NCBI GenBank assembly: GCA_943787745.1
Contig: CALSNJ010000002.1
Span: 124,001-188,000, forward strand
Reading direction: 5' to 3'
Source of the DNA: an uncultured Alphaproteobacteria bacterium
Lineage (GTDB): Bacteria > Pseudomonadota > Alphaproteobacteria > UBA6615
DNA: 64,000 nt
Positions 1 to 64,000 of the stretch are shown here, in pieces. Both the position numbers and the translations under genes were made by a program. Position 1 is the stretch's first letter; each line of letters opens with the position of its first letter. The notes under the pieces are model-generated. The model had not been told where the DNA came from. It saw nothing but the letters and a program-made list of their open reading frames with translations, and made no database searches.

Positions 1-471
1 CTTGTCCCAGGTATCCGGACGCAGGGCGAGTTTTGCGAGGCCTTCCATGTCTTCGGCTTCTTTTGCCGGGAAGTTGAGCTCGACGGTGATGCCGTTCGGG
101 TCACGCACAAAAACCTGATAGAGGTCCTGCTTGCTGGCCTGCTGCTCCAGATAGGTGGTGCCATTGGCCTTCAGGCGATCGGTCATCTCTACACGGTTGT
201 GCGCCCGGAAGGCGATGTGGTGGATCGGGCGGCTGCCCTCGGCGATATCTTCAGGCGTGGCATTGGGATCAGGCACGGACCGCGGCTCGTCATGTGGGCG
301 TGGTGGGACGATATGGATGATGTCCCGGTCGCCCAGATACATCCACGTCACCTCGACCCCGAAGTCGGGATGCGGGCCAACTTCAAAACCCAGATTGTCG
401 ATGTACCACTGGACCGTCGCCTCATAGTCCTGCGCAACGACGAGAAAATGTTCGAGGTGATCTATTGCCAT
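1..471 (-). CDS. VOC (glyoxalase-fold) family protein, 3' end outside window
   Basis: Reading the minus strand from ATG at 471 gives an open frame of 157 codons running off the left edge. The protein starts MAIDHLEHFLVVAQDYEAT and has the vicinal-oxygen-chelate pattern: an early His in DHLEHF, a central IHHIAF segment and a late FVRDPNGITVELNF segment, the usual metal-ligand regions (His, His, Glu) of the glyoxalase/dioxygenase fold. Substrate cannot be read. It lies 120 bases downstream of the amidohydrolase on the same strand and may be the last gene of that unit. Lactoylglutathione lyase, ring-cleavage dioxygenase or epimerase-type roles are all possible. Confidence 0.85.
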   Translation of the reverse strand, partial: MAIDHLEHFLVVAQDYEATVQWYIDNLGFEVGPHPDFGVEVTWMYLGDRDIIHIVPPRPHDEPRSVPDPNATPEDIAEGSRPIHHIAFRAHNRVEMTDRLKANGTTYLEQQASKQDLYQVFVRDPNGITVELNFPAKEAEDMEGLAKLALRPDTWDK

Positions 472-591
472 GGCTTGGTTCTCTGCTGTGTTCCAAACGG
501 GCCGGACATCGTCCCGTATACTGAAACCCCACTATATCCCGTCTCGGGGAGTGTTGGCCAAGTGTCGTGGCGCAAATCTCACAAGCTGAGT

Positions 592-2091
592 TTATTTTCC
601 GCCGACGAACCGATTGACCGCGAAGTCCTGCGCGGCAAATCCGGCACAGAAGGGGCCGACATGAACGGCCAGTTTTTCCATCGTTTCGCGTGCGGCACCG
701 CGGGCCGGGATTTGCCGCATGACAGAGGCCTCGACCTCTGCACGAAGTTTTTCCATGTCCACATTGGTCACCTGACCGTCTTTGACGACCATACGGCCAT
801 CGACCATGACGTCGCGCACGCTCTCGCCGTTCTCGGCAAAGACGATCTGGTTCACTGCGTCGTTGAGGGGGACATATGTGATGCTATCGAGACCGAGCAT
901 AACGATATCGGCCTTGTAACCGGGGGCGATGCGTCCGATCTGGCCTTCCCAGCCGAGTGCTTTGGCCCCAGCTTCGGTCGCCATCTTCAGGGCCTGTCCG
1001 CTTTCAAGCCATTCTTCGTAGTCCGGGCCCTGAACGCGTGAGAGCGTGCAGGCGAGACGGGTGGCTTCAAACATGTTCAACGCATCTGCGCAGGTGCAGG
1101 TGTCTGTGCCGATGGCCACATTGATCCCGGCCTCGCGCATGGCGACGCTCGCGGCGATCCCGGAGCCGAGCCGCAGATTGCTCATCGGGTTGTGGGAGAC
1201 CGATGCGCCGCGGTCCGCGAGCATCTTCATGTCGTCTGGGGTCAGCCAGACGGCATGAGCCGCGACGAAATCCGGTCCGAGAATGCCCTGTTGATCGAGA
1301 AAGGCGGTCAGGCTCATGCCGTAAAGCGGTTCGCTGGCCAGGGCCTGCACTTTTGATTCCGCCAGATGGGTCTGGATCAGAGTGTCGTATTCCCGCGCGA
1401 GGTCGCGGCAAGCGTGCCAGAACGGGATGTCGCAATGATGGGGGATGGCCGGGCCAAGGGCGAGCTTCACCTGGTCCCGGTCGTGGGGCCAGTTGTGCAA
1501 GGCATCGCGGCAAATATCGGCAGCTGCTTCGCCGGGGCCGGACTGCATGCCGTCGACCAGTTCCTGCAAAGGACGGGGCAAAGCATCATACAGGCCCGGA
1601 ATGGCCTGCCAGAGGCCGCGCGTGGACATCATGGGGGCGATCACCGCGCGCATGCCCACATCGGCATAGGCCTGACCGGCAGATTCCAGCCCGGTGCGGG
1701 AGGGCAACGGGAATTCTGCGAACATGTCGAGGCAGGCCGTGCATCCCCCGAGAACCATTTCGCAGGCCGCCAACTTGGCGGCGAGATATTTGTCCTCATG
1801 GGTGGACCCGGCCCCTGTGTAAGGGTGGGCATTTAGCAGGAGTTCGAGTGTCCACCTGTCGCCCATACCCTTGGCAAGGGTCGAATTGCCGTGGGTGTGG
1901 CCGTTGATCAGTCCTGGTATCAGCAGCCGGTCGCTGGCATCAAACTCGATTGCATCGTCAGGTGCCGGGAGACCCGGTGGGCCGATTTCCGAGATCATGT
2001 TTCCGGTGATCAGAATGTCGGCGGGTTCGGATGACCGTGCGTCGATATCGAGAAGACGGCCCCGACGAATAATTTGTGTTGTCCCGGTCAT
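592..2091 (-). CDS. Amidohydrolase-superfamily metal-dependent deaminase/hydrolase
   Basis: The protein (499 aa) is a subtype-III amidohydrolase of the atrazine chlorohydrolase/cytosine deaminase/SAH deaminase group, acting on amino or chloro groups of N-heterocycles or related substrates in the cytoplasm. Visible metal-site elements are GHTHGN (H65, H67), a mid-protein QTHLAES histidine, SHNPMSNLRLGSG and GTDTCTCADALN with the catalytic Asp. A short beta-sandwich portion precedes and follows the barrel, as usual for the family, and length is typical. A GGAG-type ribosome site sits about 12 bases before ATG 2091. It lies 27 bases after the sensor-kinase stop and is probably cotranscribed. The exact substrate (8-oxoguanine, methylthioadenosine, other) is undetermined. 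Confidence 0.88.
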   Translation of the reverse strand: MTGTTQIIRRGRLLDIDARSSEPADILITGNMISEIGPPGLPAPDDAIEFDASDRLLIPGLINGHTHGNSTLAKGMGDRWTLELLLNAHPYTGAGSTHEDKYLAAKLAACEMVLGGCTACLDMFAEFPLPSRTGLESAGQAYADVGMRAVIAPMMSTRGLWQAIPGLYDALPRPLQELVDGMQSGPGEAAADICRDALHNWPHDRDQVKLALGPAIPHHCDIPFWHACRDLAREYDTLIQTHLAESKVQALASEPLYGMSLTAFLDQQGILGPDFVAAHAVWLTPDDMKMLADRGASVSHNPMSNLRLGSGIAASVAMREAGINVAIGTDTCTCADALNMFEATRLACTLSRVQGPDYEEWLESGQALKMATEAGAKALGWEGQIGRIAPGYKADIVMLGLDSITYVPLNDAVNQIVFAENGESVRDVMVDGRMVVKDGQVTNVDMEKLRAEVEASVMRQIPARGAARETMEKLAVHVGPFCAGFAAQDFAVNRFVGGK

Positions 2092-2118
2092 GATCGAACG
2101 CTCCGTGATCCCTGATGT

Positions 2119-4818
2119 CTAGTCGTCGCCTGTAGCTTGCTGGACGACGAGGGAATTGTCACGAACCAGCTTCAATCGGAAGAAGCTTGACCCATCCGAT
2201 GCGAATTCGACCGTCAGATCGCCGCCCATGGCCTGCATGATTGCGCGGCTGATCGTGAGGCCCAGTCCGGCACCCTGATCGGCGTCACCTCGATTGCCGC
2301 GGGTAAATTTGTCAAAAACGGTCGCTGCTTCTTCCCGGGTTACACCGCCACCATTGTCGATGATGTCGATCGACACATGAGCGCCGGTTGCATGTGTCCG
2401 AATGTCGATCCGCGGTAACCTTGAGCCGTTGTATTTGACTGCATTGGAAAGCACGTTGATCAGGGCCTGACGGAGGCGGTCATCATTCGCAAGCACCTGA
2501 ACACCGTCCTCGGCGCCTTCGAATGAAATTTCGACCTTCCGGTTTCGGGTCATGCCGGCGATGGAATTGAGCGCGCCCGTGACTGCGCTGTTTACATCGA
2601 CGGGCAGGATGAGAAGGTCAACAGTTCCAGCTTCGAGCCGACTGATGTTGAGAATTTCATCCAGCAGGCGCGTCAGGCGCAAGCTTTCATCATGAATGAT
2701 GGAGACGAACTGTGCGCGTTCGGTGTCGGTTACGTCCTGGTCACTGAGCAGGATTTCGGAAAAGGACCGAACCGATGTCATCGGTGTTCGCAGTTCATGA
2801 CTGACCTGGCTTAAGAATTCATCCTTCTGGGCATCCAGTGTCCGCAGACGTTCGTTGACCTCACGTAACTGCTGGGCAGCACGTTCGAGTTCTGCGGATT
2901 TTTGGGACAATTGGCGCGATGTCTCGATCAGTTCCTGGGTTTCGCTCGCGATATCAATCAGTTCGGTCATGCCGACCGTCTGATTGCCCGTGATGCGGGT
3001 CACCACCGCATGAGCGGATGCTGCGCCGATCGAGCCAGCGAGTTCACGTTCGAGGCGGGCAATAACCTGATCAGTCACGCGCGGCATGCCGTGGGTTGCA
3101 TCCTGTGCCTGTGCCATTTCCTCGAATAACCTGCGTGCGTGATCACGCCCAAGGATACGTTGGGCGAGAACGTAAAGGTCTTCGGTGTCCACGGAATGCT
3201 CGGTGATCGCCTGCGCTTCGCCGCCGGTGGAACGATAGACGTTGACGAACAGCGCGCCCTGCAGCCGCTCAAGCGCATCCGCCCCGGTCAGGCTGGAAAT
3301 CGCGATGAAGGTCAGTGCATTGAAGCCGACACTCCAGACCACGGCGTGGACAAGGGGGTCCATCTCGGTGAGGCCCAGTAGGGATTGCGGACGCAGTGCT
3401 GCGATCCCCCACGGACCGTCCGCAAGCACCGCGGCGCTCAGAATGAAGTCCCCGCCAAAGCTCGGCAGGAAAAGGGTGTAGGCCCAGAGCAGGGTCCCGC
3501 AGATCAGCCCGGTCAGGGCACCGGCACGGTTGGCACCACGCCAGAAGATGCCGCCAAGCAGGCTCGGCAGAAATTGTGCAACGCCGACAAAGGCGATCAG
3601 GCCGATGGCGGCAAGCGCATCGGATCCCCCCGACAAACGGAAGTAGAGGAATCCCAGACCAAGAATGGCTGCGATGCTGATTCGCCGCGAAGTGAGCAAT
3701 AGGCCCCGGACATCGCTTCCCACGGTTCGGCCCACAGCGAGGAAACGCAGGGCAACAGGCATGACAATGTGGTTTGAAACCATAGTTGAAACCGCAATCG
3801 CAGCGACGATGACCATTGATGTTGCCGAGGAAAACCCGCCGAGAAAGGCAAATAGAGCCAGCTCATTCTGCTGTTCGGCAAGCGGTAGGGTCAGCACGAA
3901 CAGGTCCGGGTTGGAGCCTGCGGGCAGGACCTTCAGTCCAACGAACGCGATGGGCATGATGAAAAGGGAAATGCCCAGCAGATAGAGCGGGAAAAGCCAT
4001 GAGGCCGTACCCAGATGGCGTTCCTCAATGTTTTCAACAACGGTGACCTGAAACTGCCGGGGCAGACAGATGATAGCTGTTGCAGACAGGAAGGTGAGGG
4101 TTACCCAGCGCGGTCCAAATATATCACCCGCTCCGCGGATGGCTTCGGCGGGGACATCGGCGAAGACATTGCCAAGACCGCCCGCGACACCCCAAACGGC
4201 AAACACGCCCACGGCGATCAGGGCCAGAAGCTTGACGATCGCCTCAAAGGCAATGGCGGCGACCACGCCATGGTGGCGTTCGTCGGCGTCGACGTTGCGC
4301 GTGCCGAACAGGATGGTGAACAGTGCCATACCCGCCGCGACCCAGAACGCGGTGGTGATGCCGTCGGCTTCACCCGCGATCACCTGATAACTCCGCGTGA
4401 CGGATTGAAGCTGCAGGGCGATGTAAGGGGTTGTGGCGATAACGGCAATGACCGTGACGAGGACGGCAAGGCTGGGGCTTTTGCCGTAACGCGATGAGAT
4501 TAAATCCGCGATGGATGTGGTGCGATGAACCTTGGCAATGCGGACAAGTTTTCGCAGCAACCACCACCAGCCGACAAAGACAAGCGTCGGACCCAGATAA
4601 ATGGCCACAAATTCGAGGCCGTTCCGCGCCGCAGACCCCACGGCGCCGTAGAACGTCCACGAGGTGCAGTAGACGGAAATGGAGAGGGTGTAGATCACTG
4701 GCGAGTGAAGCCAGCGCAGTGGCCCCTGACGTGTCCGCCGGTCGACAATGAAGGCAATTATGAACAGCAGGGCCACATAGCCCAGGCACACCGCCAGAAG
4801 GATATCGACTGATAGCAT
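2119..4818 (-). CDS. SLC5-type transporter/sensor histidine kinase fusion (CbrA-like)
   Basis: This 899-residue inner-membrane protein joins a sodium:solute symporter-type domain (about residues 1-510, some 13 hydrophobic segments) to a cytoplasmic kinase. A region near 555-640 resembles the STAC linker described in CbrA-type kinases, followed by a coiled coil. The H-box SHELRTP has phospho-accepting H674; the ATPase part shows NVLSNAVKYN, DNGGG and GLGLTISRA. Known relatives (Pseudomonas CbrA) sense or transport nutrients (histidine) and control carbon/nitrogen use. No PAS domain is obvious between linker and kinase, unlike Pseudomonas CbrA. It begins one base inside the stop of the small membrane gene (TGATG overlap) and is cotranscribed with a receiver protein. 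The ligand is unknown. Confidence 0.92.
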   Translation of the reverse strand: MLSVDILLAVCLGYVALLFIIAFIVDRRTRQGPLRWLHSPVIYTLSISVYCTSWTFYGAVGSAARNGLEFVAIYLGPTLVFVGWWWLLRKLVRIAKVHRTTSIADLISSRYGKSPSLAVLVTVIAVIATTPYIALQLQSVTRSYQVIAGEADGITTAFWVAAGMALFTILFGTRNVDADERHHGVVAAIAFEAIVKLLALIAVGVFAVWGVAGGLGNVFADVPAEAIRGAGDIFGPRWVTLTFLSATAIICLPRQFQVTVVENIEERHLGTASWLFPLYLLGISLFIMPIAFVGLKVLPAGSNPDLFVLTLPLAEQQNELALFAFLGGFSSATSMVIVAAIAVSTMVSNHIVMPVALRFLAVGRTVGSDVRGLLLTSRRISIAAILGLGFLYFRLSGGSDALAAIGLIAFVGVAQFLPSLLGGIFWRGANRAGALTGLICGTLLWAYTLFLPSFGGDFILSAAVLADGPWGIAALRPQSLLGLTEMDPLVHAVVWSVGFNALTFIAISSLTGADALERLQGALFVNVYRSTGGEAQAITEHSVDTEDLYVLAQRILGRDHARRLFEEMAQAQDATHGMPRVTDQVIARLERELAGSIGAASAHAVVTRITGNQTVGMTELIDIASETQELIETSRQLSQKSAELERAAQQLREVNERLRTLDAQKDEFLSQVSHELRTPMTSVRSFSEILLSDQDVTDTERAQFVSIIHDESLRLTRLLDEILNISRLEAGTVDLLILPVDVNSAVTGALNSIAGMTRNRKVEISFEGAEDGVQVLANDDRLRQALINVLSNAVKYNGSRLPRIDIRTHATGAHVSIDIIDNGGGVTREEAATVFDKFTRGNRGDADQGAGLGLTISRAIMQAMGGDLTVEFASDGSSFFRLKLVRDNSLVVQQATGDD

Positions 4819-5108
4819 CAGCCTTTGGGCGGTTGGTCTTCAGCTGCGGGAAGCGTTTCATCACTGTCGCGCAATGTCCGGGAAAGCGCCGCTGCGCCTA
4901 TGACGAGAAGGGCCCAGACGGCCAGCACATATAGAAGAGTGAAGGGAATCCCAAGGATCGTCCCGTTGATCAGGAAAATGCCCGCGATCGGCGGCATCAG
5001 TGCAACTGTTCCGACCAGAAGCAAGGCAAGGGACCGATCCAGCGCTTTTCGATTGGAGCGCTGCGGTGCGAGCCGGTCGGCCGCGCTTTGATCTGTCCCG
5101 AGGGTCAC
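4818..5108 (-). CDS. Small two-segment membrane protein linked to SLC5-kinase
   Basis: A 96-residue protein with a charged N-terminal third, two hydrophobic segments (about 29-50 and 54-76) joined by a short turn, and an acidic tail. It is sandwiched by overlaps: its ATG shares ATGA with the stop of the response regulator and its stop shares TGATG with the start of the SLC5-kinase, so the three genes are translationally coupled. Small two-helix proteins accompany some SLC5 transporters (for example YjcH with ActP, and DUF4212 proteins); by analogy it may be an accessory subunit of the transporter half of the kinase. This is inference from size, topology and position only. Confidence 0.8.
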   Translation of the reverse strand: MTLGTDQSAADRLAPQRSNRKALDRSLALLLVGTVALMPPIAGIFLINGTILGIPFTLLYVLAVWALLVIGAAALSRTLRDSDETLPAAEDQPPKG

Positions 5109-5482
5109 GGTCGTGGCCGGTCGGCCAGTTCGGTCACGGCCTTGATGATGTCGGTGTTCGCAAAGGGCTTGGTCATGAAAATATCGACGCCGCCTTCGAT
5201 CGCCATCTCACGATCCTCGCGCTGTCCCTTGGCCGTGAGCATTAGCACAGGCAAATCCTGCGATCGGCGATCTGTGCGCACACGCCGCAGAATTTCATAA
5301 CCGTCGAGGCCGGGCAGCATCACGTCCAGAATCAGGACGTCAGGAGTTTCCTCCAGCGCCGCCTTCAGTGCGAGATGGCCATCGTTTTCAACGGACACGT
5401 CAAAGTCTGCACGTTCCAGGAGGAACTGCAGTGACTCAACAATATTGGGCTCATCTTCAGCCAGCAGAATGCGCTTTTTCAT
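5105..5482 (-). CDS. Single-domain response regulator (CheY-like receiver)
   Basis: A 125-residue receiver domain with no output domain. Acidic pocket residues are in AEDEP (D10), the phosphorylation site is D53 in LILDVMLPG, and the conserved Lys is K105 in MTKPF. I chose ATG 5482 over the longer frame because the family starts at MKKRILLAEDEP and a GGGGGGAGG ribosome site lies just upstream. The stop overlaps the next gene by ATGA. It is the likely phosphorylation partner of the SLC5-kinase downstream, whereas Pseudomonas CbrA works with CbrB, an NtrC-type regulator with DNA-binding output. Signal output here would need a phosphorelay or protein-protein contact. Confidence 0.93.
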   Translation of the reverse strand: MKKRILLAEDEPNIVESLQFLLERADFDVSVENDGHLALKAALEETPDVLILDVMLPGLDGYEILRRVRTDRRSQDLPVLMLTAKGQREDREMAIEGGVDIFMTKPFANTDIIKAVTELADRPRP

Positions 5483-5582
5483 GCGCTTGTGCCTCCCCCC
5501 ATAGACAGGCTTTGGGAATCCATAGGTCATATGCCCGTGGATGTCACATGCCAGGCTGTCCGACTTTAGTTGAGGGTGTGGG

Positions 5583-7001
5583 TTAGTCCGCCAGTGGGTC
5601 CTCGACCCGGTGGTCGCAATTCTGACGTGGACAAAGTCGACAGCTCGGTCCGACTTCCTCGACCAGGGCCGAAGGATCGGGCGCATAAACGGTGTGGCGC
5701 GCATCATTCTCGGTCATGGCGAGCATGTCCGTTACATAGTGCCGGGGTTTGCCGAAACCGGTCGGTCCGGTGTTGCGTGCGCGGGCCACAAAGACAAACC
5801 GTGCCCCGGATGGAAACAGCGCGCGTTGGCGGATCACAGCTTCGGGCGACTGCTGGGCGCGAAACAGGACCCAGAGCGGGCAGGCTGGCGCATATCGCGG
5901 GAAGGTCAGGTCTTCGTGTCCGACAATGCGTATCATGGAGCCCGCGGCGTTGGCTCGATAGTAGCCAAACTGCGGCGTGTTTCGTCCGCGTGGCAGGGCT
6001 GTCAGCCGCAAACAAACAGCCTCGATTTCCACGGCGTAGATGTCGGCCAGGGCTTCGATATCGTAGTGGTGTGTGGCGGCCTGATGCTCGAAGTCGGCCA
6101 ATGGCATCAGGACCGCGCTGACCCCATAGTCGATCAGGGCATTCTGTGCTCGATCGCGTGCCGCATTGGTTTCAATCTGGGGGTGAAGCCCGATGATTTC
6201 TGTGATGACAGGCCGAAGATACTCAACCACAAGCTTTCGTGCCCCCTCCTGTCGCGGAAGCTGTTGTGTTTCTCCAAGGCGATGCCGAATTTTGGGGACG
6301 GAGCTCTCAATCGCCTCGAACCGGTTTTCATTGGCATCAAACATCGCCTCAACCTCGTCTATCGGCGTGAGGGTACTGGTCGGCTCATCAGCCTTGTCCA
6401 GATAGGCTGCGAGGGCTTCACCGACACCCGACAGAATTCGGCTTTCTTCATCCACAATGGCGTAGAACCGGTCACGTTGTGCGGTTGTCATGTCTTGATA
6501 GGCTGTCAGAATTTCCGCAGCGGAACGAATGGCTGCGATGCGGGTCAGCATGCGGTGCACGGTCTCGCCAAGGAAAGGATCGTTTGAGAGTCGATCCGAC
6601 AAGGCTTGTGCGAGCGCGGTGGCATCATGTTCGGACCGTGCCAGTGCGGCGACGGCACGGGCCCAGCCGGGAAAGCGGCCGATGAATTCACCGGCTTGAT
6701 CATCCTCGATGTTGAGCGCACCGAGGGACGGTAAGTGCGAGATTTCATCAAGCGCCTCGAGAAGGCGGTTTTCGGATGTGCTGTCGATGTCCGCGAGTTC
6801 GAGATCGAGCGCTATGGCGGTTTTGCGTAGCAGTGTCCCGGCGATCTGGCGCTTATTCCATTCGATCAGATTCATATAGGACGGGGAGATTTCGAGTCGC
6901 CGTGCGAGTTCTGTCTGGCTCAGTCCCAACTCGCGTCGGCGCCGGCGAATGCGTGTTCCGACGATCGAGCGATCAAGCGTCAATTCTGCACGTTGTTTCA
7001 T
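5583..7001 (-). CDS. XRE-family transcriptional regulator, ScfR/RamB-like
   Basis: A 472-residue regulator: N-terminal helix-turn-helix at about 14-68 (IRRRRRELGLSQTELARRL), a long helical middle, and a C-terminal DUF2083-like region ending in a Cys-rich motif CRLCPRQNCDHR. This architecture matches the RamB/PrpC-regulator/ScfR group, which in other bacteria controls acetate, propionate or short-chain acyl metabolism, often as acyl-CoA-responsive regulators. It is divergent from the branched-chain-type ABC importer with an AT-rich 220-base shared region, so the importer is a likely target along with autoregulation. The effector is unknown; the cysteine cluster could bind metal, which I cannot test here. 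Confidence 0.9.
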   Translation of the reverse strand: MKQRAELTLDRSIVGTRIRRRRRELGLSQTELARRLEISPSYMNLIEWNKRQIAGTLLRKTAIALDLELADIDSTSENRLLEALDEISHLPSLGALNIEDDQAGEFIGRFPGWARAVAALARSEHDATALAQALSDRLSNDPFLGETVHRMLTRIAAIRSAAEILTAYQDMTTAQRDRFYAIVDEESRILSGVGEALAAYLDKADEPTSTLTPIDEVEAMFDANENRFEAIESSVPKIRHRLGETQQLPRQEGARKLVVEYLRPVITEIIGLHPQIETNAARDRAQNALIDYGVSAVLMPLADFEHQAATHHYDIEALADIYAVEIEAVCLRLTALPRGRNTPQFGYYRANAAGSMIRIVGHEDLTFPRYAPACPLWVLFRAQQSPEAVIRQRALFPSGARFVFVARARNTGPTGFGKPRHYVTDMLAMTENDARHTVYAPDPSALVEEVGPSCRLCPRQNCDHRVEDPLAD

Positions 7002-7221
7002 CTGTTTAGCGCGCCCGGTGTCAATATTTTACAAATATGCCGCATTGCAATAATAGAATTTGACAAAATAAGTCTGAAAAAACAAGTAGATATTGAAAGA
7101 TTGACTAATTCTGTCAGGGTGTGTGCGTCAAGGATTTGTTAATGCTGATCCGTCCCGTTTTGCGGGGTCGGCTTGGTGAATACTCCAGAACAACAAACAA
7201 ACCTGCTTGGGAGAACCTTAA
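7002..7221. promoter_or_regulatory. AT-rich divergent regulatory region between XRE regulator and ABC importer
   Basis: The region is conspicuously AT-rich (7020-7110) compared with its surroundings. It holds an 8-base palindrome ATTGCAAT (7045-7052), a TTGACA-like box at 7060-7065 and TTTTACAAAT at 7027-7036. TTTACAAAT followed closely by GCCGCA also occurs at 15076-15090, upstream of the M23 peptidase and GMC genes. RamB-type regulators are known to bind TTTGCAAA-like sites, so TTTTACAAAT is a candidate operator, but no exact promoter can be fixed. The purine-rich GGGAGAA (7210-7216) serves as ribosome site for the binding-protein gene. Confidence 0.45.
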
Positions 7222-8562
7222 ATGAGCAAGATGAACATCACCCGCCGCGGTCTGCTGAAAGGTACGGCACTTGCCGGTGCCGGGATCGCTGCGCCAACGA
7301 TTTTGAGTAGCCGTGGCTGGGCCGCGAGCTACACCAATGAGCCCAAGGGCGGAACCGTGACCTTCGGTTTCAACGTCCCGCAAACGGGTGCATATGCTGA
7401 TGAGGGCGCTGATGAGCTGCGCGCCTATCAGTTGGCTGTGGAGCACATCAACGGTGATGGTGACGGCGGCATGCTGAACACCTTCTCGTCGAAGGAACTC
7501 AAGGGCAACGGCATCAACGGCAAGAAGGTTGTCTTCGTGACCGGTGATACCCAAACCAAGTCGGATGCCGCACGCGCAAGCGCCAAGCGCATGATCGAAA
7601 AGGATGGCGCCGTCATGATCACCGGTGGTTCATCCTCCGGCGTGGCGATTGCTGTTCAGGGACTGTGTCAGGATGCCGGCGTCATCTTCATGGCTGGCCT
7701 TACACATTCCAACGACACCACGGGCAAGGACAAGCGCGCCAATGGTTTCCGACACTTCTTCAACACCGAGATGTCGGGTGCCGCACTCGGTCCGGTGCTC
7801 GAAAAGGAATTCGGCAAGGACCGTGTCGCCTACCATCTGACCGCTGACTACACATGGGGTTGGAGCCAGGAAGGTTCGATTAAGAAGTACTCCGAAGGTC
7901 TTGGCTGGCAGACTCAGGCAGCCGTTCGAACCCCTCTGGGTGCTGGTGACTTCTCCCAGTACATCACGCCGGTTCTGAACTCCGGTGCCGATGTTCTGGT
8001 TCTGAATCACTATGGTCGTGACATGGTCAACTCGCTGACTCAGGCCGTCCAGTTCGGTCTGCGCGACAAGCAGGTCAACGGTAAAGACTTCGCGATTGTT
8101 GTTCCGCTCTATAGTCGCCTGATGGCGCAGGGCGCAGGTGAGAACGTGAAGGGCATTTACGGTTCCACGAACTGGCATTGGTCGTTGCAGGATGAGGGCT
8201 CCAAGGCCTTCGTGAAATCCTTCGGTCAGAAGTACGGCTTCCCGCCGAGCCAGGCTGCCCACACGACCTATTGTCAGGCAATCCTCTATGCGGACGCCGC
8301 GCAGCGGGCCGGGACCTTCCGTCCGTCTGGTGTTGGTGCTGCTCTGGAAGGCTTCTCGTTCGACGGTCTGGGCAACGGTCCGACCGAATACCGGGCCGAA
8401 GACCACCAGTGCTTCAAGGATGTCCTCGTTGTGAAGGGTAAGGAAAACCCAACCTCGAAGTTCGACGTTCTCGAAGTTGTTGAAATCACTCCGCGTGCAC
8501 AGGTTGAGTATCCTGCCTCGCTGCTGGGTGGGGAACTGGGGCCGTATAACGACGGCGCATAA
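7222..8562 (+). CDS. Periplasmic substrate-binding protein of branched-chain amino acid/urea-type ABC importer
   Basis: 446 residues. The N-terminus carries a twin-arginine (Tat) signal, NITRRGLLKGTALAGAG, with likely cleavage after GWAAS or nearby, so the folded protein is exported to the periplasm. The mature part is a type-I periplasmic binding protein (LivJ/UrtA/FmdD-like) with the early FNVPQTGAYADEG pocket segment and the GGSSSGVAIAVQ segment. It opens the importer operon and is separated from the permease by a hairpin, typical of a highly expressed binding protein. Its ligand could be an amino acid, amide or other small solute; fold alone does not decide. Confidence 0.92.
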   Translation: MSKMNITRRGLLKGTALAGAGIAAPTILSSRGWAASYTNEPKGGTVTFGFNVPQTGAYADEGADELRAYQLAVEHINGDGDGGMLNTFSSKELKGNGINGKKVVFVTGDTQTKSDAARASAKRMIEKDGAVMITGGSSSGVAIAVQGLCQDAGVIFMAGLTHSNDTTGKDKRANGFRHFFNTEMSGAALGPVLEKEFGKDRVAYHLTADYTWGWSQEGSIKKYSEGLGWQTQAAVRTPLGAGDFSQYITPVLNSGADVLVLNHYGRDMVNSLTQAVQFGLRDKQVNGKDFAIVVPLYSRLMAQGAGENVKGIYGSTNWHWSLQDEGSKAFVKSFGQKYGFPPSQAAHTTYCQAILYADAAQRAGTFRPSGVGAALEGFSFDGLGNGPTEYRAEDHQCFKDVLVVKGKENPTSKFDVLEVVEITPRAQVEYPASLLGGELGPYNDGA

Positions 8563-8590
8563 ACCTGGTCCTTGCTTTTTTGTATCCTGT

Positions 8591-8625
8591 CGGTCGCTTT
8601 CGTCGCCTAATGGCGGAAGCGACCG
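8591..8625 (+). terminator. Intra-operon hairpin after binding-protein gene
   Basis: An inverted repeat pairs CGGTCGCTT (8591-8599) with AAGCGACCG (8617-8625), plus an inner CGCC/GGCG stem with a small bulge. There is no T-run right after it, so it is more likely a partial terminator or an mRNA-stabilising hairpin that raises binding-protein levels over permease levels than a full operon end. Confidence 0.6.
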
Positions 8626-8649
8626 ATGATATTCCAAGGATCGTGGTGA

Positions 8650-9678
8650 ATGGACGATATTCTTCTTCAAGTATTGAACGGGCTCGATAAGGGTGGCGCT
8701 TACGCGCTGATCGCACTTGGCCTGACAATCATTTTCGGAACTCTCGGCGTTGTAAATTTTGCCCATGGCGCATTGTTCATGCTGGGTGCGTTCTGTGCCG
8801 TGACCGTCAAGGCGGTGCTGGGTTTCGAAAAGGTCGCTCTGGACCCGACGAGACTGACGGCGTGGGGAACACCGGTTGAGATTCGAACCACTTATGTTGA
8901 AGCCTGGTTCGGTGATTTCGGAACCCTGCTTCTGAATTTTTCTGTGCCGGTTTCGATCGTGATTGCAATTCCGATCATGCTGCTGATCGGCATTGCGATG
9001 GAACGCGGTTTGATCCGCTACTTCTACAAGCGCTCTCACGCCGAGCAAATCCTCGTTACGTTCGGTCTGGCGATCGTCCTGCAGGAAATTGTGAAGAGCC
9101 AGTTCGGCGCCAATCCGATCCCTCAGCCTGCTCCTGAAGCGGCACGGGGTATGATCGATTTTGGGGCCATGATTGGCATGCAAGCTGGTGGTGTTGTCTA
9201 TCCGGCGTGGCGCTTGATCTACTTCCTGTTTTCACTGCTTGTCATCGCTGCGGTGTTCTCGTTCTTGCAATTTACAACCTTCGGCATGGTCGTCCGTGCC
9301 GGGATGGCTGACCGCGAAACGGTTGGCCTGCTGGGCATTGATATCGACCGACGGTTTACCATCGTGTTTGGCATGGCCGCTGTGGTCGCAGGTCTGGCCG
9401 GTGTGATGTACACGCCGATCCTCAGTCCCGACTATCACATGGGTATGGACTTCCTGGTCCTGAGCTTCGTCGTGGTTGTTGTCGGTGGTATGGGCTCGTT
9501 GCCCGGTGCTGTGGTTGCCGGATTTCTGCTGGGAATCGTGCAAAGCTTTGCCTCGATGAATGAGGTCAAGAACATCATTCCCGGGATCGACCAGATCATC
9601 ATTTATCTGATCGCTGTTGTGGTCCTGTTGATACGTCCGCGTGGCCTGATGGGCCGCAAGGGCGTGATGGAGCATTGA
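8650..9678 (+). CDS. ABC importer permease, LivH-like
   Basis: 342 residues, polytopic inner-membrane protein with the LivH family start NGLDKGGAYALIALGLTII and GVVNFAHG, and the cytoplasmic-loop signature GIAMERG. A LivH relative of about 290 aa is usual; this one has an inserted polar stretch between roughly residues 55 and 100 containing the second periplasmic loop. It forms the channel with the LivM-like protein, whose gene begins 3 bases after this stop, showing cotranscription. Substrate follows from the binding protein and is unknown. Confidence 0.93.
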   Translation: MDDILLQVLNGLDKGGAYALIALGLTIIFGTLGVVNFAHGALFMLGAFCAVTVKAVLGFEKVALDPTRLTAWGTPVEIRTTYVEAWFGDFGTLLLNFSVPVSIVIAIPIMLLIGIAMERGLIRYFYKRSHAEQILVTFGLAIVLQEIVKSQFGANPIPQPAPEAARGMIDFGAMIGMQAGGVVYPAWRLIYFLFSLLVIAAVFSFLQFTTFGMVVRAGMADRETVGLLGIDIDRRFTIVFGMAAVVAGLAGVMYTPILSPDYHMGMDFLVLSFVVVVVGGMGSLPGAVVAGFLLGIVQSFASMNEVKNIIPGIDQIIIYLIAVVVLLIRPRGLMGRKGVMEH

Positions 9679-9681
9679 GCC

Positions 9682-10836
9682 ATGTACAAAGCATCTAGCC
9701 GTAAAAGTGATCTGCTGCTGCTTGCGGGGTTTACCGTGGCGGTGCTCCTGGCGCCCTTCATTCTGGGTCCTGTAGGTGCGGGGTATCCTGATCTGCTCCA
9801 GAAGTTCGCGATCTTCGGAATCTTTGCGCTGGGGTTCAACATCCTGTTTGGCCTGACGGGCTATCTGTCCTTCGGGCACGCTGCCTTCCTGGGGGTGGGC
9901 TCTTATGCGGCCGTCTGGACCTTCAAGCTGTTCAGCATGAATCCGATACTGGCTGTGATTATCGCGACTGTGGTTGGCGGGGTTTTTGCTGTCGCCATCG
10001 GTTTTATCTCTCTGCGTCGGTCGGGAATCTACTTTTCGATCCTCACGCTCGCACTCGCACAGATGAGCTACAATCTGGCCTATTCGGTTCTGACACCAAT
10101 CACCAATGGTGAGACCGGTCTGCAGCTGGCCCAATCGGATCCGCGTATCCTTGACGTTGCATTTGGTCGCGACTATGGCGCTGTGCTGCCTTCGTCAGAT
10201 TTTTTCGGCATCCACATGACCGGATATCCCGGATACTACTTCTGTGCCGCGCTCTTCGTTCTTTGCTTCTTCTTGTCCATGCGCATCTTCCGTTCGCCCT
10301 TTGGCATGATGCTGCGTGCCGTGAAGTCCAACCAGAACCGGATGCGCTACACCGGTTTGAATGTGCGTCCCTATACGCTCGCGGCCTTCGTTATCTCCGG
10401 CATGTATGCCGGTCTGGCCGGTGGTTTGCTGGCGGTGACCGATCCATTGGCGGGGGCAGAGCGCATGCAGTGGACAGCTTCTGGTGAGGTTGTCCTGATG
10501 ACGATTCTCGGTGGCGCGGGGACGCTTCTTGGGCCGGTGATTGGTGCCGGTGTTATCAAGTATTTCGAAAATATATTCTCGGCCTTCAACGAAGGTGTGC
10601 TGGAGCAGATCTTCAGCTTCCTTCCGGAGTTCCTGCAGCACGCGATGGTCTCGATCTCTTCGATGTTTGTCGGTGAGGGTTGGCATCTCACGCTGGGTGC
10701 TTTGTTTATGGTGATCGTGATCTTCCTGCCCGGTGGCCTCATGGAGGGGTTCAGTCGAATTTGGCAAAGGTTGCGAAGAATGACGAAGCGCGACGATGAC
10801 AAGCCCGTCGAACCTTCCAGTGTGCCGGCAGAATAG
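9682..10836 (+). CDS. ABC importer permease, LivM-like
   Basis: 384 residues, about ten hydrophobic segments, with the LivM family blocks [20 protein letters not shown] and a later [15 protein letters not shown]. It pairs with the LivH-like subunit to form the membrane pore. A hydrophilic C-terminal tail rich in Lys, Arg and Asp ends the protein. Genes before and after lie within 10 bases, so the five importer genes form one transcription unit. Confidence 0.93.
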
Positions 10837-10845
10837 GGGGGCGAG

Positions 10846-11601
10846 ATGAGTATTCTGACTGTTGAGAACGTCAACAAACGCTTCGGCGGCCTTCAGGCAC
10901 TGAGCAATGTAAATCTGCAAGTCGAGGAAGGGACCGTGCATGCCATCATTGGTCCGAATGGTGCTGGCAAGTCCACTTTGCTGAACTGCTTCGTGGGGCG
11001 CCTGGAACCCGATACCGGCTCTGTGGTGTTTAACGATGTATCCCTATTGGGACTGAAGCCGCATCAGATCAATCAGGTTGGTGTGAGCCGGGTGTTTCAG
11101 ACTCCTGAAATTTTCGATGATATGTCGTTGCTGGAGAATGTCACGATCCCCGCGCTGGCAAAACGTGATGGATCCTTCAAGCTCAACGCCTGGAACGCGG
11201 TGCGGGATGAAAATGGCATTCGCGACGCGGCGATGGAATGTCTCGCCGACGTTGAACTGGATGGCAAGTCAGACGAGTTGGCGCGCGCGCTCTCGCGTGG
11301 TGACAAACGTCGGCTGGAGCTCGCGATGTGTCTGGTTCAGGAGCCGAAACTTCTTTTGCTGGATGAGCCGACGGCCGGTATGTCGCGTGCTGATACCAAC
11401 AACACAATTGAACTGATGAAACGCATTGCAGAGAACGGCATGACCATGGTCGTGATCGAACATGATATGCATGTCGTGTTCTCTCTGGCTGAAAAGATAT
11501 CGGTGCTCGCACAGGGCACCGTGATTGCGGAGGATTTGCCTGACAAGATCAAGGGTGATCCGCGGGTTCAGGAAGCCTATCTGGGTGGAGCGCATCTATG
11601 A
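10846..11601 (+). CDS. ABC importer ATPase, LivG-like
   Basis: 251 residues. Walker A is GPNGAGKST near residue 37-45, Walker B LLLLDEPTAGMS, and the switch His lies in VIEHDMHVV. The ABC signature reads ALSRGDKRRLELA, with LSRGD in place of the canonical LSGGQ; LS-x-G-x variants with reduced second Gly are common in LivG/UrtD proteins. A GGGGGGCGAG ribosome site precedes the ATG. It energises import with the LivF-like partner, whose start overlaps this stop by ATGA. Confidence 0.94.
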   Translation: MSILTVENVNKRFGGLQALSNVNLQVEEGTVHAIIGPNGAGKSTLLNCFVGRLEPDTGSVVFNDVSLLGLKPHQINQVGVSRVFQTPEIFDDMSLLENVTIPALAKRDGSFKLNAWNAVRDENGIRDAAMECLADVELDGKSDELARALSRGDKRRLELAMCLVQEPKLLLLDEPTAGMSRADTNNTIELMKRIAENGMTMVVIEHDMHVVFSLAEKISVLAQGTVIAEDLPDKIKGDPRVQEAYLGGAHL

Positions 11602-12428
11602 CCGTTACACAAATGTTCGACAAGAAACCGGAATCTCAAGAGGGACCTCGCAGCTTGCACGATGATTTTCCAGAGAGTGATGCTGTGCCGGGGCAGGGTC
11701 CGACAAAGAACACCGGCAATCAGCCGGCCTTCTTCTCATGCTGGGATATTCACGCTTACTATGGCGAGAGTTACATCGTACAGGGCGTGAGTTTTGACGT
11801 TCGCGAGGGCGAGATTGTGGCCCTCCTGGGCCGCAATGGTGCGGGCAAGACCTCCACCCTTCGCGCGATCGCCCGGGTCGATGATCCAAGCCTCAAGTCG
11901 GGTGAAATCTGGCTGGACCACCAGCCGCTGCATGGCATGAAATCGTTCCAGGCCTCGCAGTGTGGGGTTGGCCTGGTGCCTGAGGACCGACGTATTATTG
12001 CGGGTCTGACCGTCGAGGAGAATCTGAAGCTCGCCCAGATTGCGCCGCCTGTCGGGTGGTCGATAGACCGGGTTTATGACCTGTTCCCGCGTCTGGGAGA
12101 GCGCCGTAAGCAGGAAGGCACAACGCTTTCGGGCGGCGAACAACAGATGCTCGCTATTGGTCGCACCCTGGCGCGGGATGTGAAGTTGCTGCTTCTGGAT
12201 GAACCCTATGAGGGGCTGGCGCCAGTGATCGTGCAGGAAATTGAACGCACGCTGGAACAGATTAAGGCGTTGGGTATGACAACGATCATCGTCGAGCAGA
12301 ATGCGATTGCCGCGCTACATCTCGCCGATCGCGCAATCATTCTGGATATGGGACAGGTCGTCTTTGACGGCACGGCGCAGGATGTTCTTGATGACGCGGA
12401 TATGCGGCAGCAATACCTGGCGATCTAG
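11598..12428 (+). CDS. ABC importer ATPase, LivF-like, with N-terminal extension
   Basis: 276 residues, about 40 longer than usual LivF. Residues 1-45 are a polar, apparently disordered lead; the conserved domain begins at CWDIHAYYGESYIVQG. Walker A is GRNGAGKTS, signature LSGGEQQML, Walker B LLLLDEPYEGLAP, switch region IIVEQNA. The ATGA overlap with the LivG-like stop makes the upstream start credible, so the extension is probably translated. It partners the LivG-like ATPase; the gene overlaps the convergent EamA gene by 4 bases at its end. Confidence 0.93.
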   Translation: MTVTQMFDKKPESQEGPRSLHDDFPESDAVPGQGPTKNTGNQPAFFSCWDIHAYYGESYIVQGVSFDVREGEIVALLGRNGAGKTSTLRAIARVDDPSLKSGEIWLDHQPLHGMKSFQASQCGVGLVPEDRRIIAGLTVEENLKLAQIAPPVGWSIDRVYDLFPRLGERRKQEGTTLSGGEQQMLAIGRTLARDVKLLLLDEPYEGLAPVIVQEIERTLEQIKALGMTTIIVEQNAIAALHLADRAIILDMGQVVFDGTAQDVLDDADMRQQYLAI

Positions 12429-13300
12429 GCGGACTTCCGGCGTATCAGGTACAGACCGCTTGCCGCTATGATGACGCCGCCGGCAATCGTGTGTAAGTCC
12501 GGGATGTCGCCAAATACCGCGAAACCGAGCGCGGACGCATAAATCAGTTCAATATATGAAAATGGGGCGACCACGGATGCGGGAGCCCACTGATAGGCTT
12601 TGATCAGACAAAAATGCGCCATCGCGCCGAGACACGCCGCTGCCAGGAGAAACGCGGTGGCTTCAAGGCTGGGTGTCTTCCAGAAGAATGGCAATGCCAA
12701 CGATGAGACGATCAGCCCGATGAGCGTCGCGTTGAAGAGGATCGTTGTGGAATCGACCGCCTGTGCGATGGGGCGCGTGAGAGTCTGATAGATCGCAACG
12801 CAGACGGCTGCGCCGAGCGGAACAAGCGCGGCCCAGTTGAACAATCCGGTGCCGGGCTGAACCACGACAAGTACGCCGAGAAACCCGACAACAATCGCGA
12901 TCCAGTGCCCGCGCGTAACCTTCTCCTTGAGCACAATGACGGAAAGAGCTGTGATCATGATCGGCGCCACGAAGCCGATGGTGATGGCGTCGGCAAGTTG
13001 CATCAGACCGACCGCAACAAAGAAGCCGCAGATCGCGAGCATCAGTGTCACCGCGCGGATGATCTGCAGGCCCAGCAAAGGTGCCCTCACCATGCGCGGG
13101 ATGTGGCGTGCGAGAACGAGGCTGAGCACGACCAGTTGGAACGCGTATTGAGACCAAAGGATCACACCGACCGGGACTTCACCGCGCACGGACTTGATGA
13201 AGGTGTGCATCGCAATGAAGCACAGTGAGGCAAAGCACATGATCGCGATCGCTTCGATCCGCGATCGCATCTGTGTTCGAACGGAATTTGGTGCGGTCAT
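12425..13300 (-). CDS. EamA/DMT-family transporter
   Basis: 291 residues with about ten transmembrane segments in two five-helix EamA repeats (roughly 15-145 and 158-285). The second repeat ends with the typical PFSYIELIYASALGFAVFGD block. Members are mostly metabolite or drug exporters (RhaT/YdcZ-like families); the substrate cannot be read. Its ATG overlaps the stop of the upstream GMC oxidoreductase (ATGA), so both are expressed together and the exporter may handle that enzyme's substrate or product. Confidence 0.9.
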   Translation of the reverse strand: MTAPNSVRTQMRSRIEAIAIMCFASLCFIAMHTFIKSVRGEVPVGVILWSQYAFQLVVLSLVLARHIPRMVRAPLLGLQIIRAVTLMLAICGFFVAVGLMQLADAITIGFVAPIMITALSVIVLKEKVTRGHWIAIVVGFLGVLVVVQPGTGLFNWAALVPLGAAVCVAIYQTLTRPIAQAVDSTTILFNATLIGLIVSSLALPFFWKTPSLEATAFLLAAACLGAMAHFCLIKAYQWAPASVVAPFSYIELIYASALGFAVFGDIPDLHTIAGGVIIAASGLYLIRRKSA

Positions 13301-14970
13301 GCGGTGAGCATGTCGGCGGAGATTTTTTCGGCCATCATGATGGTCGGAATGTTGGTGTTCCCGCGCGGTAGTGTCGGCATCAGGGATGCATCGACAACCC
13401 TTAACCCCTCAACTCCGTAGACGCGCCCCTGAGGGTCGGTGACAGCAAGCGGATCATCGGCGGCTCCCATGCGACAGCTTCCCGCTGGATGAAACACGCC
13501 CGCGATGCTCTTGGTGACGATTTCGTCGATTGCCTCTCGGTCGTTGGAGATCTTTTCCAGATCTACGCCCGGTTCGGACAATCCAGCCAGAATGGGTTTT
13601 CCAAGCGCGGGCAGGGTGTCGAAGATCCCCGAGAGGAACTTGGCGCGGTATGTGTTGAACATCGTGATGTCGTTGAGGGCACGCATCTTGTTGGGCCGGG
13701 TGACCGGAACCGCGCTGTGCCAGAGGGGACGTACTTCGGGAGAGAGAAGCATGTCGATGACCTTTTGAACGCCGCCAACAAGACACTGCCGGTCACGATC
13801 ATCGCTGAGGTAGTTGAAGGCAATCGACGGCGTGCCGTCGGCGTTCAGAATAACCGAGCCGCGCGATGCAGGCTTGAGGATTGTGGGCACCAGTGCGGCG
13901 ATCCGGCGTCCGAGCGCATGCCAACCGGTTTTGCTGCTGATCGACATACTCATATCCAGCTCGCCGCAGCCAGGTACACCAGATGAGTAGCGCATTGTTG
14001 CGATGGAATGGGATTTCAGTTCAACCGGTTGTGCTGCATCCCGGCGGAGCTGCGCGACGACATAGACGACAGCGTGGTTCTGCAAATTCGCGCCCACACC
14101 GGCCCGGTCCACCATGACGGTGATACCTGCTTCTTTGAGATTATCGGCCGCACCAATTCCCGCGCGTTGAAGAATAACCGGTGATTGCAATGCACCAGCG
14201 CAGATGATGACGTCGTGAGATGCAAATGTCTGAGGTTGTCCCGCAACTTTTGCGGTTACGCCCGTGATCTTCGTGCCTTCGCTGGTCAGTCCCTCGACAG
14301 TTACGTCGGTCAGGATATCCAGGTTTTTCCGGGCGCGCGTGCCCGCGTCGAGATAGCAGATGGCGGTGGAGGCGCGTTTGTCGGGAAAGCGGCTCAAGGG
14401 AAGGGCGCCGATACCCTCACGGAATTCGCTGTTGAGGTCGGAGATTTCGGCGAGCTGCTGATTGCGTCCCCAATCGGCCACGCCGTCCACGAAAGGCGGC
14501 CAGTCGCCGCGCGGGACACGTCGGATCGGGATCGGCCCGTCATGGCCATGTGCCTCTCCTGTCGCGTCGGTATCGGTCTCGAGGGCCCGGAAATGCGGTA
14601 GTACGTTGTTCCAGTTCCAGCCTGTCGCGCCGAGTGACTCCCATTCGTCATAATCCAGAGGCATACCGCGCAGGGCGACCATGCCGTTGATCGAGGACGT
14701 GCCGCCCATAATTCGGCCCTGACGGAACGGTCCTGCGGGTGAATTGTCGCGGCGGTAGGGATGCCCCCGCAGGCTGCGCCACGCATAGGCCGGGTTAAAA
14801 TAGGACATGGGGTAGGTGTCGAGCACATCCGCAGGCTCACGGCCGGGGGGCGTGTCCTGGCCGGCCTCCAGCAGGAGGACGCGGTTTGCAGGTTTTGCCG
14901 ACAAACGGTTTGCCATGACGCAGCCCGCCGAACCCGCGCCGACGATGATGTAGTCGTATTGTTTGTCCAT
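13297..14970 (-). CDS. GMC-family flavin oxidoreductase (choline dehydrogenase-like)
   Basis: 557 residues from ATG 14970, preferred to the GTG 9 bases upstream because GAGTGAG is then placed as the ribosome site. The FAD fold YDYIIVGAGSAGCVMANRLS opens the protein; the GMC signature GRIMGGTSSINGM follows near 90. The catalytic His is in FHPAGSCRMG, and the second active-site residue is Asn in PRGNTNIPT. It oxidises an alcohol using FAD; choline, glucose or aliphatic/aromatic alcohols are possible substrates for the group. Cotranscribed with the EamA transporter downstream. It is a distant paralogue of the GMC gene at 18927-20537. Confidence 0.92.
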   Translation of the reverse strand: MDKQYDYIIVGAGSAGCVMANRLSAKPANRVLLLEAGQDTPPGREPADVLDTYPMSYFNPAYAWRSLRGHPYRRDNSPAGPFRQGRIMGGTSSINGMVALRGMPLDYDEWESLGATGWNWNNVLPHFRALETDTDATGEAHGHDGPIPIRRVPRGDWPPFVDGVADWGRNQQLAEISDLNSEFREGIGALPLSRFPDKRASTAICYLDAGTRARKNLDILTDVTVEGLTSEGTKITGVTAKVAGQPQTFASHDVIICAGALQSPVILQRAGIGAADNLKEAGITVMVDRAGVGANLQNHAVVYVVAQLRRDAAQPVELKSHSIATMRYSSGVPGCGELDMSMSISSKTGWHALGRRIAALVPTILKPASRGSVILNADGTPSIAFNYLSDDRDRQCLVGGVQKVIDMLLSPEVRPLWHSAVPVTRPNKMRALNDITMFNTYRAKFLSGIFDTLPALGKPILAGLSEPGVDLEKISNDREAIDEIVTKSIAGVFHPAGSCRMGAADDPLAVTDPQGRVYGVEGLRVVDASLMPTLPRGNTNIPTIMMAEKISADMLTA

Positions 14971-15157
14971 GGAACTCACTCAAAAATCTTGCCGGAATAA
15001 GGGAAAATGGCAGGCGCAAATGGGAATGTCACGATTCTGCATCCTCACAGCGTAATTTGACGCCACACGAGGTTGTTTACAAATGCCGCAATGTCGATTG
15101 CCAATTGGTTGAGTGTGATATTGGTTCTCGTGTGGTGCAACTGACGGAGTTGGAGAG
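14971..15157. promoter_or_regulatory. Divergent intergenic region with possible operator
   Basis: 187 bases between the GMC oxidoreductase and M23 peptidase genes. GTTTACAAATGCCGCAATG (15075-15093) resembles TTTTACAAATATGCCGCATTG at 7027 by the XRE regulator. No convincing -35/-10 pair is visible. Weak evidence for a shared regulator; nothing else is recognised in this stretch. Confidence 0.3.
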
Positions 15158-16249
15158 ATGATGGTTTGGCGTTCGCTCTTTGGGGGCCTGATCGTGGGAC
15201 TTGTGATCGCGGCGATCATGTACTTCTTTTTCTTGTCGGATGACTTGAAGAAATCAGAGATTGAATTCCGGGTTTTGGGGACCGCGCATGCGGCTGATGT
15301 TATCGGGCCGGCGCCATCACTTTCCTTTCCGGTTGCCTGCACAATCGGCGAAGACTGCTGGTACATGGCGTTTATGGATTTGGATATACGCGCGACCTAC
15401 CATGATCATATGTGCGGTGTTCGAACCTATGATGCGCATAAAGGAACCGATATCGCGCCCAATCAGAAACTGGTGAAGACCCTGGATATTCTGGCTGCTG
15501 CGCCGGGCAGGGTTCTGGGAACACGTGACGGTCTCGATGATTCGCCGATGCAGTCGGAAGATCCCGCGCGGGTGAATATGGAATGTGGCAATGGCGTGCG
15601 GCTTGACCACGGGAATGGCTGGACCACCCAGTATTGCCACATGCAAAAAGGCAGTGTTGCCGTCGCAAAAGGTGCCGTCATCAAGGTCGGAGAGAAACTC
15701 GGACGGATCGGCAGTTCGGGCTGGTCGGAGTTGCCACACCTGCACTTCCAGCTGGAGAAGGACGGGGAGCCGATTGACCCTTTTCTGGGCGACGGTCCGT
15801 CAGAAGGCGGTGAGTGTACAGCCTCGCGCGGCCTTTCCACCGGTTTGTGGCAAGACGCTGCCGATCATAATGCTGACAGTTATCAGCCGGTCTACATCCG
15901 GAGTGTTGGACTGACGACGGAGGCCCCAACGGGCAAGCAGGTGAAGTTCGGAGGGTATCCCGGAATTGCCAATCCCGATGCCGGGGCGCTTGTCGCTTAT
16001 GTCGTCTTGTTCGGCGCTCCCGAGGGCACCGTGATTAACACCCGGATTGAGGGCCCTGCAGGGCAAACCGTTCATACGGCGACCGAAACCTTGTCCCGCG
16101 ACTTTGCGGAGTACTTTTCGTTTTCCGGGAAGAAACGGCGTAATCAGGACTGGCCGTCAGGACTCTACACGGCGCGCATCGAAGTCTCAGGGACGGGTAC
16201 GACCGGCCCGTATGAATTTCGTTCACAGGCCGATTTGATCCTGCGTTGA
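15158..16249 (+). CDS. M23-family metallopeptidase (LysM-less, membrane-anchored)
   Basis: 363 residues. A single N-terminal hydrophobic segment (about 5-27) anchors or exports the protein to the periplasm. The M23 zinc/catalytic pattern is present: AHKGTDIA (HxxxD) near residue 90 and LPHLHFQLEKDG (HxH) near 190. M23 enzymes cut peptidoglycan cross-links or related peptides. The C-terminal third (about 235-363) carries no motif I recognise and may be a beta-rich accessory domain. Many Cys residues in the exported region suggest disulfides. A GGAGAG ribosome site lies before the ATG. Confidence 0.9.
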   Translation: MMVWRSLFGGLIVGLVIAAIMYFFFLSDDLKKSEIEFRVLGTAHAADVIGPAPSLSFPVACTIGEDCWYMAFMDLDIRATYHDHMCGVRTYDAHKGTDIAPNQKLVKTLDILAAAPGRVLGTRDGLDDSPMQSEDPARVNMECGNGVRLDHGNGWTTQYCHMQKGSVAVAKGAVIKVGEKLGRIGSSGWSELPHLHFQLEKDGEPIDPFLGDGPSEGGECTASRGLSTGLWQDAADHNADSYQPVYIRSVGLTTEAPTGKQVKFGGYPGIANPDAGALVAYVVLFGAPEGTVINTRIEGPAGQTVHTATETLSRDFAEYFSFSGKKRRNQDWPSGLYTARIEVSGTGTTGPYEFRSQADLILR

Positions 16250-16258
16250 TCGGGTTTT

Positions 16259-16612
16259 CTATGTGTTCTGTCGGGCGAGGTGCTTCTTCAACAAGCGAAT
16301 ATTGCGCCGGTTGGCCTTGTAGGCGATGTCGAAAATATCTCCCAGAAGTGGGATCAGTCCGATGGCCCAGTCCAATAGGACGTTGAAAAGCATTCGCGTG
16401 ATCGTCAATCGAGAGACGCCGATCCGGCGGGCTTCGATAACGAGGTAAAGTGAGACCAGAGAGCTTGCGGTGTCACCAACACCCGGAACGAGACCAAGCA
16501 AGCCATCGAGGCCAAACCTGATGTTCGTTCCGGGAATATTAAAACGGTCATCCAGCCAGTGTGCCAGCCGGTCGAGCGCTTCGGCTTTTTGTTGCCGTTC
16601 GGCTTCGGTCAA
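16259..16612 (-). CDS. DUF4112 family membrane-associated protein
   Basis: 117 residues. The segment FGLDGLLGLVPGVGDTASSL and the later WAIGLIPLLGDIFDIAYKANRRN are the twin glycine/proline-rich hydrophobic blocks of DUF4112. Start is TTG at 16612, which overlaps the TGA stop of the upstream YqaE gene (TTGA), giving translational coupling. Function of the family is not known. Its operon mate and the EcfG-like promoter at 16818-16842 suggest a membrane-stress role. Confidence 0.85.
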   Translation of the reverse strand: MTEAERQQKAEALDRLAHWLDDRFNIPGTNIRFGLDGLLGLVPGVGDTASSLVSLYLVIEARRIGVSRLTITRMLFNVLLDWAIGLIPLLGDIFDIAYKANRRNIRLLKKHLARQNT

Positions 16613-16767
16613 TTTTTGGCGATAACCCAGACCGCATGCAGAATGCCGGGGAAGTACCCCAGAATCGTCAGCAGGATATTCAGCCAGAATTGACCGCCGA
16701 TACCGACCTGCAGGAACACACCAAGTGGTGGCAGCAGAATGGCGATGATGATGCGAATGATGTCCAT
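16609..16767 (-). CDS. YqaE/Pmp3-family small membrane protein
   Basis: A 52-residue gene too short for many callers. The protein begins MDIIRIIIAILLPPLGVFLQ, then GQFWLNILLTILGYFPGILH and ends WVIAKN: the two-helix proteolipid pattern of Pmp3/YqaE (LPPLGV, LTxLGYxPGxxHA). Homologues influence membrane potential and ion or salt stress tolerance in yeast and are stress-induced in bacteria. Its stop overlaps the TTG start of the DUF4112 gene, and a GGAG site lies about 10 bases before ATG. An EcfG-type promoter lies 51 bases upstream. Confidence 0.93.
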   Translation of the reverse strand: MDIIRIIIAILLPPLGVFLQVGIGGQFWLNILLTILGYFPGILHAVWVIAKN

Positions 16768-16817
16768 GATCAAAGGCTCCAGTTATATGTTTTTGTTACC
16801 TCACCCGGTGCTCATAT

Positions 16818-16842
16818 AACGCAGATTCGCTTTCGTTGTTCC
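16818..16842 (-). promoter_or_regulatory. Putative EcfG-type general-stress promoter for yqaE-DUF4112
   Basis: On the minus strand, GGAAC (16842-16838), a 16-base spacer and CGTT (16821-16818) match the alphaproteobacterial EcfG consensus GGAAC-N16/17-CGTT exactly. It reads towards the YqaE gene, whose ATG is about 50 bases downstream. Confidence 0.75.
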
Positions 16843-16857
16843 CGATATTTCAAAAGC

Positions 16858-17469
16858 CTACCAAAGGCTTGCTTTTGCCTTGGCAGGCCACTTCATGTCG
16901 TAGTCCTCACCGCCAAGCTTATTGTCGGTGAGATCGGCAAGAATTTGCCCGGGCGTGGGCAGGTCTTTGGGGTCAATATGCTTGTCCGGATTCCACAACT
17001 CGGCACGAACGATCGCGCGGGCACATTGGAAATAGATGGTATCGACCTCAGTCACGATGACCGAACGCGGCGCACTGCCATCGATGGCAAAGGATGCGAG
17101 CAGGTCAGAATCGACAGAGAGATGCGCGCGACCATTGATCCGTAAGGTGTTGCCGCTTCCGGGAAGAAGAAACAGCAGAGCCATATGGGGGTTGCGAACA
17201 ATGTTGCGAAGGGAGTCGACGCGATTGTTGCCCTTACGGTCGGGCATCATCACGGTGTGCTCGTCATGCACACGAACGAACCCGGCCATGTCACCCCGCG
17301 GTGAACAATCAAGCCCTTCGGGACCGGCCGTCGCGAGTGCCACAAACGGTGACGCCTCGATCATCTTCCGGTAGTGCGGCGTGATGTGGCTCACCTCTTT
17401 TGCAAGAGAGGTCTCAACAGGCGTGCCATACAGGGCTTCGAGTTCTTCGGTGTTGGTGATTCTGGACAT
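16858..17469 (-). CDS. Pyridoxamine 5'-phosphate oxidase-fold FMN-binding protein
   Basis: 203 residues. The block SPFVALATAGPEGLDCSPRGD and MPDRKGNNRVDSLRNI identify a PNPOx-like split-barrel, MSMEG_1061-type flavoprotein of unknown substrate. These bind FMN or F420 and are often wrongly called PdxH; the PdxH C-terminal signature is absent. The gene stands alone, with 100 bases to the next gene upstream. Cellular role cannot be inferred from context. Confidence 0.85.
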   Translation of the reverse strand: MSRITNTEELEALYGTPVETSLAKEVSHITPHYRKMIEASPFVALATAGPEGLDCSPRGDMAGFVRVHDEHTVMMPDRKGNNRVDSLRNIVRNPHMALLFLLPGSGNTLRINGRAHLSVDSDLLASFAIDGSAPRSVIVTEVDTIYFQCARAIVRAELWNPDKHIDPKDLPTPGQILADLTDNKLGGEDYDMKWPAKAKASLW

Positions 17470-17569
17470 CGCGATAATCCTTGCGATCTGGGGCCATGCG
17501 TCGGCTTCGCTCTACCACAACAGGCAGCCCGATGGCATGACGAAAGGGAAGCGAAAACCGGGAGCGGGT

Positions 17570-17956
17570 TTACTGGGGTGCCTGAACCATGGCTTCTACC
17601 CGGGCCCGCAGGGTGGGGTCAGCTTGGGCTGTTTTGGCGATCGCGGTGTATTCGTCGACAGTGAAGCCTTCACGTTCGATCGCTTCGTTCATCAGCGCCC
17701 GCGCTTCATCCACCAGTGTTTGTGCCGCCTCCTTGGTCTCGGTCGCCTGAAGTTGAGGTTCATATTTCTTGCGCAGGGCCACGACTTCCCGGGCGGCCTT
17801 GACGAAGCTCTGGATGGTGGCCTCGTCATAAGATCCTTGCGCAATCTGGGGGCTGGTTTGTGCCATGGCTGTCAGGTGCCATGCCGAAACCATGGAAAGC
17901 CCAATCAGGGCGCTCATGACGGTTCGGCGAATGGCGCGCGCAAATGTCTTGAACAT
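17570..17956 (-). CDS. DUF4168-type secreted helical protein
   Basis: 128 residues from ATG 17956, chosen over the longer frame because GGAG precedes it and a signal peptide follows (positively charged start, hydrophobic stretch, cleavage near AMAQ). The mature part is helical with FVKAAREVVALRKKYEPQL and a C-terminal FTVDEYTAIAKTAQADPTLR block, the DUF4168 pattern. Periplasmic; function unknown. It is 59 bases downstream of the amidohydrolase stop on the same strand and may be cotranscribed. Confidence 0.85.
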   Translation of the reverse strand: MFKTFARAIRRTVMSALIGLSMVSAWHLTAMAQTSPQIAQGSYDEATIQSFVKAAREVVALRKKYEPQLQATETKEAAQTLVDEARALMNEAIEREGFTVDEYTAIAKTAQADPTLRARVEAMVQAPQ

Positions 17957-18015
17957 TTCAGTCTCCGGGTACTCGAGTTTAAACGACAGCGCCCTGAAGT
18001 GCTGTGCGGCGCGCT

Positions 18016-18831
18016 TTAGGGCAGGTCCCAACCAACCCAGTTGCAGACCGCTTCGCCCATAACCAGCTCGAGATCGCGTCCCGACAACCAGGGCAGTTCT
18101 TCGGTAAACAGGGTCACGCATTCCTTGTAGCTGCATTTCATGCGGGACAGGTCCGTTCCCCAGAAACAACGATCGGGCCCGAATGCGTCAAAAATACGGT
18201 GCAGATTGTCGTGGATGTCTGTGTGCGGATATGCGGCCGAGGAGTTTCCATTCGCACCGGACATTTTGACGGCGATATTGGGGTGCTTCGCCAACGCGAG
18301 GAGCTCCGGCAAGGTTTCGAAAGACTCCACGCCCGGTTTGAATGGGTTGGCACCCAGGTGGTCAATCAGGAAAGGAATATCGGGGTACTTCTCCGCGATT
18401 TCACCGAGTGTCGGCAGGAATGTGTGTGCCAGAAGGCCGATCGGCATCTTCTGCTCATTCGCAATCGGCCAGATCCAGTCCAGCGTGCCGTCGGTCGGCC
18501 AAGTCTCGCGACCCGGTGCAATAAACAGGAAGCGCAGACCCAGCATGCCGGGCGTGTCGGTCCAGCCCGCGAGCTTGGGAGCGCTGCGCTCTTCTTCGTC
18601 CATATGCACCCAGCCCAGCACCCGGAATCGGTCGGGATGGGCGTTGGCCGCAGCAATCGCCACTTCGTTACCGTTCGGGACAACCCCCGGAGGGTGCAGG
18701 ATGACGCGGTCGACGCCGGCTTCCTCCATCTCGGCGATCAGGTCTTCGCCGGTAAAGTTCATATCCTGACGATGGATGGGTGACATCTGGGTGTTGATCC
18801 AGATGTGGACCTGTGAATCGACGATCAGCAT
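18016..18831 (-). CDS. Amidohydrolase_2 family TIM-barrel hydrolase/decarboxylase
   Basis: 271 residues. N-terminal DSQVHIW gives the first metal-site region (HxW rather than HxH, common in this family), FLIDHLG contributes a His and FWGTDLSRM the Asp. Relatives include ACMSD-like decarboxylases and lactone hydrolases (4-sulfomuconolactone or L-fucono-lactonase types). The gene lies just downstream of a GMC oxidoreductase and a dihydroxyphthalate-decarboxylase-like gene on the same strand, suggesting a small catabolic cluster, though 95 bases separate it from the GMC gene. Substrate unknown. Confidence 0.87.
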   Translation of the reverse strand: MLIVDSQVHIWINTQMSPIHRQDMNFTGEDLIAEMEEAGVDRVILHPPGVVPNGNEVAIAAANAHPDRFRVLGWVHMDEEERSAPKLAGWTDTPGMLGLRFLFIAPGRETWPTDGTLDWIWPIANEQKMPIGLLAHTFLPTLGEIAEKYPDIPFLIDHLGANPFKPGVESFETLPELLALAKHPNIAVKMSGANGNSSAAYPHTDIHDNLHRIFDAFGPDRCFWGTDLSRMKCSYKECVTLFTEELPWLSGRDLELVMGEAVCNWVGWDLP

Positions 18832-18926
18832 GTTTGTTCTCCCCGGAGTTGTGTTTTCAGCAATATGCCCGAACTCGCCGTTGAGCGCGCAACGGATCTG
18901 GGCACAAGCTCATGTCGTGAGCGGAA

Positions 18927-20537
18927 CTAGCGCGCGTCTTCCAGAATCATGTCGGAGGCTTTTTCTCCGATCATGATCGAGGGAGCGTTCGTATTCCCCG
19001 AAATAAGCGTCGGCATGATCGAGGCATCGGCCACCCGCAAGCCCTCGAAACCCCGTACGCGCAGACGCTCATCGACGACCGAGCTGGGGTCAGGTCCCAT
19101 GCGGCATGTGCTAACAGGGTGATAGCTGGTGCGGGCTTTGCGGTGCAGGTAATCGACGATTTCGTCGTCCTTCACACAATTGGGTCCTGGCTCGTGTTCT
19201 TCCACGACATATTTCAGGAACTCCGACTGGCCGGTGATCTTGCGCATGATCTTCACCGCGCCCACCAGAACATCAATATCCTTCTGGGCGGTCATGTAGT
19301 TGGGCTGAATTTCCGGAGCCGCGAACGGATCGGCCGAGAGGATACTTACATGGCCGTGGCTTTCGGGGCGCAGCAAGGCGGATACGATGGTCGCGCCGGG
19401 GAAGGGATAGGGGTTGCCGCCGACTTCCGGGGAACTGAACAGCATCAACTGAGACTGAATGTCCGGTGACACAGCGGATGGGTCCACCTTGAAAAAGCCC
19501 TGCGCGAAAGACACGCCCATAGAGAGCAGACCTTTCCGGTTATAGGCGTACTGCATGGCGGTCTTCATGCGGATCGGGAAGCTGTTGACCACGTCATTGA
19601 CCGTGAAGCGTTTGTTCAGGCGGAACATCAGCGGGGCGTTGATGTGATCGCGCAGATTGGCCCCGACACCGGGTATGTCTGCGACCACATCGATCCCGTG
19701 ACGGCGCAGCAGTTCCGATGGCCCCAACCCGGAGAGCTGGAGCAATTGGGGGGAGTTGATCGCCCCGCCGGAGACGATGATTTCCCGCCCGGCCAGTACC
19801 GTGACGGTTTTACCCTTTTGATCGTATTCGATGCCGCTTGCACGCTTGCCTTCAAACAGAATGCGCAAGGCGTGGGCTTCGGTGGCGACGGTCAGATTCG
19901 GGCGCTTGCGGGCAGGCTTGAGATAGCCGACAGCGGTCGAGCTGCGGCGACCATTTCGCATGGTCCACTGGCTGTACCCAAAGCCGGTCTGGTCGGCGCC
20001 ATTGAAGTCATCGTTGCGTGGATGTCCGGCTGCCTCTGCGGCGTCGATGAAAGCTTCGGCCAGAGGGTGCTTGTCATAAGGGTCGGATACGGCGAGGGGG
20101 CCGCCGACGCCGTGATACTCGTCTTCGCCTCGTTGCTGATCCTCGGCCTTGCGGAAATACGGCAACACGTCTTCATAGCTCCACCCGGTGTTTCCGAGCT
20201 GGCGCCACTGGTTGTAATCTTCTTTATGGCCGCGGATATAGACCATGCCGTTGATGGCACTGGAACCACCTAGCACTTTGCCCCGGGGCTGAACGACGCG
20301 ACGGTTTAACCCCTCGGGGTTGGCTGCGGTCGAGTAGAGCCAGTTCACGGCAGCGTTGGAAAAGTGTTTGCCGTAGCCCAAGGGGATGTGGATCCAGGGA
20401 CTTCTGTCTTTGACCCCGGCTTCGAGCAACAGCACCGAATGTTTGCCGGATTCACTCAGCCGGGCCGCGAGGACACAACCGGCACTCCCGGCCCCGACGA
20501 CGATGAAATCGAACGTTTCGGCTTCAGTTCCGGCCAT
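18927..20537 (-). CDS. GMC-family flavin oxidoreductase (choline dehydrogenase-like)
   Basis: 536 residues from ATG 20537, chosen because the FAD motif FIVVGAGSAGCVLAARLSES starts 10 residues in and AGGAAA lies upstream; the longer open frame reads into the preceding gene. GKVLGGSSAINGM is the GMC signature, YHPVSTCRMG carries the catalytic His, and SGNTNAPSIMIGEKASDMI the C-terminal Asn region. An alcohol is oxidised with FAD as cofactor. It starts 2 bases after the stop of the decarboxylase-like gene, so the two are cotranscribed. Substrate cannot be read. Confidence 0.93.
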   Translation of the reverse strand: MAGTEAETFDFIVVGAGSAGCVLAARLSESGKHSVLLLEAGVKDRSPWIHIPLGYGKHFSNAAVNWLYSTAANPEGLNRRVVQPRGKVLGGSSAINGMVYIRGHKEDYNQWRQLGNTGWSYEDVLPYFRKAEDQQRGEDEYHGVGGPLAVSDPYDKHPLAEAFIDAAEAAGHPRNDDFNGADQTGFGYSQWTMRNGRRSSTAVGYLKPARKRPNLTVATEAHALRILFEGKRASGIEYDQKGKTVTVLAGREIIVSGGAINSPQLLQLSGLGPSELLRRHGIDVVADIPGVGANLRDHINAPLMFRLNKRFTVNDVVNSFPIRMKTAMQYAYNRKGLLSMGVSFAQGFFKVDPSAVSPDIQSQLMLFSSPEVGGNPYPFPGATIVSALLRPESHGHVSILSADPFAAPEIQPNYMTAQKDIDVLVGAVKIMRKITGQSEFLKYVVEEHEPGPNCVKDDEIVDYLHRKARTSYHPVSTCRMGPDPSSVVDERLRVRGFEGLRVADASIMPTLISGNTNAPSIMIGEKASDMILEDAR

Positions 20538-20539
20538 TC

Positions 20540-21484
20540 TCAGTTTTCCTTGAAATCTACAGTACCGGGGAGAAACAGATCTTCGATCTCCGGCAGTTCT
20601 GAAATGAGTTTTTGTTCGTGCAGGTAGCGCAGCAGTGTTCCGACATTGTTGCGGTTGGATTCCGTCAGACCCATAGGGAAGGGGTCGCCGTCGAACATCG
20701 CCATGGTCTCGGTCCAGTACTCTTTGCCCCAGGGGACAAAAGTCGTGCCGATCCGGCGTTTGAGGGCGTTGGCCTTGCCTGTGCAATAGGCCTGGAAAAT
20801 CGCCTGCGCCGCGTTGGGAAATTCTTCGAGGAGTTCTTTGCGCATCACCACCGTGTGGTTGATGGGATAGATGCCTGTGCGCGTGAAGTATTCACGTTCC
20901 ACCGTCGCGACATCGCGGAAGATCGGGCGCAACTCACGATCTTCTGGCGATTTTTGAAGGTCGCGCGGACGCGGTGAGATAAAGGCGTCGAGGGTGCCGT
21001 CGAGCAGCATGGTTTCCGGATCACCATCGCCGAGTTCGAGCGGGACACCTGCAAGGGTTGGGAAGCGCTGCTCGGAATTGGCGTACCAGTTAATGTCGCG
21101 CCAGTCGGTGCCGTATTCGTCCAGCAGGGTTCCGCGCAGCCAGACGGCCGCTGTCATGGTGTAGTCACGAACACCCACGCGTTTGCCGCTCAGTTCCTCG
21201 GCGGATTCCATTGGGCTGTCCTTTTTCACCCAGATGATGCTGTGCCGGAAATCGCGGTTTGCGAAGACCGGAATGGCAGCCATCCAGTCCGCCCCGCGGT
21301 CGCGCATCATGGTGTAGTTCGACAGGGAGAATTCACAGGCCTGGAACGGTTGGTTGTTCAGGACCTTGGCGTAAATTTCCTCAAGTATGCCGGGCTCGTA
21401 GCGGATCGGCGTATCGGCATAGGTGCCGTCCATTTCGAGTGTGAATTCGTAGTCATTGCCGCGAACGAGAATAGAATTCGTCAT
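20540..21484 (-). CDS. 4,5-dihydroxyphthalate decarboxylase-like / periplasmic-binding-fold protein without signal peptide
   Basis: 314 residues with the type-II binding-protein fold of the NitT/TauT-SsuA group but no signal peptide or lipobox, so it should be cytoplasmic. The pattern (Leu/Val start, ACEFSLSNYTMMRD, IPVFANRDFRHSIIWV, GKRVGVRDYTMTAAVWLRG, NHTVVM) resembles the Pht5 4,5-dihydroxyphthalate decarboxylase family, where this fold is enzymatic. No ABC permease is beside it. Cotranscribed with a GMC oxidoreductase, which fits a catabolic enzyme better than a transporter part. Enzymatic function is inferred, not shown. Confidence 0.78.
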   Translation of the reverse strand: MTNSILVRGNDYEFTLEMDGTYADTPIRYEPGILEEIYAKVLNNQPFQACEFSLSNYTMMRDRGADWMAAIPVFANRDFRHSIIWVKKDSPMESAEELSGKRVGVRDYTMTAAVWLRGTLLDEYGTDWRDINWYANSEQRFPTLAGVPLELGDGDPETMLLDGTLDAFISPRPRDLQKSPEDRELRPIFRDVATVEREYFTRTGIYPINHTVVMRKELLEEFPNAAQAIFQAYCTGKANALKRRIGTTFVPWGKEYWTETMAMFDGDPFPMGLTESNRNNVGTLLRYLHEQKLISELPEIEDLFLPGTVDFKEN

Positions 21485-21635
21485 CGCCTTACTTCCCCTG
21501 ATGCGTGCCCGGTCTATGCCGGGTTGTGAAACTAATATCTAGCATGAACATTTAATAGGTACGATACGATGTTGCGGAAAACTCGAGCCTGTTAGAATGG
21601 GCACAACAACAATCGACCAAATGAGGAAATTATCC

Positions 21636-22568
21636 ATGCGCGCTGTATTTGCTTTTACGCCGTGGGAGTCCAAACGCCTGATCGGCAAAGCTGTTGCGGC
21701 CCTGCCAGAGGTTAAGCATGCCTTGGAGCATGCTCAGATTGTCATCGCGCATGGGTCCACGAATGTCTATGTCGCCGATGAGATCATGGGCGAGTGTCCG
21801 GAAGCGGATCGCTATGTCTCGGGTCAGGTGATCAACGGGACTCTGTGCCAGACCCAGCCGGAAGAAAAACCGGCGATCCTGCGTCTTGTGAAAGGTGTCT
21901 CTGTGCCACCGGTTCGCACCATGGATGAAACTCTGGCGGGCTGGGATGACACCTCTCTGTTCATCAAGGGGGCAAACGCGGTCGATCATGAATTCAACGC
22001 CGGTATCTTCAATGCCCATCACGCGGCAGGAACCATTGGTTTTGCCTACGGCGCCATATGCGGCACGGGCATTCCGCTGATTGTTCCGGTTGGACTGGAG
22101 AAGCTGGTGCCCTCGATCAAGGCGGCTGCGGCCGAGCTTGGCCATGCCAAGGCGGATTATTTCTACGGCACCAAGATCGGCATGCTGCCCCTGATGAATG
22201 CCAAGGTGATCACCGAGATTCAGGCATTCGATATTCTGTTCGGACTGAATGCCGTTCATGTGGGTGGCGGCGGCGTCTCCGGTTCAGAAGGAACGATTGT
22301 CATTTCTGTCACCGGCGAGGAAGCCACCGTTCGTTCCGCCATCGAACTGGTTGAATCCTTCAAGGGTGAACCGGCACTCAAGCTCAAGAAGCGCCGCTGC
22401 GCGACTTGTTTTGCGCCACCACCGGCCTTTACCTCGGGGACGGATGCCGCAAAGGAGGTCGGCACGGTCAGTGACGATGAGGCGCGAGTGATCAAGCAAT
22501 GCATCTTCTCGGGAACGGCTGAAGAGGACCTGCCGAACTGGTTCCAGAAGCGTGAAGCTGCGGAGTAA
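21636..22568 (+). CDS. Conserved protein of unknown function
   Basis: 310 residues. ATG 21636 is used because GAGGAAA lies 8 bases upstream; an in-frame ATG at 21597 has no such site. I do not recognise the family. Visible features: start MRAVFAFTPWESKRLIGKAV, a VIAHGSTNVYVADEI block, GAICGTGIPLIVPVGLEKLVPS, a Gly-rich turn VHVGGGGVSGSEG, and a CATC pair near residue 263 after a Lys/Arg run. No signal peptide or membrane segment. The Nif11-domain gene starts 3 bases after the stop, so they are cotranscribed and may act together. Confidence 0.85.
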   Translation: MRAVFAFTPWESKRLIGKAVAALPEVKHALEHAQIVIAHGSTNVYVADEIMGECPEADRYVSGQVINGTLCQTQPEEKPAILRLVKGVSVPPVRTMDETLAGWDDTSLFIKGANAVDHEFNAGIFNAHHAAGTIGFAYGAICGTGIPLIVPVGLEKLVPSIKAAAAELGHAKADYFYGTKIGMLPLMNAKVITEIQAFDILFGLNAVHVGGGGVSGSEGTIVISVTGEEATVRSAIELVESFKGEPALKLKKRRCATCFAPPPAFTSGTDAAKEVGTVSDDEARVIKQCIFSGTAEEDLPNWFQKREAAE

Positions 22569-22571
22569 CCC

Positions 22572-23354
22572 ATGACCGGCGGCGGGGAAGCGCTGGTTGC
22601 CGGTTTTCTCAATGGTCTCGCCAGACAACGGGTTGTCGACTTCATCAGGGCTGTTGTCGAGGACGAAGCGCTCATGCAGGAGTTGTCTGCCGTCGATCTG
22701 AAGCCGGAGGCGGTGGCGACGTTTGCTTGCCAGAAGGGGTATGTGTTTTCGGGTGATGACCTGACAGATGTCATCGAATCGCGGATCGCGCAGGAAGTAC
22801 CCGAAAGCGAACAGGCCCTGCGGCGGCAACTCCAGCTCGAGCGTGAAGCCAGGGGGTCGTCCGGTCGAGTGCCGTTGCATATCGAAACAGATGCCGCGCT
22901 TCTGGATATCGATCATGCGCCGGATTTTGTGCTCGATCGTGCTTCGATTCTGCGCGGTAACGTGGCGGCCATTCGCGGAATGCCCGCACTCCCAGACTTG
23001 CTCACCTTCATGTCAGATGCCCTCGAACACGCGTTTGACGCTGTCGATCTTGAACAAATCCACTTGCACTATGACTTCAAAAGCATGAAGGCGCGCGCCG
23101 AAACCGCTTATGTGCAGCTGCTCGCGGATGATCGAATTCCCACGGCTATGGCGTCGATTGTTCGGGATCTGGGCATGGATCCCGATGACGTGCTTTGGGA
23201 GTGGCCTGGCATGCGCATCCTGTTCCCAGTCGAACAAGGAGGGCGCGGGGTGTATCGGACGGCAAATTCGGGTGCTTTGGCTGCCCACCGTGATACCTGG
23301 TACGGCTGGACAATGGGACGGGCGTATCCGCAGCGCATGAGGAAACGGGTGTAG
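22572..23354 (+). pseudogene. Nif11-like domain + Fe(II)/2OG-oxygenase-like protein, apparently truncated at its 3' end
   Basis: 260 codons. Residues about 20-75 resemble a Nif11 domain (VVEDEALMQELSAV then TFACQKGYVFSGDDL). Later PGMRILFP and AHRDTWYG (H239, D241) resemble the HxD metal motif of cupin-fold Fe(II)/2-oxoglutarate enzymes, but the sequence ends 20 residues later without the distal His or Arg those enzymes need. Everything after about 23304 is antisense to the acetyltransferase on the other strand. I infer a deletion that removed the 3' ends of both converging genes. The remaining frame is open and could still be expressed. A genuinely short family is the alternative. Confidence 0.6.
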
Positions 23355-23734
23355 GAGTCGTCATCGGCGTCGACGGTGAAGATTTGAACGCCGGTGTGAT
23401 AGCCACGCGAAACAAATCCGTCATGCAAAGCGTTTGTCAGGCTTGTGCCGATCCCCGTATTGCGGAAAAGCGCACCCACATAGACCGAGATCATCTCGTA
23501 TTCGCCGTTCGGTCCGCCCATGCCAAAGGCCAGCCCGACAGGTTCCCCATCCGTCCCGACCGCTCCGATATAGAGCATCTCGCGGTCAGGCGGCGTGGTC
23601 ACCATTTCTCGGAAAACCGGTAGGTAAACGCGGCAAAACGCGGAATTTCGCCGGGGTCCAGTACCGAGATTTTGATGCCGGAAGGGGTCACGCAGGTCAG
23701 CCGGGGATTGGTGAAGAAATGTCCATTCGATCAT
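23108..23734 (-). CDS. GNAT-family N-acetyltransferase, 3' end running antisense into neighbour
   Basis: 208 codons. The GNAT core is clear: ISVYVGALFRNTGIGTSL (acetyl-CoA P-loop RNTGIG) and later FTVDADDDSYTRFLMRCGY. Recognisable homology ends near CGYARPIVQP, about residue 145. The final 60 residues are low-complexity Arg/Ser/Pro text that is the exact antisense of the Nif11/oxygenase gene, with 247 bases of overlap. This is unusual in a genome whose other convergent genes overlap by at most 4 bases, and suggests the native stop was lost in a deletion. Acetylation substrate unknown. Confidence 0.65.
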   Translation of the reverse strand: MIEWTFLHQSPADLRDPFRHQNLGTGPRRNSAFCRVYLPVFREMVTTPPDREMLYIGAVGTDGEPVGLAFGMGGPNGEYEMISVYVGALFRNTGIGTSLTNALHDGFVSRGYHTGVQIFTVDADDDSYTRFLMRCGYARPIVQPYQVSRWAAKAPEFAVRYTPRPPCSTGNRMRMPGHSQSTSSGSMPRSRTIDAIAVGIRSSASSCT

Positions 23735-23837
23735 AACAGATATGCGTGCATTTCGGGTTGGCTATACATCGACAGCGTGCCGCGCCTTGTGCACAATTGC
23801 GCCAACCAACAAATAGAATTTTCAGGGAACGCAGAAC

Positions 23838-25058
23838 ATGGGCTCAATCGCCGACGCCAAACCGACCGATCACATTGAGGGTACGGGCTACCCACTGGCA
23901 TTCAAGATGCAGCAGGGCACCGAACGACCAGCTGTTCTGGGTGATGGTGAGGCGCGTAATGTCTTCACGGTCGAATCCCGCCAGATGGCTGGTTACCAGA
24001 AGGAAGGTGTGGTTCATGAAGGTGAGACCGGCAGCGTCTGGCGCATGGCGACCGATGAGGGAAAGCATCTCGGAGGAACTGACCTGGCGCCGTTCCCGCT
24101 GGGCTTCTTCAATGCGGGCCTGCATGGGGATCTGATCAACCGTATTCTGACGATCGCGAAGGCACGCGATATCCAGATCGATGATCTGAATATTGATCTG
24201 CTCAATGGCTACTACATCATCGGATCGTTCATTCGCGGTGACGGCGTTGGCTATGGTGAGCCCGCCCAGATCGTCGCGCGCGTTTTCTCTCCGGCCTCAG
24301 CGGCAGACATCTCGGCGCTTATTCGTGATGCGGTGAAGGCCTCTCCGGGGATGGACCTGATGCGGACGTCCTTTGACAACACCTTTGCGATCTATGTGAA
24401 CGGTCGTCGCCGGGTGGTGACCTCCCTGACGAATTCCGACGCGCCGGATGCAACCGACCCTTACAAGACCCACGCCGCGCCGCCTGCGCCTCTGGGCGGT
24501 GCGAATGATTTGAAGGACATCATCTGGAAAACCGGTGTGGTTCAGGATGGCGTTGCGCAAGCCGCTCCGAATGGGACCGATGAAAAACTCAAACGCATTG
24601 TCCGCGCCGTCCCCGGGCACAGTGTCTTGCTTGATCCGGCTGGCGTGACAGAGACCGACACTTATCTCGGTCTGGACGGCATGAGCCATTTCAAGGTGAA
24701 GTCCGATGAACGTATCGATATGGATCAGGCCCCCAGCGGTCTTGGACATCTCGCAGCCGGAATCGCCTTTTGCTACATGACCCAGATCGGTCGCTACATC
24801 GAACACCAGAAGTTTAACATTCGTGGTGTCCGCCTCGTGCAGCACACGCCCTTCGTGACCTCCGGAAACCCGGCGGATGGCAGCTGGACGGGAAAGGCAG
24901 AGCCCGCCGATACCCATCTCTTCCTGTCGGGCGAAGAGGATGATGCGACCCATGAGAAGCTCATGACTATCGCCGCAAACACCTGTTATCTGCATGCCAC
25001 GATGCTGGCCACGCTGGAGCCGGTTGTTGCTGTGGAGCTGAACGGGACCGCGATCTAG
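23838..25058 (+). CDS. OsmC-family protein with two OsmC-like halves
   Basis: 406 residues, about three times a usual OsmC. The N-terminal half has GGTDLAPFPLGFFNAGLHGD, a first OsmC-like core; the C-terminal half has LAAGIAFCYMTQIGRYIEHQ with Cys and, near the end, IAANTCYLHATM, the two-cysteine peroxidase pattern. Osmotically inducible OsmC/Ohr proteins reduce organic hydroperoxides in the cytoplasm. Only the C-terminal half keeps both cysteines, so the N-terminal half is probably structural. The stop overlaps the convergent acetyltransferase by 4 bases. Confidence 0.88.
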   Translation: MGSIADAKPTDHIEGTGYPLAFKMQQGTERPAVLGDGEARNVFTVESRQMAGYQKEGVVHEGETGSVWRMATDEGKHLGGTDLAPFPLGFFNAGLHGDLINRILTIAKARDIQIDDLNIDLLNGYYIIGSFIRGDGVGYGEPAQIVARVFSPASAADISALIRDAVKASPGMDLMRTSFDNTFAIYVNGRRRVVTSLTNSDAPDATDPYKTHAAPPAPLGGANDLKDIIWKTGVVQDGVAQAAPNGTDEKLKRIVRAVPGHSVLLDPAGVTETDTYLGLDGMSHFKVKSDERIDMDQAPSGLGHLAAGIAFCYMTQIGRYIEHQKFNIRGVRLVQHTPFVTSGNPADGSWTGKAEPADTHLFLSGEEDDATHEKLMTIAANTCYLHATMLATLEPVVAVELNGTAI

Positions 25059-25777
25059 AGCTCCTTGCTCATAAAGAGCGTGCTCTCCGCATCGGGGATG
25101 CCGGCGAATACACGCCGGCCCTCGAATTCGAACGCGTCATAGCGAACTTCGTTGCGTGTGGAGAATCCGGCGTTGCTGAACACCCGTTGCGAGGCGGGGT
25201 TTGTTGCGTCGGTGACAACGCGTCTGAACCCCTGCTCTACGGCATGGGCAAGACTGGCCCGGATGAGTGCATCCGCAATTCCCAGCCTGCGATATCTGCG
25301 GTCTACGGCCAGCATATGGATATGCATTGTTGTCTCGAGATCCTTTTGCGGCCGGGCTTCGAAATCTGCTTCCAGTTCTGCCAGCATGGCGCCGATCGGG
25401 CGATAGTTCGGGGACAATGCCTCTGCACCATCGGGCGGCGCCCAGGTGAAGCGCGTTGCCAGTGCGACACCGGCCAACCTGTCACCGGCCCAGGCCGCAG
25501 ATGTCCTGTTTTCAGCGATCGCAGATGGCCCCATCCCACGCAGCAATGCTGCCAGTTCCGACCGGGTCTGTCCCGTTGCGACAGCCAAAGGCTCATCCCG
25601 ACTGAATACCTCTGCGATAAGGTCAGCAGCGCTATCCAATTCGGTACTGGTGAGAAGACGGTACGCGATGTCTGTTCGTGGAGTGGGCGGGGGCAACAGG
25701 GGCTCGTAGATTGTCTTCGGTTGGCGTGGTGAACCAATTGGTGTGAGAATACCTGAAATCTGATCGGGGGGGATCAT
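25055..25777 (-). CDS. GNAT-family N-acetyltransferase
   Basis: 240 residues if started at ATG 25777. The core shows MHIHMLAVDRRYRRLGIADALIR (acetyl-CoA loop RRLGIA), TDATNPASQRVFSNAGF and an N-terminal YRLLTSTELDSAADLIAEVF segment typical of larger GNATs. The chosen ATG overlaps the ATG of the divergent amidase (25776), so both genes would start on the same base pairs; a start further in, for example TTG around PPPTPRTDIAYRL, may be the real one. Substrate unknown. Confidence 0.85.
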   Translation of the reverse strand: MIPPDQISGILTPIGSPRQPKTIYEPLLPPPTPRTDIAYRLLTSTELDSAADLIAEVFSRDEPLAVATGQTRSELAALLRGMGPSAIAENRTSAAWAGDRLAGVALATRFTWAPPDGAEALSPNYRPIGAMLAELEADFEARPQKDLETTMHIHMLAVDRRYRRLGIADALIRASLAHAVEQGFRRVVTDATNPASQRVFSNAGFSTRNEVRYDAFEFEGRRVFAGIPDAESTLFMSKEL

Positions 25778-27191
25778 GACAGCACCAACGGATATTGCGA
25801 CCACATCACTTGGGACGCTTGTGACGTCCCTGCGTGCGGGTGCGCTTTCAGCGCAAGAACTTGCAGAGTGGGCGATTGCAAACCATGACGCGCGCGGTGA
25901 AGCGTTTCATGCCTACAAAACCTGGGATGAAAACCAGATCCGTACCCACGCAACGGCCGCGGATGCGGCCTTTGCCGCTGGTGTAAACCTCGGTGCGCTG
26001 CAGGGTATTCCTGTCTCCATCAAAGACCTCGTTGGTGTCTCGGGTTACCCGACTTTTGCGGGTTGCCCACGTGAACTGCCTGCGGTCTGGCAGACCGAAG
26101 GTACGGTGGCGCGCGCGATCCGTCACCAGTTGGGCGTGGTGTCGGGCAAGACCCATACCGTACAGTTTGCGTTTGGTGGATTGGGCGTGAACCCCCATTG
26201 GGGACCGCCGCGCAACCCTTGGGATGCCAAGGATCATCGCTCACCGGGCGGATCGAGTTCGGGTGCTGGTGTGTCCCTGCATGAAGGCTCGGCCTTGCTG
26301 GCCATCGGGACAGACACAGCGGGCTCGGTGCGAATGCCCGCCACGATGACGGGCAATGCCGGTTTCCGACCAACGCCAGGGCGTTGGCCGACAGATGGCA
26401 TCGTGCCTCTGGTGAAACAGCTCGATACCGCCGGACCCTTGGCGAAAAGTGTTGATGATCTGGTGATTGGTTTTGGCGCGATTGACCCGTATGTGGTTGA
26501 CGACGCGATCGTCTTCCGGGATCGCTTGGGGTTGGCTGATCTCCGGGATTTCCGTGTTGGCATCTGTGACTGGTATTTCGAGAATTGTGACCCCGGCGTG
26601 GCGGAATCCGTCAAACGCGCGCTGGATGAGCTTTCAAAGGCGGGCTTGCGCACCGAAGTGGTGACGATGCCGCATTTCGATGATGTGACGGATATTTTCG
26701 ATGCCGGGGGACTCCACGCGGGCGAATTTTCGGCCTTTATTCAGGATGAAATGCGGGACTTCGCGGGTGATCTGGATCCGGCTGTTGCCATCCGGCTTGC
26801 CAAGGCGGACAGCGATGGCGCTGCCGCTCATATCAACCGGGTGAAAGCGATCGCCCGCATGGCACGATCGGTGGACGCGGCCTTTGGCGGATTGGACGCA
26901 ATCGTGGGACCGACGATCCCGCTCACGCCACCACGCATGGCAGACATTGCCGACCCGGAAACGCACTTCACCGCCAATATGCGTCTGGTCAGAAACACTA
27001 ACACGGTCAGCCTGCTTCGGCTCTGCGGCGTAACCGTGCCGGTCGGTCTGGATGCTGAAAGCATGCCCGTGGGAATGCAGATCGTCGGCCGTGACGGCCA
27101 CGACGAAACCGCACTGGCGCTGGCTTTGGCATGTGAACGGGTGCTGGGCACGGCATGCGACCGGCTCGGCGTCCCGCCAATGTGTCGCTAG
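25776..27191 (+). CDS. Amidase-signature family amidase
   Basis: 471 residues. The Ser-cisSer-Lys triad is visible: K83 in PVSIKDLVGVSG, the Ser-rich GGSSSGAG at 158-165 (cis-Ser), and nucleophile S184 in GTDTAGSVRMPA. These enzymes hydrolyse amides, nitrile-derived amides or act as GatA-type amidotransferases; with no GatB/GatC next to it a stand-alone amidase is likelier. GGGGGG lies before the ATG. It ends 4 bases before the convergent C45 hydrolase stop. Confidence 0.93.
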   Translation: MTAPTDIATTSLGTLVTSLRAGALSAQELAEWAIANHDARGEAFHAYKTWDENQIRTHATAADAAFAAGVNLGALQGIPVSIKDLVGVSGYPTFAGCPRELPAVWQTEGTVARAIRHQLGVVSGKTHTVQFAFGGLGVNPHWGPPRNPWDAKDHRSPGGSSSGAGVSLHEGSALLAIGTDTAGSVRMPATMTGNAGFRPTPGRWPTDGIVPLVKQLDTAGPLAKSVDDLVIGFGAIDPYVVDDAIVFRDRLGLADLRDFRVGICDWYFENCDPGVAESVKRALDELSKAGLRTEVVTMPHFDDVTDIFDAGGLHAGEFSAFIQDEMRDFAGDLDPAVAIRLAKADSDGAAAHINRVKAIARMARSVDAAFGGLDAIVGPTIPLTPPRMADIADPETHFTANMRLVRNTNTVSLLRLCGVTVPVGLDAESMPVGMQIVGRDGHDETALALALACERVLGTACDRLGVPPMCR

Positions 27192-27194
27192 GCG

Positions 27195-28334
27195 TTATTC
27201 AGCGGCCTGAGAGACCGCCTCTCCATCCAGCGTGATCAGCACGAATTCGTTCTCGCAGGGCGGACCGTCAGCGACCAGCATGGTGCGTTCGTTCAGGTCG
27301 AAGAGGAAGGCGGCGTTGGTCATTGTCTGCTTGGCGACCGGCTGGCGTTCGTCGGGGTGGCGGCAGATCGCGTTGGGGTGGCCGAAATGGTCTGCCAGCG
27401 CTTCACGGATCGCCGGGGCGTCGAGCTTGCCCAGATGCTTGCGGAGCAGACGGTCGAGACGATTGGCGCGGTAGAGCGTACTGGTCGACAGCCGCTCCAT
27501 CTGGGACGGGCCGTGGCGCGGGTCGATGAAGTGGTTGGAATGGGTGACGAGCCCGTCCTGCGGATAGATATAGGAGACCGCGTTGGGGCTGGTCTCGATA
27601 TCGATGATCTCGCCATCGGCGTGACCCACGACAAAATTGGCAGAACAGACGCGTTTCGTGGCGAGGATCGGCAGCAGGGCTATGTCATAGGTCTCGGCGT
27701 CGAGAACTTCACGGCACCGCATGTGAAAAGGTTTCTCATAGGCGTTGCGGCCGTCATGGTCGGAGACGAGACCGTTCTCGACAAGGCCGATCCCGTGCTC
27801 GTTGACGCCCATCTTGCCGCCAACGATGCCCGCTTCGGTGTAGCAAAGAATATTGGGACCATTGTCCCGGGTGATCCGCAGGACCACGCAGCGACCATAG
27901 ACCCCGGCGAGCCAGTCCCAGTTCTGTCCCAGCAACGTGTGGCCATTCGCTGAAGCTTCGGGCAGCACACCAAAGGTCGAGCAGCCATCGGCTTCTGTGG
28001 ATAACCCACTGTCATCATTGGCTTTTGCTTCGTCGCCAAACAGGCCGAAGGTGATCTCATAACGCGCATTCAGCATGGCGATATCGCCGATTGCGATATC
28101 AGCACCGTCGGAAATGCCGCGCATTTCCTCGGCGTAGTCGGCGTTCTGGTCGCGCATGACATCGACCCATTTGACGCCTTCGGCCCGGGCCGTCTCGGCG
28201 TTCAGGCCGCCGGCGGCAAAGCGCGCCAGATAGGTCTCGATATTCTCGGAAATCTGCTGCGAGAGCGCACGCCCATGGGTCAGGCCACGCTCATAAGGGT
28301 CGCTGCCAAGGTCGAGGATCGGAAGAGAGGCCAT
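27195..28334 (-). CDS. C45-family N-terminal-nucleophile hydrolase/acyltransferase
   Basis: 379 residues from ATG 28334. The pattern GSDPYERGLTHG near the start and EADGCSTFG with likely nucleophile C118 match the isopenicillin-N acyltransferase (C45) autoproteolytic family: cleavage before Cys would leave Cys as the N-terminal nucleophile. LLGQNWDW follows as usual. Members hydrolyse or transfer acyl groups on amides and lipids. A GGAGCCGACCC stretch precedes the ATG but gives a weak ribosome site. No gene beside it fixes the substrate. Confidence 0.88.
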   Translation of the reverse strand: MASLPILDLGSDPYERGLTHGRALSQQISENIETYLARFAAGGLNAETARAEGVKWVDVMRDQNADYAEEMRGISDGADIAIGDIAMLNARYEITFGLFGDEAKANDDSGLSTEADGCSTFGVLPEASANGHTLLGQNWDWLAGVYGRCVVLRITRDNGPNILCYTEAGIVGGKMGVNEHGIGLVENGLVSDHDGRNAYEKPFHMRCREVLDAETYDIALLPILATKRVCSANFVVGHADGEIIDIETSPNAVSYIYPQDGLVTHSNHFIDPRHGPSQMERLSTSTLYRANRLDRLLRKHLGKLDAPAIREALADHFGHPNAICRHPDERQPVAKQTMTNAAFLFDLNERTMLVADGPPCENEFVLITLDGEAVSQAAE

Positions 28335-28388
28335 GGGTCGGCTCCGGGGTTTGAGTGGTCGCGTGATTATAGAGCGAACATCAGCGGC

Positions 28389-28476
28389 CGTCATGGCCGG
28401 ACTTGATCCGGCCATCCACGTGGTCGTTTCACGTGTCCTCTGGACGTGGATGCCTGCAGCAAGTGCGGGCATGACG
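28389..28476. repeat. Palindromic intergenic repeat element
   Basis: An 88-base imperfect palindrome with perfect ends CGTCATG (28389) and CATGACG (28470-28476). Inside, CCATCCACGT (28412-28421) pairs with ACGTGGATGC (28444-28453), and GGCCGG/CCGGCC form a short inner stem. Its ATGGCCGGACTTGATCCGGCC block is a repeat family I recognise from many alphaproteobacterial intergenic regions; when read in frame it gives spurious MAGLDPAIH peptides. It fills most of the 151-base gap between two minus-strand genes and may act as mRNA hairpin or mobile repeat. Confidence 0.8.
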
Positions 28477-28485
28477 ACGAGTTTC

Positions 28486-29649
28486 TTAAGTGACCGGCGC
28501 CATGTCCACCCATGCCTTTTCGGCAGAGCTGCGGTCACAGGCTTCAGCAAGCTGCACGTCCCGGATGCCAGCGGCCAGCGTGTGGTTGAATGGCGTGTCG
28601 GCGACCACATGAGGGATGAAGCCCTCCCAACCAAACCGGTAAGGATTCTTGTAGGGCGCGACCTCGGGAACCCCTTTCCACTGGGCGTTGTAGTCCTCGT
28701 AGAAATCCATGGTTTCGGGACCCGAGCCCATATTGAAGCCATGGATCAGCGGCGTGTCAGCTGCCGACTGGGTCCAGCAATTGCGCAGTCCGGCGACCGC
28801 CGAACCATCGGTGCCGTCAATCTGGAAGGTCACGAGATCATCACCACGAACGCGTGTGGCCCAGGAGCTGTTGATGATGCCCCGCGCGCCGCTGTCCATT
28901 TCCAGCAGGGTGGCCGTGGCGTCCTCTACATCGACCTTGTAGCGGTTGCCGTCTTCATCGATGCGATCGGGCTGCGCGGTCCAGGCGGCGCAGGAGACGT
29001 GGTTGATCGGACCGAGTATGCCTTCGATGACATAGCGCCAGTGGGGGTGCATGTCCGAAAGCAGGCCACCGCCGCCGGACTTTTTGTAGTTCCAGCTCGG
29101 GCGCTGGGATTCCGCCTCGATCCCGTTGAAGACCCACCAGCCGAATTCCAGCTTGAAACCCAAAACCCGGCCAAAGAAACCTCTATCCATCAGATTTGAG
29201 AGTTTTCGGAAACCCGGCAGGAAGAGTTTGTCTTCGACCGCGCCATGCTTGAGCCCCTTGGCGTCAGCGCGTTTCATGAGCTCGATCCCCTCGGCCACGG
29301 TCGGCGCGATGGGTTTCTCGGTATAGATATGCTTCCCGGCATCAATGGCCTTGTTCAGCGTATCAAGGCGCAGATGCGTGGCGGCAGCATCAAAAAACAC
29401 AGGAAAATCGGGGTCGGCGAGGGCAGAATCAAGGTCCGTGGTCCATTCCTCGATCCCGTATTCACGGGCGACTTCGGCGAGACGATCCTCGTTGCGACCG
29501 GCAAGTAACATGCGCGGGACGATCTGATCGTCACCCACTGTCAGTCCGCCCTCGTCACGGATCGGCACCAATCCGCCACGCATATGTTGCGTGCGGCAGA
29601 TACGGCCGGTTGCGCCGTTGAGAATAATTCCGAGCTGTTTGGTCGCCAT
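28486..29649 (-). CDS. Gfo/Idh/MocA-family NAD(P)-dependent oxidoreductase
   Basis: 387 residues from ATG 29649 (GGGGGAC ribosome site at the right spacing; a TTG start further up would overlap that site). The nucleotide-fold start IILNGATGRICRTQHMRG has an unusual long loop before MLLAGRNEDRL; EKPIAPTVAEG is the Gfo/Idh Lys-Pro motif, and SDMHPHWRYVIEG carries the C-terminal catalytic His. Family members oxidise or epimerise sugars, inositols or similar polyols with NAD(P). Substrate unknown. Confidence 0.9.
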   Translation of the reverse strand: MATKQLGIILNGATGRICRTQHMRGGLVPIRDEGGLTVGDDQIVPRMLLAGRNEDRLAEVAREYGIEEWTTDLDSALADPDFPVFFDAAATHLRLDTLNKAIDAGKHIYTEKPIAPTVAEGIELMKRADAKGLKHGAVEDKLFLPGFRKLSNLMDRGFFGRVLGFKLEFGWWVFNGIEAESQRPSWNYKKSGGGGLLSDMHPHWRYVIEGILGPINHVSCAAWTAQPDRIDEDGNRYKVDVEDATATLLEMDSGARGIINSSWATRVRGDDLVTFQIDGTDGSAVAGLRNCWTQSAADTPLIHGFNMGSGPETMDFYEDYNAQWKGVPEVAPYKNPYRFGWEGFIPHVVADTPFNHTLAAGIRDVQLAEACDRSSAEKAWVDMAPVT

Positions 29650-29740
29650 AATGTCCCCCAATACATAATTTTCTTATCGTCTTACTACACTCTCGGGCGG
29701 ATATGCGCTAACCAGATAGAACGCATCAAGGGGAAAAATT

Positions 29741-30571
29741 ATGCCACGCCATATCGTCTGCCTGACGTTCGATTTCGACACCGAAAGCGGGTTCATCGCC
29801 CGCGGCCTGACCACGCCGACCATGTTGTCGCGCGGGGAGTTTGGGCTGACCGGCGCGCGCCGTATTCTGGACCTTGCAAAATCGCGCGGTATTCCCATGA
29901 CCTGGTTTGTGCCCGGCTTCACGATCGAAAGCCATCGCGCCGATGTGGAGCGTGTGGTGGAGGGCGGCCATGAGATTGCTCATCACAGCTGGGCCCATGT
30001 GCCGCCGGCCGAACAGAGCCGGGATGAGGAAGAAGAGGACATGATCCGCGCCAATGAGGCGATCAAGGAGCTGACTGGCCATAAGGCGCGCGGCTACCGT
30101 TCGCCATCCTGGGATCTCAGCGAAAACACCCTTGATCTTCTTGAAGCCCAAGGCTTCGATTATGACAGCAGCCTGATGGCGGGCGACTACATCCCCATGA
30201 AGGCGCGCCGCAAGGACACGGTGAAGCTGGGCGAGCCGATCCAGTATGGCGCGGACACCTCGCTGATCGAGATGCCGATCAGCTGGACCCTCGATGATCA
30301 TCCACATTTCGAATATCTGCGGACCCCGGGTTTCCTGATGCCCGGCCTGCGTCCGGCGCGCGAGGTCATGGAAAGCTGGCACGACGAGTTCGTCTACATG
30401 AAGGCCAACGAAGACTGGGGCATCGTGACCTACACCATGCATCCCTATGTGATTGGCCGCGGGTTCCGGATGTTCGCGTTCGAAAAGTTCGTCGACAAGC
30501 TGATCGCGGACGGTGCGGAGTTCATGACCATGGAAGACGCGGCCAAGGTTGCACGGGAGAAGCTTTTTTAG
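29741..30571 (+). CDS. Polysaccharide deacetylase family (CE4/puuE-type)
   Basis: 276 residues. CE4 motif 1 is present as CLTFDFDTES (TFDFD in place of TFDDG), motif 2 as HEIAHHSWAH with the two zinc histidines, and motif 3 as ARGYRSPSWDLS. The variant TFDFD and lack of a signal peptide point to the cytoplasmic PuuE/allantoinase-like subgroup (metal-dependent amidase on small substrates) rather than an exported chitin deacetylase. The stop overlaps the convergent permease gene by 4 bases. Confidence 0.88.
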   Translation: MPRHIVCLTFDFDTESGFIARGLTTPTMLSRGEFGLTGARRILDLAKSRGIPMTWFVPGFTIESHRADVERVVEGGHEIAHHSWAHVPPAEQSRDEEEEDMIRANEAIKELTGHKARGYRSPSWDLSENTLDLLEAQGFDYDSSLMAGDYIPMKARRKDTVKLGEPIQYGADTSLIEMPISWTLDDHPHFEYLRTPGFLMPGLRPAREVMESWHDEFVYMKANEDWGIVTYTMHPYVIGRGFRMFAFEKFVDKLIADGAEFMTMEDAAKVAREKLF

Positions 30572-32061
30572 CGCCCTTCCAGTGCCGTGCGCAGTCGCAG
30601 GCTGGTTCGGATCCGCCGCGAGATCATGTCGATGACGATGTTGAGCAGGGCCGTAATGCCGATCAGGAAGACCGCCCGGTCGAACCGCAATTCGGCGAAG
30701 GCGCTGTCCACATAGAAGCCCAGAGTGGCGATTCCCAGAATGCCGAGGATCGCCGTTTCGCGCATGATAACCTCCCAGCGGTAGAACAGAAGCGCCAGCA
30801 AGCTGTTGTAAACGCGCGGCAATATCTCAAACCCGTAACGCGCGATGCCTCGGGGTGCGTCCGAGCGCAGGGTGATGGTCTCGGTGTAGCGCCCGACCAG
30901 ATGTCCGATGATCCCGCCATTGTGCAGGGCCAGCGCGACGATGGCGGGTAACATCGAGGGTCCCCAAAGCTGTAACAACACAAAGGCCAGAATGTATTCG
31001 GGTGTCGAACGGATCACGACCAGCGCGACATGCCCGACACTGCGTCCCGTCCGACCTATCATGAGCGGCGAGATCAGGGGGAAGAACAACGCAGCCAGCA
31101 GCCCCGTGGCCACCAGCGCGATCATGGTCAACTGGATCGTCGCCACCGTGCCGGGCAGGGCCTGATTCGCCAGCAGCAGACCCAGCCAGTCCATCAACCC
31201 TTCGAAACCCTCGCCGTTGCGCAGGGGGAAGGGGACGATGTCGACGACGAAGAACCGGGTGATGTTGGCCATCGAGATTTGTACCGACCAGGGCAGGATT
31301 ACGACGGCACCAATCAGGTAGATGGGCAGCAACTGCCTGCGGGCCCAAAGCCGCTGGGTAGCAATGATGACGTAGAAGATCAGGAGCAGCGCCGAGACTT
31401 CGGAATAATTGCCCTGCCGGAAAGCGGTCTCCAAATGAAACCCCAGCGTCGGCAGCCCGACGAACCCAAGTATGGCGCTTGATCGTAACCCGCATTCCAG
31501 ACGGTAGAGCGCATAGGTCCTGTAGTGCGCCCACACATCGGGAAGCCGCACGAACAGCATCATCGAAAGCGCGCCTGTCCCGGATGGCGTGGCGGCAACC
31601 GCCCGTGTGTCTGCTTCCTCGAGAATTTCGGCAAAGACCTTGGCCACAATCCCGGCATAGGGAATGCCGATGGCGAGAATGCCCGTCAGCGGGGAAAGGC
31701 CGAAGATCTGCAGGAAGATCAGCGCCCAGAACAACTCATGTACGGCGCGAATGGTGGCGCAGAAACCGCGGACCAGCGGGTTCTGAAAGACGAGCGCCAG
31801 CGCGAAGCCGAAGATCACCGCGAATGTGACGCCAAGTAGCGCGAAGGCGATCGTATAGAGGATCGCATTCAGAATATTCTCGGTTGCGGTAAAATCCGGG
31901 GTGACGATTCCGAGCAGCAAGCGTCCGAACTCTGTCCAGGGGTCAACCGTGGAGATTTCCACATCGGCGAACAACAGCAGCACGAATGCCAAAATGATGA
32001 AGCCGCCAAGTGTTCGCGCCAGGGGTGAAGCCCGGTACATCCGCGAAATCGTCGAGGTCAT
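30568..32061 (-). CDS. Fused double PhnE-type ABC permease
   Basis: 497 residues, about twice a PhnE protein. Two halves (about 20-245 and 290-490) each carry a PhnE-like MetI-type permease core, including the AVHELFWALIFLQIFGLSPL block in half 1 and VIRSTPEYILAFVLLQLWGP in half 2, joined by extra hydrophobic segments. It overlaps the ATPase gene by ATGA and is the membrane part of the importer encoded upstream. Such fused permeases occur with PhnD/PhnC importers for phosphonate-like or oxyanion ligands. Confidence 0.88.
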   Translation of the reverse strand: MTSTISRMYRASPLARTLGGFIILAFVLLLFADVEISTVDPWTEFGRLLLGIVTPDFTATENILNAILYTIAFALLGVTFAVIFGFALALVFQNPLVRGFCATIRAVHELFWALIFLQIFGLSPLTGILAIGIPYAGIVAKVFAEILEEADTRAVAATPSGTGALSMMLFVRLPDVWAHYRTYALYRLECGLRSSAILGFVGLPTLGFHLETAFRQGNYSEVSALLLIFYVIIATQRLWARRQLLPIYLIGAVVILPWSVQISMANITRFFVVDIVPFPLRNGEGFEGLMDWLGLLLANQALPGTVATIQLTMIALVATGLLAALFFPLISPLMIGRTGRSVGHVALVVIRSTPEYILAFVLLQLWGPSMLPAIVALALHNGGIIGHLVGRYTETITLRSDAPRGIARYGFEILPRVYNSLLALLFYRWEVIMRETAILGILGIATLGFYVDSAFAELRFDRAVFLIGITALLNIVIDMISRRIRTSLRLRTALEGR

Positions 32062-32714
32062 GTCAGGTAGAGGTGGTCGAGATCACCCGGAAGCAGGCCG
32101 GCTGCGGGGCTGTCCAGCACGATCGCCCCGTTTCGCAGACCGATCACCCGGTCGGCAAAGGACAGCGCCAGTGCCCGGTCATGCAATGCGACAACCACTG
32201 TCTGTTTTTCGCGTCCCGCGATGCCAAGCAGTTCACGCGCCTGGTGGTCGTCCACGGCAGAAACAGGCTCGTCACCGATCAACAACCCGCCTGTGCTGTA
32301 AAGCGCGCGGGCGACTGCGGTGCGCTGTTGTTGACCGCCTGAGAGCTGGCCCACGGGTGTGAATATCTTGTCTGTCAGCCGGAGCGGCTCAAGCACCGCC
32401 CGGACATCTGCGACTTCCCGGTGCGCCGGCCAGACCAGATTGCGCAGATTGTACAATGCCGAATGCGCGTTCAGCCGGCCCATATAGACATTGTGAAAAA
32501 CGGTCAGTGCACGAACCAGACCGAGATTCTGGGGGACCAGCGCCACGGGCACCGCACTGCGCTTCTCGATAAGCTTGAGCAATGTGGTCTTGCCCGCGCC
32601 ACTTTCCCCGACAATCGCAATGCGTTCACCTGCGTCTATCCGCAGGTGAACGTCTTCGAGAACCATCTTGCCGCTGTATCCGGCGGGTTCGCCGGTCAGC
32701 TCGACAACGATCAT
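32058..32714 (-). CDS. PhnC-like ABC importer ATPase
   Basis: 218 residues, short for an ABC ATPase. Walker A is GESGAGKTT, the signature is QLSGGQQQR and Walker B is GLLIGDEPVSAVDD; the switch His is in VALHDRALA. ATG 32714 overlaps the preceding binding-protein stop by one base (TGATG), and the stop overlaps the permease start, so all three are one operon. Energises uptake by the PhnD/PhnE-type system. Confidence 0.91.
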   Translation of the reverse strand: MIVVELTGEPAGYSGKMVLEDVHLRIDAGERIAIVGESGAGKTTLLKLIEKRSAVPVALVPQNLGLVRALTVFHNVYMGRLNAHSALYNLRNLVWPAHREVADVRAVLEPLRLTDKIFTPVGQLSGGQQQRTAVARALYSTGGLLIGDEPVSAVDDHQARELLGIAGREKQTVVVALHDRALALSFADRVIGLRNGAIVLDSPAAGLLPGDLDHLYLT

Positions 32715-33598
32715 CAGTCGAGAAGCCCGATATCCTTGCCGACTTTCACGATCGGCGCATAGTGGTCATTGGTGGCGGGAATGAAGCTGGATCGCGGAAA
32801 GCTTTCCAGCAGGACAGGATCATCCATTTCCAGCAGAGCGGTGCGAACCTTGTCCATGAATTCCGGGCCAAATCGGCTGTTTACATCACCGCGGATCGAC
32901 CACTGATAGTCCGGATAAGTGGGGGTGCGCCAGATCACTGAAACCTTGTCGGGATCAATCTTGCCCGCCTTCAGCTCGCTCTCCCAGACCGCGAAACTCA
33001 GCGCGCCCACTTCGAAGGCGCCGGACTGGACCAAGGCAATGGTTTTGGAGTGATCGCCGCTGAAGCCAACTCGCGAGAACACCTCGTCGGGCGACTTGCC
33101 AAACTGGTTCCGGATATGAAACTCCGGCATCAGGCGACCAGAGGTTGAGCCTTTGGAGCCGAAGGTGAAGGTCTTGCCCGCCATGTCCTTGGGGAACGCG
33201 TCGGTCTCGTTGAGCCCGGTGCTGTGGTGGGCGATGAAATAGGTCACGAACTCAAGATCCTCAGCGCCCTGTGCGAGCGCCTGAGAGCCATCGACAAGAC
33301 CTCGGGCCTGCACGCCGGACAAGCCGCCGAACCAAGCCAGTTGCACCTGATCATTGCGGAATGCGGTGACCGCTGCGGCATAGGATTTGACCGGGACGTA
33401 TTCTACAGGAACGCCAAGTTCCGCAGAGAGATAGGTCGCGACCTTCTCAAAACGGGTGCGCAAGCGTGATTCATCCTGATCGGGGATGGCTGTAAAGACG
33501 AAGGTTTCGTCGGCGGCTTTGGCTGGGGTGGGGAAGACATGGGCTGCGGCAAGGAACACGGCAGCCAGGCAAATGCCAATCACACGGATGTGCATCAT
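32714..33598 (-). CDS. PhnD-like periplasmic binding protein (phosphonate/phosphite/oxyanion importer)
   Basis: 294 residues with a signal peptide (hydrophobic 5-27, cleavage near AKA-ADE). FTAIPDQDESRLRTRFEKVA is the PhnD start, VQLAWFGGLSGVQAR and KTFTFGSKGSTSGRLMPEF the ligand-site blocks. The pairing of WFGGLSGVQAR with FGSxxSTSGRLMPE reminds me of PhnD-family proteins that databases call putative selenate-binding, but I cannot test this. First gene of the operon, with the ATPase and fused permease following; divergent from a sensor kinase. Confidence 0.88.
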   Translation of the reverse strand: MMHIRVIGICLAAVFLAAAHVFPTPAKAADETFVFTAIPDQDESRLRTRFEKVATYLSAELGVPVEYVPVKSYAAAVTAFRNDQVQLAWFGGLSGVQARGLVDGSQALAQGAEDLEFVTYFIAHHSTGLNETDAFPKDMAGKTFTFGSKGSTSGRLMPEFHIRNQFGKSPDEVFSRVGFSGDHSKTIALVQSGAFEVGALSFAVWESELKAGKIDPDKVSVIWRTPTYPDYQWSIRGDVNSRFGPEFMDKVRTALLEMDDPVLLESFPRSSFIPATNDHYAPIVKVGKDIGLLD

Positions 33599-33753
33599 TA
33601 TCTCTCTTTCTCACACGGACTTTGAATGTGGGGAGACCATATCGACCTGCATGCGCAATAGCACATGAGAATAGTTCACAAGTCTTCAAACCTGTGATCA
33701 TCACTGTGCACACAATGTCTGGCATCACACACTGTGCAGGAAGTGAAATGGTC

Positions 33754-33759
33754 TATAAT
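33754..33759 (+). promoter_or_regulatory. Candidate sigma70-type -10 box with upstream direct repeats
   Basis: TATAAT stands 46 bases before the histidine kinase ATG. No good TTGACA lies 17 bases upstream; instead CACTGTGCA occurs twice (33702-33710 and 33730-33738, 28 bases apart) over the -35 area. That layout suits an activator-dependent promoter. The rest of the 206-base region between the two divergent genes shows nothing else I recognise. Confidence 0.45.
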
Positions 33760-33804
33760 CGCTTGGATTGAACCCTGAAGTGCCAGGGAAGTCAGGGATC
33801 AGGT

Positions 33805-35676
33805 ATGAGTACATCGTCATCTTCGAGCCGCGGCCCGTCCGTGAAACCAAAGGGAACGGGCGTCCCGCACTCCTCTTTTCTTGGCGGAACAGGCTACCGC
33901 CTGCAGTTGATCCTGTTCGCAGCGCTCGTGTTTATATCGGCGGTGCCGGTGATCCTGCTTGCAGTCTGGGTGCAGTCGGATGCACTCGAGAAAGAGGTTC
34001 GTTCCGTGACAGAGAAGCATTTGCTTCTGGCGCGGAACCTGAGTGGTGTTTTGGAGCGGTATGTCACCGATGTACGCGAAACATTCCGTGTGGCGTCATA
34101 TGCAGGGCACGACGGCAACACCCTTGAAGGACTCGAAACACTGCTGCGGGAGCTGAATTTCCGGTACCTGGCCGTGATCGATAAGGACAATGAGTTGGCA
34201 GGGTATCTGACCGAGCCCAAAGATGGCGCGAGTGGGATGTTTTTGCGCTACGGAACCTTGGTGTCATTTCGCAAGCTTGCGCAGGCCTCTGACAAAGAGA
34301 TCGTGATTACCGACTTGGTGCGGGAAAACAATGAACCGCTTTTCTATGTAATTCGTGAATTTGACGACGGCTTCATGGTTGTGGGTGCCCTGGAGCTGGA
34401 TTTTGTACGCGAAGTCCAACGCGCAATCGTTTTCGGAGAGCGCGGGCATTCCATGATTGTGGACGCAAGGGGAAGGGTCGTCGCCCATCCTGACAAGGAC
34501 TGGGAATTTGAATCGCGTGACGCGTCAAAACTATCCGTCGTGCAAAAAATGATGCGTGGCGAGACCGGCGTGGCACAATTCTACTCGCCTCCGATGGCGG
34601 CCGAGATGATCGCGGGCCACACAGCCGTTCGGAATGCGGGCTGGGGAGTGATGGTGCCGCAGCCCTTTGAGGAGCTCGAGGCAAAAGCCAATGATGTTCG
34701 GAATGTTGCTGTGCTTCTCACGGTCGGTGGCATTCTGTTCGCGGCGATGTTGGGATGGCTTCTGGCGCGATTTATTGCTCGTCCGGTCGTGGCCGTGACC
34801 CAAGCCGCCAGTGAGGTTGCATCTGGCGGTCTTCATACGCGTGTCGTCGAGTTGCCAGCCTACAGCCCTCTGGAGTTCCGCGTGCTGGCCAAAAGCTTCA
34901 ATCGGATGGTGACCGAGCTCGAGCTGCGAGAATCAGGATTGAGAGCAGCGATCGAAGGAGCGGAAGCGGCAAACAAATCCAAATCGGATTTTCTCGCCAA
35001 TATCAGCCATGAGCTGCGCACACCACTCAACGCTGTGATCGGATTTTCCGACCTTATGCGCAATGAAATACATGGCCCCCTCGGCGCTGCGCAGTACAGG
35101 GACTACCTCAATGATATTCACAATTCGGGCACGCATCTGCTCGAGATTATCAATGACGTCCTTGATATGTCGAAGGTCGAAGCAGGACAAATGGACCTGT
35201 TTGAGGACGAATTCGACTTTCGGTCCGCGCTGGATGCCTGTGTGCGGATGACATCTGAACGTGCTGCGGTCGGAGGTGTGATTGTCGATTGCAAGGTATC
35301 GGATGACCTGCCGAAGCTGTTTGCCGACGGTCGTCTGGTACGGCAAATCGTACTCAACCTGCTGACCAACGCCATCAAATTCACGAGTGAAGGCGGTGTC
35401 GTTGTACTTGCTGCCTCCATCGACGCCCATGGTGACTGTATTCTGCGAGTTTCGGATACAGGGATCGGGATCGCGCCTGAGTATCTCGATACGATTATGC
35501 AGCCCTTTGTGCAGGTCGATTCCGGGATCAATCGGAAATACGAGGGGACTGGGCTGGGCCTGTCTCTCGTCAAGTCGATGGCTGAACTGCACGGCGCATC
35601 AATTGAAATAGAGAGTGCGCCGGGGGAGGGAACGACTGTGATTGTTCGATTCCCGGCTGAGCGAGTCAGAAGCTAG
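33805..35676 (+). CDS. Membrane sensor histidine kinase with Cache-type sensor
   Basis: 623 residues. Transmembrane segments at about 33-55 and 305-327 flank a large periplasmic domain of Cache type; a HAMP region follows near 330-385. H-box NISHELRTPLNAVIGFSDLM carries phospho-His H402. ATP-binding boxes: LLTNAIKFTSEGG, DTGIGIAPEYL and GTGLGLSLVKSMAELHG. No response regulator is beside it, so its partner is elsewhere. It is divergent from the PhnD-like importer and is followed by a TPR gene; it may sense a ligand that importer handles, which is inference. Confidence 0.93.
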   Translation: MSTSSSSSRGPSVKPKGTGVPHSSFLGGTGYRLQLILFAALVFISAVPVILLAVWVQSDALEKEVRSVTEKHLLLARNLSGVLERYVTDVRETFRVASYAGHDGNTLEGLETLLRELNFRYLAVIDKDNELAGYLTEPKDGASGMFLRYGTLVSFRKLAQASDKEIVITDLVRENNEPLFYVIREFDDGFMVVGALELDFVREVQRAIVFGERGHSMIVDARGRVVAHPDKDWEFESRDASKLSVVQKMMRGETGVAQFYSPPMAAEMIAGHTAVRNAGWGVMVPQPFEELEAKANDVRNVAVLLTVGGILFAAMLGWLLARFIARPVVAVTQAASEVASGGLHTRVVELPAYSPLEFRVLAKSFNRMVTELELRESGLRAAIEGAEAANKSKSDFLANISHELRTPLNAVIGFSDLMRNEIHGPLGAAQYRDYLNDIHNSGTHLLEIINDVLDMSKVEAGQMDLFEDEFDFRSALDACVRMTSERAAVGGVIVDCKVSDDLPKLFADGRLVRQIVLNLLTNAIKFTSEGGVVVLAASIDAHGDCILRVSDTGIGIAPEYLDTIMQPFVQVDSGINRKYEGTGLGLSLVKSMAELHGASIEIESAPGEGTTVIVRFPAERVRS

Positions 35677-35705
35677 ACAATTCCCGGTTCAATGGTGGAA
35701 GGAAG

Positions 35706-36296
35706 ATGCTCTTGAATATCCGGATTGCGGGCTGCGCCTTCTTTGTCGTTTTCGTTTCCACCCATGGTGCTGCGATCTCACAGAATATGCCGCGTCAGTT
35801 CTCGAACAAGAAGGTGGAGACATCGACGCTGGAGATATGCCAGTCGGGACCTGAACGGCGAGGAGCGTTTGGGAGACAAGTCGCGCAAGTTATGATGGAT
35901 CTTGGCTGGAGCAAGATCCGGTCAGGGGACCCCTACAGTGCAGCGGAGGCTTTTATTTCAGCAGCGAATGCCGGTCCCGAACGGCCCGATTCATATTGGG
36001 GCCTGGGCGTTGCTGCGCATGTGGCAGGTATGCCGGATGCGCATCTGCAGGCGTGTTTCGGGCGCGCGCAAACCTTGTTGCCAGATGAACCCGGACCCTG
36101 GGCCGATCATGGGCGTGCGCTTGATGAGCGTGGGAAAACGTCGGAAGCGATTGCGCGGCTCCTTGAATCCCTCAAGCGTGACCCTGACTTTATGGCCGCA
36201 CATATCGGTCTCGCCAAGGCATATGACGAGCTTGGTGAGCATGAGAAGGCCATTGTCCATGCACGGCGCGTGCAGGAATTAACGCGTTCACGCTGA
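35706..36296 (+). CDS. Exported TPR-repeat protein
   Basis: 196 residues. N-terminal hydrophobic segment (about 6-22) is a probable signal peptide. The following helix pairs show the TPR pattern: DPYSAAEAFISAANAGPERP, then a repeat centred on EPGPWADHGRALDERGKTSEA and one on GLAKAYDELGEHEKAIVHAR. Ribosome site AAGGAAG precedes the ATG. It follows the kinase gene after 29 bases and may be cotranscribed. TPR domains are protein-binding scaffolds; partner unknown. Confidence 0.85.
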   Translation: MLLNIRIAGCAFFVVFVSTHGAAISQNMPRQFSNKKVETSTLEICQSGPERRGAFGRQVAQVMMDLGWSKIRSGDPYSAAEAFISAANAGPERPDSYWGLGVAAHVAGMPDAHLQACFGRAQTLLPDEPGPWADHGRALDERGKTSEAIARLLESLKRDPDFMAAHIGLAKAYDELGEHEKAIVHARRVQELTRSR

Positions 36297-36306
36297 GGCG
36301 GATTGA

Positions 36307-37287
36307 CTAGGGCTTGAGGATCAGCTTCCCAAGAATTTTTCGGTCATCAATCAGTTCATGTGCATGGCGGGCTTCGGCCATGGGGATGCAGTCATAGATC
36401 GGCGGGTTCAGCGCGCCGGAGGCGAACCGCTCAACGATGGCGTCGAAGATGCGCGAGCGTTCCTCAAGGTCATTGTCATAGGAATGTAGTGAGAAGCACT
36501 GAACGCCAAGGCTGTGACCCCGGTGTTCGCGCAGTGCTGCGAACAGATCATCGCTCGGCGCACCTTTGAGTGCATTGTAGAGAACAACAAGTCCGAGCGG
36601 GGCGAGCATGCTCAGGGACGTGACGAGTTCATCGCCACCAAGCTGATCGAAGCTGATATCCACGCCGCGACCTTCTGTGATCGCAAGAACCTTTTCGGCA
36701 ATGTTTTCGCGGGAGTAGTTCACCGTGCCAATTGTCCCGAGTGTGGAGGCGAATTCACATTTTTCATCAGAGCTGGCACCGGCGATCGTTGCGATGCCTT
36801 CACTGCGGCAGAGATCGAGAATCGCGGTGCCGGTCCCGCCGGCCGCGCCGTTGACGTAGATTGTTTTGGCCCTTCCGGCATGCGCCACACCATGAAGGGC
36901 CGCCCACGCGACAAGATAGTTCGGGATTGTGGTCGCGGCTTCCAAATCAACGGACTCAGGAAGCGGCGTGATCAGTGTCGGATCGACGGCATTGTATTCG
37001 GCATATCGGCCGCCACCTGTCCCGAACACCAGCACCGGCTGACCTTCCTTTAGTCCCTTCACATTTGCGCCGACCGCCTCGATATGTCCGGTCATCTCGT
37101 TGCCGAGAATCGTCGGCAGCGCAGGCTTCCATTTGTAGATACCGGTACGCAAAAGGACATCGGGATAACCCACACCCAAGGAATGCGCCCGCACGAGCAC
37201 CTGGTCAGCGGTTGGCTCAGGTTTTGGCAGATCAACAATCTCGACGACTTCCGGGCCGCCATAACTCTGGATTTGTACCGCTTTCAT
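36307..37287 (-). CDS. Zinc-independent alcohol dehydrogenase/quinone oxidoreductase (MDR family)
   Basis: 326 residues. The QOR-like start MKAVQIQSYGGPEVVEIVDLP, NEMTGHIEAVG and NADPH-binding loop VNGAAGGTGTA show a medium-chain reductase of the quinone oxidoreductase branch. The cysteines that hold zinc in alcohol dehydrogenases are not seen. These enzymes reduce quinones, enals or enones with NADPH. It is 19 bases downstream of the EamA gene on the same strand. Confidence 0.9.
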   Translation of the reverse strand: MKAVQIQSYGGPEVVEIVDLPKPEPTADQVLVRAHSLGVGYPDVLLRTGIYKWKPALPTILGNEMTGHIEAVGANVKGLKEGQPVLVFGTGGGRYAEYNAVDPTLITPLPESVDLEAATTIPNYLVAWAALHGVAHAGRAKTIYVNGAAGGTGTAILDLCRSEGIATIAGASSDEKCEFASTLGTIGTVNYSRENIAEKVLAITEGRGVDISFDQLGGDELVTSLSMLAPLGLVVLYNALKGAPSDDLFAALREHRGHSLGVQCFSLHSYDNDLEERSRIFDAIVERFASGALNPPIYDCIPMAEARHAHELIDDRKILGKLILKP

Positions 37288-37306
37288 AGTGCTTCTCCCT
37301 TGAATG

Positions 37307-38212
37307 CTAAAACAGCAATAGAATCAGAATGCCACCCACGACAAGTACGATCCCGATCATTTCCATGCGCGCGATCTTTTCGCGAAACACAACAACCGAT
37401 GCGATGATTGTGAAGACGAGTTCGACTTGCCCCAATGCGCGGACCAGCGCGGCATTCTGGATGGTCATGGCCGTAAACCAGCCGATCGAAGCCACCGCGC
37501 CGCTCGCCCCCACCCACATGGCGATCCGCCAAGATGCCAGCACCTCGCGCAACTCCGATGCATGTCGGATGGCCATGTAGGTCGCCATTATTATGGTCTG
37601 GAAGATCAGCATCACTGCGAGGGTATATGCGGCCTGCACGAGGAACCCGTCTCCACCGAGAGAGAGTGAGCCGCCCCGGACCGAAATCGCCGCGATACCA
37701 AAGAATGCGCCTGAAGCGAGGCCTGTGAGTGCAGCGCGATTGGTCCAGCCTTTTGCGATGCTGCCCAATCCGGCCTGACCTTTCGCGGCGGAGATCGCGA
37801 TCACGCCAACAAGGCTGACCAGAATGCCGAGTGTGGCGGTCAGGGAAATGCTTTCCCCGAGAAAGATCAGCGCGAAGACGGCGGCTTGGACGGTTTCTGT
37901 TTTTGAGTAGGTTGTGCCGACAGCGAAATTGCGCGCATCGAAAAGCGTCACAAGCAGAGCTGTTGCCGTGATCTGGGCAAGACCGCCCATGATTACGAAG
38001 CCGATGAAGGATGGGTTTGGTGCTGGCAGCTCAAAGTCGAATACAATAATGAGAACAACCAGATACAAGATTGCGACTGGAAACCCGTATCCGAACCGCA
38101 CGAAGGTCGCACCGGTCGTGCCCAAACGGCCTTTCAGGTGCTTCTGAAGTGCAGAACGCACGTTCTGCAGAAAGGCAGCGGCGATGGTGAGAGGGATCCA
38201 GAGAAAGGTCAT
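37307..38212 (-). CDS. EamA/DMT-family transporter
   Basis: 301 residues, about ten transmembrane segments in two repeats (roughly 1-140 and 152-298). Features include the ALQKHLKGRLGTTGATFVRF loop after helix 1 and the second-repeat end ALGQVELVFTIIASVVVFRE. Distinct from the EamA at 12425. Substrate cannot be inferred. Likely cotranscribed with the quinone oxidoreductase downstream; divergent from the DUF1737-metZ genes. Confidence 0.87.
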   Translation of the reverse strand: MTFLWIPLTIAAAFLQNVRSALQKHLKGRLGTTGATFVRFGYGFPVAILYLVVLIIVFDFELPAPNPSFIGFVIMGGLAQITATALLVTLFDARNFAVGTTYSKTETVQAAVFALIFLGESISLTATLGILVSLVGVIAISAAKGQAGLGSIAKGWTNRAALTGLASGAFFGIAAISVRGGSLSLGGDGFLVQAAYTLAVMLIFQTIIMATYMAIRHASELREVLASWRIAMWVGASGAVASIGWFTAMTIQNAALVRALGQVELVFTIIASVVVFREKIARMEMIGIVLVVGGILILLLF

Positions 38213-38239
38213 AAAAAGGCTTATGCCCTTTGGAGCACT

Positions 38240-38278
38240 GGAATTGAAGTCAGCGTGGGCATATACCCTCGCATTCCA
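38240..38278 (+). other. Possible structured leader upstream of DUF1737-metZ
   Basis: TGGAAT (38240-38245) pairs with ATTCCA (38273-38278), and inside it GCGTGGG (38253-38259) pairs with CCCTCGC (38266-38272) with one mismatch, leaving a 6-base loop CATATA and an asymmetric bulge. The loop CATA can also pair with TATG at 38282-38285, a pseudoknot option. SAM-II riboswitches precede methionine genes in alphaproteobacteria, but the expected GCTAAAA tail is not matched, so I do not call one. Confidence 0.35.
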
Positions 38279-38298
38279 AACCTATGATGGCCTAAAGA

Positions 38299-38490
38299 AT
38301 GAGCGATACACCCAGAAAGCGTTACCGGTTCCTGACTGGCCCTGACGATGCAGCATTTTGTGCACGCGTAGGAGATGCGCTGGCCGAGGGCTATGTTCTT
38401 TATGGCAATCCGGTGATGATCAGTGAAAACGGCGAACGCATTGTCGGTCAGGCAGTATGTCTGCCTGATGACCACACGAATGCGCGCTAA
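38299..38490 (+). CDS. DUF1737 domain small protein
   Basis: 63 residues. KRYRFLTGPDDAAFCARVGDAL then EGYVLYGNPVM matches DUF1737, a small domain of unknown function. No membrane segment or signal. The metZ-like gene starts 22 bases downstream, so it is probably a leader gene of that unit; the structured region upstream would then control both. Confidence 0.85.
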   Translation: MSDTPRKRYRFLTGPDDAAFCARVGDALAEGYVLYGNPVMISENGERIVGQAVCLPDDHTNAR

Positions 38491-38512
38491 CGCGGTTTTG
38501 GCAGGATATTTC

Positions 38513-39700
38513 ATGAACAAGAAAACAAGTGACTATCGCCCGCAGACCCAATTGGTGCGCGCGGGTCTGAACCGATCCCAGTTTCGTGAGACCAGTGAGG
38601 CGCTTTACCTGAATTCCGGCTTTGTCTTCGAGAGTGCGGGGCAGGCCGAAGCAGCGTTCAAGGGGGAGAACGACTCCTACATCTACAGTCGCTATGGCAA
38701 CCCGACCGTCTCCGTCTTTGAGGAACGTCTTGCGGCTCTCGAAGGTGCAGATATGTGTCGGGCCACAGCGACCGGGATGGCCGCGGTATTCTCCTCGATC
38801 GCTTGTCAGCTCAATGCTGGTGAGCGAGTCGTGGCCTCGCGCGCCCTGTTTGGGTCCTGCCATTTCATCGTTGATCAGATTTTGCCGCGCTGGGGTATAG
38901 AAACAGTCTTTGTTGACGGTACCGATCTTGAGGACTGGCAGGCCGCGCTCGACAAGCCCACCAAGGTCGTGTTTCTCGAAAGCCCCTCGAATCCGATGCT
39001 GGACCTTGTCGATATCCCCGCCGTCGCGGAAATGGCCCATGCCGCGGGTGCGCGTATGGTTGTCGACAATGTGTTCGCAACGCCGTTGTTCCAGAAGCCG
39101 CTCGAGCTTGGTGCGGACATTATTGTTTATTCGGCGACCAAGCATATCGATGGCCATGGCCGTTGTCTGGGTGGGGCGGTGCTGTCGGACGAAGACTTCA
39201 TGAATGAGCATTTCATTCCGTTCTATCGCCATACCGGGCCATCCATGAGCCCCTTCAATGCCTGGGTGATGGCGAAATCTCTTGAAACGCTTTCATTGCG
39301 GGTGCAGCACCAGTCGGCAGCTTCGATGCAGGTCGCTGAACATCTAGAGGGTCATGCCAAGATATCTCAGGTTCGTCATCCCGGTTTGGAGAGCTTTCCG
39401 CAGCGAGAATTGGCGCGACGTCAGATGTCGGGCCACGGCACGCTGGTCACGATTGATTTGAAGGGCGGCAAGGACGCCGCATTCAAGCTGCTCGATACGC
39501 TCGACCTTGTGGATATTTCGAACAATCTCGGCGATGCCAAGAGCCTTGCCTGTCATCCGGCAACGACGACCCATCAGCGGTTGTCACCTGAAGAACGTTC
39601 ATCACTGGGAATCAGCGATGGGGTTGTTCGCATTTCAATTGGTCTGGAAGACCCGCAGGACCTGCTCGAAGATCTCGATCGGGCCCTCGACAATATCTAG
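38513..39700 (+). CDS. metZ: O-succinylhomoserine sulfhydrylase (methionine biosynthesis)
   Basis: 395 residues from ATG 38513 (AGGA at about -10). Cys/Met-metabolism PLP enzyme: YSRYGNPTVSVFEERLAALEG near 60, the PLP pocket MFGS-like SRALFGSCHF, and Schiff-base K210 in YSATKHIDGHGR. The GLNRSQFRETSEALYLNSGF start and TGPSMSPFNAWVM fit the MetZ (O-succinylhomoserine sulfhydrylase) subgroup, which makes homocysteine from succinylhomoserine and sulfide. Cystathionine gamma-synthase is the alternative. Cytoplasmic. Confidence 0.9.
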   Translation: MNKKTSDYRPQTQLVRAGLNRSQFRETSEALYLNSGFVFESAGQAEAAFKGENDSYIYSRYGNPTVSVFEERLAALEGADMCRATATGMAAVFSSIACQLNAGERVVASRALFGSCHFIVDQILPRWGIETVFVDGTDLEDWQAALDKPTKVVFLESPSNPMLDLVDIPAVAEMAHAAGARMVVDNVFATPLFQKPLELGADIIVYSATKHIDGHGRCLGGAVLSDEDFMNEHFIPFYRHTGPSMSPFNAWVMAKSLETLSLRVQHQSAASMQVAEHLEGHAKISQVRHPGLESFPQRELARRQMSGHGTLVTIDLKGGKDAAFKLLDTLDLVDISNNLGDAKSLACHPATTTHQRLSPEERSSLGISDGVVRISIGLEDPQDLLEDLDRALDNI

Positions 39701-39703
39701 CCG

Positions 39704-40669
39704 CTATTCTTGTTTTGGGGCGTGCCCGCCATGGGCGTCATGGCTGATGGCCCGGGCACCTTTACGGCTGCGCACGACTTCGAGCGCGACGGTTGGGACA
39801 TCGGAATAGGGTTTGTCGCCCTTGATCGTAATCCGCTCGAGCTTTCGCCGGTTTGGATAGTAGTCGTGGATTGCGTAATGCTGCACGGACCGGTTGTCCC
39901 AAAGCACCATCGTGTGTGGCGCCCACTGATGACGGTACTGATATTCCGGAATTTCAGCCTGATGAAAGAGTAAGCCCAGAAGGGCGCGGCTTTCGGCATC
40001 GTCCATGCCTTTGATGCCAAGTGTGAATTGCGGGTTTACGAAGATGACTTTCCGGCCTGAGACCGGGTGAGTTCGAACCACAGGGTGAACAGCGGGTGGG
40101 TAGCGGTCCTCGAAGGCACGCAATTTTTCACGGCTTGCCGGGTCGCTGTCGAACAGGTTCCGGAACGGCTTGAAATCGTGGACCGCCTCCAAACCCGAGA
40201 TGAACTGCTGCATACGGTCACTGAGCCCATCATAAGCGGCTGACATACTGGCAAATAAAGTGTCTCCGCCATACTCGGGAACGATCAAGGCTCTCAGCAT
40301 CGTGCCCAGTGGTGGCGCTTCGCGGAAGGTCTCGTCCGAATGCCAGACATCCGTACCCCAGGGTGGGTTGTCAGCATCGTTGTCGAAAACAATCAATTCC
40401 GGGGCCTCTTCGGAACTGGGCGCGAACGGATGCACGGTCAAATCACCAAAGCGGCGCCCGAACGCCTTCTGGTCTTCTGTCGAGATGTCCTGATCCCGGA
40501 AAACAATGACCTCATGTTCGACAAGGGCGGTTTCGATGGCATCGAATGTTTCATTATCGAGTGGTTGGGACAAATCCACATCACTGATTTCTGCACCGCA
40601 GGCCGCAGCCACCCGACGAATCTGAATGTTCTGGTCAGCGTTCGGGCTATCAACGATCGCTTCACTCAT
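39704..40669 (-). CDS. TauD/TfdA-family 2-oxoglutarate dioxygenase
   Basis: 321 residues from ATG 40669 (GGGAGAG ribosome site). The iron triad is visible: H110 and D112 in VWHSDETF, H264 in DNRSVQHYAIHDY, with the 2OG Arg nearby (R275 or R279 in RRKLERI). Family members are taurine, 2,4-D or other sulfonate/alkyl-ether dioxygenases. Ends with a His-rich tail. It is divergent from the cupin gene at 40774 and ends 4 bases from metZ. Substrate unknown; a sulfonate role would fit metZ and the sulfur genes nearby but is not proven. Confidence 0.93.
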   Translation of the reverse strand: MSEAIVDSPNADQNIQIRRVAAACGAEISDVDLSQPLDNETFDAIETALVEHEVIVFRDQDISTEDQKAFGRRFGDLTVHPFAPSSEEAPELIVFDNDADNPPWGTDVWHSDETFREAPPLGTMLRALIVPEYGGDTLFASMSAAYDGLSDRMQQFISGLEAVHDFKPFRNLFDSDPASREKLRAFEDRYPPAVHPVVRTHPVSGRKVIFVNPQFTLGIKGMDDAESRALLGLLFHQAEIPEYQYRHQWAPHTMVLWDNRSVQHYAIHDYYPNRRKLERITIKGDKPYSDVPTVALEVVRSRKGARAISHDAHGGHAPKQE

Positions 40670-40773
40670 GACGCTCTCCCTCATCCAATGAGACCAAGAG
40701 CCTAGCAGAACGTGACGCGAGGCTACGAATGTAGAATATTGCGTTCCAGATATAACAAAGTGGGGGAGAAAAA

Positions 40774-41316
40774 ATGTCACAGGATCACAATGTGACCCGT
40801 CGCGTGGTTACGGCCATTGATGCGGACGGGAACTCGTATATCGCCGAAGACGGACCAACGCCGGCAGTGCGGACGGTCGATGCTCGCCCGGGATATGTTG
40901 TCAACAATATCTGGGTAACCGGCGCGGCACCTTCGGTGGTTGGTGCACCCGATGCCGTGGAAACCCATGAGGGGGTCATGCCGCCGGCGGGGGGTACGGT
41001 TCTGCGGGTGATCGAATATCCGCCGGATCCTGAGGACCCCGAAGAGATGGCGCGTCAGTTTGAAGGTATGTTCGGGAAACTATTTGAAGATGCCGGCCAG
41101 CCCGATACGGGCAAACATCCGGGGATGCATACGACCGAAAGCATCGACTATGCGATTGTCATCGACGGTGAGATCACAGCAATCATGGAGAACGAAGAGA
41201 CGGTTCTGCGAAAAGGAGATGTCCTGATCCAGCGCGGGACCAATCACGCGTGGAGCAACAAGTCAGGCAAGACCGCGAAAGTCGCCTTTGTTCTGATCGC
41301 GGGTCGCTGGGAGTAA
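40774..41316 (+). CDS. Cupin-domain protein
   Basis: 180 residues. The cupin core lies in the C-terminal half: GMHTTESIDYAIVIDGEITA (motif 1 with His/Glu) and GDVLIQRGTNHAWSNKSG (motif 2 with His). A GGGGGAG ribosome site precedes ATG. The N-terminal 90 residues, rich in Pro and Asp, are less conserved. Such cupins bind a metal and act as dioxygenases, isomerases or small-ligand binders. Divergent from the TauD-like gene. Confidence 0.85.
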   Translation: MSQDHNVTRRVVTAIDADGNSYIAEDGPTPAVRTVDARPGYVVNNIWVTGAAPSVVGAPDAVETHEGVMPPAGGTVLRVIEYPPDPEDPEEMARQFEGMFGKLFEDAGQPDTGKHPGMHTTESIDYAIVIDGEITAIMENEETVLRKGDVLIQRGTNHAWSNKSGKTAKVAFVLIAGRWE

Positions 41317-41326
41317 TCCCGGCGTC

Positions 41327-42532
41327 TCAGCGCGCCAGGATCGTGTAGGTGTAAGAGGAGCCGTCTCCGCTGTTGAGGTCCGAGGGGTCCTTGAGGAGCG
41401 CGAAGGTCGGCCGGTACTTGCCGAGCGTCTTCCCGGTGCGAAACTGAACTTGCATGATCGCGCCGCCAATCCGGGCACCAGCACGTTCGGAGAACTCAGC
41501 GGTTGGCTGGGAGAGGACAGGACGCCCAAGCAGCGCAACAGAACGGACCTCGAAATTTGTGTCTCCGTTTGGTGCTTCGGTCGATACGCCGCCAATGATT
41601 TGATCGACATGGGGATCAATCAGGCCGTCATCATTGGTGTCGCGGACAATCAGCCCGCTGTCATAACGTGCGAGTTCTTCGGGCAGATCGAATTCCAGTA
41701 TTGCGAGCTGTGCCGAGGACAGTATGCCGGCACCCAGAATGCCGTCACGCGCATTGCGAATGTCCTCGCGGCTCCCGTCCGGCTTTTCGAAGAGCATGAA
41801 TGTCAGGGGCAGGGTACCAAGTGAACGGCCGACGGTTTCGCCCGGAAATACGCTTTGCCAATTGTGGTTGCGGCCCTCGTTCAGAAAGTTGTTTGGGTGT
41901 ATTTGCGGACGGGGAGTGTCCCAGAATTCCACCTCTGCCTCTCCACTGGCGACAATGTTTCCATGTCCATCGACAATACGCACAGCGATCACGCCGGTTT
42001 CTCCCGTATTGCTGAACGCGATCGTGCGCAGGCCGATGTGAAAGACCTTCAGGCCGGAATTGGGGACGGGGTCGAGTTTTTGGATGGCCGCGCGCGGCAA
42101 CAACACTTCCGGAGGAAGGCCCTCAGCAGATTGTGCTGTGATGATGAACGTATTGGGGTTTTTGCCCTCAGCAGATTGATAGCCAAGGTTCTTTGATGAC
42201 AGGCCTTGCTGAGGTGCACCTGCCACCATGTGGATCGCTGCCGCATCCATCTGGATGTCCGGATTACGGGTGAAACCTTCGTGCATCTCGACCTCGATAT
42301 GGCCGCCTGGTGGAATGCCGAAACCCGGTACACTGGGGTCAAAGAAGTCGATGCCTTCAGCATCAGGCTTTTGCAGGTAGACATTCAATGCGGTGTATCC
42401 GTCTTTCACCATGCCTGCGGAATTAAGAGGTGAGTTGACAATTTTTGCCACGATCCCGTCCGCTTGTGCTGATCCGAGCATCAGGGTCGCAAGCAGGCTC
42501 ATCAGGAATGCGCTTCTGAGAAAATGGGCCAT
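41327..42532 (-). CDS. Secreted protein of unknown function
   Basis: 401 residues from ATG 42532, where GAGGA is correctly spaced and a signal peptide follows (hydrophobic to about 24, cleavage near AQA-D). The mature part is beta-rich and Asp/Asn/Gly-rich, with a late NDDGLIDPHVDQIIGG stretch resembling a Ca-binding loop. No catalytic motif is recognised. It is divergent from the pca operon (241 bases between) and ends 11 bases from the cupin gene, so no role follows from context. Confidence 0.75.
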   Translation of the reverse strand: MAHFLRSAFLMSLLATLMLGSAQADGIVAKIVNSPLNSAGMVKDGYTALNVYLQKPDAEGIDFFDPSVPGFGIPPGGHIEVEMHEGFTRNPDIQMDAAAIHMVAGAPQQGLSSKNLGYQSAEGKNPNTFIITAQSAEGLPPEVLLPRAAIQKLDPVPNSGLKVFHIGLRTIAFSNTGETGVIAVRIVDGHGNIVASGEAEVEFWDTPRPQIHPNNFLNEGRNHNWQSVFPGETVGRSLGTLPLTFMLFEKPDGSREDIRNARDGILGAGILSSAQLAILEFDLPEELARYDSGLIVRDTNDDGLIDPHVDQIIGGVSTEAPNGDTNFEVRSVALLGRPVLSQPTAEFSERAGARIGGAIMQVQFRTGKTLGKYRPTFALLKDPSDLNSGDGSSYTYTILAR

Positions 42533-42773
42533 GGTGTGTATCCTCAAATGGGTTCTAGAAACCCGGAATAACACTTCGTGGATGTCTCGCCGACCGATGA
42601 AAAGCGATTTGACTGTTTTGTGATCGCAGCCAAAAAAGCTTTCGTCGTCCGCGGAGTTCCAACAGAGCGACGTTTGACAGCTGTTCCCCGCTGACAGGTT
42701 GGGGTCTCTGTGCGACATTGTTGAATTCAATCCATGGTCTCCAAAATTGGACCGTGTCCTGGGAGGGCGCTAG

Positions 42774-43569
42774 ATGGTGGTACAGGGTCTGGAACGCAAC
42801 GGCGTCGTGCTGCGGTTTTGTGAAGATGGTCGGCGAGACGCAGGAAGTACGCTGGTGTTTTCGAATTCACTGGGCACAGATATGCGTATCTGGATGGATG
42901 TCGCCCGCGTGTTTCAGGAAACGATGCGTGTCGTCCGTTACGACAAGCGTGGCCACGGCATGTCTGATGCACCTGATGCGCCGTATACACTTGAAGATCA
43001 TGTGGATGATCTCGATGCGATCCTCGAACACCTGAAAGTGGATAACGCAATTGTTGTCGGCGTTTCGGTTGGCGGGATGATTGCGCAGGGACTGGCGTTG
43101 AAGAGTCCGCATCGGGTTCGTGGATTGGTGTTGTGTGACACAGCGGCGAAGATCGGAACCTCAGAGGCCTGGGACGAACGGATTGCGGCGATCCGCGAAG
43201 GTGGGCTGGAGTCAATCGCCGAAGGCATTATGGAGCGGTGGTTTTCCGCTGGTTTTCAGGACGCATGCCCGGCCGAACTCAGGCTTTGGAGCAACCTCCT
43301 CGTGCGAACACCTGTTGAGGGTTATGTCGGGACTTGTGCAGCACTTTCCGCTGCAGATATGCGCGATCAGGTTGGTGGCCTCGATGTCCCCACATTGTGT
43401 ATTTGCGGCGATGAAGACGGTGCCACCCCGCCAGAGTTGGTGCAGGAGCTCACGGCGATGATTCCGGGCGCTCGATATCAGGAAATTGCACGTGCGGGTC
43501 ACTTGCCCTGTATCGAGCAACCCGCAATTCTGGCCAACGCGATTTCGGCATTTATCTCGGAGAACGGTC

Positions 43570-43577
<8 letters not shown>
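42774..43577 (+). CDS. pcaD: 3-oxoadipate enol-lactonase
   Basis: 267 residues, alpha/beta hydrolase. Nucleophile S98 in VGVSVGGMIAQ, oxyanion-type loop FSNSLGTDMRIW after strand 3 and catalytic His in ARAGHLPCIEQP. Hydrolyses 3-oxoadipate enol-lactone to 3-oxoadipate, the last step encoded here. A GGGAGGGCG region precedes ATG. First gene of the operon; its TGA lies inside the start region of pcaC. Confidence 0.9.
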
Positions 43578-45146
<1,569 letters not shown>

Positions 45147-45173
45147 TAGGGTAACCAAACAAAAGGGAAACGC

Positions 45174-45869
45174 ATGATGGGATCGAACCGGGACTGGGAT
45201 AGCCAACCGCCCTTTATCCATACGGACTATAAATCGACCGTTTTGCGCGGCCCGACCAAGCCGCTGATACCGATTTCCCAGACCCTCTCAGAGCTGACAG
45301 GCCCTGTTTATGGCCATGAGGCCGTGGGTGAACTGGATGCTGACATGACGCGGAATGCACGGGTCAATGGTGAACCGCTGGGAGAGCGGATCATTGTTGC
45401 AGGCCGTGTTGTCGATGAAGATGACCGACCAATTCCCAACACGCTGGTTGAAGTCTGGCAGTGCAATTCCTCGGGGCGCTACGTACATGAAGCTGACCAG
45501 CATGATGCTCCGCTGGATCCCAATTTTCTGGGCGCGGGACGCTGCGTGACCGATGAAAATGGGCGCTATGAGTTCCGTACGATCAAGCCGGGTGCCTATC
45601 CCTGGCGCAATCACCCCAACGCCTGGCGCCCCAACCATATTCACCTCTCGCTGTTTGGCGCGAGCTTCGTTTCCCGGCTGGTCACCCAGATGTATTTCCC
45701 CGGTGATCCGTTGTTCGAGTTCGATCCGATCTTCAACGGTGTTCCCCAAGGCGCGCGCGAACGCATGATCTCGAGCTTTGACCTCAGTCTGACAGAGCCG
45801 GAGTTCGCGCTGGGTTATAATTTTGACATCGTGCTGCGTGGGCCCAAAGCCACCCCGATGGAGGACTGA
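45174..45869 (+). CDS. pcaH: Protocatechuate 3,4-dioxygenase beta subunit
   Basis: 231 residues. Non-haem Fe(III) ligands are recognisable: Tyr in SSGRYVHEAD, Tyr in KPGAYPWRNHP and His-x-His in RPNHIHLSLFG. Intradiol cleavage of protocatechuate to 3-carboxy-cis,cis-muconate in an (alpha-beta) oligomer with PcaG, whose gene follows after 3 bases. GGGAAACGC precedes ATG. Length and motifs are typical. Confidence 0.96.
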   Translation: MMGSNRDWDSQPPFIHTDYKSTVLRGPTKPLIPISQTLSELTGPVYGHEAVGELDADMTRNARVNGEPLGERIIVAGRVVDEDDRPIPNTLVEVWQCNSSGRYVHEADQHDAPLDPNFLGAGRCVTDENGRYEFRTIKPGAYPWRNHPNAWRPNHIHLSLFGASFVSRLVTQMYFPGDPLFEFDPIFNGVPQGARERMISSFDLSLTEPEFALGYNFDIVLRGPKATPMED

Positions 45870-45872
45870 GGC

Positions 45873-46472
45873 ATGAAGCGTGGACAGACCCCCTCACAGA
45901 CTGTTGGACCGTTCTTTGCTTATGGGTTGGTGCCGGAGCAGTACAACTATCCATTCGCAAGCCTCGCAGATGGCGAGATGGTCGATGATACGACCGAAGG
46001 TCAGCGTATTCGCGTTCTCGGGCATGTCTATGACGGTGCGGGTGATCTGGTGCCAGATGCGATCATCGAGATATGGCAGGCCAACGCACATGGTCGCTAC
46101 AACCATCCCGCGGATGACCGGAAGGACAATCTTCTCGATCCTGATTTCAAGGGGTTTGGGCGGATGGGGACCGGGACGACACCGGACAACCGGTTTGTGT
46201 TCGATACGATCAAACCGGGAAGCGTTGATGGGGCGCAAGCGCCACACCTCAATGTCGTGGTTCTGATGCGCGGCATGTTGCTGCATGCCTATACGCGTCT
46301 CTATTTCTCGGATGAGGAAGATGCCAATGCAGCCGATCCCGTGCTTTCTTCGGTTCCCGAGGACCGTCGGGAAACCTTGATCGCACACCGTGATGTGGAT
46401 TTACCGGGTCGGGTGTATCGATTTGATATCCACATGCAGGGTGAACGCGAGACTGTGTTTTTTGATGTCTAG
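45873..46472 (+). CDS. pcaG: Protocatechuate 3,4-dioxygenase alpha subunit
   Basis: 199 residues. Begins RGQTPSQTVGPFFAYGLVPE, the PcaG N-terminus; ANAHGRYNHPADD and APHLNVVVLMRGMLLHAYTR are the family blocks. The iron-ligand residues of the beta subunit are not kept (HLN in place of HIH), as in known PcaG, so the subunit is structural and shapes the active site. Pairs with PcaH. Confidence 0.95.
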   Translation: MKRGQTPSQTVGPFFAYGLVPEQYNYPFASLADGEMVDDTTEGQRIRVLGHVYDGAGDLVPDAIIEIWQANAHGRYNHPADDRKDNLLDPDFKGFGRMGTGTTPDNRFVFDTIKPGSVDGAQAPHLNVVVLMRGMLLHAYTRLYFSDEEDANAADPVLSSVPEDRRETLIAHRDVDLPGRVYRFDIHMQGERETVFFDV

Positions 46473-46487
46473 ATCGGACCCTGCACT

Positions 46488-47813
46488 ATGACCGCTGACC
46501 CCTTCGGCGCTCCCTCTCACGGGAACCTGTTCGCAACTTCTGCGATGCGCGAGCTGTTGTCCGACACCCACCGCTGCGCGGTCATGGTTGCCGTTGAGAT
46601 AGCGCTCGCAAAGGCCCAAAGCGCCTGCGGCGTTATTCCTGCTGAATCTGCCGAAGAAATCGCGCGCGCGCTTGAAGGTTTTGTGGTCGACAATGCAGCG
46701 CTGGGTGACGGTACAGAATCAGCTGGCGTTCCGGTGCCCGCACTTGTCGGGCAATTGCGGAAGGCTGTGGGGGGGCAAGCTGCTCATTCGATCCACTGGG
46801 GTGCAACCTCGCAGGATATTCTGGATACCGCGCAAGTTCTGGTGTTGCACGAGGCTGTTACCCAGTTTGAGCGCGACCTTGATGCCGTCATCGATGGATT
46901 GGCCAATCTGGCACGTGACCACGCCCAAACTGTGATGTTGGCCCGGACGCGGATGCAGCAGGCCGCGCCCACAAGCTTCGGTCTCAAGGTCGCGGGCTGG
47001 CGCGCACCGTTGCTGCGAGACCGGGAGCGTCTGGCCGAGATGAAGCCACGATTGCTGGTGGCGCAGCTTGGCGGTGCGGCGGGTACCTTGGCCCCTCTGG
47101 GTCATAGCGGTTCTGAGGTGCGTAAACGGTTTGCCGCCGAACTCGGTCTGGGTCTGACAGACACACCCTGGCATAGCCAACGGGATGTTCTCGCCGAGTT
47201 TGCCAGCTGGATTGCCTTATTGGGCGGATCCCTTGGAAAAATTGGGCTCGATGTCGGATTGCTTGCGCAAAGCGAAGTCGGCGAGGTTCGTGAAAGCGGC
47301 GAAGAAGGACGTGGTGGTTCGTCGACGCTGCCGCAGAAATCCAACCCGGTAAGCAGCGAAATTCTTGTGACCCTGGCGCGATACAACGCCAATGCCGTCG
47401 GCGCGATGCATCAGGCGATGCTGCATGGAGGAGAGCGCAGTGGTTCGGCCTGGTCGCTGGAATGGCTGACCTTGCCCAACATGGTCCTCGCGCTCTCGGG
47501 TTCCCTGGCGCACGCAAAACGCATCGTTGGGGGATTGGTTGTCGATCGCGCACGGATGTCTGCAAACATTGATGCCACAAACGGTCTCTGTCTGGCTGAA
47601 GCCGTGTCCTTTGCACTCGCGCAGCATATGCATCGTGTTGAGGCGCAAGCCCTCGTGACCGCCATGTGTGTTGCGGCGATGGAAGACGACCAGAATTTGA
47701 TCGATCTGGTTCGTGCCCAGACTGATGCCCCCGTGGATTGGGACGCAGTTGCTCGCCCGGAAAACTGGCTCGGGGATTCGAGGGTCTTTATCGAGAACGC
47801 TTTGGCGCGGTAG
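46488..47813 (+). CDS. pcaB: 3-carboxy-cis,cis-muconate cycloisomerase
   Basis: 441 residues, fumarase/aspartase superfamily. The superfamily signature GGSSTLPQKSNPVSSEI is near 275; earlier SIHWGATSQDILDTA contains the conserved His. The N-terminus DPFGAPSHGNLFATSAM and length fit PcaB. Cyclises 3-carboxymuconate to 4-carboxymuconolactone. Last gene of the operon; no pcaI, pcaJ or pcaF follows, so the later steps must be encoded elsewhere. Confidence 0.95.
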   Translation: MTADPFGAPSHGNLFATSAMRELLSDTHRCAVMVAVEIALAKAQSACGVIPAESAEEIARALEGFVVDNAALGDGTESAGVPVPALVGQLRKAVGGQAAHSIHWGATSQDILDTAQVLVLHEAVTQFERDLDAVIDGLANLARDHAQTVMLARTRMQQAAPTSFGLKVAGWRAPLLRDRERLAEMKPRLLVAQLGGAAGTLAPLGHSGSEVRKRFAAELGLGLTDTPWHSQRDVLAEFASWIALLGGSLGKIGLDVGLLAQSEVGEVRESGEEGRGGSSTLPQKSNPVSSEILVTLARYNANAVGAMHQAMLHGGERSGSAWSLEWLTLPNMVLALSGSLAHAKRIVGGLVVDRARMSANIDATNGLCLAEAVSFALAQHMHRVEAQALVTAMCVAAMEDDQNLIDLVRAQTDAPVDWDAVARPENWLGDSRVFIENALAR

Positions 47814-47834
47814 TCCGTTTGCGCTTGAGCCGCG

Positions 47835-48149
47835 CTATTTTTTCTCGGCAGCGGCCGCGTCGCCAGCTTCTTTGATTTTTCCGGCCGCGTTGCCGATATG
47901 CTCACCAACTTCTTCGCCGACATTCTTCATTTTTTCGGCGGCTTTGTCGATGTGCTCACCGACTTTCTCGGTGGTGTTGTCGATGCGCTCACCAAGTCCC
48001 TCAGCGGGGCCCTTCATCTCTTCAGCGGTATTGTCGATACGCTCACCGACTTTCTCGGCCGATCCTTCTTCCTCACAGGCCGCCAGACCGACAACAGCGA
48101 AGGCCAGAAAAGTCATGCGAAGTGTGGTGCGAGACGTTTGACCGATCAT
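47835..48149 (-). CDS. Small lipoprotein with amphipathic GE-I-D repeats
   Basis: 104 residues. ATG 48149 has GAGGAA upstream. A lipobox VVGLAAC near residue 25 marks a lipoprotein anchored by acylated Cys. The rest is a charged amphipathic helix repeating about every 14-18 residues: VGERIDNTAEEMK, LGERIDNTTEK, VGEHIDKAAEKMK, VGEHIGNAAGKIK. Reminiscent of apolipoprotein-like or LEA-like stress helices; function unproven. An EcfG-type promoter lies 42 bases upstream, suggesting a general-stress response. Confidence 0.82.
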   Translation of the reverse strand: MIGQTSRTTLRMTFLAFAVVGLAACEEEGSAEKVGERIDNTAEEMKGPAEGLGERIDNTTEKVGEHIDKAAEKMKNVGEEVGEHIGNAAGKIKEAGDAAAAEKK

Positions 48150-48190
48150 CGAAAATTCCTCATTTGGATGTAGCCTTACTCATTCGCATT

Positions 48191-48215
48191 AACGATATAG
48201 AGCCGCATTGGTTCC
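48191..48215 (-). promoter_or_regulatory. Putative EcfG-type general-stress promoter for repeat lipoprotein
   Basis: On the minus strand GGAAC (48215-48211), a 16-base spacer and CGTT (48194-48191) fit the EcfG consensus exactly. It reads towards the lipoprotein ATG at 48149, 42 bases downstream. Confidence 0.75.
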
Positions 48216-48250
48216 ATCGCCTCCAAGATTTTTCCGAGCCCAGTTGTCAC

Positions 48251-49090
48251 TCAGTCGTCGTAGAAGGCCAGCGCGCGCATCTCGATGCTTTCCCGAGCGG
48301 GTGCATTCGAGGGGCTTGTGGGGTCCGTGAAAGACGTATGCGGGGTAAAGCGGCCGGAGATCGAAGTGTCGGAATCGAACACCTTGAAGACCAGCGCTTC
48401 GTCCTTCGCCATCTGCGGGAAGTAATACCACTCATGCCCCGGGTTGAAGGCCATGCGATAGGTTTCACCTACGCGATGGGGGTAGCGGCGCTCTGCTGTC
48501 AGGAAGTCCGCAGTGGCGACGCTCCGTGAATCACAGATCGTCAGCGGGTCGGCCTGGATCGGATTTCGGATGGCGCGCCAGACCTGAATGATTGCAAACC
48601 TCTTCTTCAGAAGCTCGTCGGCTTCGTCGGGAAACAATTCCCGGACGCGGCGGGGGCCCGAATTTACGGTGTAATCGTTGTGGGCTGACTTGACCGGCTC
48701 CCGGACCTGCTTCTCCTGGCGCGTTTGGCCGTCGCCGGACCGCAATGTGTGGTCGAAAATTTCAACGCGTGATGCACCGCTGCGTTCCGCGACGAGTTTC
48801 ACAATCTCCGGGTAGTAGACCGTCTTCAGTTCATCCGCGTCAAAGAAATCAGTCATTGCTGTCGGGTGATCGACAAATTCAAAGCCATTCAAATCGAGGA
48901 CGAACTTTTCGCGGTCGGGCCGACCGTTGCGAATACGCATCCGGTGATGCTCATAAGTGCCGGTCAGCACCCGCGACATGTCGCCTGCAGGCATTGTCTG
49001 GTTGACCAGTTTCTCGCCGGTGTCGACCGCGTAGATCAGGTCTGCCTCAATCGCGTCAGCGATCGTTTCGGTGGCTGCGTTTTCTGTCAT
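48251..49090 (-). CDS. CmcJ/NvfI-like oxygenase-family protein
   Basis: 279 residues from ATG 49090. The longer open frame reads into the flavin reductase gene, so the internal start is used. Blocks GFEFVDHPTAMTDFFDADELK, IFDHTLRSG and VNSGPRRVRELFPDEADELL with VWRAIRNPIQADPLTICDSRS match the CmcJ/NvfI family, found near fungal and bacterial tailoring enzymes (isomerase or oxygenase roles). It lies 4 bases after the flavin reductase stop and is cotranscribed with it. The substrate is unknown. Confidence 0.82.
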   Translation of the reverse strand: MTENAATETIADAIEADLIYAVDTGEKLVNQTMPAGDMSRVLTGTYEHHRMRIRNGRPDREKFVLDLNGFEFVDHPTAMTDFFDADELKTVYYPEIVKLVAERSGASRVEIFDHTLRSGDGQTRQEKQVREPVKSAHNDYTVNSGPRRVRELFPDEADELLKKRFAIIQVWRAIRNPIQADPLTICDSRSVATADFLTAERRYPHRVGETYRMAFNPGHEWYYFPQMAKDEALVFKVFDSDTSISGRFTPHTSFTDPTSPSNAPARESIEMRALAFYDD

Positions 49091-49094
49091 CACA

Positions 49095-49790
49095 TCAGTC
49101 CCGGTCGGTTTTCGCGAACTCCTGTGCACGCTGGATCGCCTCTTCGGGCGGCGTTGATCCCGGCGGATGCAGGAAGGGCATCTCGAATTTGTCGGTGATT
49201 CGTGTGTAGCCGCCGTTTCCGGCCATGCGTCCGAGTGCATCCAGCGCACCGGGATCAATGTGCAGGCGATCATTGATGATCGAATCATCCATGTGGAAGT
49301 GCACGACCTCACCGAGGATCAAATAGTAGGGAAGGGTTCCCATCTCTTTGATCTCGATCAGCCGACTTTCGAGCTGGACGCGGCAATCGGTGATACGCGG
49401 CGGTTTGACGACGACGGACGGCGCGGTGTTGAACCCGGCGATCTCGGCCTCGTTGACGTCACGATCAAAATCGAGAGCGCAGGCGTTCATCTTGTTGCGC
49501 AGCTCATAGTCGACGATATGGACGACCATCTCGGGATGATCACGCAGATTGGCGACCGTGTCCTTGACCTCGCCATTGCCGCCGCCGGATTTCGGTCCGG
49601 TCTTTGGACTGCAGGCAATCATGAACATTGGCGGCGAGACGCCAATGCAATTGAAGAAGCTGAAAGGCGCGACGTTGGGGCCGTCGGGGCCGAGCGTCAC
49701 CGTCAGAGCGATCGGGCGCGGAATAATTGCTCCGCTCATCAGTTTGTATTGATCTTCGACCATCAGGTCGGCTGCACTGAATTCGGCCAT
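49095..49790 (-). CDS. Flavin reductase-domain (FMN-binding split-barrel) protein
   Basis: 231 residues. GAIIPRPIALTVTLGPDGP then NVAPFSFFNCIGVSPPMFMI is the flavin reductase-like N-terminus, FNTAPSVVVKPPRI and LILGEVVHFHMDD follow the family. Binds FMN. Members reduce flavin with NAD(P)H for two-component monooxygenases or are redox enzymes themselves. Next to a CmcJ-like gene, cotranscribed, so it may supply electrons to that protein; not shown. Confidence 0.87.
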   Translation of the reverse strand: MAEFSAADLMVEDQYKLMSGAIIPRPIALTVTLGPDGPNVAPFSFFNCIGVSPPMFMIACSPKTGPKSGGGNGEVKDTVANLRDHPEMVVHIVDYELRNKMNACALDFDRDVNEAEIAGFNTAPSVVVKPPRITDCRVQLESRLIEIKEMGTLPYYLILGEVVHFHMDDSIINDRLHIDPGALDALGRMAGNGGYTRITDKFEMPFLHPPGSTPPEEAIQRAQEFAKTDRD

Positions 49791-49827
49791 AATGTACCCC
49801 TGCCTCCCAAAGCGTTCTTTGTTCTGT

Positions 49828-50199
49828 TCAGGTTAGCGCGTTGGAGCGGTCTTCGTCGAGCGATCCGGCTGAACTGACATTTACATGGCACCGCCGCCAC
49901 ACTTCGACACTGGAGTCCGGTTCCTCGACGATCAAATGAAGCGTTTCATCATCGACGATTGCCATGTTGATGGCTTTGGTTGCCGCGCGCTCTCCGGTTG
50001 GAGCGATATATCGGAAGGTGTGGCGGGAATATTCCCCGGTCATTTGCAGGCCGCCGGGGGTGAGTATATTGCTGCCGCGAATTTCGAAGTTGCCGAATTC
50101 GGAGTGGCACCAGTTCCCGTCAATTGCGTCTGCTTGCGCGGTTGTGGAAAAACTCACGAGCATCACAATGATGGCGACGGCTCTCATGAGGTTCTGCAT
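49828..50199 (-). CDS. Small exported protein of unknown function
   Basis: 123 residues. A signal peptide runs to about AQADA. The mature part begins IDGNWCHSEFGNFEIRGSNI and keeps a second Cys in VWRRCHVNVSSAG, so a disulfide is likely. DGNWCHS-type starts are seen in small lipocalin-like exported proteins of alphaproteobacteria. Lies 10 bases after the enoyl-CoA hydratase-like stop. Function unknown. Confidence 0.8.
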   Translation of the reverse strand: MQNLMRAVAIIVMLVSFSTTAQADAIDGNWCHSEFGNFEIRGSNILTPGGLQMTGEYSRHTFRYIAPTGERAATKAINMAIVDDETLHLIVEEPDSSVEVWRRCHVNVSSAGSLDEDRSNALT

Positions 50200-50209
50200 G
50201 GTTCAGATC

Positions 50210-50998
50210 CTATTTGCCGGTGAAATTCGGTGGGCGACCTTCTTGAGCGGCTGCCAGTCCCTCATCAACATCGTGGCTCCATTCCAGTGAATACCGAAGT
50301 GTGTCTGAAAGTTCCCGGGCAGCCCGGAAACCGGGTTCGCGGCGCGCGCGCGCGATTGTTTTGGCGCCGCGTGTGGCCAGCGGGCCGTTCGCCCCGATTG
50401 CCCGGGCGGTCTCCATGGCTGCGTCCAGCACGGTACCTTTTGGATGAACATGCTGAATGAATCCGATGCGTTCCATTTCCCGCGCATTGATCTCCTTGCC
50501 GGTGGCAATCAACTCAAGCGCGTGTGCGTGGCCGACGGCCATCGGCAGGCGGTGAGGGCCTCCAGCGCCGGGGAATCCACCCCACCGCGCCTCTGGCAGC
50601 ATGAGTGTTGAATGTTCGCCGGCAATTCTGATGTCACAGGCCAGCGCAAATTCCGACGCGCCAGCCATGAGTTTGCCGTTGATCGCCGCGATGGTGATCT
50701 GGGGCAAAGCCTCAAAGGCATCGAAGATACGATTGGCGTCCACAACGTAGTCAAGAACCTCGTTCTTGGTCATACCGGCACGGATTTCTGCATTCATGAG
50801 CCCGGCGGAAAACCAGTCATCGCCAGTGCCCGTTACGACGATGGCATGAATGTCATCGCTTTTGCGCAGGGTCTCGACAATCTCACCCAATTCCAAAAGC
50901 GAACGCGGGTTCAGTCGATTGAGGGCATCGGGACAATCGATCCGGATGGTGGCGACTGGCGGGGAAAGTTCCAGGCGAATGTCGGTGCTGGCAGTCAT
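50210..50998 (-). CDS. Enoyl-CoA hydratase/isomerase family (crotonase)
   Basis: 262 residues from ATG 50998 (GGAGA about 12 bases upstream; an earlier in-frame ATG exists at 51073 without support). Crotonase blocks are visible: VVTGTGDDWFSAGL, AINGKLMAGASEFALACDIRIAG giving the oxyanion hole, and PEARWGGFPGAGG. The second catalytic acid region reads AGGPHRL rather than the usual Glu pair, so hydratase activity is less certain. Acts on acyl-CoA in beta-oxidation or a related route. Confidence 0.88.
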   Translation of the reverse strand: MTASTDIRLELSPPVATIRIDCPDALNRLNPRSLLELGEIVETLRKSDDIHAIVVTGTGDDWFSAGLMNAEIRAGMTKNEVLDYVVDANRIFDAFEALPQITIAAINGKLMAGASEFALACDIRIAGEHSTLMLPEARWGGFPGAGGPHRLPMAVGHAHALELIATGKEINAREMERIGFIQHVHPKGTVLDAAMETARAIGANGPLATRGAKTIARARREPGFRAARELSDTLRYSLEWSHDVDEGLAAAQEGRPPNFTGK

Positions 50999-51118
50999 AT
51001 CGATTTTGTCTCCGATTTTTGCATCTGAGAGTATGACGCGTGCGGGCATATTGTCGTAAAGTGGAAAAATCAAAAAAAGCGTCGCAGTAAGCGATGATCA
51101 AACGGGGAGTGAGTTCAG

Positions 51119-52327
51119 ATGCCAAAACCACAATTGCGCGCCGACCAAGGCTGGATCTTCGACAATTTTCTAATGCTTTCGGAAAATGAAGATGTTCTTC
51201 ACCCGGGGATCATGGGGACCCGGCTCGGACGCGGCTTCATGATGCAGGATCTCACTGCGGTTTACACCAAGGTGACGGGCCGTCGTTCATTCCCCAAAGC
51301 TTGGGCGAAACGCGCAACCGCGCTGGAGACCATGGCGCAGGAAGCCGAGGGCAAGGGCCGTCTGGTGACCGCTCGGCGTCTCTATCATCGCGCTGCACTG
51401 TGTTTCGGTCGCGCCCAGCATCTTGTGCCGGTTCACCGTAATCCCAACAAGGACAAGTGGTACGAGGCGCTCTATCGCAACTACGACAAGGTTATCGAAC
51501 TTTCTAATGGCACGATGGAGAAGGTTTCTCTGGAATTTGCACCGGGACAGGAGGTGCATGCCATCTTCCACAAGGCACCCGGCGATGGACCCAAGCCTAC
51601 CGTCGTGATCATTCCGGGAATGGATGCCCTGAAAGAGGATGTCGGCAACCCGTTCGAGAATGACTATGTCATCCGCGGTATGAACATCGTCTGCGTCGAT
51701 GGCCCGGGTCAGGGAGAATGCAACTTCAAGGAAGCCTGGCTGAATGCGGATAATCACCCGCAGGCATGCTCGCGTGTCATCGACTGGCTCGAAACACGCG
51801 ACGATGTCGATATGGACAAGATCGGTGCGATGGGCATGAGCATGGGGTCCCGCTGGGGCGTTCAGCTCGGTGCGCATGATGACCGGGTGAAGGCGGTTGT
51901 TGGGCAGATGGCCAATGTCGGTACGTTTGACATCATCTTCGAGCAGGCTCAGCCGAACTTCAAACGCATCTTCATGTATATGACCGGCTATACCGACGAA
52001 GATGCCTTCGATGAGCATATGAAGACCCATCATCATCTGCCCGATGTGGCGAAGAAGGTGACGGTCCCCCATTTGTTGGTCGCCGGCGACATGGACGAGC
52101 TGTGCACGCCTGACGATATCGCGCACTTCCGGGAAAATCTCGGCGGATCAAGCGAACTCTGGCTCTATGAGGGCATCTTCCATCCCATGGGTGAAGTCTC
52201 TGCCGAGATCTACCCCGCGATGGCGGACTGGATGCTCACCACCCTTAACGAAGGGCGTCCTGCCGGTGAACGCAAGATGGCCTATATCGAAGAAGGTACA
52301 ACCCTGGCCGAACACGACCACGGTTAA
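51119..52327 (+). CDS. FrsA-like alpha/beta hydrolase (tandem copy 1)
   Basis: 402 residues. The C-terminal half is an alpha/beta hydrolase with nucleophile S241 in MGMSMGSRWG, acid region AGDMDELCTPDD and catalytic His in EGIFHPMGE. The N-terminal 150 residues are helical and family-specific (LYHRAALCFGRAQHLVP), as in FrsA/DHPON C-C hydrolases. GGGGAGTGAG precedes ATG. The next gene has the same length and very similar sequence, so this is a tandem duplication. Ester, lactone or C-C substrate not defined. Confidence 0.9.
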   Translation: MPKPQLRADQGWIFDNFLMLSENEDVLHPGIMGTRLGRGFMMQDLTAVYTKVTGRRSFPKAWAKRATALETMAQEAEGKGRLVTARRLYHRAALCFGRAQHLVPVHRNPNKDKWYEALYRNYDKVIELSNGTMEKVSLEFAPGQEVHAIFHKAPGDGPKPTVVIIPGMDALKEDVGNPFENDYVIRGMNIVCVDGPGQGECNFKEAWLNADNHPQACSRVIDWLETRDDVDMDKIGAMGMSMGSRWGVQLGAHDDRVKAVVGQMANVGTFDIIFEQAQPNFKRIFMYMTGYTDEDAFDEHMKTHHHLPDVAKKVTVPHLLVAGDMDELCTPDDIAHFRENLGGSSELWLYEGIFHPMGEVSAEIYPAMADWMLTTLNEGRPAGERKMAYIEEGTTLAEHDHG

Positions 52328-52357
52328 ACCCATAGTCTGAGGAAAAGGGGACGCGAG

Positions 52358-53566
52358 ATGCCGAAGCCACAATTGCGCGCGGATCAAGGCTGGATATTTG
52401 ATAATTTCCTGATGCTGTCGGACAATGAGGATGTCTTACACCCGGGGATCATGGGCAACCGTCTGGAGCGAGGCACCAAATTCGAAGATCTGCATGCGGT
52501 CTATTCCAAGGTCACGGGGCGGCGCTCTTTTCCGAAAGCCTGGGGTAAGCGGGCTGAGGTTCTCGAAGGCATGGCCAAGGATGCCGAGGCACGTGGCCGT
52601 TTGGTAACGGCACGTCAGCTCTATCACCGGGCGGCGATCTGCTTCGGGCGGGCGCAGCATCTCATTCCAATCCATGGGCAAGCCAAGAAGGTGGAATGGT
52701 TCGAGGGGCTCTATCGTTGTTACGACAAGGTCATCGAATGGTCGAACGGTACGATGGAATCCAAGACCATCGAGTTCGCCCCCGGGCAAAATGCCTATGC
52801 AACATTCCACAAGGCGCCCGGTGATGGCCTCAAGCCGACCATCATTGCGTTGCCGGGAATGGATCAGGTCAAGGAAGACGTCTGTAATCCCTTTACCAAT
52901 GAATACATCCCGCGCGGCATGAATGTCTGTGCTGTCGATGGGCCGGGGCAGGGCGCGTGCAATCGGGATGGTGTCTGGCAGACCGAGAACAATTACGAGC
53001 AGGCGATTTCGGCGATTGTCGATTGGGTGGTCACCCAGCCCGGTGTTGATCCCGAAAAGATCGGCATCATGGGGATGAGCATGGGTTCACGCTGGGGTGT
53101 GTTGATCGGCGCACAAGACCCGCGAATCAAGGCCGTGTGCGGCCAGATGGCCAATGTGGGCTCTTTTGACATGATCTTTGAGCAGGCACAGCCGAACTTC
53201 AAACGCATCTTTATGTATATGGCCGGCTATAGCGATGAGGGTGAGTTTGACCAGTTCGTGTCACGGCTCGCGGTGCTGAACGACGTGGCCAATGACCTCA
53301 AAGTCCCACATTTGCTGGTGGCGGGTGACATGGACGAATTGTGTTCGCCCGACGATATCGCAGCTTTTCGTGGCGGTCTGGGCGGACCGAGTGAGCTTTG
53401 GCTCTATGAGGGCGTTTTCCATCCCATGGGTGAAGTTGCCGGGCAGATTTATCCGGCCATTGCGGACTGGTTGCTGGAATCTCTGACCAATGGTCGTCCA
53501 GTTGGATACGAACGCACCGTTTATGTAGAAGACGGAACGACCTTGGCGGATTACGATCACGGTTGA
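52358..53566 (+). CDS. FrsA-like alpha/beta hydrolase (tandem copy 2)
   Basis: 402 residues, the paralogue of the gene just before it, 30 bases downstream. The first 27 residues are nearly identical and S241, the DMDELCSPDD acid region and VFHPMGE His all align without gaps over the catalytic parts. Divergence is greatest in the loop after residue 200 (QTENNYEQAISA for NADNHPQACSR) and at 275-300, the likely lid. AAGGGGACG precedes ATG. Two copies may have split substrate ranges. Confidence 0.9.
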   Translation: MPKPQLRADQGWIFDNFLMLSDNEDVLHPGIMGNRLERGTKFEDLHAVYSKVTGRRSFPKAWGKRAEVLEGMAKDAEARGRLVTARQLYHRAAICFGRAQHLIPIHGQAKKVEWFEGLYRCYDKVIEWSNGTMESKTIEFAPGQNAYATFHKAPGDGLKPTIIALPGMDQVKEDVCNPFTNEYIPRGMNVCAVDGPGQGACNRDGVWQTENNYEQAISAIVDWVVTQPGVDPEKIGIMGMSMGSRWGVLIGAQDPRIKAVCGQMANVGSFDMIFEQAQPNFKRIFMYMAGYSDEGEFDQFVSRLAVLNDVANDLKVPHLLVAGDMDELCSPDDIAAFRGGLGGPSELWLYEGVFHPMGEVAGQIYPAIADWLLESLTNGRPVGYERTVYVEDGTTLADYDHG

Positions 53567-53616
53567 TGATTCGGTGGGGATGACTCTGCCGGAATAGCTC
53601 CGACCAGGTTTTCGAT

Positions 53617-55350
53617 ATGCCACATGATGCTGGAATCCCATTTCTCCGAGAGGTGGTCGTATTCCTGGTGATTGCAGCGATTCTGGTGCCACTTTTCGCA
53701 CGTGTACGGATCAGTCCCGTCCTTGGTTTTCTCGTTGCCGGTGTCATTGTTGGTCCCCATGGTCTGGGCGTCTTTGTCGAACAGGCGCACTGGCTGAGTT
53801 ACATCACGTTCACCGATGTCGACAGCATCGCCATCCTTGCCGAGTTCGGCATTGTCTTCTTGCTGTTTTTGATCGGGTTGGAGCTGTCGCTCGGGCGGCT
53901 CTGGTCGATGCGCAAACTGGTGCTCGGACTTGGCTCGTCTCAGGTTGCCCTGACCGGCGTCATTATCGGCACAATCGCTTGGGCTTTGGGGAGTTCGACC
54001 AATGCCGCAATCCTAATCGGCGCCAGCTTTGCGCTGTCTTCGACCGCTGTTGTTGTTGAGGAACTGGTCCAGCGACGTGAGCTCGCAACCCGGGTGGGGC
54101 GGGCCTCATTCTCTGTGTTGTTGCTGCAAGACCTTGCTGTCGTTCCCATTCTGATTCTGGTCGGGGCTTTTGGGGATGCATCAGGCGGTAGTCTTTGGCT
54201 GGCTCTGGGCAAGGGCTTTGGGGTTGCGGCGGCAGCGGCGGCAGCCATCTACGTGCTCGGACGCATCGTCTTGCGGCCCTTGTTTCGTCTGGCCGCTTCG
54301 GCGCGGGCGCCTGAATTTTTTGTCGCCATCACGCTGCTGACCGCCATCGGCGCATCGGCAGCGACAGGTGCCGCGGGGCTTAGTCTCGCATTGGGGGCTT
54401 TCCTGGCTGGTTTGTTGCTCTCGGAAACCGAATTCAAGCATCAGATCGAAGTCGACATTCAGCCGTTCAAGGGCTTGCTGATGGGCTTGTTCTTTCTGAC
54501 GGTGGGTATGGGAATTGATCTGCGTACGCTTGCGGATTCGGGCCTTCTTATTGTCGCGTCGGTACTTGGGTTGCTGATCCTGAAGACCGTTGTCACGACA
54601 ACACTGGCGCGCGCCTTTGGTTTGCCATTCCCCTGTGCCGCCCATGTCGGTCTTCTGCTGGGGCAGGCCGGGGAATTCGGTTTGCTTGTCGTCGGGTTGT
54701 CCATGGCGTCCGGGATCATCGAATCGGGACCGGGACAATTCCTGCTGCTCGTTGCCGCATTGTCGATGATGCTGACCCCCGGACTGGCGATTTTTGGCGC
54801 TCGGGTTTCGCGGTATCTGGAGCGGAACTCGGCCGCGCCATCCCTCGGGCCGTCGCCAGATGAAATCGCAGAGATGGGGGGGCATGTTGTGATCGCGGGA
54901 TATGGGCGTGTTGGGCGCGCCGTCGCGGAATTGTTGCGCGAGGAGCGCATCGACTATGTCGCGCTGGATATGAACGCCCAATTGGTGTCTCAACTTCGAT
55001 CAAGGGACGAGCCGGTCTTCTTTGGCGATGGCCGTCGCGCGGATGTTTTGGCCAAGGTGGGCGCCGACAGAGCGAGTGCGATTGTTCTGACTCTGGATCA
55101 GGAGCGTGAGGCCGAAGATGCCGTACGCGATATCCGTGCCCGCTGGCCGGAAATCCCGATCTATGCGCGCTCGCGCGATCTGGCACATGCCGCTGAATTG
55201 GATGCCGCAGGCGCAACGCGGACTATTCCCGAACTCGCAGAATCGAGCCTGCAGATGGGAGCCTTTGTTCTGATGGGGCTCGGGATACCGATGGACGCCG
55301 TGAACACGGTTTGTGATCGTGTCCGGGACCGGGGCTATGAGGGGCTATGA
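53617..55350 (+). CDS. CPA2-family monovalent cation:proton antiporter (KefB/YbaL-like)
   Basis: 577 residues. About 12 transmembrane segments (roughly 10-395) carry the CPA2 pattern: VLGFLVAGVIVGPHGLG, EFGIVFLLFLIGLELS and VLLLQDLAVVP (the QD pair in the ion site). From about 424, VVIAGYGRVGRAVAELL is a TrkA-N (RCK) nucleotide-binding domain, giving NAD(H) or similar control. A K+ or Na+/H+ antiporter in the inner membrane. The end of the gene lies in a 10-base tandem repeat, so its C-terminal length depends on repeat number. Confidence 0.92.
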   Translation: MPHDAGIPFLREVVVFLVIAAILVPLFARVRISPVLGFLVAGVIVGPHGLGVFVEQAHWLSYITFTDVDSIAILAEFGIVFLLFLIGLELSLGRLWSMRKLVLGLGSSQVALTGVIIGTIAWALGSSTNAAILIGASFALSSTAVVVEELVQRRELATRVGRASFSVLLLQDLAVVPILILVGAFGDASGGSLWLALGKGFGVAAAAAAAIYVLGRIVLRPLFRLAASARAPEFFVAITLLTAIGASAATGAAGLSLALGAFLAGLLLSETEFKHQIEVDIQPFKGLLMGLFFLTVGMGIDLRTLADSGLLIVASVLGLLILKTVVTTTLARAFGLPFPCAAHVGLLLGQAGEFGLLVVGLSMASGIIESGPGQFLLLVAALSMMLTPGLAIFGARVSRYLERNSAAPSLGPSPDEIAEMGGHVVIAGYGRVGRAVAELLREERIDYVALDMNAQLVSQLRSRDEPVFFGDGRRADVLAKVGADRASAIVLTLDQEREAEDAVRDIRARWPEIPIYARSRDLAHAAELDAAGATRTIPELAESSLQMGAFVLMGLGIPMDAVNTVCDRVRDRGYEGL

Positions 55351-55360
55351 GGGGCTATAG
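55331..55360. repeat. 10-base tandem repeat at the end of the antiporter gene
   Basis: GGGGCTATGA occurs at 55331 and 55341, then GGGGCTATAG at 55351, three near-perfect copies. The unit is not a multiple of three, so losing or adding a copy shifts the frame and moves the antiporter stop (TGA at 55348-55350). Slippage is plausible but the effect is confined to the last few residues. Confidence 0.75.
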
Positions 55361-55387
55361 GCCGCACACGGTCTGCTGGGTCACCTC

Positions 55388-56608
55388 ATGACGGCGCAAG
55401 TCACAGTTATCGGCGGCGGGCCAGCAGGCCTTATGGCCGCCGAAGTCCTGCTTTCTCATGGTGTGGGCGTTGATGTCTTTGATGCGATGCCGTCCTTGGG
55501 CCGTAAGTTCCTGATGGCGGGAAAGAGTGGACTCAACCTCACGCATAACGAACCGAAGGCAGATTTTCTTACACGGTTTGGCGCGGCACAGGCGCAGCTT
55601 GCTCCGGCGATCGAAGGTTTTGATGCGGATTCCATCAGGGCGTGGTCGGACAGCCAGGGGATTGAAACCTTTGTTGGCAGTTCGGGACGTGTGTTCCCGA
55701 CAAACTTCAAGGCAGCACCGTTGCTGCGCGCCTGGCTTCATCAGCTCCGAACGGCGGGTGCGCGTATCCATGTTCGGCACAAGTGGACAGGATGGTCGGA
55801 GGATGGCGCGCTGAAATTCGATACGCCGGAGGGTGAAGTGCGGCATATGACCGACGCGACAGTGCTCGCGTTGGGAGGGGCCAGTTGGCCCAAACTTGGT
55901 TCCGACGGGACGTGGATGGCCGTGCTCAATCGGGTTGGTGCGCAAACCCGACCGTTCAAGCCTGCGAACTCGGGGTTTGATGTCGACTGGAGTCCGCATT
56001 TTAGAGAACGCTTCCCGGGTGAACCTGTGAAATCGGTCGTACTGTCATTCGCAGAACGACGCGTGGAAGGTGAATTCGTCGTAAGTGAAACAGGTGTGGA
56101 GGGAAGCGCGATTTATACGCTTTCTGCTCCTCTGCGCGATGCCATCTTGAAAGACGATGTGGCCACATTGCTTCTCGATCTAGCGCCTGACAGGAGTATC
56201 GAACGCCTTGTTGCGGATATCTCCCGACCGCGGGGAAAGCGGTCGATGTCCAATCATTTGCGTCGTGTGACGGGACTGACAGGGGTAAAGGCTGGGCTGT
56301 TGCGCGAGATATGTGCGGCGGAGATATTCGCTGATCCACAAAAGCTCGCGGAAAGCATTAAAGCTTTGCCGCTGCAGCTTTCGGCGACACGGCCGCTGGC
56401 AGAAGCCATCAGCAGTGCGGGTGGTCTCGCGTTTGATGGGGTCGATGAAAACTACATGCTGCGGACGCGCGAGGGCGTGTTCTGCGCCGGTGAAATGCTC
56501 GACTGGGAAGCCCCGACCGGGGGCTATCTGTTGACTGCATGTTTCGCCACGGGTCGAGCTGCCGGTGAGGGCGCGGCCCGCTGGTTGGCTCAACGTCAGG
56601 AGCGATGA
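55388..56608 (+). CDS. HI0933/BaiN-type flavoprotein (NAD(P)/FAD-dependent oxidoreductase)
   Basis: 406 residues. FAD fold [21 protein letters not shown], then GRKFLMAGKSGLNLTHN, a second family block VLALGGASWPKLGSDGTW, and C-terminal FCAGEMLDWEAPTGGYLLTACFATG. This is the HI0933-like TIGR03862 group, whose reactions are largely unknown (BaiN relatives reduce unsaturated bile acids). Alone, 37 bases after the antiporter, with no clear ribosome site. Confidence 0.9.
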   Translation: MTAQVTVIGGGPAGLMAAEVLLSHGVGVDVFDAMPSLGRKFLMAGKSGLNLTHNEPKADFLTRFGAAQAQLAPAIEGFDADSIRAWSDSQGIETFVGSSGRVFPTNFKAAPLLRAWLHQLRTAGARIHVRHKWTGWSEDGALKFDTPEGEVRHMTDATVLALGGASWPKLGSDGTWMAVLNRVGAQTRPFKPANSGFDVDWSPHFRERFPGEPVKSVVLSFAERRVEGEFVVSETGVEGSAIYTLSAPLRDAILKDDVATLLLDLAPDRSIERLVADISRPRGKRSMSNHLRRVTGLTGVKAGLLREICAAEIFADPQKLAESIKALPLQLSATRPLAEAISSAGGLAFDGVDENYMLRTREGVFCAGEMLDWEAPTGGYLLTACFATGRAAGEGAARWLAQRQER

Positions 56609-56665
56609 AATATTTTGCGTGCGGATTGATATTCACCCGCCGTGTTGTGCTATCAGCCCAGCTCT

Positions 56666-58558
56666 ATGCTGAACCTCAATTCCATTACCGCGCGTCTGGG
56701 CGGACAAACCATCCTTGATGGTGCGACGGCATCTTTGCCGGCGCGCAGCCGTGTCGGGATTGTGGGTCGGAACGGTGCGGGAAAATCGACCCTGCTGAAA
56801 ATTATTGCCGGCGAGATGGACCTCGATGACGGTTCTGTCGAGACGCCACGCAACACCCGCATCGGATATGTGGCGCAGGAAGCCCCCGGGGGTACCGCCA
56901 CACCGTTCGAGATGGTGCTTGCGGCCGATGAAGAGCGCGTTGAATTGCTCGCACGCGCCGAACAGGTCACCGACGCGACGGATATCGCTGATGTGCATGA
57001 ACGCCTGAACATGATCGATGCCCATGGGGCGCCGGCCCGTGCCTCACGCATTCTCGCGGGTCTTGGGTTTGATGAAGAGGCGCAGCACCAGCCAATGTCC
57101 TCCTTCTCAGGTGGCTGGCGGATGCGCGTGTCGCTGGCGGGGCTGCTGTTCTCCCGGCCTGATCTGCTGTTGCTCGATGAGCCTTCGAACCATCTGGATC
57201 TCGAAGCCTCGCTCTGGCTGGAATCTTTCCTCAAGACCTATCCGGCGTCCATGGTGATTGTCAGTCATGAACGCGACCTGCTCAACAATGTGGCCGATCA
57301 CATCCTTCATGTGCAGGGCGGCAAAATCACGTTGTATACCGGCGGCTATGACGCATTTGAGCGCCAGCGCTCGGAGCGGTTGAACCAGATTGAGGCGATG
57401 CGGCGCAGTCAGGAGGACAAGCGCGCGAAGCTCCAGGCCTATGTGGACCGCTGGCGCTACAAGGCCCATACGGCCAAGCAGGCGCAAAGTCGGATGAAGG
57501 CGCTGGACCGGATGGAGCCGATTGCAGCCGCAATGGAAGACCCGACGCTTCGGTTCGATTTTCCCAATCCCGATGAGTTGCGTCCGCCGTTGATCGTGGC
57601 CGATGACGCGGCTGTGGGATACGTGGCCGATACGCCGATACTCTCAAAGCTGAATTTCCGGATCGATCCCGATGATCGCATCGCGTTTCTGGGCCGGAAC
57701 GGCAACGGCAAGACCACTCTGGCACGCCTGCTGGCCGGACAGCTTGAACCGATGGCGGGCGGTATGACGGCCAGCGGCAAGCTGCGCGTTGGTTATTTCG
57801 CCCAGCATCAGGTCGAGGAGCTGATTGCAGATGATACGCCACTGCAGCATATGGCGCGCTTGCTGGGAGACGCCAAGCCGGGTGTTGTGCGCTCGCAGCT
57901 TGGACGTTTCGGGTTTTCCGGCGAAAAGGTTCATCTCGAAGTCCGGAAGCTTTCGGGCGGTGAGCGCGCGCGGTTGGCGCTGGCGCTGATCACACGGGAT
58001 GCACCGCATATTTTGATCCTCGATGAGCCGACGAACCATCTTGATGTCGATGCGCGCGAGGCGTTGGTGCAAGCGCTCAATGCCTTTGAGGGGGCCGTTG
58101 TGGTGGTCAGCCATGACCGACATTTGCTGGAGATGACAGCGGACCGCCTTGTGTTGATCGACGCGGGTCGGGCCGAAGAGTTTGCGGGCAGCCTTGATGA
58201 CTATCGTGACCAGTTGCTGGGGCGTGGTGAGAAAAAGCCTAGTGCGGCTGTTGAAGAAAAAAAGGTGAAGCGCGGAAACAAGAAGGATGAGCGCCGCGCC
58301 GCTGCGCAGGAACGCGAGCGTACCAAACATCTGCGTGATGCTGTTCGCGCGGCGGAGAAAGGTATGGCGATGCTGACCGAACAGCGAACAGAAGTTGATC
58401 GTGCGATGTTCGACCCCGATAGCGCCTCGAAAACCTATCAGGGAAAGTCCACGGCTGATCTGATGAAGCTGCGCGGTGAAGTCGAAAAGAAGCTGGAGCG
58501 GGCCGAAGCTGTCTGGCTCGAGGCCAGCGAAGCCCTTGAGGGGCTGAGCGCCAGCTAA
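56666..58558 (+). CDS. ABC-F family ATPase (YheS/Uup-like)
   Basis: 630 residues, start ATG 56666 (an earlier TTG is possible but adds unconserved residues). Two ABC modules: Walker A GRNGAGKST and GRNGNGKTT, signatures FSGGWRMRV and LSGGERARL, Walker B LLLLDEPSNHLD and ILILDEPTNHLD. The linker region is rich in Lys/Arg with RYKAHTAKQAQSRMKAL, and a charged coiled coil closes the protein. No membrane segment: ABC-F proteins act on the ribosome. YheS-like size. Overlaps the convergent M20 gene by 4 bases. Confidence 0.93.
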   Translation: MLNLNSITARLGGQTILDGATASLPARSRVGIVGRNGAGKSTLLKIIAGEMDLDDGSVETPRNTRIGYVAQEAPGGTATPFEMVLAADEERVELLARAEQVTDATDIADVHERLNMIDAHGAPARASRILAGLGFDEEAQHQPMSSFSGGWRMRVSLAGLLFSRPDLLLLDEPSNHLDLEASLWLESFLKTYPASMVIVSHERDLLNNVADHILHVQGGKITLYTGGYDAFERQRSERLNQIEAMRRSQEDKRAKLQAYVDRWRYKAHTAKQAQSRMKALDRMEPIAAAMEDPTLRFDFPNPDELRPPLIVADDAAVGYVADTPILSKLNFRIDPDDRIAFLGRNGNGKTTLARLLAGQLEPMAGGMTASGKLRVGYFAQHQVEELIADDTPLQHMARLLGDAKPGVVRSQLGRFGFSGEKVHLEVRKLSGGERARLALALITRDAPHILILDEPTNHLDVDAREALVQALNAFEGAVVVVSHDRHLLEMTADRLVLIDAGRAEEFAGSLDDYRDQLLGRGEKKPSAAVEEKKVKRGNKKDERRAAAQERERTKHLRDAVRAAEKGMAMLTEQRTEVDRAMFDPDSASKTYQGKSTADLMKLRGEVEKKLERAEAVWLEASEALEGLSAS

Positions 58559-59955
58559 GTTTGCCGTGGCGCTTTGCCGTCTCCGATATCCCAGAACAAT
58601 CCTGCCATCACCTGCAGACCTTCGCGGGCAACGGATTCCAGCATGTGTTCATTGGGTGCGTGTTGATTGCACCCAGCATAGGAATGCGGGACCCACACCG
58701 TCGGCAGGTTGAGCACTTCCATGAACACATCATTGGGAATGCCACCGCCTATGTTGGGGACCAGGGCCGGTGCGGCGTTCAGTGTCTCGGTAAAGGAATT
58801 GACGACGAGTTTGACCCAGGGGTCGTTATGGTCCTGTCGGGTGGCACGCATGCCTGCCATCCGTGTGGGTGTCACGGTCACGTCATGGAATCCGTGCCGG
58901 TCGAGATGGCGGCGCAGTGCGGGCAGGACATCATCGGGGTTGGTGCCAACAACATAACGAAGCTGACAGACCGCACGAGCTTCCGGGGCAATCGCGTTTT
59001 GTGGTTTCGCCGGGTCCCCGAGTTCGAGCGCGAGAATGGCAAAACTGTTCCAGCCATAGACACGTTCTTCGGGGGACAGACCTTCTTCGCCCCAGTCCCG
59101 GTCGATTTCCGGTGATCCTTCGCCGCCTGCGACTTTGATGTCGGCCAGCACATTTCGGATTTCTGGGGTTAGCGTATCAGGACGCCATTCCGGCACAGCG
59201 ATCTGACCCCGCGGGTCGGTCAGGGATGCGAGTGCATGTGAGAGGACTGTGCCTGGGTCCCGTAACAGGCCTCCCCAATTGCCAGAGTGGTGCGCGCCGT
59301 TACGAAGTTCGAGGGCGAGCTCGAAGTTCACGAGGCCGCGCGAACCCAAAACGATGGTGGCGCGTGCTGGGTCGAGGCGCGGGCCGTCAGAGGCGATTAG
59401 GACATCTGCGCGGAGCAATTCGCGATGTTCCTCGCAGAAGGCGCGCAGGCCCCGCGATCCCATTTCCTCGTCGCTTTCCAGCAATAGTGTGCAGTTGAAT
59501 CCCAGTGCGCCGCGTTCAGCGATGACAGCGCGCAGCCCTCCGATATTGGTCCAGTGCTGGCCCTTGTTGTCTGCCGTGCCCCGTCCGTAGAGGCGTCCGT
59601 CTTTGGCGACGACCGTCCAGGGTGCGAGGCCGCTTTGCCAGCGGTCATCCTGTCCGACCACCACGTCGCAATGCCCATAGATCAGAACTGTCGGAAGATC
59701 ATCGCCTTCATGGCGTTCGGCCACAAGTACAGGCCCAGCTTCGGGCACCGGGTTTTCAAGCAATGTTTGGGTAAAGCCCAGTGCGTCGAGATCGGGCCCA
59801 AGTGTCTCGTCGAAGTAGTGCGCAAGTGCAGCGTGGGCATCCGGCAACTGGCTTTGCGTCGGGCTGGCCACAAGGCGCGCCAAACCGCCGACAAAACTGC
59901 CGTCGTCAAAATGCTGCGCGGCGCGCGCTATGGCGCCCCCGCGCGTCCCGGTCAT
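58555..59955 (-). CDS. M20-family metallopeptidase/dipeptidase
   Basis: 466 residues. Metal ligands of the M20 family: IYGHCDVVVG, GRGTADNKGQHW with the bridging Asp, and LLLESDEEMGS with the Glu-Glu pair; near the end PHSYAGCNQHAPNEH gives the last His. An inserted dimerisation domain occupies about 200-320. Hydrolyses dipeptides or N-acyl amino acids with two zinc ions, cytoplasmic since no signal is seen. Substrate not set by neighbours. Confidence 0.92.
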   Translation of the reverse strand: MTGTRGGAIARAAQHFDDGSFVGGLARLVASPTQSQLPDAHAALAHYFDETLGPDLDALGFTQTLLENPVPEAGPVLVAERHEGDDLPTVLIYGHCDVVVGQDDRWQSGLAPWTVVAKDGRLYGRGTADNKGQHWTNIGGLRAVIAERGALGFNCTLLLESDEEMGSRGLRAFCEEHRELLRADVLIASDGPRLDPARATIVLGSRGLVNFELALELRNGAHHSGNWGGLLRDPGTVLSHALASLTDPRGQIAVPEWRPDTLTPEIRNVLADIKVAGGEGSPEIDRDWGEEGLSPEERVYGWNSFAILALELGDPAKPQNAIAPEARAVCQLRYVVGTNPDDVLPALRRHLDRHGFHDVTVTPTRMAGMRATRQDHNDPWVKLVVNSFTETLNAAPALVPNIGGGIPNDVFMEVLNLPTVWVPHSYAGCNQHAPNEHMLESVAREGLQVMAGLFWDIGDGKAPRQT

Positions 59956-59963
59956 TGAAGGCC

Positions 59964-60467
59964 TCAGGCGGCTTCGTAAGAGTCGCGTGAGACCGTCATC
60001 AGATCTTTGCCCTCTATCCGGATCAATCGCGTGTCGCTTGTCCGCTTGGGCGAATGCAGACGGCCGGTCGGATAGGCAACGGCCATACCGGGGTTGAGGT
60101 CATAGGATTTCACCGGCTTGACCTTCCCGGGCTTGTCGCCATGCGGCGGTTCGATCTGCTCGAACTCGGTCATCACGGTCTGGTTGGTCACCTGACCGTA
60201 AATCGCCCAGGTGTTGCCGTGGTCATGAGGGGGGGCTTCATTGGCACCTTTGAACAAATGGGAGCAAATGCAGAAGCCGAGGTCAGGGTCCTCATAAAGG
60301 ACCTTTCGGTTTTCCTGATTGTTAGGGCCGAGATGGGTGCTGATGAAGTCATCGTCCACGAGATATTTTTCAACCACGCGGCGGACCTTGTCGAGATTGG
60401 CTTCGTCGGAACCGTTCTGGAGGATGTTCCGGCACTCTTCTGCAAAGGTCTCGATATTTTGGCTCAT
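59964..60467 (-). CDS. Thiol-dioxygenase-like cupin (cysteine dioxygenase family)
   Basis: 167 residues from ATG 60467 (a GATGAGA site lies just before it; starts at 60509 or 60560 would add unconserved residues). The three-His iron site of cysteine dioxygenase-type cupins is visible: H81 and H83 in PPHDHGNTW and H138 in PTGRLHSP. The reaction may be oxidation of cysteine or a related thiol. It is divergent from the rhodanese gene 90 bases away, making a sulfur-metabolism link likely. Exact substrate unknown. Confidence 0.83.
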   Translation of the reverse strand: MSQNIETFAEECRNILQNGSDEANLDKVRRVVEKYLVDDDFISTHLGPNNQENRKVLYEDPDLGFCICSHLFKGANEAPPHDHGNTWAIYGQVTNQTVMTEFEQIEPPHGDKPGKVKPVKSYDLNPGMAVAYPTGRLHSPKRTSDTRLIRIEGKDLMTVSRDSYEAA

Positions 60468-60558
60468 GGTCTCATCATCGCTTTTGTCAGGTGGACTGGT
60501 ATCATGCATCGAACAGCGCCTATGCTCAATACACATTTCTTTTTTGTAGTTTGGGATC

Positions 60559-62154
60559 ATGACAAATATCGATTCTGCGCGTCTGCGCGCGGCCCTTCAG
60601 GATGGTGGTGAGATTGCTCTGCTCGATGTGCGAGAACAGGGCGAGTTCGGGCAATGCCATCTGTTTCATGCCAACAACACGCCGCTCAGTCGGATTGAGC
60701 TGGAAATCGTTCGTCTGGTGCCCCGGAAGGATACCCGAATTGTCCTGACATCAGCCGGGGTTCCCGGATTGTGTGACTCTGCGGCTGCCGTTCTTGAGCG
60801 CATGGGTTACAGCGATGTCAGCATTTCTGCAGATGGCCCGGTTGCTTGGGAAGCAAACGGGTTTACGCTCTATTCCGGTATCAACGTCCCAAGCAAAGCC
60901 TTTGGAGAGGCCGTCGAGCATCATTTTGCCACACCGTCGATCGACCCGGTTGAGCTCAAGAAAATGCAGGACCGCGGGGACGATTTGGTGATCCTTGATT
61001 CCCGGACATTTGCCGAGTACCGGAATATGAGTATCCCCGGCGGTGTCAGTGTACCGGGCGGTGAGCTCGCCTATCGTGTCCGTGATTTTGCCCCATCACC
61101 CGAGACAACGGTCATTGTGAATTGCGCCGGGCGTACACGCAGCATTGTCGGAGCGCAATCCGTGATCAATTCCGGCATCCCGAACCGGGTTCTCGCGCTG
61201 GAGAATGGCACCATGGGGTGGCATCTGGCAGGGCTTAAACTGGAGCACGGCCGAACGGATCGGTATTCGGATGGCGATCCGAGCACGATGGAGGCCGCGG
61301 AGACCATGCGGGCCCGGATTGCCCAGGATTATGGAATACCGTCCATCGATCATGAAACGCTGGCGACGTGGCGTGCGCAAGCCGATGAACGCACGCTCTA
61401 TCTTCTTGATGTGCGCGACCCCGGCGAATACCTGGCCGGTCACTTGCCGGGCGCCCGGTCTGCGCCAGGCGGGCAGCTTGTTCAGGCAACCGACTTTCAG
61501 ATTGGTGTGCCGTCGGGTCGGGTCGTCCTGATCGACGATACCGGGGTGCGGGCGACCATGACGGCCCACTGGCTTGTGCAGATGGGGTATCCAGAGGTTT
61601 ACGTGCTCAAAGGTGGGGTGGGCCCAAGCGGTGATCTGGAGTCGGGCCCGGAGTTGAGAATGGCTGGTGCTGATGTGCCGCTGATTTCACCTGCCGAATT
61701 GGCTGCCCGGATGGAAACAGATGATGTGTTTGTTCTGGACCTGGGGGAGAGCCGGCTGCATCGAAAAAGCCACGTCCCTGGCGCCCAATGGGCTATTCGC
61801 ACGCGAATAGCGCAAACAGGGCCGAAACTACCCGACAGCGGCCTGGTTGTTTTGACTTCGGAAGACGATGCGATAGCGCGCCTGGCTGTTGCAGAAACCA
61901 AATCTCTCACAGATGCCGAAGTGGTTGTGCTTGCCGGGGGAACGAATGCCTGGATTGACGCGGATATGCCAAGCGAGGGTGATCCAACCTACCCGGCTGA
62001 TGAGAATTGTATTGATGTCTATCTTCGGGCGTATGACCGAAATGCAGATGTTGAAATGCGAATGCAGGAATATATCGACTGGGAAATCGCTCTGGTTGAC
62101 CAGATATCCCGTGATTCCGATGTTAGTTTCAGATTGGGCCCGATATTAAAGTAG
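60559..62154 (+). CDS. Four-domain rhodanese-like protein
   Basis: 531 residues, four rhodanese-fold domains at about 5-105, 125-230, 262-355 and 375-475, then a tail. Each shows an ALLDVRE-like or LDSRT/LLDVRD motif. Only domain 2 keeps a catalytic Cys (C189 in VNCAGRTRS); the active-site loops of domains 1, 3 and 4 have Ser or Asp there. So one domain probably transfers sulfur and the others are structural or regulatory. Divergent from a thiol-dioxygenase-like gene. No signal peptide, so cytoplasmic. Confidence 0.9.
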   Translation: MTNIDSARLRAALQDGGEIALLDVREQGEFGQCHLFHANNTPLSRIELEIVRLVPRKDTRIVLTSAGVPGLCDSAAAVLERMGYSDVSISADGPVAWEANGFTLYSGINVPSKAFGEAVEHHFATPSIDPVELKKMQDRGDDLVILDSRTFAEYRNMSIPGGVSVPGGELAYRVRDFAPSPETTVIVNCAGRTRSIVGAQSVINSGIPNRVLALENGTMGWHLAGLKLEHGRTDRYSDGDPSTMEAAETMRARIAQDYGIPSIDHETLATWRAQADERTLYLLDVRDPGEYLAGHLPGARSAPGGQLVQATDFQIGVPSGRVVLIDDTGVRATMTAHWLVQMGYPEVYVLKGGVGPSGDLESGPELRMAGADVPLISPAELAARMETDDVFVLDLGESRLHRKSHVPGAQWAIRTRIAQTGPKLPDSGLVVLTSEDDAIARLAVAETKSLTDAEVVVLAGGTNAWIDADMPSEGDPTYPADENCIDVYLRAYDRNADVEMRMQEYIDWEIALVDQISRDSDVSFRLGPILK

Positions 62155-62206
62155 TTAAAAATCAAACAGTTAGTCATTCAGTTCCCATTTTGGTGGAATA
62201 AGGTAC

Positions 62207-62231
62207 GGAACAATCCGGCCTCGGACACGTT
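62207..62231 (+). promoter_or_regulatory. Putative EcfG-type general-stress promoter for OmpA-like lipoprotein
   Basis: GGAAC (62207-62211), a 16-base spacer and CGTT (62228-62231) match the EcfG consensus exactly. The OmpA-type gene starts at 62327, 95 bases downstream, with no gene between. Confidence 0.72.
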
Positions 62232-62326
62232 AAAGCCTTAGTTCGGATCTATTTTTGTGTTCGTCCCGTAAACTGGGGGTTCGGCATTCGGCTGGGCAAG
62301 GTTTGCGCAAAATGAGGGGCAACTCC

Positions 62327-63193
62327 ATGAAACTGAATATGAAAGCTGCAGTCTTTGCTGCTGTACCACTTCTCCTGACAGCATGTGCGGGCACCCAGCT
62401 CGGTGAAACGCGTGGTCTTCCCCAGTCGGGAAATGCGTTCGATCAAGCCCTTTACGCAGGGTATCTGGATCGCTCGCAACATGAATATGGCTACGGCAAC
62501 TACTCCAGTTCTGACGCCTTTGCGCTGAAAGCGCAGGCTGCTGCGGCGGGTAATCCGGTGGAGCCATTTACTGCGAATGACAAGGGCGCACACCCGCCGG
62601 GTTTGGTTCCTGATAGTGATTTGCCCGCCATGGTCTCCGGTCGTGAGAAGTTGGTTGCAGCCTTTGGCAATGGTGCAAAGCAACGTCTCCCTGCGGACGC
62701 GGCCACGGCGCAGGTGAACTATGACTGCTGGATCGAAGAGCAGTCCTATATCGGTGATTTCGCAGAAGCTGATCAGCCGATTCATGCTCAGCAGTGTCGC
62801 GATGCCTTTGAAAAGGCCCTTGCTGCCATTTCGGTGGTGACGCCGGAACCCGCGGTGCTTCCGGGTAATATCGTCGTCTTCTTTGATTGGGACAGTTCTG
62901 CGCTGACAACAGCTGCTCAAAACCTGATTCGCGAAGCGGCCCGGATTTTCGATCGTGGTGATATGTCCGCCGTTGAGACGGTCGGTCATGCCGATAAATC
63001 AGGCACGGTTGCGTATAATAACGAACTCTCTGCCGAACGCTCTGCCAGTGTCGCGTCTGAATTGTCCCGGTTGGGTGTTCCGACAGACGACATTGATGTC
63101 ACGTGGCGCGGTGAAGCAGATCCGCTTGTGCCGACAGCTGACGGAGTTCGTGAGCCGCAGAACCGACGTGTGGAAATTCTGTTCGAAAAATAG
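62327..63193 (+). CDS. OmpA-family outer-membrane lipoprotein
   Basis: 288 residues from ATG 62327 (GAGGGGC just upstream). A lipobox LLLTAC puts the acylated Cys at 20. The C-terminal 110 residues are an OmpA-type peptidoglycan-binding domain: VVFFDWDSSALTTAAQNLI, TVGHADKSGTVAYNNELS and the final PQNRRVEILFEK. The middle is a Pro/Ala/Gly-rich spacer plus a helical part with two Cys. It ties the outer membrane to peptidoglycan. An EcfG-type promoter precedes it and a strong terminator follows. Confidence 0.92.
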   Translation: MKLNMKAAVFAAVPLLLTACAGTQLGETRGLPQSGNAFDQALYAGYLDRSQHEYGYGNYSSSDAFALKAQAAAAGNPVEPFTANDKGAHPPGLVPDSDLPAMVSGREKLVAAFGNGAKQRLPADAATAQVNYDCWIEEQSYIGDFAEADQPIHAQQCRDAFEKALAAISVVTPEPAVLPGNIVVFFDWDSSALTTAAQNLIREAARIFDRGDMSAVETVGHADKSGTVAYNNELSAERSASVASELSRLGVPTDDIDVTWRGEADPLVPTADGVREPQNRRVEILFEK

Positions 63194-63210
63194 ATCGACC
63201 GGGTCGTTCT

Positions 63211-63243
63211 GAAACGGGCGCGGCGTGAGGTCGCGCCCGTTTC
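63211..63243 (+). terminator. Rho-independent-type terminator after OmpA-like gene
   Basis: Perfect 12-base stem: GAAACGGGCGCG (63211-63222) with CGCGCCCGTTTC (63232-63243), 9-base loop, followed by AAATTCTTTCT rather than a pure T run. It ends the OmpA-like transcript 18 bases after the stop. Confidence 0.85.
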
Positions 63244-63380
63244 AAATTCTTTCTGCCGGTCGGGCATGGGTGCTTGCGCGGCCTTCGCGTGATGCAAACA
63301 CCGGGAACGATCCTTGATCAGATCGCCACTGGGCGCGCTCGCCCCTTGATTTCCTGCAAGATGCGCGTCCCAATAGCGGG

Positions 63381-63722
63381 ATGAATACAGCAGAGAATGA
63401 TCTGGACGCTGTGCGTGTGGCACTTCGTGCGGAGTGCGAAACTCTTAAAAACTCCAGTGCCGCCACGGCGGATAACCGATCCCCTGTGCAGCTCGACCAG
63501 CAAAGTGTTGGGCGTCTTTCGCGGATGGATGCACTTCAGGTGCAGGCCATGGCGCAAGCCGAAGAGGGGCGTCGACAGCAAAGGTTGAGATTGATCGACG
63601 CAGCACTCAAGCGTATCGACGAGGGTGAATATGGATATTGCATCTCCTGTGGAGACGATATTCCGGAGAAGAGACTCGCTTTTGATCCGGCTGCGGCCCG
63701 TTGTGTTGATTGCGCGCAGTAA
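63381..63722 (+). CDS. TraR/DksA-type zinc-finger protein
   Basis: 113 residues, with a helical N-terminal two thirds and a C4 zinc finger CISCGDD...AAARCVDCA near the end. The EGEYGYCISCGDDIPEKRL block is DksA/TraR-typical. DksA-type proteins bind RNA polymerase and alter transcription with ppGpp. Shorter than E. coli DksA (151 aa), nearer to YbiI/TraR size. It stands alone between the terminator and pyruvate kinase. Confidence 0.9.
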   Translation: MNTAENDLDAVRVALRAECETLKNSSAATADNRSPVQLDQQSVGRLSRMDALQVQAMAQAEEGRRQQRLRLIDAALKRIDEGEYGYCISCGDDIPEKRLAFDPAAARCVDCAQ

Positions 63723-63773
63723 AAATGACAAAGCGACGAAACGATAACAAACTCCGTTCATAGGGAGCTCATC

Positions 63774-64000
63774 ATGCATCGCATGAGAAATGTGAAAGTG
63801 CTCGCCACGCTCGGACCCGCGAGCGCTTCGGAAGAGAAAATTCGTGCACTGTTCGAGGCGGGCGCTGATGCGTTTCGCCTGAATATGAGCCATGGCACCC
63901 ATGAGGGTGTGCGCGAGATGTATGAGCGCATCCGCAATGTGGAGGCGGAACTCGGTCGGCCCATTTGCGTGCTGGCGGATCTGCAAGGACCCAAATTGCG
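63774..64000 (+). CDS. pyk: Pyruvate kinase, 5' part only
   Basis: The first 75 residues before the window ends. MRNVKVLATLGPASASEEKIR and FRLNMSHGTHEGV with LADLQGPKLR are the diagnostic pyruvate kinase N-terminus (phosphate-binding and substrate-loop regions). The enzyme makes pyruvate and ATP from phosphoenolpyruvate in glycolysis. AGGGAGC lies just upstream. The 3' end is outside the window. Confidence 0.94.
   Translation, partial: MHRMRNVKVLATLGPASASEEKIRALFEAGADAFRLNMSHGTHEGVREMYERIRNVEAELGRPICVLADLQGPKL

Follow-up and report, generated by a model that had tools for sequence, protein, structure and literature searches.

Truncated ends of two convergent genes as the probable deletion scar of a proteusin-like RiPP cluster in an alphaproteobacterial genome

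Two unrelated genes on opposite strands, an oxygenase gene and a GNAT gene, come to an end at the same place within the window, the 64,000-nucleotide stretch of alphaproteobacterial DNA that was analysed, and the question is what brought them together. The oxygenase open reading frame (22572-23354, plus strand, 260 aa) carries a Nif11 domain (Pfam, 1.3e-08, residues 17-64) and, near its end, the motif AHRDTWYG, in which the His codon of the HxD pair occupies 23286-23288. The motif is followed by 15 residues, WTMGRAYPQRMRKRV, and by a stop codon at 23352-23354. The GNAT open reading frame (23734-23108, minus strand, 208 aa) matches Pfam Acetyltransf_1 over residues 52-137 and continues for 196 bases beyond the break, antisense to the oxygenase. 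A sequence-only reading had described both genes correctly, including their coordinates, the early stop without a distal His and the run of the GNAT frame into its neighbour, and had proposed that a single deletion joined two convergent genes and removed both 3' ends. The comparison with relatives points to a larger loss. With a probability of roughly 0.94, the feature is the deletion scar of an entire proteusin-like RiPP cluster of about 18-20 kb in the lineage of the window. This reading is based on full-length relatives of both genes, on the cluster that lies between them in related genomes, on the absence of the marker genes and on the existence of an empty site.

Sixty related genomes were searched, and 24 genomes of the family were among those examined. 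The similarity of the window oxygenase stops at residue 246 of 260 both in G005, a genome of the same genus (52%), and in G015, of the same family (49%), where the matches lie in open frames of 457 and 393 aa, respectively. Full-length relatives measure 384-393 aa and possess the distal His and an Arg; past the break they read HRDTWYG-SPxxxINLWGP..., with the distal His in QLHAS. As the earlier reading had anticipated, oxygenases continue unbroken past HRDTWYG in G005, in G015 and in three sequences from other alphaproteobacterial families. A contig search with the truncated oxygenase alone gave no match, while the alignment-based search did find matches. A natural short variant of the oxygenase was rejected, given that its C-terminus is absent from all homologues. 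Also rejected was the idea that, in the relatives, the cluster had been inserted into genes that were already short, the oxygenases of other families being continuous across the break.

The GNAT shows the same pattern. Similarity is confined to residues 31-144 of 208 (61% in G019 and 60% in G015, each within a 307-aa frame), and the full-length relatives, 294-307 aa long, go on for about 160 residues after the break. The homologues had been expected to extend past the CGYARP region, and they do, but they end about 160 residues later and not soon after it. The first 30 or so residues of the window frame are unmatched in the relatives, and the N-terminus that does match (23620..23690, minus strand) is found in a reading frame different from that of the rest of the remnant (23306..23641, minus strand), whose homologous stretch ends in IVQ. 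Since its N-terminus is out of frame with the rest, the GNAT remnant is a pseudogene, and it has neither the uninterrupted N-terminal domain nor the C-terminal half of the relatives' form. With an aminoglycoside acetyltransferase model, the GNAT shares no more than a distant GNAT similarity (E 0.00028; 20.7 bits, the cut-off being 300).

The two limits of homology fall together. In BLASTN, the left block ends at 23307 for both G005 and G015, and the right block starts at 23315/23322 in DNA and at 23306 in protein. DNA and protein alignments to G005, G015 and G019, in which the ends of the two blocks coincide, place the deletion junction at 23304..23307 (no strand). Two unrelated gene families lose homology at one place, so this is not a chance effect. 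On the left, the remnant of the Nif11-containing, PhyH-type Fe(II)-2OG oxygenase (22572..23306, plus strand), delimited by the Pfam match, by the stop of homology to the full-length proteins and by the fold of the G015 protein, keeps the N-terminal 245 codons, which extend to HRDTWYG and contain the HxD half of the metal site, and misses the C-terminal 145 or so residues with the distal His and Arg. Its frame then reads 15 non-homologous codons and a stop (23307..23354, plus strand), antisense to the GNAT remnant. On the other strand, the accidental continuation of the GNAT frame (23108..23303, minus strand) is antisense to the oxygenase remnant, and the corresponding antisense match in G005 and G015 contains two stops. 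None of the 24 family genomes holds homologues with the same short C-terminus and the same overlap, the observation that would have spoken against a deletion. A conserved overlap of convergent genes was rejected likewise, the arrangement being seen in no other genome.

When the window frames between 18 and 30 kb were compared with the relatives, the syntenic partners were found to switch at the junction, as a deletion predicts. The left block (18.0-23.3 kb) is collinear with G005:C59 and G015:C55, and the right block (23.3-30 kb) with G015:C3 and G019:C97. The left flank is gene X (21597..22568, plus strand), the edge of the former cluster site, which encodes a conserved 323-aa protein with no Pfam and no convincing NCBIfam match. 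It is present in 17 of the 24 family genomes, often in two copies. The right flank is the gene of an OsmC-related protein (23838..25058, plus strand). On the single contig G019:C97, the GNAT gene at 11.8 kb (plus strand) and the oxygenase gene at 29.9 kb (minus strand) are convergent, as had been proposed, but they are not neighbours, and the positions that correspond to the break are separated by about 18 kb. In G015 the interval measures about 20.6 kb once the two contigs that carry it are joined; their ends share similarity over about 1.3 kb. The size of the ancestral interval is an estimate, because that of G015 spans two contigs and the G019 oxygenase is itself internally deleted. The cluster is found between the same flanks on one contig in G019 and on two contigs in G015, and on separate contigs in G005.

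From the GNAT side, the G019 interval encodes Nif11-leader precursors with GG motifs, a PoyD-type radical-SAM epimerase (TIGR04517, 516.7 bits against a cut-off of 325), a TolC-type protein, a B12 radical-SAM RiPP C-methyltransferase (TIGR03975, 645.6 bits against 281.85), a MetX-like protein, an AprA-type methyltransferase, NHLM ABC2, NHLM ABC1 with a C39 peptidase, NHLM HlyD and an LpxO/OlsC-like hydroxylase. The three NHLM subunits each score above their NCBIfam cut-offs. The interval is a RiPP pathway with its own exporter. Beyond the family, one locus of G228 unites the Nif11-oxygenase, a 294-aa GNAT, a PoyD homologue (61% identical), a precursor and TolC, and in G374, from another family of the class, HlyD, ABC1 and ABC2 lie beside the oxygenase. 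Their co-occurrence with cluster genes in other families indicates that both truncated genes are real cluster members. Two precursors that were scanned match the Nif11 leader model TIGR03798 (39.4 and 37.2 bits against a cut-off of 32.3), with no NHLP model among their matches. The intact relatives do contain the PoyD-type epimerase together with the radical-SAM C-methyltransferase. Because the leaders are Nif11 and not nitrile-hydratase-like, the cluster is called proteusin-like and not filed as a proteusin cluster.

On G015:C3 (L017, 5151-10563 and 13075-13302), about nine to ten Nif11-leader precursor genes stand in tandem; their leaders are nearly identical and their cores, rich in A, V, T and S, differ strongly. 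Such an array offers one set of tailoring enzymes a large natural library. A further NHLM exporter, with a distant GNAT next to it, was observed in another genus of the family (G007:C60, about 43-50 kb; L026/L114), possibly a second cluster type. At the end of G015:C55, the MetX-like gene has 100% protein identity to that of G019 over 303 residues, against 82% for the version on G015:C3 (L016 10679-11587, L017 1-1291, L018 8085-9314), a pattern that may stem from a mixed bin or from strains having recently exchanged DNA.

The genome of the window (3.27 Mb, 7 contigs, 97.9% complete) contains neither an above-cut-off match to PoyD, NHLM ABC1 or TIGR03975, nor a precursor peptide, nor a second piece with the C-terminal half of the oxygenase or of the GNAT, as judged from per-family and per-protein searches for marker genes. 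A tblastx comparison of the cluster with the window returned only linked noise outside the flanks, so that no further cluster remnants are recognised there. These results bear on the reading that contig ends were wrongly joined at 23304-23307 and that the real genome retains the cluster. The junction is indeed known from one assembly only. However, it lies in a contig of 1.56 Mb, the join reproduces the order and orientation of the relatives, with gene X to the left and OsmC to the right, minus about 18-20 kb, the marker genes of the missing part are on no other contig, and the GNAT remnant shows a separate decay, all of which makes an assembly artefact extremely improbable.

The deletion probably proceeded as follows. 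In the ancestor, the cluster would have lain between gene X and the OsmC-like gene, as it now does in G015 and G019, with the Nif11-oxygenase gene at its left end and the GNAT gene at its right end, both reading inward. One break inside each gene, followed by end-to-end joining, would have removed the 3' ends of both genes plus everything between them, and would have created the accidental 48-nt tail of the oxygenase frame and the 196-nt antisense tail of the GNAT frame. The joining was probably helped by a few bases of microhomology. The donor ends in the relatives read ...TACGGCTCG... and ...AGCTGG..., compared with GGCTGG in the window, which suggests an overlap of about 3 nt shared at the join, as seen from relatives that are not the true ancestor. 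The frame change in the GNAT remnant would then represent a separate, further decay.

The same site is also seen without the cluster. In G001, G004, G009, G020, G021:C5, G023 and G019:C117, gene X directly adjoins the OsmC-like gene with a gap of about 100-150 bp. Empty, full and scar sites are therefore three states of one site. In G021:C9, gene X is followed by about 42 oxygenase residues and then by a jump to the sequence before an amidase gene. This is a second, independent scar (L087, 7724-7849 and 12921-13162), and about 5 kb from it lies an orphan precursor with a frame shift. The G019 oxygenase is devoid of about 190 internal residues (L018, about 18600-19320, on G019:C97), and the remaining cluster there looks intact. 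Damage to the oxygenase arose separately in G019 and in G021, so that loss is a recurrent feature of this locus. Such partial deletions in relatives are what would be expected if the cluster had been eroded stepwise in the window lineage too, the present junction being merely the last step. Nevertheless, no intermediate was seen, and both remnants are free of large gaps up to the same place, for which one join is the simplest explanation, so that stepwise erosion appears unlikely. The earlier proposal that both 3' ends were lost in one event accordingly stands for the final junction; internal losses may have preceded it, and the frame change of the GNAT came in addition.

What was lost from the oxygenase can be judged from its intact form. 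In the aligned full-length proteins, H242, D244, H330 and R341/R347 are conserved and the HRDxW motif is kept, as in PhyH-type enzymes; the window protein has the HxD pair and lacks the distal His and Arg. A model of the G015 oxygenase reached a mean pLDDT of 89.8 when built with 21 sequences (45, a poor value, with 3 sequences). In this model, residues 110-393 match Fe(II)/2OG dioxygenases, a comparison for which Foldseek was also used, and the best structural match is PtlH (Z 15.7, 226 residues, rmsd 3.7 A, 18% identity). With a modelled catalytic domain of residues 110-393 and a break at 248, the domain would be cut in half just past the first two metal ligands. On the basis of structure and conservation, the window protein should hence be unable to form an active site. 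Between species, the N-terminal half of the oxygenase diverges much faster than the catalytic half (22-48% identity in the first 50 residues against about 72-80%). The fusion of an N-terminal Nif11 domain to a PhyH-type 2OG oxygenase was observed in intact clusters (L016 75-1253, L011 286-1443, L135-L137), where the peptide leaders are also Nif11. This is an unusual combination, and the titles and abstracts of the papers searched yielded no report on Nif11 domains fused to oxygenases, an absence that proves little.

The stub could also be functional as such, with its Nif11 part serving for instance as a peptide-binding module. The frame has remained open over 245 codons, its substitutions are not accelerated (the remnant has 34 private ones, the intact proteins of G005 and G015 have 32 and 38) and its Nif11 score exceeds those of the intact relatives (35.4 versus 24.7 and 22.1 bits). 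Yet the catalytic domain is cut through its middle, the short form is present in no other genome searched, and the precursor, the dedicated transporter and the epimerase are all gone from this genome, which renders a functional short oxygenase highly improbable. A wider view, in which the X/OsmC site is a hot spot of repeated gain and loss of Nif11-leader/PoyD clusters and the stub persists thanks to a remaining role of its leader-like Nif11 domain, for example in binding a peptide, is very unlikely as a whole. Under the preferred reading of a deletion scar, the open 245 codons and the lack of an excess of private substitutions mean that the deletion is young or that the remnant is not entirely free of constraint; judging from these counts, the event is probably young relative to the divergences from G005 and G015.

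The lost pathway resembles several known systems. Deletion scars of secondary-metabolite clusters are known in principle, for example from losses of cyanobacterial toxin clusters, and the present one, with truncated end genes between conserved flanks, does not differ from them in kind; no paper on loss scars of proteusin clusters was found, which again proves little. Like the polytheonamide (poy) clusters, the intact relatives encode a PoyD-family epimerase, a B12 radical-SAM C-methyltransferase and Fe(II)/2OG-type hydroxylases; in the poy clusters, PoyB/C are the C-methyltransferases and PoyI is the hydroxylase, a putative Fe(II)/2OG enzyme according to PMC9505594. They differ in using Nif11 leaders instead of nitrile-hydratase-like ones, in an oxygenase with its own Nif11 domain, in encoding a dedicated NHLM exporter with TolC and a GNAT, and in lacking a LanM-type dehydratase among the annotated genes of the interval. 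The export system corresponds to NHLM export in its ABC1-ABC2-HlyD composition and its GG-type leaders, but is here coupled to epimerase and C-methyltransferase tailoring and to TolC. By cluster context, the GNAT recalls the selidamide-type enzymes such as that of phaeornamide, which likewise comes from a proteusin-like alphaproteobacterial cluster (PMC9505594), whereas in the cores seen here no Lys follows the GGK site. Both proteusins and Nif11 peptides have been named among the RiPP precursors whose leaders are unusually long (PMC10858898).

For annotators, both window frames are fragments and should be labelled so. Experimental interest lies not in the scar but in the intact clusters of G015, G005 and G228, which join Nif11 leaders, a PoyD-type epimerase, C-methylation and a Nif11-tagged oxygenase. 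The event itself is of a familiar and ordinary kind, another instance in an unstudied lineage, though very cleanly documented. The loss of clusters is usually inferred from absence. Here, one small family displays at one site an empty state, a full state and at least three differing broken states, through which a modified-peptide pathway can be traced base by base as it is gained, decays and is lost.
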